DNA from: Phycisphaerae bacterium
GTDB lineage: Bacteria; Planctomycetota; Phycisphaerae; UBA1845; PWPN01
Direction of reading: 5' to 3'
Assembly: GCA_012729395.1 (NCBI GenBank)
Contig: JAAYDF010000097.1
Span: forward strand, 68,487 to 111,054
Length of the DNA stretch: 42,568 nucleotides
The position numbers and the translations under genes are program-made. Positions 1-42,568 of this stretch are shown here, in pieces. Below the pieces are notes generated by a model. The model did not search any database. It was not told the origin of the DNA and was given only the letters and a program-made list of their open reading frames with translations. How positions within the stretch are numbered: the stretch's first letter is position 1; the number at the start of each line of letters is the position of its first letter.

Positions 1-985
1 CACGCAGTTCATCCTCGGTCTCGAAGCCGAGGGACTTGACGAACTCCTCGTTCATCTCCGGCAGCACCATCCGCTGGATGCGGCGAATGCTGAGCTCAAA
101 GTCAGCCTGCTTGCCGCGGAGTTCTTCCTTGATGTAGGTGTCGGGGATCTGCCCGCTGATCGTCCGCACCTCGCCCGCGCGGGCGCCGACCAAGGTCTCA
201 CCGAGCTTCTCCAGGACCACCCCGTCGAGGATCTGACCGCGAGCCGCCAGTTGGATGTCCTTCTGCTCTTTCAGGACCGTGCCTTCCGAGGCCATTTTCA
301 GGTCCGCGGTAATCACATCGTCCGAGGCAACCTGTCCATCCTCCGCGAGGGCTTCATAATGCCCTTGCGTGGAGCGGAAGCGGTCGATCTGTGCGGTAAC
401 CATCTCGTCGGTCACCTCGATCACCGGCCGGGTCAGCGGAATCTTCTCCAGCTCGGGCAGCTCGAATTCCGGCCGAATCTCGACCTCGCAGGAGAAGACC
501 AAGTCGCCATCCTTGGGGATCTGCATCAGCTTCATGGCTTCCTGGAAATCGAGGAGGGTCGGCGTGGCGGCTCCCTTCTCGGTCGCCCAGAGCATGGGGT
601 CGCCAAGCACCTTCAGATCGGCCTTCTCCATGGCAGCTAGACACCCGGTGCCCACCAGCTGCTGAACAAGCGTCTCGCCGACCTCGCTGCCGAACCGTTT
701 CTCCAGCAGCCGTCGCGGGGCACGCCCCTTGCGGAAGCCGGGCACGAGGGCCTCGCGGCTGAGTTCGCCGTACTGCTCCTCCAATTGCGCATCGATAAAA
801 GCCCGCGGCACCGTGATGGTCAGCTTGCGGCGAAGCGAGCCGACATCCTCAACCGCGACATCGAGGGCCTCTTTGATTTTGTCCTGCAGAGAAGGCTCGG
901 CGTTCTCGCCGGTTTCCTCGTTTGCTTCATCGATTTGACCGTCGGTCGTTTCGTCCTCGGGCCTGAGGGCCTCTTCGTCCGCCAT
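1..985 (-). CDS. tig: Trigger factor, C-terminus cut by window edge
   Basis: Ribosome-associated chaperone that binds nascent chains at the exit tunnel. The minus-strand reading from ATG 985 gives 328 residues before the window ends. After an acidic leader of about 40 residues comes the N-terminal ribosome-binding domain, with the signature GFRKGRAP that docks on ribosomal protein L23. A degenerate FKBP-type PPIase domain follows (VASDDVITADLKM to about ADFELSIRRIQ), then the start of the C-terminal chaperone arms (EEFVKSLGFETEDELR). The start is supported by AGGAG about 10 bases upstream. The acidic N-terminal extension ahead of the family core is unusual but is seen in some deeply branching bacteria. 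It lies 227 bp downstream of tRNA-Gly on the same strand and may be read through from that promoter. Family identity is certain. Confidence 0.96.
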   Translation of the reverse strand, partial: MADEEALRPEDETTDGQIDEANEETGENAEPSLQDKIKEALDVAVEDVGSLRRKLTITVPRAFIDAQLEEQYGELSREALVPGFRKGRAPRRLLEKRFGSEVGETLVQQLVGTGCLAAMEKADLKVLGDPMLWATEKGAATPTLLDFQEAMKLMQIPKDGDLVFSCEVEIRPEFELPELEKIPLTRPVIEVTDEMVTAQIDRFRSTQGHYEALAEDGQVASDDVITADLKMASEGTVLKEQKDIQLAARGQILDGVVLEKLGETLVGARAGEVRTISGQIPDTYIKEELRGKQADFELSIRRIQRMVLPEMNEEFVKSLGFETEDELR

Positions 986-1212
986 AACCAGTCACTCCTG
1001 GATCCAGCTCCCAAACCGGGCTGCCTGCCGATAGAAAAGGCCAACCGCCTTTGCCGGGCGACCCAAGTTGGCCACTGCCAAGCGTTGGTATCCGCCAGAG
1101 CAAAGCCGATTGGCCTTGTCTCGCCCGCGACCGCAGCCAACGCCTGGTGCCGGGTATCATCTTCTGACACCGCCGGCCGGTACCCCGCGGTCACGGATCA
1201 CCGTACGTCAAA

Positions 1213-1284
1213 AGCGGGTGATGGGACTTGAACCCACGACATTCACGTTGGCAACGTGACGCTCTACCACTGAGCTACACCCGC
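1213..1284 (-). tRNA. tRNA-Gly (anticodon GCC)
   Basis: Read on the minus strand, all four arms fold. The acceptor is GCGGGTG/CACCCGC, the D arm is GCTC-AGTGGTA-GAGC, the anticodon stem TCACG/CGTGA encloses loop TTGCCAA (anticodon GCC), and the T arm has the loop TTCAAGT. The discriminator is T, as usual for bacterial tRNA-Gly. CCA is not encoded; a TTTT run follows directly at the 3' end. Confidence 0.97.
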
Positions 1285-1297
1285 GGCGAACTCCCGC

Positions 1298-1325
1298 AAT
1301 ATACAAGACTCGTCCGAGGTTTCAA
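1298..1325 (-). promoter_or_regulatory. Sigma70-type promoter of tRNA-Gly
   Basis: On the minus strand TTGAAA (1320-1325) and TATATT (1298-1303) are separated by 16 bases, and the tRNA begins 13 bases after the -10 box. Position and match fit the tRNA promoter. Confidence 0.6.
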
Positions 1326-1689
1326 GCCCCGCGCGACGAAAAACACCTCGTCCCGTCCGTCCGTGGCCCCGACAGGGCCACCGCGAGGCCGGACGGCGCC
1401 CCTGAGGCCACGCCGGCTGCCCAATGAATCGGCAACTGCTGACGAAAACTCCAGCCGCAATTGATGTTGCGGCGGACAAGATTCCGTGTCACGGATGTCG
1501 ATTCTTCACCGGCAAGCATCGACCTGCCAGCCAAAACGGGGAGACAGGTCGGGTTTGCGCTCATGGGTCGCGGGTCGGCAGGTGGAATCTGTGCGGTAGG
1601 GGGCGTCGGGTGCTTCGAGGCACCGGGCCACCTCGGTCCGGGCTTCCTTGCCAGTCGAAGGCGCAGGCGACCGGTTTGGCAGTTCCGCC
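1326..1689. other. Non-coding stretch, nothing recognised
   Basis: About 360 bases between the tRNA promoter and the PEP-CTERM remnant. Open frames on both strands give arginine- and proline-rich translations without family features. I see no repeat or strong terminator here. Confidence 0.5.
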
Positions 1690-2145
1690 TTACCGCGACG
1701 CGTGCCTCCTGCGCCGGCATGAGGTCAAGGCACCGCCCAAGCAGAAAAGCATGAGCGCGGCGGGCTCAGGCAGGATTGCCGTCGTAACGATCGTGTGTGT
1801 CCAGCCGCCACTCGTGAACATCAGCCCGATGGGGAAACCGTGTCCATCCGGATCGAGCTCTGCCTCAGGCTCGATGCCGCGGACGCGGAACTCCTGCACC
1901 AAGCGGCCGGGTGCAATGATCGAGAAGCTGACCTCTCCCGCGGGGACATCGGTCGCCACTTCCAGCCTGTTTCCCGTTGCCGTGTCCCAGATGTCGATAT
2001 CAAACAGCCCGTCACCCACGGGCACCAGCTCGGTAGCCTTGAACGAGTTCCACGTGGTGTTGGTGGTCATCTCGTACTCGTAGCCGACGGCCCATTCGGG
2101 ATCGATCCCAATTGGATAGTTGATCCCTACGCCGCTGTAAGGCAA
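1690..2145 (-). pseudogene. 5'-truncated PEP-CTERM protein gene
   Basis: The 151-residue reading ends in a PEP-CTERM sorting tail: the PEP motif in ILPEPAALM, a hydrophobic stretch, then a basic RRRR cluster. Such tails mark exported surface proteins processed by an exosortase. The body (YPIGIDPEWAVGYEYE, then GDGLFDIDIWDTATGNRLEV) looks like a beta-rich secreted domain of unknown function. The only starts are weak (TTG at 2145) and no signal peptide precedes the body. The frame closes at a TGA about 30 bases further upstream, and the other frames there contain no hydrophobic leader. I infer loss of the 5' end; the neighbouring aldolase leader abuts the break. A frameshift is an alternative, since a nine-G run lies at 2210-2218. 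Confidence 0.6.
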
Positions 2146-2333
2146 GGTCGCGGTGGCGGCCCGTCCACATGCCGTTCAGATTGCCCGTAAGACGCTGCAG
2201 GGCGGCGGCGGGGGGGGGTGCAACTTGGCCACTTCGCGGGTAGACTATGCGACCCCAGCCCGGAGGTCGCTTGGTAGGCGGACCGGGTGGGATTGGGTCA
2301 GGTACCCCAGATTGAGGAAGGAGACGCACTGAC

Positions 2334-3359
2334 ATGGCACTCGTACCGATGCGCGTTCTGCTGGATCATGCGGCGGAGAATGACTACGGCTTGGCCGCTT
2401 TCAACGTCAACAACATGGAGCAAATCCAGGCGATCATGGCCGCCGCCGAGGAGACCGAATCGCCGGTCATCATCCAGGCGTCACGCGGCGCCCGTGAGTA
2501 CACCAACGACGCGTACCTGCGGCACCTGATGCTCGCGGCCGCGGAGTTGTACCCCAAGATTCCGATCGCCATGCACCTGGATCATGGGAATTCGCCGGCC
2601 ACCTGCATGAGTGCGATCGAGCAGGGCTTCACCTCGGTGATGATGGACGGCTCGCTGATGGACGACGGCAAAACGCCGTCTTCGTATGAGCATAACGTCA
2701 AGGTGACCAAGGAGGTCGTCGATGCCGCCCACGCCAAGGGTGTGACCGTCGAGGGCGAGCTGGGTTGCCTCGGTGGGATCGAGGACGGGCACGGTGCGGG
2801 GCTGACCGGCGAAGAGGCCATGAAGCACCTGACGGATCCGGCTCAGGCGGAGGATTTCTGCGCCAAGACCCGCGTGGATGCTCTGGCCGTCGCCATTGGG
2901 ACCAGCCACGGGGCCTACAAGTTCACGAAGAAGCCGACCGGCGACGTGCTGGTCATGAGCGTGATCGAGCAGATCCACAAGCGGCTGCCCAACACGCACA
3001 TGGTCATGCACGGCTCATCGAGTGTGCCCAAGGAGCTGCTGGACATCATCAACAAGTACGGCGGGCAGATGAAGGAGACCTACGGCGTACCGGTCGAGGA
3101 GATCCAGCGGGGCATCAAGCACGGCGTGCGGAAGATCAACGTGGACACCGACAACCGTCTGGCGATTACCGGTGCGATCCGCAAGGTCTTCTGGGAGAAG
3201 CCCGGCGAGTTCGATCCTCGCAAGTACCTGAGCCCTGCGCGGGCGGCGATGAAGCAGGTGTGCATTGATCGGATGGTTGCGTTCGGCCAAGCCGGCTACG
3301 CCGGGAAGATCAAGCCGGCAACCTGCAAGGAGTTCATCAGCTACTACGCGAAGAAGTGA
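2334..3359 (+). CDS. fba: Class II fructose-bisphosphate aldolase
   Basis: Zinc-dependent reversible cleavage of fructose-1,6-bisphosphate to dihydroxyacetone phosphate and glyceraldehyde-3-phosphate, in glycolysis, gluconeogenesis or Calvin-type metabolism. The 341 residues match the usual length of the Calvin-cycle-like class II subtype. HLDHG (81-85) carries the catalytic Asp and a zinc-ligand His. [18 protein letters not shown] and the later VMHGSSSVP supply further zinc- and phosphate-binding residues. The start at ATG 2334 is supported by GGAAGGAG ending 10 bases upstream. The GT39 gene follows on the same strand after 107 bp with its own SD. Codon use and GC match the neighbours. Confidence 0.96.
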
Positions 3360-3466
3360 CCAGCCGCGTTTTCGGTTGTGTCGGTGTTACGAGGGCTTCA
3401 GGATCCGCTCTCGGCCGAATGGTTCGTATGATTTCGTGTGGCCGTCTGTCTCCGGAGGCCTGACTG

Positions 3467-5296
3467 ATGAATGCTGAGAATGACCTCGATCCCCGCTCGT
3501 GCGGGGCCGGTGTGAGTCTGTCCACAGGGTTGGTGCTGCTGGTGGTTTTCGCCATCGTGGTTGCCTTCTGGGACTTGGGTGGCGGGCCGGCTCTTGGGGA
3601 TCATGAGGCGATTGTCGCCCAGTCCGCGCGCGAGATGTGCGAATCGGGCGAGTGGCTGATTCCGCACTTCAACGGCGATCCCTTCATTCGCAAGCCGCCG
3701 GGGCAGACTTGGCTTGTGGTCTTGGCCTCGTACGTGGTTGATCCGCCGGAGGTTGCTCGGCCGGTGAGCGTGCTCGCCGCTCGGGCGCCGTCCGCGGCGG
3801 CGGCGGTGTTGACGGTTCTTATGGTCTGGGCGTTGGGAAAGATGCTGTTTGGCCCGCGGACGGCGTTGGTCGCCGGGGCGATCATGGCCTGCTGCGCGGC
3901 CACGTTGTTCTTCTCGCACAACGCCCAGACTGAGATGTTGCTGACATTGTTCATCACGGCGGCTTTCGCGTGTTTTTACCGGGCCAGTCGCGGCCCAGAG
4001 GGTCGGCAGGTCGCCATGGCGGGGTTCTACGCGGCTCTGGGCCTGGGCATGCTGGCCAAGGCGCCGCTTCCGCTGGCCATGGTGGGGGTGCCGCTGTTTC
4101 TCTATTGGTTTGTGACCGTGCCGCTCAGCAAGCTGTTGGGCGATCGCGATGTGGCGACAGGCGCCCGTCCGAGCTTGGGTTCGCTGGTGATCGAGCAGCT
4201 GTGGGCGGTTCGCTGGATGTTGCCGGGCCTGATGATCTTCTTCCTGTTGGCGGTGCCGTGGCCGGTGTACGCCTGGTACAAGGTGCCCAATGCCTTGGAA
4301 CTGTGGCGCACCGAGTTCCTTGATCGTTACCAGGGGCTGCTCAAGGAGAAGCCGTTCTGGTACTACCTGCCGATGCTGTTCGCCATCGTGGTTCCCTTCT
4401 CGCTGTCGCTTCCCGAGGCGCTGGTCGCTCCATTCATCGCCCGTTATCGTCGGGATCGAGCCGGCCTGTTGTACGTCTGGACGTGGGCGGTGGTCCAGTT
4501 GGTGTTCCTGAGTACGTCGGCATTCAAACGCCCGCACTACCTGTTGCCGCTCACCCCGGCGTTGAGCCTGCTCTTGGCTCCGGTGATCGACCGGTTGTTC
4601 TTCCATGAACTGAAATCGGACCGCCGTCTCGTGCGGCTTTCGTTGTTGGCGATATTCGGCGCGGCCGTGGTGGGCGGCGTGGTCTTCATTGCCTACACCA
4701 TTCGCAAGGAACCGACGGTTTTGTGGGCCGCGTGGACGGCGATGGTTATCACCTTGGTCGGTGTCGCGGTGGCCTGTCGTCTGTTCTGGAGAGAGCGGCG
4801 AGAAGCCTGTCTGGTCACCATTCTATGCACTACGTTGTTGGCGTTTTCCTGGGCATGGACGGCCTTGGGACGCAGCGATTTCGATAACGATGAGATTCGC
4901 CTGGTGGCGGAACTGGAACGTCTGTCGATTGGTGCGAACGACAAGATCACCTGGGCGGTAGGTCGGCCTGATTCACGCCTCAGCTACTACGGTGGCAGCC
5001 ACATCAAGGCGCTCTACACGGCGGAAGAGCTTGCCTCCCGCCGGCGAGGGCGGCTGGAAGTATCCGACGACCTTCTGCTGGAAGGGGTCGCGCGGGTTGT
5101 GGATCGGCTCAAGAGCGACGAGGAGGAGTACTTCATCTTCGAGGCGGAGGATCTGGCGTTCTTCCGGCAACTTGTTGACGTGGAGTATCGCGAGGTGGTC
5201 CGTGTCGCCGCCAAGCGCAAAGGGCCGGCCAAGAGTCTGGTGGTGATCACCAACAAGTGGAACATGGGCGAAGAAGAGGACCGGCTGGCGGGGTGA
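3467..5296 (+). CDS. ArnT-like GT39 integral membrane glycosyltransferase
   Basis: A 609-residue polytopic protein of the PMT/ArnT superfamily. These enzymes use polyprenyl-phosphate sugars to glycosylate lipids or proteins on the outer face of the inner membrane. After the first membrane span (about 19-35) comes the acidic loop motif GDHEAIVAQSAREM (44-57), equivalent to the DE-containing active-site loop of ArnT, and then RKPPG (75-79). About ten further hydrophobic segments follow. The last 120 residues are soluble and contain a beta/alpha region (RLSYYGGSHIKALYT). ATG 3467 has GGAGG eight bases upstream. The acceptor cannot be told from sequence; lipid A and protein are both possible. The gene is convergent with asd. 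Confidence 0.85.
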   Translation: MNAENDLDPRSCGAGVSLSTGLVLLVVFAIVVAFWDLGGGPALGDHEAIVAQSAREMCESGEWLIPHFNGDPFIRKPPGQTWLVVLASYVVDPPEVARPVSVLAARAPSAAAAVLTVLMVWALGKMLFGPRTALVAGAIMACCAATLFFSHNAQTEMLLTLFITAAFACFYRASRGPEGRQVAMAGFYAALGLGMLAKAPLPLAMVGVPLFLYWFVTVPLSKLLGDRDVATGARPSLGSLVIEQLWAVRWMLPGLMIFFLLAVPWPVYAWYKVPNALELWRTEFLDRYQGLLKEKPFWYYLPMLFAIVVPFSLSLPEALVAPFIARYRRDRAGLLYVWTWAVVQLVFLSTSAFKRPHYLLPLTPALSLLLAPVIDRLFFHELKSDRRLVRLSLLAIFGAAVVGGVVFIAYTIRKEPTVLWAAWTAMVITLVGVAVACRLFWRERREACLVTILCTTLLAFSWAWTALGRSDFDNDEIRLVAELERLSIGANDKITWAVGRPDSRLSYYGGSHIKALYTAEELASRRRGRLEVSDDLLLEGVARVVDRLKSDEEEYFIFEAEDLAFFRQLVDVEYREVVRVAAKRKGPAKSLVVITNKWNMGEEEDRLAG

Positions 5297-5375
5297 CGAG
5301 CGCAGATCGCGACGGGGGCGGTACGCACACCGTTCCCGTGCACTGCCGGTCGAGTGCGAGAGACTCCGCCTATCG

Positions 5376-5396
5376 GCAAGGCGGCGTCTGCCTTGC
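5376..5396 (-). terminator. Hairpin just after asd
   Basis: A perfect 7-bp stem GCAAGGC/GCCTTGC with a 7-base loop lies four bases beyond the asd stop, between the convergent GT39 and asd genes. There is no clear T run on either side, so intrinsic termination is only possible. Confidence 0.35.
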
Positions 5397-5399
5397 GGG

Positions 5400-6398
5400 C
5401 TAAAGCAACTCGGCGATCTGTACGGCGTTGAGTGCCGCCCCCTTACGCAGCTGGTCGCCGCTGATGAACATCTCGATCCCGCGTCCATCGGGCTGGCTGA
5501 TGTCTTGGCGAATGCGCCCGACGAGCACATCGTCGCCGTTGCTCGACTCGAGTGGCATGGGAAAGTGGTTCTTCTCCCGGTCGTCCACCACGCGCACACC
5601 CGGAGCCGCGGCAAGGATCTCCCGGACCTGCTTCTCGCTCACCGGTTTGGCGAAGGTGATGTTGATGCTCTCGGAATGCGCCCGGGGCACGGGGACGCGG
5701 ACGCAGGTAGCGGTGATCTGGATCGCGTCGGAGTGGAACATCTTGCGCGTTTCCGTGACCATCTTCACTTCCTCTTCGTTGTAGCCGTTGTCGCCGATCT
5801 TGGAGTTGTGGCTGAAGAGGTTGAAGGCGAGGCGGTGGGGGAGAATCTTGGGAGTGACGGTCTTGCCGGCTAACACGTCGCGGCTCTGTTCCTCCAACTC
5901 GAGCATGGCCTGGTAGCCCGCTCCGCTGGCGGCCTGGTAGGTGCTGACCACCAGGCGCTGGATCGGGCACACGCGGTGCAGGGGCCAGACCGGGACCACC
6001 ATGATGATCGTCGAGCAGTTGGGGTTGGCGATGATGCCCTTGTGTGCCTTGACGTCTTCCGGGTTGACCTCGGGCACCACCAGCGGCACCTGGGGATCCA
6101 TCCGGAAGGCGGACGAGTTGTCTACAACGACAGTTCCGGCGGCCGCGGCGATGGGGGCGAACTTCTTGCTGATCGAGCCGCCCGCCGAGAACAACGCCAG
6201 ATCGACGCCCTCGAAGCTCTTCTCCGTCAGTTCAACAACCGTGTGGGGACGGCCCTGGAAGGTGATCGTCTTGCCCGCCGACCGACTGGACGCCAGGAAG
6301 GTGATCCGGTCATAGGTGAACTTGCGCTGTTCCAGGACGCGCAGAAACTCCTGTCCCACCGCACCGGTGGCACCCACAACGGCAACGTGTCGACTCAT
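5400..6398 (-). CDS. asd: Aspartate-semialdehyde dehydrogenase
   Basis: NADPH-dependent reduction of aspartyl phosphate to aspartate semialdehyde, the branch point to lysine/diaminopimelate, threonine and methionine. The 332 residues match the family. The N-terminal Rossmann motif VGATGAVGQ (8-16) binds NADP. NPNCST (125-130) carries the catalytic Cys128. PRAHSESINITF in the C-terminal half holds the substrate-binding Arg/His region, and SSAFRM is also conserved. The ATG at 6398 is the first residue of the family alignment. It is transcribed alone, divergently from the secreted protein at 6714. Confidence 0.97.
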   Translation of the reverse strand: MSRHVAVVGATGAVGQEFLRVLEQRKFTYDRITFLASSRSAGKTITFQGRPHTVVELTEKSFEGVDLALFSAGGSISKKFAPIAAAAGTVVVDNSSAFRMDPQVPLVVPEVNPEDVKAHKGIIANPNCSTIIMVVPVWPLHRVCPIQRLVVSTYQAASGAGYQAMLELEEQSRDVLAGKTVTPKILPHRLAFNLFSHNSKIGDNGYNEEEVKMVTETRKMFHSDAIQITATCVRVPVPRAHSESINITFAKPVSEKQVREILAAAPGVRVVDDREKNHFPMPLESSNGDDVLVGRIRQDISQPDGRGIEMFISGDQLRKGAALNAVQIAELL

Positions 6399-6514
6399 AC
6401 TCGGTCCTACTCCGGTAGGGTCCGCGGAAGTGCATGGCCGACGCGGCCGACGCTCCGGGACACAGTCTGCTCCGCCCGCCCCGGCGACAGACCGAGTGCG
6501 TGTGCAGACCCAAG

Positions 6515-6543
6515 ATTGTAATTTGTACCCCCCCTTGGGGCAA
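6515..6543 (-). promoter_or_regulatory. Sigma70-type promoter of asd
   Basis: On the minus strand TTGCCC (6538-6543) and TACAAT (6515-6520) are 17 bases apart. The implied leader before asd is about 110 bases. The spacer holds a run of seven G. The 315-bp asd/6714 intergenic region otherwise contains only the opposing promoter. Confidence 0.55.
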
Positions 6544-6603
6544 CTTGCGATGGACAGCTAGAACGTCACAGACCGTCATGGCCAAGCCGGGACGCCGGGC
6601 GGC

Positions 6604-6631
6604 TTGACGCGGGACTGGAATCGTCTAAAAT
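6604..6631 (+). promoter_or_regulatory. Promoter for the secreted protein and rpmA
   Basis: TTGACG (6604-6609) and TAAAAT (6626-6631) are separated by 16 bases, about 75 bases before the gene at 6714. This is one of the best promoter matches in the window and could drive both 6714-7376 and rpmA, which follows after 25 bp. Confidence 0.6.
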
Positions 6632-6713
6632 AACTGCTTCGCGACGGTTGGCGTCCGCGGGATGTGCGGTGGTCGGTGCGCCTTCATGAGGGGCGGGCCG
6701 AGACGGGTTAGGG

Positions 6714-7376
6714 ATGACCGGCATGATGCGTAACCTGTTGTCCGCATTAGCGTTCTTGGTTTGCTGGGCAGCTGTTGGGCCGGCGCTGGGGGAGATCCCG
6801 GAACCGTCCGTTGCCCCGGCGAGCTCGGAGTTGACCTTCCGGTACCGCGATCCTGAGCGGGTGTCCGTGCTGCTGCCGGGCGAGACGACCCCGACGCTGT
6901 ATTGGTACATGCTGTACACGGTGGAGAACGCAACGGGCAGCGAGGTTGATTTTCTGCCGCAGTTCACGCTGGTGACCGATACGCTCCAGGTGGTGCCGGC
7001 CGAGGTGCAGGTTAGCCCGGAAGCGTTCAAGACCATTCAGCGGCGGACGGGCGACGCCCTGTTGGTGCCGCCGGAGAAGGCGGTCGGTCGGTTGTTGTGC
7101 GGCAAGGACCAGGCGAAGCGGAGCGTGGCCATCTGGCGGGACTTCGACCCGCGGGCCAAGAGCTTCAAAGTGTTCGTCGCTGGGCTGTCGAGCGAGATGA
7201 CGCGGCTGCGGAACCCGACGTTCGACCCGGCGGAGCCGGAAAGTGATGAGAATCCGCGGCACTATGTGCTGCGGCGGACATTGGAGATTCCTTATCGGCT
7301 GCCGGTTGGCGAGTCCATGCGGCACCAGGCGGTGCCGGAGCGCCGCCCCGAGCAGCAGAAATGGATCATGAGGTAG
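6714..7376 (+). CDS. Secreted protein of unknown function
   Basis: A 220-residue protein I do not recognise. Residues about 5-26 form a signal peptide ([20 protein letters not shown]), so the product should be exported. The mature part begins with [18 protein letters not shown] and [18 protein letters not shown], which read like a beta-sandwich. Then comes a long segment ending in [10 protein letters not shown]. No catalytic motif is apparent. Start choice between ATG 6714, 6723 and 6726 is open; the SD is weak in all cases. It sits 25 bp upstream of rpmA, the place where rplU (L21) usually is, and probably shares its transcript. Confidence 0.7.
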
Positions 7377-7401
7377 TTGGCCGAAGACTGGAGAGACTTC
7401 T

Positions 7402-7653
7402 GTGGCACATAAAAAGGGACAAGGTTCAAGCCGCAACGGTCGGGACAGTAACCCGCAATATCGCGGCATCAAGCTCTATGGCGGTCAGTACGCCAAAGCG
7501 GGCTCGATCATCGTTCGTCAGTGTGGCACGCCGTTCAAAGCGGGCCGGTTCGTCGGCCGGGGCCGTGACGACAGCCTGTTCGCTCTGATCGAGGGCACGG
7601 TGGTCTTCAAGGGTCGCCGGGTCGAGATCGAGCCGCTGCCGAGCACGAACTGA
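7402..7653 (+). CDS. rpmA: 50S ribosomal protein L27
   Basis: Large-subunit protein whose N-terminal tail reaches the peptidyl-transferase centre. The 83 residues cover the whole family: [37 protein letters not shown] and [10 protein letters not shown]. The start is GTG 7402, fixed by homology and by GGAGAG five to eight bases upstream. The N-terminus starts directly at the mature Ala-His-Lys sequence, without the cleaved extension seen in Firmicutes. rplU, the usual partner directly upstream, is absent here. A strong terminator follows. Confidence 0.97.
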
Positions 7654-7688
7654 CGGTCCTCTGACTGGCTGGGGACCGCAACGATATA

Positions 7689-7722
7689 GGCATGCGCCTG
7701 CGCTGGGCGCATGCCATCTTTT
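7689..7722 (+). terminator. Intrinsic terminator of rpmA
   Basis: A perfect 10-bp stem GGCATGCGCC/GGCGCATGCC with a 7-base loop is followed by ATCTTTTAT. It lies 35 bases after the rpmA stop and before the convergent araB end. The opposite strand lacks a good T run, so it mainly serves rpmA. Confidence 0.75.
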
Positions 7723-7751
7723 ATGCGCGGAGCACGGTGGCCGGCACATGG

Positions 7752-9446
7752 TTACGGTTTCTGTCCTATGCCTCGGGCGGCATCGCGGATGGCGAGCAGA
7801 TCCTTCATGACATGGTGCAGGGACGCTTGGTGGTCGCGTGTGCCAAACGCGTCGTGCAGTGCTCGGTAGAGGCCGAAGAGTCGGTCGTAAGCTTCGCGGT
7901 GTTTGGGATTCGGCTTGTAGACCTTGGCTTTGAGGCCGCACATGCGGGCCTGGGCTTCCTGGACGGAGTCGTATCCGCCGCCGGCCGACCCCGCGACGAC
8001 GGCGCCGAAGAGGGCGGCTCCCAGCGCACAAGTCTGGGCGGAGCGGCTGATCTTCATGGGGCGTCCGGTGACGTCGGCGTAGATCTGCATGACCAGTGGA
8101 CTTTTCTCGGCGATTCCGCCGCAGTTGATGATCTCGCGAACGGGTACCCCATATTCCTCGAACCGCTGCATGATGATGCGGGCTCCGAACGCGCTGCCCT
8201 CGATGAGTGCCCGATAGACCTCGGCCCGTGTGGTATGCAGGGTCTGCCCGATAAGCAGCCCGGTGAGGCGGGGATCGACCAGCAGGCAGCGGTTGCCGTT
8301 GTTCCAGTCGAGAGCCAGGAGGCCGCTCTCGCCGGGTTTGAGCTTGGCGGCCTCAGCGGCCAGCGTCGCGTGAGCCTTGTCGCCCTTGTCGAAGTGATTG
8401 ACGAACCAGTTGAAGATATCGCCGACCGCTGATTGGCCCGCTTCAATCCCGAAGCAGCCGGGCACAATCGAGCCATCGACGATGCCGCACAGACCGGGGA
8501 TGTCGGCAAGCGGCTGGGTGTTGGGATGGATCATCATGTCGCAGGAGCTGGTGCCGAGGATCTTGGCCAGGGAGCCAGGCTTGACGCCCGCGCCGACCGC
8601 GCCGAAGTGGGCATCAATGGCCCCGACGGCGACGGGCGTGTCGGCCGCGAGGCCCAATTTGTCGGCCCACTCGGGGCATAGCCCGCCCGCGGACTGGTCC
8701 GAGGTGACGGCGTGATCGTAGGCTTTGTGTCGTCGTAGCTCGCTGAGCCGCGGGTCGATGCCGGCCAGGAAGTCGGCGGCGGGCAGCGACCAGTCGGCGT
8801 GGTACATGGCCTTGTGGCCGGCGGCGCAGACGTTGCGTTTCCAGGTTGCCGGGTTCGGGTTGCCGGTAAGCACGGCGGGGATGTAATCCGATTGCTCGAC
8901 CCAGTTGGCGGTTGCGTCCATCACTCGCGGGGCGACGCGGAGGCAGTGCAGGGCCTTGGACCAGTACCACTCGCTGCTGTAGGTTCCGCCGCATTTGGCG
9001 AGGTACTCGGGATGCTCGCGGCGGGCGGCTTCGGTGATCTCCTGTGCCTCGGCGAAGGCGGTGTGATCCTTCCAGAGCCAGGCGAGGGCGTTGAGGTCGC
9101 GGGCGAACTTCTTGTGCTGGGCCAGCGGTACGCCCTGGGCGTCGACCGGCAGGGGAGTGCTGGCGGTGGCGTCGATGCCGATGCCGATGATCTGCCGCGG
9201 CGAGAAGCCTTTGACCTTGGCCGCCGCTCGCAGGGCGGCTCGGGTGCACTTGGCTGCGGCGGTGAGCCAGTCGGCCGGGTTCTGCCGAGCCACGTTGGGG
9301 TCTTTGCGATCCAAGATGATGCCCGCCTCGCCGCTCGGGTAGGCCGCGACGGCGGTGGCGACTTCGGCCCCTGTTCGGGGATCGACAATCAGCGCCCGGG
9401 CGGAGTTCGTTCCGAAGTCCAGTCCCAACACGTAAGCCTTGGCCAT
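7752..9446 (-). CDS. araB: Ribulokinase
   Basis: FGGY-family carbohydrate kinase; ribulokinase phosphorylates L-ribulose (and D-ribulose or ribitol in some members) with ATP. The 564 residues equal E. coli AraB in length. The first ATPase motif is GLDFGTNSARALIVD (8-22). Family blocks include the IGIGIDATASTP substrate region, TYSSEWYWSK, GAIDAHFGAVGAG, and near the C-terminus INCGGIAEKSPLVMQIYAD with CALGAALFGAVVAG. It follows the M24-like gene by only 42 bp on the same strand, so they are probably co-transcribed. No araA or araD is in the window, so the pathway is not closed here. Ribulokinase is more likely than xylulo- or glycerol kinase because of the length and the TYSSEWYWSK block. Confidence 0.9.
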   Translation of the reverse strand: MAKAYVLGLDFGTNSARALIVDPRTGAEVATAVAAYPSGEAGIILDRKDPNVARQNPADWLTAAAKCTRAALRAAAKVKGFSPRQIIGIGIDATASTPLPVDAQGVPLAQHKKFARDLNALAWLWKDHTAFAEAQEITEAARREHPEYLAKCGGTYSSEWYWSKALHCLRVAPRVMDATANWVEQSDYIPAVLTGNPNPATWKRNVCAAGHKAMYHADWSLPAADFLAGIDPRLSELRRHKAYDHAVTSDQSAGGLCPEWADKLGLAADTPVAVGAIDAHFGAVGAGVKPGSLAKILGTSSCDMMIHPNTQPLADIPGLCGIVDGSIVPGCFGIEAGQSAVGDIFNWFVNHFDKGDKAHATLAAEAAKLKPGESGLLALDWNNGNRCLLVDPRLTGLLIGQTLHTTRAEVYRALIEGSAFGARIIMQRFEEYGVPVREIINCGGIAEKSPLVMQIYADVTGRPMKISRSAQTCALGAALFGAVVAGSAGGGYDSVQEAQARMCGLKAKVYKPNPKHREAYDRLFGLYRALHDAFGTRDHQASLHHVMKDLLAIRDAARGIGQKP

Positions 9447-9488
9447 GATCGTGCTCCCTACTGCTGTGCGCGGGCATGGTCGGCCCGC

Positions 9489-10607
9489 TCACAGGCTCAA
9501 GATGTTGCAGCGGTCCCAGTTCCGGCCGCCGCCGGCGTATGTGCTGACGGGCCACTGTCCGGTGGCGGTCAGAATCTCATTGGCGTTGGGGCCCACGAGG
9601 ATGGTGTCCTCGCTCTTGGTGCCGGCGATCGAGGGGTTCCAGGCGAATGCTTGGTTGGCCAGCACCTTGGTCGCGTTGCCCGGCGAGGCTTTGGCGTCGC
9701 GGGCGGTGTAGCCCGTGGGGCCGCCCTGATGGTGATACTGCCACTCATCGGGGTAGCCGCTGTCGGCGTAGACCTTGCGGGCGAGTTCGAAGATGTCGCC
9801 CAGTGTCCGGCCGGGCCGGGTCTGCCCGATCATCACCGCGTCGATGTTGCACACCGCTTCGTGGCGGCGTCGCAGGTCGCTGGAGATCGGCCCGAAGGCG
9901 AAGACCCGCGAGCACGAGGCGATCAGGCCGCCGCGTTCACCGCCGATGACCGCCATCCCGTGTTTGGCGAATCGCGTTGCCGTGGGGATGGGGTGGCGGT
10001 AGCTGCGGGCGCGGTCATCGGCGGCAATCAGCAGGACGGGGGCGCGGATTTCGCGTTCGAGCAAGCTCGCCGACAGCCGAGCCGCCAACTGGAACTCGGT
10101 CATGCCCCGCCGCGTTTGTCTGCACACCTGCTCCAGCACGCTGGCCGTCTCGCGGGCAAGCGCCCGCAACCGCCCGATCTCCGGTTCCACCAGCGACCAA
10201 CGCAGACGGTCGAAATCCGACTTGAGCGTGGCCACCGTGTCTGGAAGCCCGGCGACTCGGCCGTCACACGCTGCCCGAAGCGATCCGAGCACCTCGCGCC
10301 AGACGGGTGCGGCCGCGGCTCCATCATGCCAGGCATAGGATCGCACCTCGATGCCCAACTCGTGCAGTTCCTCGCCCGTCATTCGCGGGGCCTCGATCGC
10401 GTTGGTTACCGCTACGGTCCGGTCGCGCGTTATCACCAGTGAGACGGCGCCGCCCTCGGTGCCGAGGTTGACGTGGTTCAGCCCGCCGCCGGTGAACCAG
10501 GCGAAGTTGGCCCGTCGGGTCAGCACAACCGCGTCGAGGTCGTGCTCGTCGAGGTACGCGGTCACTCGCTGGTGTTTGAGTCGGCACTCGTCGGCACATG
10601 CAGGCAT
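9489..10607 (-). CDS. M24 (creatinase/aminopeptidase P) fold protein, ligand-poor
   Basis: A 372-residue protein with the two-domain layout of aminopeptidase P and creatinase. The N-terminal domain covers about 1-145 (VVLTRRANFAWFTGGG) and the pita-bread domain about 150-360. Canonical metallopeptidases use five metal ligands (Asp, Asp, His, Glu, Glu). Here both Asp positions appear replaced (VIGGERGGLIASCSRVF, 220-236) and the EPG-type Glu becomes Asn (FAWNPSI, 321-327). Only the His (HHQGG, 292-296) and the last Glu (KSEDTILV, 331-338) remain. I infer a metal-independent, creatinase-like hydrolase or a binding protein rather than a peptidase. ATG 10607 has GGAGGAG about seven bases upstream. 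It sits between gapN and araB, which hints at a sugar-related role. The longer open frame running to 12056 is an overlap with the gapN shadow and is not used. Confidence 0.8.
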   Translation of the reverse strand: MPACADECRLKHQRVTAYLDEHDLDAVVLTRRANFAWFTGGGLNHVNLGTEGGAVSLVITRDRTVAVTNAIEAPRMTGEELHELGIEVRSYAWHDGAAAAPVWREVLGSLRAACDGRVAGLPDTVATLKSDFDRLRWSLVEPEIGRLRALARETASVLEQVCRQTRRGMTEFQLAARLSASLLEREIRAPVLLIAADDRARSYRHPIPTATRFAKHGMAVIGGERGGLIASCSRVFAFGPISSDLRRRHEAVCNIDAVMIGQTRPGRTLGDIFELARKVYADSGYPDEWQYHHQGGPTGYTARDAKASPGNATKVLANQAFAWNPSIAGTKSEDTILVGPNANEILTATGQWPVSTYAGGGRNWDRCNILSL

Positions 10608-10804
10608 GGCAAGCTCCTCCGGCTGGTCACTACGATCTTTGGAGGCAGATTCTACCGCAGACACCGGAGTTCGCCATCCGGGCAGCGGACACTTCGGCGG
10701 GAGGGCCCGTTCGCTAGGCACGTACCAGATGAGTGGCACACGGCAGACATGCGAGTCAAACGCAAGGATATCGCGCCGCAAGATGCTGACGTGCCGCCTT
10801 TCCC

Positions 10805-12433
10805 TCAGAACAGGAAGTCCGTCGACAGGAACTTGGAGTGCCGGCCGGTGACGATCGTGGAGATCACCTGCTGATTGGCGGGGGTGCTCTTGGCGGCGAC
10901 CAGGCTGCGAATCGAAAAGACACGCAGGGCATCCGAGACGCTCAGGGTGTTCTCGGCGGAGTCCTTGCGACCGACGAAGGGGAAGGTGTCCGGGCCGCGT
11001 TGGCATTGGCTGTTGATGTTGACGCGGCAGACCTGATTGACCAGTGAGTCGATCAGGCGGCTGAGGCGGTGCGGGTCGCTGCCGAACAACGACGCTTGCT
11101 GCCCGAAGGGCGATGCCTTCACCCAGTCGATGACCTCCTGCTCGTCGTCGTAGGGCAGGATCGGGGTGACCGGGCCGAACTGCTCGATCTGGCAGATGCG
11201 CGTGTTCAAGGCGGCGGGGTACAGGACGGCCGGGTAGAAAAGCGTGTGGTCGATGGTTCCGCCACCGCGGTTGACCAGCCGGGCACCAGCCGCCACCGCT
11301 TCGTCGGCGAGCTCCTTGAACCATTGCGGCTTGCCCTTTTCGGCCAGCGGCGTGATGCTGACCCCATCTTCCCAGGGCATGCCCACGCGCAAGGCCTCTA
11401 CGCCCTCGGCCAAGCGGGCGACAAACTGGTCCGCCAGGCTGCGGTGGACGAAGATGATCTTGATGGCCGTGCAGCGCTGCCCGTTGAACGACAGGGCACC
11501 CAGCAGGCATTCTTTCATCGCCAGGTCGAGGTCCGCGTCGGGCAGGACGACCGCGGCGTTCTTGGCCTCCAGCCCGAAGACGCAGCGTAGCCGGTTGGGT
11601 CGCGGGTGCTGGTGCTTGAGCAAGGATGCCACCTTGGCCGACCCGATGAAAGCCAGCACATCGATGCGCCCGCTCTGCACGATCGGTCCGACCACCGTCG
11701 CCCCTTCGCCGTAGATGGTGTTGACCACCCCGGGCGGGAACGAGGCGGCAAACGCCCGCAGCAGGGGCGCGTGTAGCAGCACGCCGTACTTGGGCGGCTT
11801 GAAGATCACCGTGTTGCCCATGATGAGCGCGGGGATGAGAGTCGTGAAGGTCTCGTTGAGCGGATAATTCTGCGGTCCCATGCACAGTACCACGCCCAGC
11901 GGGCTGCGGCGAATCTGGGCGATGAAACCCTGCTCGACCGCGAGCCGTGAACTGGTGCGATCGAGCTCCTTGAGTGCCTGGATGGTGTCGCGGATGTAGT
12001 CCACGGTGCGGTCGAACTCCTTGCGCGAGTCGGGCAGGGTCTTGCCGATTTCCCACATGAGCAGGCGGACGACCTCATCCCGCACCGCTTGCATGCGCGG
12101 GATGAACGATTCCAGATGGCGGATGCGGTCCCCGACGGACATGGTGGGCCACTCGCCGCAGCCACGACCGTAGGCCTCGCAGGCCGCCTCCAGGGCCTCC
12201 ATGGCCTTCTCAGCGGTCATGAGCGGATAGTGGCCCAGCTTGGTGGGAGCGGGGCCGGCCCCGTCGTCCACGCACAGCGGCGAGGTGACTTCCTGGCAGG
12301 GGCCTGTCCATGCTTCGACCTTGCCGTCGATCAGATACCGGGCTCCGTCGGCGTAGTAGGGTTGCCGCATGGCTTCGGGGATGTCGGCAGTGCGGGGGAA
12401 TACGTTTGCGGGGTTGGCGACAGGGGTGGACAT
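10805..12433 (-). CDS. gapN: NADP-dependent non-phosphorylating glyceraldehyde-3-phosphate dehydrogenase (GapN-type ALDH)
   Basis: Aldehyde dehydrogenase superfamily. The plant and archaeal GapN group oxidises glyceraldehyde-3-phosphate directly to 3-phosphoglycerate, giving NADPH and bypassing substrate-level ATP formation. The 542 residues contain the catalytic Asn in GPQNYPLNE (186-194), the general base Glu in FGLEAKN (286-292) and the nucleophile Cys321 in SFNGQRCTAIK. The GALSFNGQRCTA block is typical of GapN rather than of betaine or retinal dehydrogenases. The start at ATG 12433 is fixed by GGAGGT eight bases upstream. A 23-codon extension upstream is less likely because it runs through the palindrome at 12456-12470. 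It is the first gene of the minus-strand run leading to araB. Exact substrate is inferred. Confidence 0.85.
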   Translation of the reverse strand: MSTPVANPANVFPRTADIPEAMRQPYYADGARYLIDGKVEAWTGPCQEVTSPLCVDDGAGPAPTKLGHYPLMTAEKAMEALEAACEAYGRGCGEWPTMSVGDRIRHLESFIPRMQAVRDEVVRLLMWEIGKTLPDSRKEFDRTVDYIRDTIQALKELDRTSSRLAVEQGFIAQIRRSPLGVVLCMGPQNYPLNETFTTLIPALIMGNTVIFKPPKYGVLLHAPLLRAFAASFPPGVVNTIYGEGATVVGPIVQSGRIDVLAFIGSAKVASLLKHQHPRPNRLRCVFGLEAKNAAVVLPDADLDLAMKECLLGALSFNGQRCTAIKIIFVHRSLADQFVARLAEGVEALRVGMPWEDGVSITPLAEKGKPQWFKELADEAVAAGARLVNRGGGTIDHTLFYPAVLYPAALNTRICQIEQFGPVTPILPYDDEQEVIDWVKASPFGQQASLFGSDPHRLSRLIDSLVNQVCRVNINSQCQRGPDTFPFVGRKDSAENTLSVSDALRVFSIRSLVAAKSTPANQQVISTIVTGRHSKFLSTDFLF

Positions 12434-12455
12434 TGCAGCGGACCTCCATCTCAAC

Positions 12456-12470
12456 GCGGCTGGCAGCCGC
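12456..12470. repeat. 15-base palindrome in the gapN leader
   Basis: GCGGCTGGCAGCCGC has 7-bp arms around one base and lies 23 bases upstream of the gapN start, just before its SD. A TTGACG box sits further upstream on the minus strand, but no convincing -10 pairs with it. It could be an operator or leader hairpin for gapN; no regulator gene is nearby. Confidence 0.35.
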
Positions 12471-12594
12471 AGCCTAAACGAGTATCCGTGAGACGGCGTC
12501 AAGATACCCGAGACTGGGAGCCGGCCATAGCTTGCCCGGCCTTTGCCCGGGGTTTACGATGCGATTGATGCCGGGAAGCAGGCGGCGAATCAGC

Positions 12595-12656
12595 GCCGCG
12601 ACGGTAAGGAAGCGGCCGATCGCTGCCGAGAAGAACCGCTCCCTTACGGTCACGGC
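12595..12656. repeat. REP-like imperfect palindrome, copy A
   Basis: Arms 12595-12615 and 12636-12656 pair at 18 of 21 positions around a 20-base loop. Left arm: GCCGCGACGGTAAGGAAGCG. The same palindrome in the same orientation occurs at 36665-36740. It lies in the divergent region between gapN and the GH106-like gene (12434-12859), where no other gene is visible. Arm pattern and copy number suggest a dispersed REP-type element; no transposase is adjacent. Confidence 0.6.
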
Positions 12657-12859
12657 TCTGACAAGGCGGCTCACGCCGCCCGCGGACCCATGGCACGTAT
12701 GTGATGACTGGGAGGCAGCCGGTGCAGACAGAAGGCTCGATTCGTTTGTCCAGGAAGAATCCGGTTCGACGATCCGCTTCGCCGCCGGTGGTACAAAGCG
12801 GGTTGGATGGGCGGCTGTGGCGTGCACGCGAACACTGCTCACAGAGCAGTGCCACACGA

Positions 12860-15800
12860 GTGCGTTGTGGCTTGCTGTTTCGCTTTGGTCGGGTTGGGCT
12901 GCTTGCCGGCTGTTTGCTGCTGACCTTGAGTGCTGCAACGTCGCTTGCTGATGGATCGGCTGATCCAGCCTGGGCACGCACGCGCCCGCGACTGGCCGAC
13001 GTGGTGGGCACGGCCTCGCTCGAAGAGGGCTTCAGGAACCCGCCGCGGACGTGCAGCAGCGTGCCGCTGTGGTCGTGGAATGGGCGACTCGATCCGGCCG
13101 AACTCCGCCGACAGATTGATGAGTTGGTCGACAAGGGCGTGTACGGCGCGTTCATGCACGCCCGCGACGGCCTGAACAACACCGAGACGCCGTACTTCTC
13201 CGACGGTTGGTGGGAGGCGGTCAGAGCCAGCGTGGAGCACGGGGAGAAGGTCGGCTTCGCGGCGTGGCTCTACGATGAGGACAAATGGCCCAGCGGGGCG
13301 GCCGGCGGACGCACACTCGCCGCCGACCCCGAGGGTAATACCCGCAAGCAACTGACCCGGACCGAGCTTCGCGTCACGGGGCCGCGGCAGGTCGAGATCC
13401 GCTTCCCCGGCGCGACCTACGTCGTGGCCGGCCGAGTGGTCGGCGACAAGACGCTGGCGGGCGAGACGCTGAGCGAGATCACCTCGTTGAACAATTCCGC
13501 CTCACCCTGGTCCTGCCCCGAGGGCGACTGGTTGATCGTCGCCTATACCATGGGCCCGGTCAAAAGGGCAGAAGGGGTCATCAACTACCTCAACCCAGAG
13601 ACGATCCGCACGTTCATGGATATTACCCATGAGGCCTATGCCGCTCGGGTCGGCGACCATTTCGGCCGAGCGGTCCCCGGTGTTTTCTTCGACGAGATCC
13701 ACAACAGCGGCGCCCAGCTTGTTTGGGCTGAGGGTTTCGCCGAACGCTTCCGCGCGATGAAAGGCTACGACCTCGTGCCGCTTCTGCCGGGGCTGGTGCT
13801 GGACGTCGGCCCGACGACTCCCAAGCTGCGCTGCGACTACTACGACGTCTACACGACGATTTACGAAGAGACCTGGTTCCAGCGGATCGCCGACTGGTGT
13901 GACCAGCACAACATGATGCTCACCGGGCACACCATCGAGGAGATCAACTCCTACCTGACGCAGGGCGACTACTTCCGCACGATGCGGCATCTGCACATTC
14001 CGGCCACGGACAACGAGGACTTCCGCTACACCTGGCCGCGGGTCATCGGAGCCTGGAAGCCCAAGCAGATTGCCAGCCTGTGTCATGTGTACGGCCGGCC
14101 GCTGGTCGGCGTCGAGGCGATGGGTGGGGCGGGATGGTCCTTCACGCTCGACAGCGCCCGCTACGGCTTCAATATGTTGGCCGCCTACGGCGTGAACTTC
14201 TTCATGCCGCATCTGTTCCATTATGCCCAGGACTCCCCGGCCAATGTAGACGACTGGCCGAACAGTTGGTTCCTGCATAACCCGTTCTGGAAGTACTACA
14301 AGACGTTCGCGGATCACGGCAGCCGGTTGACCTTCATGTTGGCCGGCACCGAGCATGTGGTCGATGTGGCCGTGCTCCTTCCAACGACCAACCTGTGGGC
14401 GGGTTACGGCGGCGGCACCACCGTGCAGACCGTTCAAACACTCGTCGCCGCCCACCGAAGCGCGGATGTGATCGATCCTGGCTCGCTGGTCCGGGCGAAG
14501 GTGATGGATGGGCATCTGTCCATCGCGGACATGCGTTACCGGGTGCTGGTGTTGCCCGGCGTGCGCTGCATGCGTCGCGACGTGGCCGCCCGGGTTCGTG
14601 AGTTCGTGGCCGGTGGCGGCATTCTCATCGTGCATGATCGTTGGCCGACCGACTCGATGGAGGCCGGCCGCGATGATCTGGAATTGGCGGTACTTGCCAC
14701 CGAAGCCGCTGCCAAGGGTGTGACCCTCTCCAAGTTGGGCGACACCGTCGGTTTGGTAGCCGCGGCTATCGAGCCCGACGTAACCATCAGCGGCGATCGT
14801 GCTGAGCACCTGCGTTACCACCACCTCCGCCGCGACGGCAAGGAGGTTTACTGGTTTGCCAACGGGGTGCGCGAGCCCGGCTGCTGGCGGGTCAGTCTGC
14901 GCTGCACGGGTTCGCCGGCGATCTGGCAGCCGGAGGATGCCTCCATCACCCCGGTGTCGGCACATGTGGTGCGCGATGGGCGTACGCAGTGCGATCTGCG
15001 GCTGGATGGCTGGCAAGGCTGTTTCCTGGTGATTGACCCGGGGACGCGGGCAGGCGAGGGCGGGGTGCTGCTCAATGCGACGAACCTTCGCGAACCGGTG
15101 GTGGGGCGGGACACTTCGGGGCAGGTCAGCGTGAGTGGGCTTCTTCCGCCGGACGCCGACCGGGCCGAGGCTCAGGCTTCGGTCTGCGCGGCCGGGACAG
15201 AGCGGACCGTGGTTGGTTCGAGCGAGGAGCTTCCACGGTTGGCGGGGATCGAGCTCGGTGGCGATTGGCGGATGTTGCCCGCGGGCGATCGACTTGATGA
15301 TGTCTGGACGGTGGATCTTGGGGAGGCGGAACTCGAGCTTCCGGTCATGCGTATGCAGTGGGAGGGCGAATCGGAAGGGGAGGCCCTCGGCTGGCACTTC
15401 CGAGCTCAGGACGACCGGCGATGGCGGCAGGTCAAAGTGCGTGACGCCCGGCAGCCTGAGGCCGGCGCCGATCGCTACCGCTCGCGATGGCAGGGGCGGT
15501 TCATTTCCTTCTACAACCACGCCGACTTCCGGGCGCCGTTCGGCGGCCAGGGCCTCCAGTGCAGAACGACCTTCACACTGACGACCAAGGTCAGTGTTCG
15601 CGGCTGGTTGGCGGTCATCTGCGAAAATCCCTTCGAGGTCATCGTCAACGGGCAATCCTACCCCGGCAAGGGGGCACGCTTGCCGCAACGGTTTGACCTT
15701 CGCCAGTTGCAGTCCGGCGAGAACACGATCACCATCGCCGCCGAGAACGCCCCGGCCGTGCTTGCCGAGGGGCAGATCTTCATCGACGGCGACACGGTGA

Positions 15801-16591
15801 TCCAGCTCTTTAGCGACTCAACCTGGGAGGCGACACTACCGGGCAAATCGTGGCAGCCGGCCTGGGAATACGTGGCGCCGCCCGAGCAACCGTACGGCGA
15901 GCCGACCTATCCGCAGGAAGTACCCATGCCGACGGTGGCGTGGTATCGGCAACCGTTACCACCGGGCAGCGTCGCGCTGCGCGTGCCGCGTGTCGATGGT
16001 GAATGGCGTCTCTGGGTAGATGGCAAAGCGGTTGAGCCTCGTGACGATTGGATGCCTCTGCCGGCGGGGGTGTCGGGTGAGGGCTTGGCCCTGCGCGTTG
16101 CGGCTGAGCCGGGACAGCGCGGTCTGATCGAGCCCCTGCGCGTGCGGTGCCGGCCCGCGGAGCGCCCGCTCGGCTGTTGGACCCGGCAGGGGCTCGATTG
16201 GTACAGCGGCCGGGTGCTCTACTCGCGCGAATTCGATCTGCCTGCCGAATATGCCCGCCCAGACGTTCGCCTGTCGCTGGAACTCGGACAGGTCAACTAC
16301 TGTGCGGAGATTTGGCTTAACGGCAAGCTGGTCGGTACGCGCGTCTGGCCGCCCTATGCCCTGGATGTCACCGGGCACGTCACCGTGGGCCAGAACCGGC
16401 TGGATGTCGTCGTCGCCAACCTGTTGGCCAATCGCATGCGCTGGGATATCTTCGATGAGGTCAAGGGCGTTCAGTTGAACCGCAAATGGCACGACGGCAA
16501 CCTGCGGCGGGATGGCTGGTGCTTCGAGTCCGGCCTGCTCGGCCCGGTCCGGCTGGTCCCCCTGCGGAAGACCACGGTGACGATGGAATGA
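12860..16591 (+). CDS. Secreted GH106-like alpha-L-rhamnosidase
   Basis: A large exported glycosidase related to GH106, a family of retained-fold alpha-L-rhamnosidases acting on plant and algal polysaccharides. From GTG 12860 the product is 1,243 residues. A signal peptide (VGLLAGCLLLTLSAATSLADG) comes first, then the TIM-barrel start VPLWSWNGRLDP (about 68-79) and GFAAWLYDEDKWPSGAAGG (131-149). FFDEIHNSG and TGHTIEEINSY are likely active-site blocks. A glutamine-amidotransferase-like beta/alpha segment and two galactose-binding-like beta sandwiches close the chain; the last contains INYCAEIWLNGK-like NYCAEIWLNGKLVGTRVW. The frame is open from GTG 12701, adding 53 arginine-rich residues, but no SD supports either start; I chose 12860 because it places the signal peptide at the N-terminus. 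Substrate is inferred from family. Confidence 0.82.
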   Translation: MRCGLLFRFGRVGLLAGCLLLTLSAATSLADGSADPAWARTRPRLADVVGTASLEEGFRNPPRTCSSVPLWSWNGRLDPAELRRQIDELVDKGVYGAFMHARDGLNNTETPYFSDGWWEAVRASVEHGEKVGFAAWLYDEDKWPSGAAGGRTLAADPEGNTRKQLTRTELRVTGPRQVEIRFPGATYVVAGRVVGDKTLAGETLSEITSLNNSASPWSCPEGDWLIVAYTMGPVKRAEGVINYLNPETIRTFMDITHEAYAARVGDHFGRAVPGVFFDEIHNSGAQLVWAEGFAERFRAMKGYDLVPLLPGLVLDVGPTTPKLRCDYYDVYTTIYEETWFQRIADWCDQHNMMLTGHTIEEINSYLTQGDYFRTMRHLHIPATDNEDFRYTWPRVIGAWKPKQIASLCHVYGRPLVGVEAMGGAGWSFTLDSARYGFNMLAAYGVNFFMPHLFHYAQDSPANVDDWPNSWFLHNPFWKYYKTFADHGSRLTFMLAGTEHVVDVAVLLPTTNLWAGYGGGTTVQTVQTLVAAHRSADVIDPGSLVRAKVMDGHLSIADMRYRVLVLPGVRCMRRDVAARVREFVAGGGILIVHDRWPTDSMEAGRDDLELAVLATEAAAKGVTLSKLGDTVGLVAAAIEPDVTISGDRAEHLRYHHLRRDGKEVYWFANGVREPGCWRVSLRCTGSPAIWQPEDASITPVSAHVVRDGRTQCDLRLDGWQGCFLVIDPGTRAGEGGVLLNATNLREPVVGRDTSGQVSVSGLLPPDADRAEAQASVCAAGTERTVVGSSEELPRLAGIELGGDWRMLPAGDRLDDVWTVDLGEAELELPVMRMQWEGESEGEALGWHFRAQDDRRWRQVKVRDARQPEAGADRYRSRWQGRFISFYNHADFRAPFGGQGLQCRTTFTLTTKVSVRGWLAVICENPFEVIVNGQSYPGKGARLPQRFDLRQLQSGENTITIAAENAPAVLAEGQIFIDGDTVIQLFSDSTWEATLPGKSWQPAWEYVAPPEQPYGEPTYPQEVPMPTVAWYRQPLPPGSVALRVPRVDGEWRLWVDGKAVEPRDDWMPLPAGVSGEGLALRVAAEPGQRGLIEPLRVRCRPAERPLGCWTRQGLDWYSGRVLYSREFDLPAEYARPDVRLSLELGQVNYCAEIWLNGKLVGTRVWPPYALDVTGHVTVGQNRLDVVVANLLANRMRWDIFDEVKGVQLNRKWHDGNLRRDGWCFESGLLGPVRLVPLRKTTVTME

Positions 16592-16816
16592 GGCCAGAGC
16601 GGAGACAGGGGGGGGCGGACAGGAGACAGGAACTGAGTACGTCCAACGGCGCGCGAGGCGGATCCTGAAACAGGCTTGCCGCTTCGCGGTGAACGCGAGC
16701 CGATCATGGAGAGACAGAGAATCGTCGGATACGACTATCGCTGGAAACCACGGACGTCAGGGACGCAAACGAAATGACCGCGGGTTATTCCGCGATTCAA
16801 TGAGGGATGATGAGTG

Positions 16817-18178
16817 ATGATGACTCACCGCACTCTACACCGGATCGCTATTGCCATGTCGGTTCTGTTGGCCGCCGGCGCTTCGAGCCTGCCTGCTGAG
16901 CAAGCGGCCGAGCCCAAGCCGCTCAAGGTGCTCATGATCGTCGGCGGGATCGCCCACGACTACGAAACGCTGCCGCCGAAGCTGGCCCGCGTGCTTGGCA
17001 AAGATGAGGATATGATCGTCGAGGTGACCGGCGACCTCGGCCGGCTGACCGATGAGCACCTCAGGCCTTTCGATGTGCTGGTATTCAACAATTGCCACGA
17101 CGCCGACCTCAGCGAGGATCAGCGGCAGGCGGTGCTGTCCGCCCTGCGGCGTAACACCGGCCTGGTCGCGGTGCATTGTGCTCTGTGGTCGTTCCAGAGC
17201 TGGCCCGAGTGGCGTAACATCGTCGGTGCCTTGGTGCTCGGGCATGATCCGTTTGCCTCGTTCGACGTTGTCGTTGTCGATCACGAGCATCCGATCAACA
17301 CCGACGTGCCCGACCGCTTCACCATCGCCGACGAGCCGTATCTGGTGACCGAGTGGGGCGGGAACAATCACGTGCTGCTGCGGACCGCCGCTCTGCACGG
17401 CGGCCGTGACAAGCCCGAGCCCATGGCCTGGACCACCCGCTATCACGGCAGCCGCGTTGTCTCGATCATGCCCGGCCACGACGAACAGGCCCAGGCGGCC
17501 CCCGCCTTTCAGACCTTGTTGGCCAATGGCATTCGCTGGGCCGGTCGGCGCCTCGGCCCCGCCACGCTGCTCAGCGAGGAGGAGCGGCAAGAAGGCTTCG
17601 TTCCCCTATTCGACAGCAAGACCCTGGCCAACTGGCGATTCGATCGCCGCTACTGGAAGACCCGCGACGGTCTGATTATCGGCAACACCCACCCGGATGG
17701 CCTCAAGAAGCACACCTATGCCATCACTGAGCAGGCCTTTGGCGACTTCATCCTCCGCTACAGCGTCAACCTGGTCAGCGGCAACAGCGGCGTCCAGTTC
17801 CGCAGCCTCGAATGGCCCGATTACGAGGTGGCCGGCTACCAGGCCGACGTGGTCCTGCCCTTTGGCTGGGGTAACCTGCACGAGCAAAATGGCCGTCGCA
17901 AGCTCGTCGACGGCTGGACGGGTAAGGCCGACCGCAACGTCCAACCCGGCTGGAACGACATGGAGGTCATCGCCCAAGGCCCACGCGTGATCCTGAAGAC
18001 GAATGGCGTTGTCACCGCCGACTGGACCGAGACTGATGCCGACGTGCCCAAGGCCGGCATCGTTGCTCTCCAGCTCCACGGCGGCGACCCCATGGAAGTG
18101 CAGTACACCAACATCCGGATCAAGCCCATCCCGTCGGCCACGCAGCCGGCTACCGCACAGAGCCCGGGGCAAGAGTAG
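16817..18178 (+). CDS. Secreted ThuA-like / DUF1080 two-domain protein
   Basis: About 453 residues: a signal peptide (AIAMSVLLAAGASSLPA), a ThuA-like glutamine-amidotransferase-fold domain (about 37-245) and a C-terminal DUF1080 concanavalin-like beta sandwich (about 260-440). ThuA landmarks are VLMIVGGIAHDYE, FDVLVFNNCHD and GLVAVHCALWSF. DUF1080 landmarks are GFVPLFDSKTLANWRF, SGVQFRS and YEVAGYQAD. DUF1080 (3-keto-disaccharide hydrolase family) proteins act on modified disaccharides; ThuA was linked to trehalose utilisation. This fusion is frequent in planctomycetes. The start is ATG 16817 or 16820; GAGGG lies about ten bases upstream. It follows the GH106-like gene after 225 bp containing only G-rich sequence. 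Confidence 0.85.
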   Translation: MMTHRTLHRIAIAMSVLLAAGASSLPAEQAAEPKPLKVLMIVGGIAHDYETLPPKLARVLGKDEDMIVEVTGDLGRLTDEHLRPFDVLVFNNCHDADLSEDQRQAVLSALRRNTGLVAVHCALWSFQSWPEWRNIVGALVLGHDPFASFDVVVVDHEHPINTDVPDRFTIADEPYLVTEWGGNNHVLLRTAALHGGRDKPEPMAWTTRYHGSRVVSIMPGHDEQAQAAPAFQTLLANGIRWAGRRLGPATLLSEEERQEGFVPLFDSKTLANWRFDRRYWKTRDGLIIGNTHPDGLKKHTYAITEQAFGDFILRYSVNLVSGNSGVQFRSLEWPDYEVAGYQADVVLPFGWGNLHEQNGRRKLVDGWTGKADRNVQPGWNDMEVIAQGPRVILKTNGVVTADWTETDADVPKAGIVALQLHGGDPMEVQYTNIRIKPIPSATQPATAQSPGQE

Positions 18179-18345
18179 CCACCCGCAGGGGAGGCCATGG
18201 TACAATGGTGGGATCCCCGGCGCCAGGTACAGGTCGGCGGGATTCTCGATAGGGATTCTTCGCTGGAATGGGGCGTTGGAGATGCCCATGGTGTCTGTGA
18301 TCGTCTTCCCGCTGTTGGGAGATCAGGATGGGAAGGAGAAGCCTC

Positions 18346-19101
18346 ATGTCTATCGCGAGGAAGAGCTGGTCGTGGATTGGGTTTCATGGCAGTTGGCTTG
18401 TCGCCGTCCTGGTGCTCGCGTCGAGCAGCTATGCGGCATGGTATGACCAGGATCCAGCAGTTGTTTCGGGTATCCCAGACATCAAGCTGACCGAGGGGGC
18501 GAAGCAGGCCGGCGCCGAGTGTTCCGAGGTGGCCTGCGCTAACGTGATCAAGTACTTCGATCAGCATGGCTACCCGGATCTCATCGCCGCGGGGACGTCC
18601 GACGAGGATGTCTTGATCGAGATGGCCGATGAAAATGAGTACAACTTCGGCACGCCGCTGGGGCCATTGGTGGCTCTGAACAAGTACATCAAGGACAAAG
18701 GGTACAAGAACAAGCTTGCCGCCCACAACGTCGATCTCACCTGGGACAAGATCGTTGAGGAGATGAAGAAGGGGCAGTTGCTCGTGCTCTCGTTCGATTT
18801 CGGCGGACAAGGCAGGCATGAGGTCACCATCGGCGGCTGGGACAACACGCCCGCGAGGCAACTGGGTATCCAGGATGTCAACAGCCCACCGCCGAGCAGC
18901 GGCGGCTCGAGCTATACCGGCACGGTGGGCACCACGGATTTCTACACGGTGACCATGAAGCCGGACGGCTCGTTCACCTTCAAGTACAAGGACGGCGCGG
19001 AGGCCGTGCCTGAGAAAATCACCGCCGTGTCGCCTGTTCCCGAGCCGGCAAGCCTGCTCCTGCTGGGCTTGGGCAGCCTGCTCGTGCTGCGCCGCCGATA
19101 G
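18346..19101 (+). CDS. PEP-CTERM protein with C39-like cysteine peptidase fold
   Basis: A 251-residue exported protein. A signal peptide (WLVAVLVLASSSYA, ending near 30) is followed by a domain with a papain-like arrangement. Gln54 lies five residues before Cys59 (KQAGAECSEVACANVIKYF), His158 is in RHEVTIGGWD and Asp177 in GIQDVNS. This spacing fits the Gln-Cys-His-Asp layout of C39-like peptidases. The tail VPEPASLLLLGLGSLLVLRRR is a textbook PEP-CTERM signal for exosortase sorting. ATG 18346 has GGAAGGAG seven bases upstream, so the in-frame ATG at 18328 is rejected. Its target is unknown; it sits inside the glycosidase block. The catalytic assignment rests on motif spacing only, and it could be a non-catalytic relative. 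Confidence 0.75.
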   Translation: MSIARKSWSWIGFHGSWLVAVLVLASSSYAAWYDQDPAVVSGIPDIKLTEGAKQAGAECSEVACANVIKYFDQHGYPDLIAAGTSDEDVLIEMADENEYNFGTPLGPLVALNKYIKDKGYKNKLAAHNVDLTWDKIVEEMKKGQLLVLSFDFGGQGRHEVTIGGWDNTPARQLGIQDVNSPPPSSGGSSYTGTVGTTDFYTVTMKPDGSFTFKYKDGAEAVPEKITAVSPVPEPASLLLLGLGSLLVLRRR

Positions 19102-19422
19102 AAGTGCCTTGTCGCAGGTATCTGAGCTTCGAACGGCTCTCGTACTCGGCATATGGCGGGGGGCCGGGTATGACGAGGCGACGCCGTCGTCCGCGAGGTT
19201 GCAGCGGTCAGGCGGAGTGACAAGACGCTGCGTATTCATGCGTCAAAGCGTTCACTGAGCGAAAGGTATTTTGGGGTGTCGGCCTTACGGGTTGTGCGGC
19301 CGCCAATGCTCGGCGTCCACTGTGTGCAGGGGCATCGCTTGGTGCTTCTGTTCGCTTCGATCACTCCGCTGATGTTGTGCCGTGGTCATCATTGGCTGAG
19401 GTGATAGAGAAAGGTTCATACT
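19102..19422. other. Non-coding stretch between PEP-CTERM and WbsX-like genes
   Basis: About 320 bases with no supported gene. A short inverted repeat (GGCGACGCCGTCGTCC region near 19180) is visible, but no terminator-like T run and no clear promoter. A 5' leader for the next gene probably lies in the last 100 bases. Confidence 0.4.
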
Positions 19423-20784
19423 GTGAATACGATCGAATTCATGAGAAACGCTCAGCAGTACCGTCGTGTCCTATCGGCTTGGCGAGACCGAAGCCGACGG
19501 CTTGCCTTCCTTCTCGCGGTCTCGGCACTGGCCGGCTGCACGCTTCACGCGGACGACTCGGACACGGCCGCCTCACGAGATGCCCTCGGGCGGCCCGCCA
19601 CGGCCGTGGATGACATCACCGTCGCCGCTTACTACTACCCTTGCACCCACCCCGATCCGCGATGGGACAAGGCCAAGTATCCGGGTTTCACCGAGTGGGA
19701 TCTCATCCGAAAGGCCAAGCCGCGTTTCCCCGGTCACAAGCAGCCGCGGGTCCCGCTCTGGGGCTACACCGACGAATCCGATCCCAAGGTAATGGCCCAG
19801 AAGATCGACGCGGCCGCCGACCACGGAGTGGATGCGTTCATCTTCGACTGGTATTACTACGACGACGGCCCGTATCTTCAGGGAGCGCTGGAACGAGGCT
19901 TTCTCAACGCGTCCAACAACCAGCGGATCAAGTTCGGCCTGATGTGGGCCAACCATGATTGGTACGACATTCAAGGGTACAACCCGGCCGAACCTATCAA
20001 GCTGCTCTACCCCGGCAAGGTGACCCCGCAGACCTGGGAGACGATCACGGACCTCGTCATCGCACGCTACTTCAAGCATCCCAGCTACTGGAAAATCGAC
20101 GGCAAGCCCTACTTCTCGGTCTACGACATGGGCGTGTTTCTCGACAGCTTCGGGTCGGTCGAGGCGGCGCGGACCGCGGTGGATCGATTTCGGGCGAAGG
20201 TTGAGGCTGCCGGTTTCCCCGGCCTGCATTTGAACGCGATTCTGTGGGGGCAGCCGAATCTGCCCGGCGGCACAACGCCGGCTAATTGGCCCCGGCTTTG
20301 CCTGGATCTGGCTCTCGACAGCCTCACCGGCTACACCTGGGTTCATCACGGAGCGCTCAACTATGGGACGTTTCCCGTGTCCGACTACGTGGAGGGGCGC
20401 AATACCTACCTCAAGTTCTGGGAGAAGGCGTTGGGCGATTTCCCGATACCTTACTTCCCGAACACCACAATCAACTGGGACAACTCACCCCGGGCGCATC
20501 CCGACGCCCACTGGGACAGGCCCGCGGCTCATGTGGTCAATCCCGTGATGATGGGCAACACGCCGGCCGCCTTCGAGGAGGCCTGTCGGATCATTCGGGA
20601 CCGGCTGCTCGCCGCCGCCACGCAGCCTAAGGTGGTGACGGTCAACGCCTGGAACGAATGGCCCGAGGGCAGCGTGCTGGAGCCGGAGCTGGAGCACGGC
20701 TACGGTTACCTTGAGGCGATCCGGGCGGTCTTCGGAACCGCTTCCGCCAAGCCGAGGTCCGCCCATCGGGCTCGCCCCCGATAG
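19423..20784 (+). CDS. WbsX/GH99-like lipoprotein
   Basis: A 453-residue exported protein. A basic n-region (about 26 residues) precedes LAFLLAVSALAGC, which ends in a plausible lipobox (ALAGC), so a lipid-anchored form is likely. The rest is the WbsX/GH99-like TIM barrel: VAAYYYPCTHPDPRWD near the start, DAFIFDWYYYDDGPY, GLMWANHDWYD, and the C-terminal signature VTVNAWNEWPEGSVLEPELE. GH99 members are endo-alpha-mannanases or mannosidases; the WbsX branch is often annotated as a glycosyltransferase, but its fold is that of a glycosidase. The start is GTG 19423 with AGAAAGG upstream. It points toward a convergent GH78 gene 46 bp away, in keeping with glycan breakdown. Substrate unknown. Confidence 0.8.
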   Translation: MNTIEFMRNAQQYRRVLSAWRDRSRRLAFLLAVSALAGCTLHADDSDTAASRDALGRPATAVDDITVAAYYYPCTHPDPRWDKAKYPGFTEWDLIRKAKPRFPGHKQPRVPLWGYTDESDPKVMAQKIDAAADHGVDAFIFDWYYYDDGPYLQGALERGFLNASNNQRIKFGLMWANHDWYDIQGYNPAEPIKLLYPGKVTPQTWETITDLVIARYFKHPSYWKIDGKPYFSVYDMGVFLDSFGSVEAARTAVDRFRAKVEAAGFPGLHLNAILWGQPNLPGGTTPANWPRLCLDLALDSLTGYTWVHHGALNYGTFPVSDYVEGRNTYLKFWEKALGDFPIPYFPNTTINWDNSPRAHPDAHWDRPAAHVVNPVMMGNTPAAFEEACRIIRDRLLAAATQPKVVTVNAWNEWPEGSVLEPELEHGYGYLEAIRAVFGTASAKPRSAHRARPR

Positions 20785-20830
20785 AACAAGACTCGCACGA
20801 GTCGTGGCTGCGTCGGCATCGCGATGGGGC

Positions 20831-23635
20831 TCACTCTGCCGGTAGACGCGATTCGAACACAAACCGGCCCGCACCAAGCAGAAAACTGACCTGCCCTTGT
20901 TGTTCGCGGGCCTCAGTGACGCCTTCAACCTGCGCCAGCGGTGTTCCCTGCTCGGTCACATCCGCCAATTGTCGAGCGGGGATGGATACCGTGGCGGTTG
21001 TGTTCGCGGGCACGCTTACCTGCAGCGTCAGCTTGTTACCCCGGCGCTCCCAGTTGCTTTCGATCGGGCCATACATCGAGCGATACCGGCTTCGAACGTA
21101 GGTCAGGTCACCCACCAGGCCCGGGCGAATGGCGAAGTGCTTGAAGCCGGGAGCCTGCTCATCGTATTGGATTCCTCCCAGGCCCTGGATGAACCACGCT
21201 CCGATCGAGACCAGCGTGTTGTGGATGTGCGAGTGGTCGCCATCCCACTGCTCCCATATCGTGGTGGCCCCGTTCTTGAGCATGTAGCCCCAACTCGGAT
21301 AGGTCTCCTTGCTGGTGATTTCGTAGGCCAGGTCGTTTCTGCCCGTGCTGGTGAGCAGCTTGAGCAGGTAGTATGTGCCGTGCATGCCCGTGTTGAGATG
21401 CCCCTTGCACTGGACCCGGATGTCATGTTCAAGACTCGCCATCACGCGGGCTCGCAGCGGCTCGGGTGTGACGTCGAACAGCAGAGGCATGGCCAGATAG
21501 GGCTGCTCGCCGTTCGCGTAGGTTGCACCATCGTCGTTGAGGAACCGCTGGTGCAAGATCGCGGCAAGCTCGTCCGCCCGCTTCTGGTAGGCTTGGGCCT
21601 CGTCGCGTTTTCCCAACAGAGCGGCCGTCTTCGCGGCGATCCGAAGGCTGTACGCCATGTGACAGTTGTTGAAGAAGAGCGTCGATCGCTCGTCGACGCG
21701 GTTGCCTGCTTGATCGCGTCCGGGCGGCACCCAGTCGCCGAGGAAGTTCCATTCACTGGCTGGACAGCCCATGCCGACGTAGTGCTGAAGCAGGCCGTCC
21801 TTGACATGTGTTTCGAGGAAAGCCAGCCATTGGCGCATCGTCGGATACATCTGCTCGAGGATGCGCTGATCGCCGTATTGCACATAGACCTGCCACGGCA
21901 AGGTGACCACGATCCCGCCCCATGCGGGGCCGCCGCCCGCCGGGCCGGGGTGCGGCGAGGTGTGGGGCACATCTCCGTTGTCGGCTTGGTCCGCACGCCA
22001 GTCGGCAAGCCATTTGGTGAAGAACGCTCCGAGATCACAGTTCGTCATCCCCGTTTCCAGCGACGCCCCCGAGTCGCCCCCATACCCAAGCCGCTCGCGG
22101 GTCGGACAGTCGACGACGTACCCGCCTAGACTCAGGCAGCGATAGGTCCAGACCGCCGTGTCGTAGATGCGGTTCAGCAGATCGCTCGAACACTCAAACG
22201 CGGCCGCGGGCTTGTAGCCGGTGTGAATCATATACCCCAGAATCCCCGCGGGTTCCGGCTTGGCCTGGAGCCCTGTGATTTTCACCCAGCGAAACGCGTG
22301 GTAGTTGAACCGATTTCGGAAACGCTCCTCCCCATGCCCGCGCATGATGTACACGTCGCGCTGGCCATAAGTTTGAAGCTTCCCGTCGTCGAATCGCTTG
22401 TCCGCGTACTCGAGCAAGACTTCCTGTCCGGCCTGCCCGGACGGAAACCGGATATCAAGCCAGCCCGAGAAGTTGCGCCCCATGTCGATCAGAATTGAAC
22501 CGTCCTCAAGCTGGCCGACCGATGAGGGACGGATTGTCTCAAACACGCGGTTGGATTCAAGGCACTGCGCGGCGAAGGTCTGCGTGTGGGGTGTGTGAAC
22601 GCTGGCCGACTTCCACGCAGAGTCATCGAAGTCAGCAGCGGCCCAGTCCAAGACCTCCTGCCCGGCGTCGTATCGCTCGCCGCCATAGTCGCCCGTGTGT
22701 CCCTTCCCGATCGGGGTGATTGGGCTGGGGTGGACCTTCCACGAGCCGTCCGTGACGAGGCGCTGGGGCGTGCCCGCCGAGTCTTGCCACTCGAATTGGG
22801 CGCGAATGACGGGACCCTCGCCGGTCGCCTCGGCGAGCAACCGGCTTTCCCATCCTCGTCCCAGCCAAAGCGATACGCAGTTCGATCCGCTGGTCAGGTA
22901 GCTGGTGATGTCGTGGGTGATGTAGAGGCTTCTCTTGGCATAGGCGCTGACCAGCGGCGAGAGCACATCGTCGCCGACCTTGCGACCATTGACGTACAGT
23001 TCGTAGTAGCCGATCGCGTGTACGAAAGCCACGGCCCCTTCCGGCTTGCCGTCAATGGTGAAGGTCTTGCGGAGCCAGGGCAAGCTACCGGCGTTCTCCT
23101 TGAACCAGTCGCAGCCAATCCATTGTGCCGTCCAGTCTTCCGGTTCCAGGAGGCCCATGGTCCATGTCCCCGTGTCGCTCCATGCCGAGGCCTCGCCGTG
23201 GTTGTCCCACACCCGGACTTTCCAGCAGCATCGCATACGCGACCGCATCGGCGCCCCGGCATACGCGACCTGTATCGACTGATCGGACTCGACCTTGCCG
23301 CTATCCCACAGATCCGCTTGGCCCGGCAGCAGCTTCGCCTCGCTGGTAGCCACGACGATCTGATACGCCTGTTGCTTCCAGCCGCGAGCCTCGGCTTCGA
23401 TGATCCAGCTCAGACGCGGCCGACGCACATCGATCCCAAGCGGATTCGTCAGGTACTCACAACGTAGTGCGGTCACGCTGGCGTGTTTCTCGGCCATCAG
23501 CGTATCTCCGAACAGTGCGGTCAATGCCAAAGCGAAGATGAGACAGAGCGGGCTCGACATATCCACCCTTGCGGGAGCCGGCATGTGGGGCATGAGATTC
23601 GTGGTCGAAAGGATTGTACCTGCATTCTTGATCAC
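20831..23635 (-). CDS. GH78 alpha-L-rhamnosidase 1
   Basis: Inverting glycosidase releasing terminal alpha-L-rhamnose. The 934 residues have a signal peptide (LCLIFALALTALFG, 30-43) after a 26-residue n-region, then fibronectin-like and beta-sandwich domains (LRCEYLTNPLGIDVRRPRLSW). The (alpha/alpha)6 catalytic barrel holds DCPTRERLGYGGD (509-521), the GH78 acid motif, with Tyr where Trp is usual, and WEQWDGDHSHIHNT near 820 carrying the likely base Glu. A beta-sandwich tail closes the chain. GTG 23635 is chosen because AAGGAG lies seven bases upstream; the internal ATG 23560 would leave a shorter leader but has a poorer SD. It is convergent with the WbsX-like gene and 257 bp downstream of topA. 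Confidence 0.93.
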   Translation of the reverse strand: MIKNAGTILSTTNLMPHMPAPARVDMSSPLCLIFALALTALFGDTLMAEKHASVTALRCEYLTNPLGIDVRRPRLSWIIEAEARGWKQQAYQIVVATSEAKLLPGQADLWDSGKVESDQSIQVAYAGAPMRSRMRCCWKVRVWDNHGEASAWSDTGTWTMGLLEPEDWTAQWIGCDWFKENAGSLPWLRKTFTIDGKPEGAVAFVHAIGYYELYVNGRKVGDDVLSPLVSAYAKRSLYITHDITSYLTSGSNCVSLWLGRGWESRLLAEATGEGPVIRAQFEWQDSAGTPQRLVTDGSWKVHPSPITPIGKGHTGDYGGERYDAGQEVLDWAAADFDDSAWKSASVHTPHTQTFAAQCLESNRVFETIRPSSVGQLEDGSILIDMGRNFSGWLDIRFPSGQAGQEVLLEYADKRFDDGKLQTYGQRDVYIMRGHGEERFRNRFNYHAFRWVKITGLQAKPEPAGILGYMIHTGYKPAAAFECSSDLLNRIYDTAVWTYRCLSLGGYVVDCPTRERLGYGGDSGASLETGMTNCDLGAFFTKWLADWRADQADNGDVPHTSPHPGPAGGGPAWGGIVVTLPWQVYVQYGDQRILEQMYPTMRQWLAFLETHVKDGLLQHYVGMGCPASEWNFLGDWVPPGRDQAGNRVDERSTLFFNNCHMAYSLRIAAKTAALLGKRDEAQAYQKRADELAAILHQRFLNDDGATYANGEQPYLAMPLLFDVTPEPLRARVMASLEHDIRVQCKGHLNTGMHGTYYLLKLLTSTGRNDLAYEITSKETYPSWGYMLKNGATTIWEQWDGDHSHIHNTLVSIGAWFIQGLGGIQYDEQAPGFKHFAIRPGLVGDLTYVRSRYRSMYGPIESNWERRGNKLTLQVSVPANTTATVSIPARQLADVTEQGTPLAQVEGVTEAREQQGQVSFLLGAGRFVFESRLPAE

Positions 23636-23892
23636 CTTGCGTCTCCTTCGTTTGCTTCGGTGTCTTGTCCGTCTTTCGCGATACGCTCAGTGTTCCTCGC
23701 CCGCGAGTCTTGCCTGTCGTTCCGGCAACCGGCAAGCACGCTGAGGGCCGGCGCGTTTCAACCGGCCGGCGAGGACACCCACAACCAGGTTGCAGTCCCC
23801 GGTTACCCAGAGATCCTACTTGCCCGGAGAGTCTGTTGAAAGGGCGCTTGCGGTGAATCCGCGTGGGCGGTGTGTTTTGACAGTTGGCGTGG

Positions 23893-26760
23893 TCACGCGG
23901 TTTTCGATGCCGTCGAGCGGCGGCGAGTCGAGGTGGACGACTTGCTCTTGCCGCCGGCGGATGAGCGGGGGGTCTTCTTCTTTGGCGCCCGCGGGTCCTT
24001 GCCCTGCTCGCGCATGCGCTCCTCGCGGGCCGCCAACAACTCCACCGCTCGCTCGATGCTGAGTTCCTCGGGCGCGACGCCCTTGGGCAGCGAGGCGTTG
24101 ACCACGCCGTCGGTGACATACGGCCCGAAACGCCCGTTCTTGACTACCAGCGGAGCCTGCGAGGTCGGGTGCACGCCGAGTTCCTTCAGGGTTTCCTGCC
24201 GGGCGGTGGTGCGGCCACGCTTGGGCTGAGCCAGGAGCGCGAGCGCTTCGCTCAGCGTGATACTCGCTAATTGCTCGTGGTTGGCCAAGCTGCGCGTCTC
24301 CTTGCCCATCTTGACGTAGGGACCATAACGACCATCCTGCACGATGATCGCTTCCCCGCTCTCGGGATGCTGGCCCACCGTTCGCGGGAAGGACAGGAGC
24401 ATCAACGCGTCGGCCAGGGTAAGGCTTTCGGGCGTCATGCTAGGCCACAGGCTGGCCATCTTGGGCTTCACGCCGCGCTTCAACGCGCCTTTCGCGTCGC
24501 GCTCCGGATCGCCCAACTGAATGTAGGGCCCAAATCGCCCCTTCTTCAGGTAGATTGGCTTGCCACTTTCAGGATCATTGCCCAGCGACTTGTCGCCTTC
24601 AGCAGCCTGGGCGAGCAGTTGGCTCGCGGTCTCGACACTCAGCTCGTCCGGGGCGATGTCGTTGGGGATTGTCACCCGCTGGGTGGTATCCCCGACTTGC
24701 AGATACGGACCATACCGACCGATGCGAGCGACGATGGCCTGCCCACGGTCATCCCGGCCAATCGGCACGGTGCAGACCTCGCGAGCGTCAATCTCATCCC
24801 AGCCGGTACCGATCCGCCGCTTGAGTCCGACGTGCGTCAGATCCTGCCCCCCGTTGGTTGCGTTCGGATCGCCGAAGTAGAAGTCTTTCAACCAGGGCGT
24901 CGATTCCAGTCTGCCGCTGGCAATCGCGTCGAGGTCGTCCTCCATCTTCGCGGTGAAATCGAAGTCGACCAGATCGGCGAAATGCTGCTCGAGGAGGTTG
25001 ACCACCGCGAAGGCGGTGAGCGTGGGCACCAGAGCGGACCCTTTCTTCCACACGTACCCGCGATCCTGAATAGTCTGCAGAATGCTCGCATACGTGGACG
25101 GTCGGCCGATACCGCGGTCCTCGAGTTCCTTGATCAAGCTGGCTTCGGTGAATCGGGCCGGTGGGAGAGTCGCATGCTGTTTCGGCTCAATGTGGCCGGC
25201 GGCCAGTTGCTGTCCCTGCACCAGAGGCGGCAGGATGCGCTCCTGGTCGCCCAGTTCGGCGTGAGGATCGTCAGCCCCCTCGACGTATGCTCGCAGGAAG
25301 CCCGGGAAGGTGATCACCTTGCCCGACGCGCTGAACACCGCAGGACCGTGCGGGCCAGCCTCCGCGCCGATCCGCACGCTGGTGCGCCTTCCCGTGGCAT
25401 CCTTCATTTGGCAGGCCAGCGTCCGCTTCCAAATCAGCTCGTACAGCCTGAACGCCGCCGGATCCAGTTCCTTCTCGACCTCCTTGGGAGTGCGGAACTC
25501 CGCCCCCGCCGGCCGGATGGCCTCGTGGGCCTCCTGTGCACCTTTGGCCTTACGGGTGTAGTGCCGCGGCTGGTCCGGCACATACTCCCGCCCGTACAAC
25601 TGTGCCGCCTGGCTACGGGCCGCGTTGATCGCCTGACTCGACAGATGCGTCGAGTCCGTTCGCATGTAGGTGATGTAACCGTTTTCGTAGAGCTGCTGGG
25701 CCAGACGCATCGTCCGCTGGGCCGTCAGCCGAAGCTGCCGTGAGGCCTCTTGTTGTAGCGATGATGTGATGAACGGCGGCAGGGCCCGCTGCGTGAACGG
25801 CTTCTCCGTGACCTCGGTGACCGCGAATGTCGCCGAGGCCAGGTGCTCCGCGACGCCCTTCGCAACGTTGGCATCCAACGCCACCACTTCGGATGCGGCT
25901 TTGAGCTGCCCGGTGCTCGCGTCGAAGTCTTTGCCGGTCGCCACCCGCCGGCGGTTCAACTCGATCAGTCTCGCTTGGATCGGCAGATCGGGCCGGGCTG
26001 CCGACTTCAAAGTAGCCTCGACATCCCAGTACTCGGCAGTCCGGAACCGCATACGCTCGCGCTCGCGGTCCACGATGAGCCGCGTAGCCACCGACTGCAC
26101 TCGCCCGGCCGAGAGCTTCGGTGCGATCTTCCGCCACAGAACCGGCGATACTTCGTATCCGTAAAGTCGGTCCAGAATGCGTCGGGCTTCCTGGGCGTTC
26201 ACCAACTGCATGTCCACGTCCCGCGGGTGAGCGAGAGCTGCCTGGATGGCCTGCTGGGTGATTTCGTCGAATACCATCCGCTTGAACGGCACCTTGGGCT
26301 GCAAAGTCTCCAACAGGTGCCAAGCGATAGCTTCCCCTTCGCGGTCCTCGTCCGTCGCCAGGTAGAGCGTCTGAGCCTTGCGGGCAAGCTGCCGGAGCTT
26401 GGTGACCTGGGCCTTCTTGCGGGCGGGCACGATGTACAGCGGCCGGAAGTTGTCCTCCACGTTGACCCCGATCCGCGCCCAAGGCTCGTCTTTCACTTCG
26501 GCGGGAATCTCCGAGGCGGTCGAAGGTAGATCACGAATATGCCCGATAGAGGATTCGACAATGAAGCCTGATCCGAGGTACTTGGCGATAGTCCGAGCTT
26601 TGGCGGGCGATTCGACAATAACCAGAGCAGCAGGCGAGACGGATTTCCGTCCCTTGGCGGCTGGCGCGTCTGGGGGCGGAGAAGAGCCATCAGGACTGCC
26701 GATAGGGGCGTCTGACACAGGTTGATCGTGATGCGGGTCGTTGATCATAGGGTTATCCAC
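23893..26760 (-). CDS. topA: DNA topoisomerase I (type IA)
   Basis: Relaxes negative supercoils by transient single-strand cleavage. The 955 residues have a low-complexity leader (1-42), the Toprim domain with VIVESPAKA (48-56) and the DEDREGEAIAWHL metal site (137-149). The catalytic tyrosine is Tyr365 in GYITYMRTDS. The C-terminal third is made of four repeats with GRYGPYL/GRFGPYI-type cores (Toprim_Crpt) and ends in a Lys/Ser/Arg-rich basic tail. Zinc-finger Cys motifs are absent, so it resembles the actinobacterial form rather than E. coli TopA. The start is GTG 26760 or ATG 26748; neither has a strong SD. Confidence 0.96.
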   Translation of the reverse strand: MDNPMINDPHHDQPVSDAPIGSPDGSSPPPDAPAAKGRKSVSPAALVIVESPAKARTIAKYLGSGFIVESSIGHIRDLPSTASEIPAEVKDEPWARIGVNVEDNFRPLYIVPARKKAQVTKLRQLARKAQTLYLATDEDREGEAIAWHLLETLQPKVPFKRMVFDEITQQAIQAALAHPRDVDMQLVNAQEARRILDRLYGYEVSPVLWRKIAPKLSAGRVQSVATRLIVDRERERMRFRTAEYWDVEATLKSAARPDLPIQARLIELNRRRVATGKDFDASTGQLKAASEVVALDANVAKGVAEHLASATFAVTEVTEKPFTQRALPPFITSSLQQEASRQLRLTAQRTMRLAQQLYENGYITYMRTDSTHLSSQAINAARSQAAQLYGREYVPDQPRHYTRKAKGAQEAHEAIRPAGAEFRTPKEVEKELDPAAFRLYELIWKRTLACQMKDATGRRTSVRIGAEAGPHGPAVFSASGKVITFPGFLRAYVEGADDPHAELGDQERILPPLVQGQQLAAGHIEPKQHATLPPARFTEASLIKELEDRGIGRPSTYASILQTIQDRGYVWKKGSALVPTLTAFAVVNLLEQHFADLVDFDFTAKMEDDLDAIASGRLESTPWLKDFYFGDPNATNGGQDLTHVGLKRRIGTGWDEIDAREVCTVPIGRDDRGQAIVARIGRYGPYLQVGDTTQRVTIPNDIAPDELSVETASQLLAQAAEGDKSLGNDPESGKPIYLKKGRFGPYIQLGDPERDAKGALKRGVKPKMASLWPSMTPESLTLADALMLLSFPRTVGQHPESGEAIIVQDGRYGPYVKMGKETRSLANHEQLASITLSEALALLAQPKRGRTTARQETLKELGVHPTSQAPLVVKNGRFGPYVTDGVVNASLPKGVAPEELSIERAVELLAAREERMREQGKDPRAPKKKTPRSSAGGKSKSSTSTRRRSTASKTA

Positions 26761-26823
26761 GGCGGCCGGTTACCAGGTATGGCAGAATCTATCGGCCAAG
26801 AGGGCTCCAGGCTGCAACCCGTA

Positions 26824-26850
26824 ATTATAGGAACCGGCGCACGGAATCAA
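26824..26850 (-). promoter_or_regulatory. Candidate topA promoter
   Basis: On the minus strand a perfect TATAAT (26824-26829) lies about 65 bases before topA. The nearest -35-like box is TTGATT (26845-26850) at a short 15-base spacing. Confidence 0.4.
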
Positions 26851-26937
26851 TGGCAAGGCGGGGTGGGCTTGCGGACGCGCGACGCCCTCGGGTTGCCCTC
26901 TCGGTTCTGCTCGGGGTAACGCGGGCAGCGCTGGCGC

Positions 26938-26965
26938 TTGCTTTTGAGTGGCGGGGCGGTATGTT
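26938..26965 (+). promoter_or_regulatory. Candidate promoter of the SurA/PpiD-like gene
   Basis: TTGCTT (26938-26943) and TATGTT (26960-26965) with a 16-base spacer lie about 58 bases before ATG 27023. It is divergent from the topA promoter. Confidence 0.4.
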
Positions 26966-27022
26966 GAACCGTCTTTCGGCGCGCAGTGTTGCGAGCCGTG
27001 AAGCTATGAGGGCACTACATCC

Positions 27023-29035
27023 ATGATGAAGTTTTTCCGTAAACACATGAATGAAATGCTGGTCGTTTTCATGGCCGCATTGCTGGTTATCTGGCTGGGC
27101 GGCGATGCTTTGCAGTATTTCCTCCAGTATGAGCGAGGCTTGGACAATCAGGAACGGGCGGTGATCTTCGGGGAGCGGATCACGCTGGCGGAGATGAACC
27201 CATCCTTTCAGGATATCAACATTCTGACCCGGCTGGGGCTGAATTGGCAGATGGTGTGGATTGGGCCGCTGGTGTCAGTAGTTGGCTCGGACATGATGAC
27301 CCTGCAGCAGTATGCCGGGCAGTTGGGATTGGACAGACTTGACGAATACGACTGGTATATGCTGGACATGGAGGCGCGTCGGAGCGGGCGCGTGGTGTCG
27401 CGGCAGGCCCTGGATCGATTCAAGGCGGAGACGCGGATTGGCGGACAACAACTGACGGCGGTGCGCGATCAGTTCAGCGTTTCCCTGGAGCGGATTGACC
27501 AAGCGATCCAGTCTTATGTTCGGATTCTGGACATGGTGGACACGGCCAGCCGTGGAGTGAAGCCCAGCGAGGCGGACATTCGGGAGTTTGTGAGGCAAAG
27601 TCAGGAGAAGGTGCGAATCAACGCCGTGGTTCTGAGCGGCGCGAAGTTTTTGGACACTTCGTACGAGCCGACGGAGCAGGAACTGATCGAGCAGTTCGAG
27701 TCGGGCAAGGATAAGGATCCTTCACCGTGGACCATCGCGGAGTTCGGCTACCGCCAACCGGAGAAAGTGGCGACCGAGTACATTCGGGTCAGCGCCGAGG
27801 CTTTGCTTCGTCAGCAGGAGACCCCGCGTGACGACGACCTGTATGAGTATTGGCAGGCTCGTCGCGACGAGTTTCTGAAGCCGGTCGGCCCGCCGGCGAC
27901 GTCGCCCGAGGGGACGCCACCAGAACAGGAGAAGCCGAAGCCCTACGAAACTTTCAGTGAAGCGAAGAGCAAGGTGATCGAGCGGTTACAGGAGGAGCGG
28001 GCCAAGGCGGAGGCCCTGCGGATTGGTCGGGATCTCATCGCTCAGTTGGGTCGTCCGTGGGCGGCGGTCCCGGCTTCGCAGCCTGATGGCTACAAGGCCC
28101 CGCCGGAGACCGAAACACAACCGGATGTCTACACGAATCTTCTGGCGGCGTACGATCGGCGTTATGCGGCGGTGCTAAGCCACGGCGAGATCGAGCTCAC
28201 AGATGTTCGCGGGTTGGCGAGCAATCAGGACTTCAGTCAGGCGATGGCGTTCCAGGGCACACAACGGCCTGTGCCGTTTGGCCAAGCCGCGTTCTACGTG
28301 GCGGGTCTGGAGGCACAGCGGGACGCCAATGCGGATCACGCTCGGCTGTTCCGGAGTCTGTATGAGACCTGCGCGGAGCCGTTCGTCAACGATTCCGGCG
28401 ATGTTTTTGTGTTCCGGACGACTGCCATTCAACCGAAACAGGCTCCGGCCTCGTGGGAGGCTCTGCGCGAGCAGCTGGTGACCGATGTGCGGAGCCGACG
28501 GGCGTACGAGGAGGCGGGTCGGCAGGCGCAAAGCTTGGCGGAGCAGGCTGGCGAGGGCGGACTGCGGGCGGTGCTCGACGCGAACAGCGAGTTGCTGGCC
28601 AAGCTGGGGCAGGAAGCCTTCAAGCAGCCCGCTCCGTTCAGCCGGATTCGCAGCATCGCGTATGGCGGGCAAATGCGAGTCATACCCAGCTACATCGCCG
28701 GCGTCGGTGGCGGCGGGGAGTTGCTCGAAATGTGTTTTGATCTGGCGAAGCATGTGACGACGCAACCGGCTCAGCGGGTCAAGGTGCACGAGATACCGAG
28801 TCGGCGCGAGCACTTGGTGATTGAGTGGGTGGAGACTTTGCCGGTCACGCAGACGGAATACGATCAGGAACGCGGAAACGCGTTCAATCACGTTCTCACT
28901 CAACGGCGAGTGGCCTTCCTGGGGAACTGGTTTGACCCGCAGGAGATTCGGCGGCGTGTGGGCTGGGAGGATGTTGAGCCATCGGGCAAACCGGCTCCAG
29001 AGGAAGATGGTAAGGGAGCACCCCCTGAGGCATAA
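27023..29035 (+). CDS. SurA/PpiD-like membrane-anchored chaperone
   Basis: A 670-residue protein with one N-terminal membrane span (MLVVFMAALLVIWLGGDAL, about 12-30) and a long periplasmic part. The opening residues (MMKFFRKHMNE) and the layout match PpiD: N-terminal anchor, SurA-N-like helical chaperone domain (about 45-190), and following regions with the SurA-type block EADIREFVRQSQEKVRI. A linker rich in Pro/Glu lies near 300-315, and a second helical block follows (FSEAKSKVIERLQEERAKAEA). I cannot see the conserved parvulin active-site residues, so isomerase activity is doubtful. Family placement is by pattern recall. The role would be folding of secreted proteins, which this organism exports in quantity. 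Confidence 0.6.
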   Translation: MMKFFRKHMNEMLVVFMAALLVIWLGGDALQYFLQYERGLDNQERAVIFGERITLAEMNPSFQDINILTRLGLNWQMVWIGPLVSVVGSDMMTLQQYAGQLGLDRLDEYDWYMLDMEARRSGRVVSRQALDRFKAETRIGGQQLTAVRDQFSVSLERIDQAIQSYVRILDMVDTASRGVKPSEADIREFVRQSQEKVRINAVVLSGAKFLDTSYEPTEQELIEQFESGKDKDPSPWTIAEFGYRQPEKVATEYIRVSAEALLRQQETPRDDDLYEYWQARRDEFLKPVGPPATSPEGTPPEQEKPKPYETFSEAKSKVIERLQEERAKAEALRIGRDLIAQLGRPWAAVPASQPDGYKAPPETETQPDVYTNLLAAYDRRYAAVLSHGEIELTDVRGLASNQDFSQAMAFQGTQRPVPFGQAAFYVAGLEAQRDANADHARLFRSLYETCAEPFVNDSGDVFVFRTTAIQPKQAPASWEALREQLVTDVRSRRAYEEAGRQAQSLAEQAGEGGLRAVLDANSELLAKLGQEAFKQPAPFSRIRSIAYGGQMRVIPSYIAGVGGGGELLEMCFDLAKHVTTQPAQRVKVHEIPSRREHLVIEWVETLPVTQTEYDQERGNAFNHVLTQRRVAFLGNWFDPQEIRRRVGWEDVEPSGKPAPEEDGKGAPPEA

Positions 29036-29542
29036 TCTTGATGTTTCGCCGCTTGAGTGACCGTATCTGATGCCCCGTTGTGAGCTTCGAGGCGAAGACT
29101 GTTCGAGGTTCATGTTGGGTTGGCGCGCGTCGGATTCGGGTGTGTTGCGGACCCTTCGATTGTAGAGAGCACGTTTGAGTCCCCCCGCGGATTTGGGGCG
29201 CAGCGGCTGCTGCGCATAGAGCGTCTGGACTATGCCGCATCATTGATGGGATTGCGCGTAGATTCAGAGAGGCTTATCAGGAAGCCGACCGGAACCGTCG
29301 TGTTCCCCTTTCATCTCTGATTGCCCTGCTTAAGTCTGAGTGGTTGTATGCCGACTTGCCCTACTGGACGAATGGGGCAAGGGCCCTGGGTGCGGTGCTG
29401 TCACTTGAACAAGAGGAGTCGTGATAGATGGCCGCGCATCCGCATTCCGTTGTAGGGGTGCTGGATGGTCGTCGGGATGGATGGCCGGAGCTGTGCGAGA
29501 GAACGCACGGCGGGGGCGCTCCGAGAAAGGGAGTCGCAGTCG
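29036..29542. other. Long intergenic region upstream of the chemoreceptor
   Basis: About 500 bases without a supported gene. Small open frames here read as random sequence. It holds the sigma28-like site listed separately; the chemoreceptor leader begins within the last 200 bases. Confidence 0.45.
29331..29357 (+). promoter_or_regulatory. Sigma28 (FliA)-like promoter
   Basis: TAAG, 15 bases, GCCGACTT resembles the flagellar consensus TAAA-N15-GCCGATAA; the GCCGA core of the -10 is intact. It lies about 185 bases before the chemoreceptor start, a gene class usually under this sigma factor. The match is imperfect. Confidence 0.3.
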
Positions 29543-31789
29543 ATGAAACTCCAGACGAAACTGTATGTGTCGAAGCTGTGCTTGGCCATTATTCCGGTGT
29601 GTGTTGTTGCCGGAGTATTCTTTGTGCAGGCAGACAAGGCTCTGAACTCCTCCATGGCCGCGGCCCAGGAGGGCATGGAGAAGAACAGCGAGCAGGCACG
29701 GAATGGTGTGCGGGGCGTCGCGATGGACGACCTAGGCCACATAGCTGAAGGCGTCTATGCCATGTGCCAGGCGCAGCAGGAGCTGCTTCAGCAGAAGGTT
29801 GTTTACGACCTGAATGTAGCTCGTCAGGTGCTTGCCCAGACGGGCGTGGTCAAGCTTGCTGATGAGACGGTCGAATGGCAGGCGGTCAACCAGTTCACGC
29901 AAAGTTCCGGCCGGGTCTCTCTTCCCCGAATGATGGTGGGGGACTCCTGGCTTGGCCAGAATTTCAAGTCCGATGTTCCGTCGCTGGTGGTGGATTCGGT
30001 GCAATCGTTGGTGGGTGGGACATGCACGATCTTCCAGCGGATGAACAAGGCGGGGGACATGCTTCGGGTCTCGACGAATGTCTACGGTGCTGACGGGCGG
30101 CGAGCCATCGGCACGTTCATACCGGCGGCGAAGGAGGATGGAGGCGCGAATCCAATCGTTCAGGCGGTTTTGAATGGGAAGATGTTTCAGGGGCGTGCCT
30201 TTGTGGTGAACGCGTGGTACGTCACCGCCTATGAGCCAATCAAGGACGCGTCGGGTGAAGTGGTCGGCATGTTGTATGTTGGGGTGCAGGAGGAATCGGC
30301 CTCATCGCTTCGAGAGGCGATTATGGCGATGCGGGTGGGGGAGACCGGTTACGTAGACGTGCTCAACGCGATGGGGGCTACGCGCGGGCATTACGTGATA
30401 TCCTACAAGGGGACGCGGGACGGCGACGATTTGTGGCAAATCAAGGACGCCAACGGTGAGCTTTTCGTTCAGAAGTTCTGCAACGCGGCCTTGGAGTTGA
30501 AGCCGGGTGAGCTTGGGGAGATGCGGTATCCGTGGAAGAACCCGGACGATCCCGCGCCACGTGAGAAGATTGTGAAGTTTGCGTACTTTGCGCCGTGGGA
30601 CTGGGTGATTGGCGTTGGGGTGTATGAGGATGAGTTTTTCGAGTCCATCCGCAAGATGGACGAGTTAACTTCGGGGGCGATCGAGCAGATCGGCGAGCAT
30701 CGGCAGGCGGCCAGGCAATCGATGGTTGTATGGTGTGCGGGAGTACTGCTTGTAACTCTGGTGGCTGCGTTGAGTGTTGTCTTCGTTGTGACGCGGAGTA
30801 TCACGAAGGCCATACGGCGGATCATCGTCGGGCTGAACGAAGGCGCCGATCAGGTGAATGACGCGGCGCAGCAGGTTGCGGGGGCATCGCAACAGTTGGC
30901 CGAAGGGACGGGTGAGCAGGCCTCGTCGCTGGAGGAGACTTCGAGTGCGCTGGAGCAGATGGCCGCGATGACCCGGACGAATGCGAGCAACGCCAAGGAA
31001 GCTGATGCCAAAATGGAGGAAGCCAAGGTGGTCGTCAGCCAGGGCAATGAAGCGATGGCGCATGCCTCGGAGGCGATGAATCAGATTGCGGAAGCCAGCG
31101 ATCAGATCAGCAAGATCATCAAGGTCATCGAGGAGATCGCGTTCCAGACGAATCTGTTGGCTCTGAACGCGGCGGTCGAGGCGGCGCGTGCGGGTGAGCA
31201 TGGCAAGGGTTTTGCGGTTGTTGCGGACGAGGTTCGCAATCTGGCACAGCGGGCGGCCAGCGCGGCGAAGGAGACGGGGGGACTCATCGAGCAGACGGTG
31301 CAGCGTGTATCGCGTGGCGTCGAGTTGAATGAGACGACGAGCAAAAGCTTTGCTCGGATGGGGGAGTCGGCCAGTCATGTTGCCAGCCTGATTGCCCAGA
31401 TCGCGAAGGCCTCGGAGGAGCAGGCCCAGGGCGTTGAGCAGGTGAGCACAGCCATGTCGCAAATGGACAAAGTGACGCAGCAGAACGCGGCAGGGGCTGA
31501 GGAGTCGGCCTCGGCGGCTGAAGAGCTGGCGGCCCAGTCTCAGACGGTGAAGGGGATGGTACGGGAATTGGTGGCGATGGTTGATGGTGCGGGCGGATCA
31601 TCCGGGAATGATGTTCCTGGGAGGGCGTCCGTGAAGAGCTTCGATGAGAAGACTGTGGCAGGGCAGGTTCTTCGCGGGCCGAGCAAGGGGCGCTCACAGG
31701 CCGGCAGGAGTGCGAGTGCTGTGCAAGCGTCCAAAGGGGCGCAGGAGTTTCTGCCCATTGATTCACGGGACTCGCTGGGAGACTTCTAG
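29543..31789 (+). CDS. Methyl-accepting chemotaxis protein with Cache sensor
   Basis: A 748-residue chemoreceptor. The first membrane span ([17 protein letters not shown], about 12-28) is followed by a roughly 360-residue periplasmic sensor of the Cache3/Cache2 type ([25 protein letters not shown]; then [20 protein letters not shown]). Span two is about 393-415. The cytoplasmic part starts straight with [20 protein letters not shown] and lacks a full HAMP domain. The signalling hairpin is [21 protein letters not shown] (about 528-550), the site for CheA/CheW contact. No C-terminal CheR-docking pentapeptide is present. Start ATG 29543 has GAAAGGGAG about ten bases upstream and gives a proper N-terminal span; a frame open from 29465 is rejected. 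It implies a motile cell. Confidence 0.95.
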
Positions 31790-31840
31790 CCTGGGGTCGC
31801 ACGGGCTCTGTCGGTGTGAGCATGACAGCGTTGCTTTGTA

Positions 31841-31861
31841 GCGGCCGCCGCTGGCGGCCGC
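31841..31861. terminator. GC-rich perfect hairpin after the chemoreceptor
   Basis: GCGGCCGCC/GGCGGCCGC, a perfect 9-bp stem with a 3-base loop, 50 bases after the stop codon. No T run follows, so it may stabilise the 3' end rather than terminate. Confidence 0.45.
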
Positions 31862-31906
31862 CACGAGAAGAACTCACCCATCGCTGCCATACTAAGAGCA
31901 TGAAAG

Positions 31907-31977
31907 AGTCGGGAATTCCTGCTTGCGGCAAGGCAACGTTGATGCCAAGCCCCAGGCTGGGATTCCCGACTGTTTTT
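31907..31977 (+). terminator. Structured terminator with branched loop
   Basis: Outer stem AGTCGGGAAT (31907-31916) pairs perfectly with ATTCCCGACT (31962-31971) and is followed by GTTTTTC. The 45-base interior can form two further hairpins: GCTTG/CAAGC (31921-31925 with 31946-31950) and CCCA/TGGG. The whole folds like a three-way junction. It probably ends the chemoreceptor transcript, though a small structured RNA is also possible. Confidence 0.55.
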
Positions 31978-32058
31978 CAATGGGAGACTGGTCGGCGGGT
32001 GCGGCCTGCATATTGGTCCATGAGGTGGTGCTGGCGCGGTCCTGCCTGCGGTGCGGGG

Positions 32059-32794
32059 GGGCAGGCTCGGTTGGTTGTGACTTTTGACAAGTCACTGTGG
32101 GATTACGTAGGGGATCACATTCGTCCGGAGATGGAGAAGCGGGTCGAGCCCGATGAGTTCATTCCAGAAGCCATGCCCACGTCCTTTGTCGCGAGGCTGG
32201 TGTGTGAGGCGGTTTAGAAGGAGTTTCCGGATAGCATCGCGCGCTTTCCTTCCGCGAACCCGCGTAACTCGGTCAATCGGGCCACTCCGGCGGAGCAGGA
32301 GATTATCCGGTTCTTCGAGGAGAATCCGGAGGCGGAATCGTGGTCCGGGGTGCTGGCGTTTTTCAGCGGAGGGGAGCGGTACTTCACGCACGCGATCCCC
32401 CGGCGATTCAACGAAGGGTGTCTGCGATGCCACGGTCGCCCGGAGGATGCGCCGGCGTCGATCTTGGAGCGATATGGAGCGACGGCGGGTTTTGGCCGGT
32501 CAGCCAGGGAGGTGTCGATCGAACTGGCGGCCATTCCGATCAGCCTGGCATACGCCGAGGCCGAGGCTGCGGTATGGCAACACATGATGGGTGCGGTTGT
32601 TCTGTGCGTGTTGTTCCTTGGCGGCATCACGGGGCTGATCTGGCTGGATAAGGTCCAGAGGCGACGGTCGGAACAGTCGCTACGGGAGAACGAGAAGAAG
32701 CTGTCAAGCATCATCGAGGGCTCGCCGCTGCCCACGTTTATCATCTCCAAAGACCATCGGGTGAGCCACTGGAACCGGGCGCTTGAGCGGATAT
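32059..32794 (+). pseudogene. Broken heme-sensor (Tll0287/DUF3365) PAS signalling gene
   Basis: A continuous-frame remnant of a membrane sensor. Homology starts at KSLWDYVGDHIRPEMEK and runs through FIPEAMPTSFVARLVCEAV. It then meets an in-frame TAG (32215-32217) and resumes with KEFPDSIARF and EESW-type FFEENPEAESWSGV. EGCLRCHGRPEDAP provides the CXXCH heme-c motif. After a membrane span (MMGAVVLCVLFLGGITGLIWL) the start of a PAS domain (LSSIIEGSPLPTFIISKDH) ends abruptly at NRALERIS. The N-terminal membrane span, most of PAS and any kinase or cyclase output are missing. The Tll0287-like domain is a known redox/gas-sensing module. Loss at both ends plus the stop makes a relic far more likely than a recoded gene. 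Confidence 0.75.
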
Positions 32795-33060
32795 CGGTTC
32801 CGCAAGCGGTGGGGTGCCAAGCACAAGAAGGCCCGGTTCGGGCCGTGCTGGTACTGGAGCCCGTGGCTGGAGCGGACCTTCGGGCTGCTCCAGCTCGGCT
32901 GGGATCCATCCCGCCTGCCGCATGCGAAAGCGTGAACCTTCTCCGAGAGCCGGATGCGGGAAAACTGCAAGTCCGGTTCGATGAGCGGGGTCTGGAAAAC
33001 GGAGCATGGATCGGCTATTGAGGCACCGGCAAACGAAAGGGCCGGAAACGGATAGGCCGA
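32795..33060 (+). mobile_element. Probable retroelement (group II intron-like) scar
   Basis: Directly where the PAS sequence breaks, a different frame reads RFRKRWGAKHKKARFG to a stop at 32933-32935. The Trp/Arg/Lys-rich text recalls the C-terminal end of a reverse transcriptase ORF. It is followed by GAGAGCCGGATGCGGGAAAA, whose GCCGGA pairs with TCCGGT at about 32973. This hairpin resembles the one near domain IV of bacterial group II introns. The downstream text in frame reads like the sequence that often trails such elements. The borders are unclear and no intact RT gene exists. Identification rests on recall of similar sequences, so certainty is low. Confidence 0.3.
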
Positions 33061-33151
33061 CCCTGAACCACGGCGTCAGACCTCGACTTTGCGCGTTGGT
33101 CCTGCCAGCAACGAGTTGCCTTGGTCCTGACGTAGGGTAAGATGCGGTATC

Positions 33152-34744
33152 ATGTGTGAGGAGGCGATACCACAGTCTGACGACCGCGACGTGGGATCGG
33201 TCGCCCGACAAGGGGAGCAAGCAGGCGAAGGCGGCTCACTTGGAGCCGGGCAGGATCGGTCCCGTCACTTCATCTCCGATTGGCTGCTGGTGACTGCCGC
33301 AGCCTTCAGCTTGTACACCCTCACCGCCAACCGTGGAGCCCAGTGGCAGGACTGCGGCCTGTTCATTCTCAACATCGTCCAAGGTGAACTGGTCAACCCG
33401 CTCGGGCTGGCCCTGACGCATCCGCTGCATTACTGGCTTGGGCGGCTGGCGATTTGGCCGGGCGTCTTGGAGCCGAGCTTCGCGATTACGTTGGTCAGTT
33501 CACTTGGCGCGGCGGTGGCGGTGGCCAATGTATTCGGAGGCGTGCGGGCGCTGACCGACCGGCGGTCGGCGGCCCTGTGGGCGGCAGCGTCCCTGGCGAT
33601 GGCCCACACCTTCTGGAAACTGGCGACGGTGGCGGAGGTCTACACGATCTCGGCCGCGCTGCTGGCCGGGGAATGCTGGTGCCTGATCCTGTTCATGCGG
33701 ACAGGGCGACGGACGCATCTGTGGGCCGGCCTGTTGCTCAACGGTTTGGGCATCGGCAATCACCTGCAGGCGACGCTCATGCTGCCGGTGTGGCTGGGCG
33801 TGCTGGCGTGGGGGCTGGCTGGTCGCAGGATCCGCTGGGCGGACATGGCGGTCGGCGGACTGCTGTGGCTGGTCGGCACGCTGCCCTACAGCGGCTTGGT
33901 GGCGGTGGAGATGGCCCACAGCGGAGATTGGAGGGTTACGCTTGGCTCGGCGCTGTTCGGCTCGTCCTCGCTGGGCTACGCGGATAGTGTGCTCAATGTG
34001 GCCTTGTCGGCTCGACTGCTGGCGGTGAGCGGTGGGTTCACGCTGCTGTCGTTCCCCAATCTCCTGCTGCCGGCGGCGTTGTACGGGCTGTGGCGATGGC
34101 GGATGTTGGGGTTGCCCAGGGGCTTGCGTGGGGCACTGGGGGTGGGCCTGCTCGTTCATGCCGGCTTTGCCTGTCGCTACAACGTGGTCGATCAATACAC
34201 GTTCTTCCTGCCCGCGTACGTGCTGACCGCGATCCTGGGCGGAGCGGGAGCGGCGGCGGTGCTGGGGTGGGCGCCTTCAACTCGGCGAAGGGTGATCTGG
34301 GCGGCGATCATCATGCTGGCGGCCACGCCGGTGGTCTACGCGGCAGCGCCTTCGGCCGCGAGATGGCTCGGCGTGCTCGAAGGCGTCGCCCGGCACAAGG
34401 CCTATCGCGATGACTACGTCTACCTGTTAACGCCATGGTCGGTGGTCGAGCGGTCGGCGGATCGCATGGGGCGAGAGGCGGTCGCCTTGGCGGGTCCGGA
34501 AGGCACGATACTGGTCGAGGATCCGATGGGTCGGCCGGCGGTGCGGTACCACGCGCATCGCTCGGGCTGGGCCGACCTGGTCGTTCTGGCAGTCCCCGCA
34601 GGGCAGCCGGAGTGGATTGCGGATCTGAGCCGCCAGATGGCGGCAGACGGGCGGCGAGTGGTGCTTGTGCCGGCCGACGTGACCCGAGAGCCGCCGGCCG
34701 AGGTGTCTTGGCGGCGTGTGGGGGAGTTGTATGTTCTTGAGTGA
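33152..34744 (+). CDS. DUF2723 polytopic membrane protein (glycosyltransferase-like)
   Basis: A 530-residue integral membrane protein of the DUF2723 family, which includes the eukaryotic protein O-mannosyltransferase TMEM260 and shares the GT-C layout. After a hydrophilic N-terminus of about 45 residues come conserved blocks: LTANRGAQWQDCGLFI, the short THPLHYWLGRLA, AHTFWKLATVAEVYTISA and IGNHLQA. About ten membrane spans follow, then YNVVDQYTFFLPAYV, and a soluble 100-residue tail. The acidic residue near the first periplasmic loop (Asp in QWQDCG) is the likely catalytic site. Acceptor and donor are unknown. The start is ATG 33152, with no strong SD. Together with GT39 at 3467 it is the second GT-C-type enzyme in the window. 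Confidence 0.75.
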   Translation: MCEEAIPQSDDRDVGSVARQGEQAGEGGSLGAGQDRSRHFISDWLLVTAAAFSLYTLTANRGAQWQDCGLFILNIVQGELVNPLGLALTHPLHYWLGRLAIWPGVLEPSFAITLVSSLGAAVAVANVFGGVRALTDRRSAALWAAASLAMAHTFWKLATVAEVYTISAALLAGECWCLILFMRTGRRTHLWAGLLLNGLGIGNHLQATLMLPVWLGVLAWGLAGRRIRWADMAVGGLLWLVGTLPYSGLVAVEMAHSGDWRVTLGSALFGSSSLGYADSVLNVALSARLLAVSGGFTLLSFPNLLLPAALYGLWRWRMLGLPRGLRGALGVGLLVHAGFACRYNVVDQYTFFLPAYVLTAILGGAGAAAVLGWAPSTRRRVIWAAIIMLAATPVVYAAAPSAARWLGVLEGVARHKAYRDDYVYLLTPWSVVERSADRMGREAVALAGPEGTILVEDPMGRPAVRYHAHRSGWADLVVLAVPAGQPEWIADLSRQMAADGRRVVLVPADVTREPPAEVSWRRVGELYVLE

Positions 34745-34791
34745 GCGGGTGGGCGGTCCTGCGGGGTAGCCTGGTACTTGACTCGCCTCCC

Positions 34792-34918
34792 GCGGGGCAG
34801 AATGGGGACATGCACCGCTGGAGCGATCTGTTCCAGGCCGGCGAGTTGGCCTCTAGCCGAGGAAGTCCTCCTCATCTCAAGTCTTGCTGACGCGGGGCCC
34901 TTGCCCATTCTGCCCCGC
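34792..34918. repeat. 15-bp perfect inverted repeat around a 97-base spacer
   Basis: GCGGGGCAGAATGGG (34792-34806) is exactly complementary to CCCATTCTGCCCCGC (34904-34918). The 127-base unit lies in the 313-bp gap between the DUF2723 and MFS genes, which contains no other feature. No T run or target duplication is visible. It could be a MITE-like element or a stem-loop in the MFS leader. Confidence 0.55.
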
Positions 34919-35057
34919 CGTCGCCATCCTCGCGCATGTGGCCGGCTGGTTGCCGCCTTTGCATTTGAACAGCCGGGGTACTTGTCGTACACTTCGTCGT
35001 CAGCGTGGTGTTCCACAGGAGCTTCAGTCCAGTCTGGCAGAGCGAGGTGACATTGTT

Positions 35058-36332
35058 ATGACGCAGGCAGAGAATCCTGATCTGGCGGTTTCCGGCGGCG
35101 CGGACAGCGGTAAACCCATGGGACTGAGGGTGCAGTTGTCGGCGATGATGTTCCTGCAGTACGCGATATGGGGAATTTGGGCCCCGATTCTTGGGCTACA
35201 CCTGGGAACGCTCTCGGCGTTTCAGGCCGCCGACGGCTCGCCAGACTTCGGGCTGATCGGGCTGATCTACATGACCATGCCGATCGCATCGATCGTCGGC
35301 CCGTTCATCGGTGGGCAAATCGCGGACCGTTACTTCGCGGCCCAGCGGTTTCTGGCGTTCAGTCAGTTGTTGGGCGGGATCATCCTCATCGCCGTAACCC
35401 AACTGGATAGCTTCGTCGGCGTCTTTGTCGGCATGTTGGCGTACAACCTGCTTTACGCCCCCACGATCGCACTGACCAACTCGATCACCTTCCAGCACTG
35501 GCCGAATCAGGATTTCAGTAAGATTCGTGTTTTCGGCTCGATTGGCTGGATCGTGATCGGCTGGGTCTTTACGCTCTGGATGGCGAAGGTGGGACATGCT
35601 TTCCGAGTGCCCGCGATGGGCGACTGCCTGTACTTGGCGGCGGCCTTGTCCATCGTGTACGCGGTGTATGCCCTGTTTCTGCCGCACACCCCGCCTTCCA
35701 AGCAGGCAGGCAATCCCCTGGCCTTTCTGGACGCCGTGGCAATGCTGCGTAACCCAGCCTTTGCGGTCATGGCCGTCGTTTCGTTCTTCGTGGCCATCGA
35801 ACTGCAGCTGTACTTCGTCTGGACCCAGAGCTTCCTCCAGAAGGGCGTTGGGATCGAAGAAGGCTGGGTCAGCACCGTTCTGACCGCGGGCCAGGTGTGC
35901 GAGATGGTGATGATGGTTCTTCTACCGTTGGCGCTGCTCAAGTTCGGCTTCCGGGTGACCATGGTCTTGGGTATCGGGGCGTGGTGTCTTCGTGATGTCA
36001 TCTTCGCGATCGGCGAGCCGACCGGCTTGGTTGTGAGCGCGATCGGCCTGCACGGTGTCGGCTATGCATTCTTCTTCACCACGATCTTCATGTTTGCCGA
36101 TAAGATTGCCCCCAAAGACATCAAGTCGAGCGCCCAAGGTTTCCTGGCGTCGGTGACCATCGGGTGCGGTATGTTGGTAGGGTCGCTACTGACTGGGCCC
36201 GTGAACAATGCTTTTGAGGGCGATTGGAGCAAGATCTACCTCGTACCGGCGGCCCTGCTGGCGGTGTGCTGTGTGGTCTTTCTGCTTGGATTCCGGCCCA
36301 GCAAGGCCGACACGGAATCCTCGGCGGGATAA
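35058..36332 (+). CDS. MFS transporter of the nucleoside:H+ symporter type
   Basis: A 424-residue protein with about twelve membrane spans, in the nucleoside/proton symporter branch of the major facilitator superfamily (NupG-like). Family blocks are MFLQYAIWGIWAPILGLHLG near the first span, GGQIADRYFAAQR in loop 2-3, LLYAPTIALTNSITFQHW, and IRVFGSIGWIVIGWVF. The C-terminal half repeats the pattern. The start ATG 35058 has GAGGTGA eight bases upstream; a frame open from 34884 runs through the inverted repeat and is rejected. Substrate is likely a nucleoside or a related glycoside; given the setting, import of a sugar derivative is a reasonable alternative. In planctomycetes such proteins are common near carbohydrate genes. 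Confidence 0.85.
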   Translation: MTQAENPDLAVSGGADSGKPMGLRVQLSAMMFLQYAIWGIWAPILGLHLGTLSAFQAADGSPDFGLIGLIYMTMPIASIVGPFIGGQIADRYFAAQRFLAFSQLLGGIILIAVTQLDSFVGVFVGMLAYNLLYAPTIALTNSITFQHWPNQDFSKIRVFGSIGWIVIGWVFTLWMAKVGHAFRVPAMGDCLYLAAALSIVYAVYALFLPHTPPSKQAGNPLAFLDAVAMLRNPAFAVMAVVSFFVAIELQLYFVWTQSFLQKGVGIEEGWVSTVLTAGQVCEMVMMVLLPLALLKFGFRVTMVLGIGAWCLRDVIFAIGEPTGLVVSAIGLHGVGYAFFFTTIFMFADKIAPKDIKSSAQGFLASVTIGCGMLVGSLLTGPVNNAFEGDWSKIYLVPAALLAVCCVVFLLGFRPSKADTESSAG

Positions 36333-36369
36333 GGCGTCCTCAACACGCGCTAGGTTTCCGAGAGGCCGG

Positions 36370-37560
36370 TCAATGGCGGGCGGGGACGCCGACTTCGAGC
36401 CAAACGGCATCGGGCGACGGGTGGACTCGCGCGTCGGTTGCTGCCGCCGGCCACAACACGACATCGCCTTTGGTCAGGCTCAGCACGCGTTCGCCGGAGG
36501 TGCGCAGGATCTCCGCCTTGCCGTCGAGCCAGATCCACACGCACATTTCGGATGAGCATGGATTCGCGGTCGGTGATGCCCCCGCTTGATCCTGTATAGC
36601 GCTGTGCTCAGGTTGCTGTGGGGCACCGTTCGGCCGCGTGGGCGAAGCAGTCGGCTCCAGCGGCGCCGCGCCCGTCAGGAAGCGGTCCTTCCTCGTGGAG
36701 ATGCCCGTGCTCGCAGGCTCTGCTCTCTGACGGTCGCGGCTCTGCATGCTCTCCCGCACGCTCTCGGATAAGGTTACCCGATCGATAGTAAACCATTCGC
36801 AGGCAACCAGGTGCGTTCGCGATTTGTCGCGAGAGGGTGGCAGGGCCTGGATTGCGGGTGGCGAAGGGGCATCGAAGTCGATGCATTCGATGGCCGCGTC
36901 GAGGTGCAGCTCGCGCGGCTGGCCGGTCGCGGGATCCACCCGGCCCCAGTCGTAGGTGCGGTAGGTGATATGCGACGGCGTCTGGATTTCGGCCACGAGG
37001 ACGCCTTTGCCCAACGCGTGCGGTGTACCGCTGGGCAGGTAGTAGCACTCGCCGGGATGCACGGGGACTTTGCGCAGGATGCCGTCCACCCGACCGGTAA
37101 GCATGGCCTCGCGGAAAGCCGCAGCGGTGACCCCGGGCTCGAGGCCATGGTAGATTGCCCCGCCCGGCTCGGCGGCGAGCACGTACCACGCCTCATGCTT
37201 GACCCGCACATTCCCGCCGAGTCTGCGAGCTACTGCCTCGCTGGGGTGGACCTGCACGCTGAGCCAAGCGTGGGCGTCGAGAAACTTGATGAGCAGCGGG
37301 AACCGGCCCTCGAACAGCGGGGCGGGGCCGAGGAGTTCGCGGCTCCATGTTTCGCGCAGCTCGCCCAGCGTGCGCCCGGCGGCGGGGCCATTGCGGACAC
37401 ACGACTGGTCGTTTTCCAGATCGGCCAGTTCCCACGACTCGCCGATGGGCACGGTCACGGGACGCGGGTGAGCGAAATGCGTGAAGATCGAGTCGCCGCC
37501 CCAGAGCTTGGGTTTGTAGAGCGGCTCAAACAGCAATGGGTAGGGGCGCATTGCGGGCAC
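36370..37560 (-). CDS. manA: Mannose-6-phosphate isomerase, class I, with in-frame insert
   Basis: Interconverts mannose-6-phosphate and fructose-6-phosphate, with zinc. Zinc ligands are in SVQVHPSE (101-108), KHEAWYV (His122/Glu123) and SGTPHALG (His181). YRTYDWGR (200-207) carries the conserved arginine. Normal class I short forms have about 320 residues; here 396. Residues 269-339 form a low-complexity insert (Ser, Pro, Arg, Gln-rich) between the barrel and the final cupin strands (CVWIWLDGKAEIL). It is encoded by 36544-36756 and contains the REP-like palindrome B. The gene follows GH78-2 on the same strand after 21 bp, so it forms an operon; this points to sugar use rather than only cell-wall synthesis. 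Confidence 0.9.
   Translation of the reverse strand: MPAMRPYPLLFEPLYKPKLWGGDSIFTHFAHPRPVTVPIGESWELADLENDQSCVRNGPAAGRTLGELRETWSRELLGPAPLFEGRFPLLIKFLDAHAWLSVQVHPSEAVARRLGGNVRVKHEAWYVLAAEPGGAIYHGLEPGVTAAAFREAMLTGRVDGILRKVPVHPGECYYLPSGTPHALGKGVLVAEIQTPSHITYRTYDWGRVDPATGQPRELHLDAAIECIDFDAPSPPAIQALPPSRDKSRTHLVACEWFTIDRVTLSESVRESMQSRDRQRAEPASTGISTRKDRFLTGAAPLEPTASPTRPNGAPQQPEHSAIQDQAGASPTANPCSSEMCVWIWLDGKAEILRTSGERVLSLTKGDVVLWPAAATDARVHPSPDAVWLEVGVPARH
36665..36740. repeat. REP-like imperfect palindrome, copy B, inside manA
   Basis: Arms 36665-36685 and 36720-36740 pair at 17 of 21 positions around a 34-base loop. The left arm matches the left arm of copy A at 12595-12615 closely (21 of 25 bases across the extended arm), and the right arms agree at 18 of 21. 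It lies within the insert of manA and keeps the reading frame open. Confidence 0.6.
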
Positions 37561-37581
37561 GAGGCTCTCCGCGAGATTGGC

Positions 37582-40500
37582 TCAGGGCCACGGCGTGGCA
37601 AACACGTACTGGCCCGAGTCCACCGCATAGGTGCATCGTCCGCCTTCGGCCTTGATGAAACGAACGCCGGGGCTCTCGGCCGCCGACCGGCCGCTTTCGG
37701 TGACCTTGCTCGGGTCGGAGGCCGGCAGGAAAACCGTCGCGGTGCTGTTGGCGGGGATGGTGACGGTCAGGGTCAACGCACCGTCGGCCAGTTGCCAGTG
37801 GCTGGCGACCTTGCCGCGGACGGTGTCGATCTCGCCCTTGGCCCAGGTCAGATCGCCGAGGATCTCCGGGCGAATGAGAATGTGCTCGAAGGCCGGCTGC
37901 TCAGGATCGACCCGGATGCCGGCCAGCGCCTGGTAGAACCACGTGCAGATATCGCCGAAGAAGATGTGGTTGAGCGACGCCTCGCCCTTCCAGTCTTCCC
38001 ACAAGGTGGTCGCACCCTGCTGGATCCAGTGGCCCCAACTCGGGTAGGTCGTCTTGGCCGCGAGGGTGTAGGCGACATCGGGTCGGCCGTAACGGGTCAG
38101 GGCGTGCGGGATGTAGATGGAGCCGAGCACGCCGCTGTTGATGTGGCCGTCGCATTTCTCGATGTTGGCGACCAAATTGGCAACGACGCGGTCCACCTGG
38201 TCGGGCTCGACGAGGCCGTGGTAGAGGGCACAGGCCAGGGCGGTCTGGCTGCCGGTCGCGTACTGGCCGGTCCGCCGATCGTAGAACTTCGCGTTGAACG
38301 CCTTGCGGATCCGCCCGGCCAAGTCGGCGTAACGCTTGGCGTCGTCCAGCTTGCCGAGCAGGGTGGCCGTCTGGGAGACCAGGAGGGCCCCACGGTAGTA
38401 GTAACCGGTCGACGTCACCGCCTCGGGTGTTTTCTGGTCGATGGCTACCCAATCGCCCAGGCCGAAGGAGACGATGTGCCCCTCTGCCCGGCTGGTCATG
38501 TAATCGACGTAACGCTTGAAACCGGCGTAGTGCCGCTCCAAGATGCCGCGGTCGCCGTGGTAGAGATAGAGCTGCCAGGGAATGGTCAGGTAGGCGATGT
38601 CCCACGCGGGCCCGTTGCCCCAATGGTAGCCCCACCCGCCGGTGGGTACGATGCCCGGCAGTTGTCCGTCGTCCTTCATCGCGTCGCGCATGTCGTCGAT
38701 CCACTTGGCGTACGCGGCGGCGTTGTCGAAACTGTACATCGCCTGCTCGGAGGCCATGTGGGCGTCACCGGTCCAGCCGTTTTTCTCGCGATGCGGGCAG
38801 TCGGTCGGATAGCCGTGGAAGTTGCCCCAATACGACCACCGGGCGGCCCGCTGGATGCGGCCGAAGAGGGTATTGGAACACTCGAAGTTGCCGACCTGCG
38901 GGCAGGCGGTGTGAGCGAAGCGGCCCTGGAGGTTGTCGAGCGCGGGTTTGCCGGGCCAGCCGCTGACTTCGACGTACTGGAAGCCGTGGTAGACGAAGCG
39001 GGGCTCCCAGGTCTCGGCGCCGTCGCCTTTGAGGATGTAGGTGTCGGTCTGGAAGGGGGCCTGCAGGCTGTGGGCGGCGATCAGATCCTGATTGACGGTG
39101 CCGTCGGCATTGAGGCGTTCGCCGTACTTGAGGGTAACGCGCGTGCCGGCTGGCCCCTTGACGGTCAAGCGAGCCCAGCCGGCCAGGTTCTGCCCCAGGT
39201 CGAAGACGAAAATGCCCGGCTGCGGTTCCGACATGGCCACAGGCTGGATGGTCTGCGTGACCTGGATGGCGGGCATGGTCTGGGGCACAAGCCGACCGGC
39301 CGGTCCGCGGACCACGTGCGGTGGCTGCCAGTCGGCGTCGTCGCAGTCAGGTGAGGCCCAGCCGTTTCGTTCGAGGCGGGCGTCGTATGCTTCGCCGTTG
39401 CGGATGGCGTCGAAGAGGATCGGGCCGGGTGCGGTTTTCCAGGTCGGGTCGGTGTGGATAGTCTCTTGCGAGCCGTCCTCGAACGTCAGGTGCAGTTGCA
39501 TTCGCAGGCAGGGCACGTCGCGCCACGGGGCTTTGTCGAAGAGCCAGACCGCCCGCGTGTGCATGTTGTACCAGCCGTTGCCGAGCATGACGCCGATGGC
39601 GTTCTTGCCCGGCTTGATCTGCTCGGTGACGTCGTGGGTAACATACAAGGCCCGGTGGTCGTAGTTGGTGAACGCGGGGTCGAGGACATGGTCGCCGATG
39701 CGTTCGTTGTTGAGGTACAGCTCGTGGTAGCCCAGACCGCAGATGTACGCCTGGGCGGCCTTGACCGGCTTGGCTACCGTGAAGCTCTTGCGGAACAGCG
39801 GCGCGGAGCGGGGCTCTGGCAGGAGGTAGAGTTCGCCCCAGGGCGCGCCGCCGAAGGGGCCGAGGTCTCGGCACGCCTGCCAGCCGGTCGCGTCGAAGCC
39901 GGGATCGGTCCAGCCGGGTTTGTCCTCGTCGCTGCTCTGCCATGCGGTATCGGTTGAAAGCACGAGGGGTTCGCCCTCTACGAAATCCACGCGGAGTTGG
40001 GCGATCAGGCCGGCCGCGTCGCCGTAATTGCGGATCACGACGGCTAGGGCGTTGGTGCCGGGCTGGAGGTGGGCGGTCAGGTCGTACACACGCAGCATCT
40101 GCCAGTAGTCGTTGGTGCCGACCTGCTGGCCGTTGATGTGCAGCACGTAATGGTCGTCGCCGGTGAGCAGGAGCTGGGCCCGGGTGATGGTTCGGTCGGC
40201 CGGCAGCTCAAAGGTCCGGCGGAAGAACCGCGACTGATCCTTGGGTGGGGCGGCATCGGGGTTGGCTTCGGGCCACCAGATCCAGCGCATGCGGGCCGTG
40301 TCGAACGGGGCGAGCATCTGGTGGCGATCGGGGTGGGCCGCCAGCCACTGGCCCCGCCAGTCCTCGGGCTTCAGCAGGCCCATCTCCCACCAAGCGGGCT
40401 CGCTATAGGGCGAGGGCTCACCGTCGCGGCCCCAGACCCGCACCTTCCAGTAGACCCGCTGCCCCGACGCCAGCGGCTGTCCGCCGTAGAGTACGTGCAC

Positions 40501-40788
40501 CGATTCATGGGAATCGACCTTGCCGCTGTCCCACAGGTCGCCGCGATCGGCGGCCAATACTTGCGGGTCCGTGGCGGCAAGGATCTGATAGGCCGTTTGC
40601 CGCTGCCCGCGTACCGACGATTGCGGCACCCAGCCCAGACGCGGAGACATGGCGTCGATACCCAGCGGGTTGACCAGGTACTCGCACCGCAGTCGCTCGA
40701 CGGTCAAGGCAGTATTTGATGATTCCGCATTGGCAGGAGTGATTGTGGCCATGGTAAGAAGAAGCATCATTAGGGCAAGACGCATCAT
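37582..40788 (-). CDS. GH78 alpha-L-rhamnosidase 2, with extra beta-sandwich
   Basis: The 1,068 residues start with a short signal peptide (ALMMLLLTMATITPANA), then the N-terminal fibronectin-like domain (LRCEYLVNPLGIDAMSPRLGW). Two successive galactose-binding-like sandwiches follow: FFRRTFELPADRT to about 265, and LFRKSFTVAKPVKAAQAYICG to about 420. The catalytic barrel holds DCPHREKNGWTGD (663-675, general acid) and TTLWEDWKGEASLNH near 945 with the base Glu. The first sandwich is lacking in GH78-1 and largely explains the 134-residue excess. ATG 40788 has GAAAGG about six bases upstream. A promoter at 40843-40870 precedes it and manA follows by 21 bp. Confidence 0.93.
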   Translation of the reverse strand: MMRLALMMLLLTMATITPANAESSNTALTVERLRCEYLVNPLGIDAMSPRLGWVPQSSVRGQRQTAYQILAATDPQVLAADRGDLWDSGKVDSHESVHVLYGGQPLASGQRVYWKVRVWGRDGEPSPYSEPAWWEMGLLKPEDWRGQWLAAHPDRHQMLAPFDTARMRWIWWPEANPDAAPPKDQSRFFRRTFELPADRTITRAQLLLTGDDHYVLHINGQQVGTNDYWQMLRVYDLTAHLQPGTNALAVVIRNYGDAAGLIAQLRVDFVEGEPLVLSTDTAWQSSDEDKPGWTDPGFDATGWQACRDLGPFGGAPWGELYLLPEPRSAPLFRKSFTVAKPVKAAQAYICGLGYHELYLNNERIGDHVLDPAFTNYDHRALYVTHDVTEQIKPGKNAIGVMLGNGWYNMHTRAVWLFDKAPWRDVPCLRMQLHLTFEDGSQETIHTDPTWKTAPGPILFDAIRNGEAYDARLERNGWASPDCDDADWQPPHVVRGPAGRLVPQTMPAIQVTQTIQPVAMSEPQPGIFVFDLGQNLAGWARLTVKGPAGTRVTLKYGERLNADGTVNQDLIAAHSLQAPFQTDTYILKGDGAETWEPRFVYHGFQYVEVSGWPGKPALDNLQGRFAHTACPQVGNFECSNTLFGRIQRAARWSYWGNFHGYPTDCPHREKNGWTGDAHMASEQAMYSFDNAAAYAKWIDDMRDAMKDDGQLPGIVPTGGWGYHWGNGPAWDIAYLTIPWQLYLYHGDRGILERHYAGFKRYVDYMTSRAEGHIVSFGLGDWVAIDQKTPEAVTSTGYYYRGALLVSQTATLLGKLDDAKRYADLAGRIRKAFNAKFYDRRTGQYATGSQTALACALYHGLVEPDQVDRVVANLVANIEKCDGHINSGVLGSIYIPHALTRYGRPDVAYTLAAKTTYPSWGHWIQQGATTLWEDWKGEASLNHIFFGDICTWFYQALAGIRVDPEQPAFEHILIRPEILGDLTWAKGEIDTVRGKVASHWQLADGALTLTVTIPANSTATVFLPASDPSKVTESGRSAAESPGVRFIKAEGGRCTYAVDSGQYVFATPWP

Positions 40789-40842
40789 GTCAGCCTTTCA
40801 CCGCACGGGGGGCGCTACCGAAACACATCATCCACCGCCGTT

Positions 40843-40870
40843 ATACTAGATTCTCGGGAGATTCCGTCAA
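40843..40870 (-). promoter_or_regulatory. Promoter of the GH78-manA operon
   Basis: On the minus strand TTGACG (40865-40870) and TAGTAT (40843-40848) are separated by 16 bases; the leader would be about 45 bases. It is the only good promoter match in the 303-bp gap 40789-41091, where I see nothing else but the phrB SD. Confidence 0.55.
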
Positions 40871-41091
40871 GGTACAACGATGCGTGCACCTTCGGGCGGG
40901 ATGCCGGAAACGCCCGGCAGGTTCGCTGGTTTGCGGACAGTCGAGAGCGGCCACTTTGTAGGAGCCGCGCGGCGTGCGTTAGGATGTGGGCGCTGGTTCG
41001 CAGCGGCCCGCGCCGGGTTCGAGTGATGACTGAGTGGGGCGGTTGGTGAGGCTGGCGGTAAGGGGGAGACGCGACCGGAGGTTCCGACGCC

Positions 41092-42537
41092 ATGGCGTTA
41101 ACGCTGGTCTGGTTTCGGCAGGATCTGCGGCTGGCGGATCATCCGGCCTTGTCGGCGGCGGTGCGGCGTGGTGGGGCGATCGTGCCCGTGTACGTCTGGT
41201 CGCCCGACGAAGAGGGCGACTGGCCGCCGGGCGCCGCGGCCCGCTGGTGGCTCCATCACTCGCTCGGGCATCTGAATGAGCGGCTGCAATCGTATGGCTC
41301 GCGGCTGATCGTGCGCCCAGGGCCGGTCCTGGCAACGCTTCGCGCGCTGGTGCGGGAGACCGGTGCCGAGGCCGTGTTCTGGAATCGCCGTTATGAACCT
41401 GAAACCGTGGCTCAAGACGAGCGGGTCGCATGCGCCTTGCGAGCGGATGGGGTGACGGTGGACACCTTCAACGGTGGCCTGCTTCGCGAGCCGTGGGAGG
41501 TCGCCAACCAACAGGGCGGCCCGTATCGCGTGTTCACCGCGTTCTGGAAGGCGGCCACGGCACAAGGGGAGCCGAGCGCACCTTTGCCCGCGCCGCCGCG
41601 ATTGCCTGCTCCGAAGCGTTGGCCGCGGTCCGTGCCCCTGGCGGAGCTGGATCTGCTGCCGCGACCGGATTGGGCGGCGGGTTTGCGTGAGGCGTGGCAA
41701 CCGGGCGAGCAGGCCGGCCACGCACGCCTGCGACGCTTTCTTGCCGAGGCCGTGGACCACTACGCGACCGGGCGGGATCGTCCCGACCTGTTGGGCACGT
41801 CGCGACTCTCACCGCATCTGCACTGGGGCGAGCTGAGCCCGAGACAGGTCTGGCATGCGGTACGTGAGGCGGTCGGCGGGAGGTCAGGCCTAGCAACCGA
41901 CCCCGCCGAGCCGTTCCTGCGGCAGTTGGGCTGGCGCGAGTTCGCCCACCATCTACTTCATCACTTTCCGCACACGCCGACGCAACCCTTACGGCCGGAG
42001 TTCGTCCGTTTTCCGTGGTTCCGCAGCCCGCGGCTCTTGCGTGCCTGGCAGCAGGGCCGCACGGGATACCCGATCGTGGATGCGGGCATGCTTGAGCTGT
42101 GGCATACGGGATGGATGCACAATCGCGTTCGGATGATCGTCGCCTCCTTCCTGGTCAAGGATCTGCGTATCCATTGGCGGGAGGGGGCCCGGTGGTTCTG
42201 GGATACACTGGTGGACGCGGATCTGGCCAACAACACGCTCGGCTGGCAGTGGACCGCGGGGTGTGGTGCCGACGCCGCCCCTTACTTCCGGATCTTCAAC
42301 CCGATTTCACAGGGCCAGCGGTTCGATCCGCAAGGGCACTATGTGCGGCAGTGGGTTCCCGAGCTGGCGGATGTGCCTGCTGGCAGAATCCACCATCCAG
42401 TTAGCCAACCATCTGTAAGCCGAAGTGCAGCCGCCGCCGGTGGGCAGGATCGCTATCCCGCGCCGATCGTCGATCATGCCCAGGCCCGCAAGGAAGCCCT
42501 GGCCGCGTTCGCGACCCTGCGAAGCCGGACCGATTGA
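41092..42537 (+). CDS. phrB: Deoxyribodipyrimidine photolyase (class I)
   Basis: Light-driven repair of cyclobutane pyrimidine dimers with reduced FAD. The 481 residues carry the N-terminal antenna-binding alpha/beta domain (LVWFRQDLRLADHPAL, 5-20; AVFWNRRYEPE) and the helical FAD domain. FAD-domain signatures are LSPHLHWGELSPRQVW, LGWREFAHHLLHHFP, GYPIVDAGMLELWHTGWMHNR, and NNTLGWQWTAGCGADAAPYF, ending in RIFNPI. The Trp electron-transfer chain appears intact. A Ser/Ala/Gly-rich stretch (about 440-455) extends the C-terminus. ATG 41092 has GGAGG ten bases upstream. The gene stands alone, divergent from the GH78-manA operon. Confidence 0.96.
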   Translation: MALTLVWFRQDLRLADHPALSAAVRRGGAIVPVYVWSPDEEGDWPPGAAARWWLHHSLGHLNERLQSYGSRLIVRPGPVLATLRALVRETGAEAVFWNRRYEPETVAQDERVACALRADGVTVDTFNGGLLREPWEVANQQGGPYRVFTAFWKAATAQGEPSAPLPAPPRLPAPKRWPRSVPLAELDLLPRPDWAAGLREAWQPGEQAGHARLRRFLAEAVDHYATGRDRPDLLGTSRLSPHLHWGELSPRQVWHAVREAVGGRSGLATDPAEPFLRQLGWREFAHHLLHHFPHTPTQPLRPEFVRFPWFRSPRLLRAWQQGRTGYPIVDAGMLELWHTGWMHNRVRMIVASFLVKDLRIHWREGARWFWDTLVDADLANNTLGWQWTAGCGADAAPYFRIFNPISQGQRFDPQGHYVRQWVPELADVPAGRIHHPVSQPSVSRSAAAAGGQDRYPAPIVDHAQARKEALAAFATLRSRTD

Positions 42538-42568
42538 GCGACAGTCGCTCGTCACTCAAGCCGAGCGG

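Follow-up and report, generated by a model that had tools for sequence, protein, structure and literature searches.

Single-domain peptidases related to the C39 domain of transporters make up the Peptidase_C39_2 family (PMC10318531), and the PEP-CTERM sorting tail has been defined with Planctomycetes listed among its carriers (PMC1569441). In the GlyGly-CTERM/rhombosortase system secreted proteases carry a tripartite C-terminal sorting tail, and in some cargo families the tail changes between members, being GlyGly-CTERM, LPXTG or PEP-CTERM (PMC3237569). Secreted proteases that bear a membrane-sorting tail are therefore already known. Our literature search found no description that pairs PEP-CTERM with a C39 or papain-like peptidase; this pairing recurs in genomes and is, as far as the literature was searched, undescribed. 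Here we analyse a protein of 251 residues encoded in a 42,568-nucleotide stretch of DNA from a Phycisphaerae bacterium, referred to throughout as the window (Table 1). The protein is a divergent member of this known kind.

With PEP-CTERM/exosortase cargo (PMC1569441) the protein shares a signal-peptide-like start, the PEP motif, a hydrophobic helix, a basic end and an exosortase in the genome, and it differs from the cargo found described in the literature in bearing a papain-like domain. It resembles GlyGly-CTERM/rhombosortase cargo as a predicted secreted protease with a tripartite C-terminal sorting tail, but the tail and the sorting enzyme are different ones, and the protein is papain-like where the rhombosortase cargo comprises serine and metallo-proteases.

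Table 1. Features of the gene, its product and the surrounding locus, in window coordinates (aa, residues counted from the ATG at 18346)
Feature	Position	Strand	Basis
CDS, 251 aa, predicted exported papain-like protein with PEP-CTERM tail	18346..19101	+	ORF translation, Pfam, profiles, AlphaFold2 model
Shine-Dalgarno-like AAGGAG, seven bases before ATG 18346	18333..18338	+	sequence
Signal-peptide-like N terminus, aa 1-30: basic n-region, hydrophobic VAVLVLA, S-Y-A before A31	18346..18435	+	reading of sequence
Papain-like domain, about aa 43-216, C-terminal edge uncertain	18472..18993	+	profiles, alignment, AlphaFold2 model, VIA-align
Gln54 codon, proposed oxyanion-hole residue, position not conserved	18505..18507	+	sequence, alignment
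Cys59 codon, predicted nucleophile	18520..18522	+	sequence, A5 alignment, model (N terminus of long helix)
His158 codon, predicted general base	18817..18819	+	sequence, A5 alignment, model (start of strand)
Asp177 codon, predicted third catalytic residue	18874..18876	+	model (end of next strand), profile alignments
PEP-CTERM sorting tail, aa 230-251, VPEPASLLLLGLGSLLVLRRR	19033..19098	+	Pfam, TIGR02595
Alpha-L-rhamnoside locus: GH106, two GH78, ThuA + 3-keto-disaccharide hydrolase, WbsX/GH99-like	12701-23635 and 37582-40788		

The initial annotation of this DNA had given the open reading frame and the residue numbers Gln54, Cys59, His158 and Asp177 correctly, counting from the ATG at 18346. 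To judge from the sequence, this ATG, with the AAGGAG that precedes it, is the better start; an alternative in-frame ATG at 18328, which would add six residues, lacks such a site; a sigma-70 promoter scan returned no match. The N terminus, judged by eye, looks typical for a signal peptide. At the other end of the protein, PEP-CTERM (PF07589) scores 26 bits against a cut-off of 20.7, and TIGR02595 scores 21.2 bits against a cut-off of 16. Two exosortase genes are present in the same genome (PF09721, E 2.5e-59 and 4.4e-49) together with about 49 PEP-CTERM places above cut-off, so a cognate system exists for the tail, and the earlier proposal of an exported protein with a PEP-CTERM anchor agrees with all of these observations. 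The window holds a second PEP-CTERM ORF at 1690-2145 on the minus strand, with 151 residues from a TTG, the C terminus LPEPAALMLFCLGGALTSCRRRRHASR and a Pfam PEP-CTERM score of 22 bits, above cut-off.

Taken directly, Pfam points to Peptidase_C39_2 (PF13529) in the protein at a sub-threshold level, over residues 55-168 (E 0.1; 13.6 bits, under the cut-off of 24). Searches with the single sequence retrieve weak relatives only, and the genuine ones have in common a Cys box, as a rule CxPT[AS], that is followed further along by a His strand, GGH[WYF]VT. Five tblastn matches (L010, L011, L012, L020 and L031) were judged to be chance on reading the sequences, and a sixth (L025) from its alignment. 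A profile built from eight homologue domains (A1) has matches in 82 of 397 genomes from the query's class. Further homologue profiles, from which the query was left out, were scored against the query, 2,000 shuffled copies of it and the other ORFs of the window. The profile of all homologues finds the query at E 4e-20 (69 bits), and those of the L014 and L027 groups at E 5e-10 and E 9e-12, respectively, while the best of the shuffled copies reaches 6-10 bits, depending on the profile; the query, although absent from these profiles, had partly helped to recruit the homologues, and the test is thus not fully independent. The A5 alignment comprises the query and 36 homologues (37 rows) from planctomycetes, Desulfobacterales, Polyangia, Verrucomicrobia, Fibrobacter, Cyanobacteria and others, and its group without the query recovers the query at only E 0.007, which places the query remote from this group. 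Matches among PDB sequences to beta-propeller designs, at about residues 187-219, were of the repeat type and were rejected; there was no other PDB sequence match.

Cys59 and His158 are invariant in all 37 rows of the A5 alignment, across several phyla, and the poor conservation of this pair that the initial annotation had named as evidence against its own reading is not seen. Among 15 PEP-tailed proteins conservation is complete for Cys59 and at least 90% for His158, and the three exceptions to His158 in the automatic table (L073, L075 and L076) prove, on reading by eye, to have a His in the strand where it is expected. In the profile of all homologues Asp177 falls on the Asp of the family DP motif, and in that of the L027 group it falls on the corresponding Asp. 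Because MAFFT in A5 places S180 rather than Asp177 in the family Asp column, Asp177 is likely, not certainly, the counterpart of the family Asp. The order Cys, His, then Asp/Asn of clan CA is present in the query (C59, H158 and D177). The Gln before the Cys stands at -5 in the query, whereas homologue groups have it at -5, at -6 or not at all, and the Cys box reads C-S-E-V-A instead of the usual C-[GA]-P-T-[AS]. Three homologues (L048, L054 and L061) have a close ECGPTSAANSL box; in L048 a second Cys lies five residues past the first, as does C64 in the query.

AlphaFold2 run on the A5 alignment gives a model with a pTM of 0.71 and a mean pLDDT of 72, with values of about 80-92 across most of model residues 11-110 (aa 41-140). 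The same program run on the single sequence is uninformative (pLDDT 36), and the model therefore depends on the alignment. A long helix (model 29-43) begins with Cys59, strand 127-136 has His158 at its start and strand 142-147 has Asp177 at its end, as in papain-like enzymes. Foldseek with this model ranks IdeS-type proteases first at E 0.004, with no match at E < 0.001. VIA-align lists 50 PDB entries, every one of them a papain-like enzyme (Z 8.7-11.1), and they include IdeS/IdeC, TDE_0362, phytochelatin synthase (Z 10.8), streptopain, staphopain, pseudomurein endoisopeptidase (Z 9.4), papain-type enzymes, ComA (Z 8.9) and PCAT1 (Z 8.7). The papain-like core whose presence the initial annotation had left to structure prediction is thus found in the model, and the 251-residue protein is very probably a papain-like cysteine peptidase in both fold and function.

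How well the label C39 fits is a separate matter. The query has the order and spacing of Cys box, His strand and Asp of Peptidase_C39_2, and several of its PEP-tailed homologues exceed the cut-off of that family, but the query itself falls below it and is without the CxPT[AS] motif. It has the papain-like fold and the Cys/His/Asp set of the ABC-transporter C39 domains (PF03412), but unlike these it is predicted to be exported and has no transporter fusion (no ABC-transporter domain was found in the protein by the Pfam scan), and there is no reason to expect cleavage of a double-glycine leader. IdeS/IdeC, streptopain and staphopain, which are exported and thiol-dependent, as predicted for the query, are among the best structural matches listed (Z 9.9-11.1), but at 7-16% identity, and they lack an exosortase tail. 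To our knowledge, the substrates of these enzymes are unrelated. On the model, the structure would be at least as near to IdeS, streptopain and staphopain as to C39, and the name suits the protein loosely. Of the papain-like C39 site originally proposed, the Cys/His pair stands and the Asp is likely, while Gln54 proves unfixed in position and the family assignment stays below cut-off.

We consider it probable that the gene encodes an exported, exosortase-processed papain-like thiol hydrolase, most plausibly a peptidase. The protein would be exported via Sec and stay anchored in the inner membrane through its C-terminal helix, where one of the two exosortases of the genome would cut and sort it at the PEP motif. 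Outside the cytoplasm, the papain-like domain would hydrolyse a peptide or other amide bond, with Cys59 acting as the nucleophile and His158, oriented by Asp177, as the base. Counting against the peptidase reading are the sub-cut-off family match, the CSEVA box, the unfixed Gln54, the alignment dependence of the model and Foldseek values above 0.001. A papain-like thiol enzyme other than a general peptidase, i.e. an amidase, a transpeptidase, or a transglutaminase-like or acyl-transfer enzyme with peptidoglycan-like, surface-glycoprotein or small-molecule amides as targets, is a less likely identity that deserves some weight, as phytochelatin synthase and pseudomurein endoisopeptidase have the same fold and one homologue weakly matches BtrH_N, an acyltransferase domain. 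The nearest sequence families are nevertheless peptidases, with Peptidase_C39_2 above cut-off in several PEP-tailed homologues and Peptidase_C10 weak, and there is no pointer to any specific other chemistry.

The query, on a long branch of the tree and with no close relative found, may have drifted in activity. Close orthologues were absent from the 13 genomes of its family, from 392 genomes of the phylum searched with the single sequence, and from a single-protein scan of genomic contigs. No PEP-tailed paralogue was found in the same genome, whose three PF13529 places (two clearly above cut-off, the third only with frame neighbours included) have no notable pairwise similarity to the query. 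The branch length and missing orthologues, with the atypical Cys box and the unfixed Gln, would also suit a decayed relative, an inactive papain-like scaffold that binds a surface ligand; we hold this to be improbable, as Cys59, His158 and Asp177 are all retained, which drift would not favour. A phage or viral origin was rejected, two scans of viral contigs having yielded no relative. By pairwise score the papain-like domain closest to the query is that of L014 and L015, frames of more than 2,100 residues in which it lies within a large multidomain exported protein.

The probable exosortase-processed hydrolase is not alone in its architecture, and the view that the combination is unusual is not supported: at least 14 further C39-like homologues from the class (L027, L053, L054, L069 and L071-L080) also end in a PEP-CTERM-like tail. 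L053 is above the Pfam cut-off of Peptidase_C39_2 and above that of PEP-CTERM, L027 and L074 exceed the former with a tail slightly short of the latter, and the tail of L054 is a PGA variant. Other homologues have dockerin-like repeats at the end, an IPTM-like anchor or no tail. On a quick tree the tail requires seven changes, at least three of them forced by strongly supported branches, and PEP-CTERM-like tails have therefore been gained or lost repeatedly. In eight Verrucomicrobiota genomes reached through loci, C39-like and PEP-CTERM matches were separate, with no protein confirmed to have both. One papain-like module paired repeatedly with PEP-CTERM, dockerin-like and other tails implies that the part that differs between lineages is the tail rather than the enzyme. 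In planctomycetes, where most exosortase cargo is uncharacterised, the gene offers a class of surface-sorted thiol hydrolases that can be tested. It is a distant speculation that such proteins are a recurrent exosortase cargo class in planctomycetes of the Phycisphaerae type and act on other surface proteins sorted by exosortase, maturing them or turning them over, which, if true, would add a second proteolytic step downstream of exosortase.

The gene stands in a neighbourhood of L-rhamnoside-use genes, with GH106, two GH78, a ThuA/3-keto-disaccharide hydrolase protein, a WbsX/GH99-like protein, an FGGY kinase and a class II aldolase around it. Glycosidases of the window were found near homologues in none of 20 loci (up to 20 kb each, E 1e-5), and the position of the gene among them is for this reason probably incidental. 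The role within a glycosidase block put forward in the initial annotation, in which the protein trims co-secreted rhamnosidases or matrix proteins of its locus, draws on these neighbours but is a guess that we regard as very unlikely, given their absence from the homologue loci and the gaps of about 170 and 320 bases on either side of the gene. Apart from this gene the locus is ordinary. A 670-residue ORF without a Pfam match, at 27023-29035 on the plus strand of the window, resembles by eye a membrane-anchored chaperone of the SurA/PpiD type.
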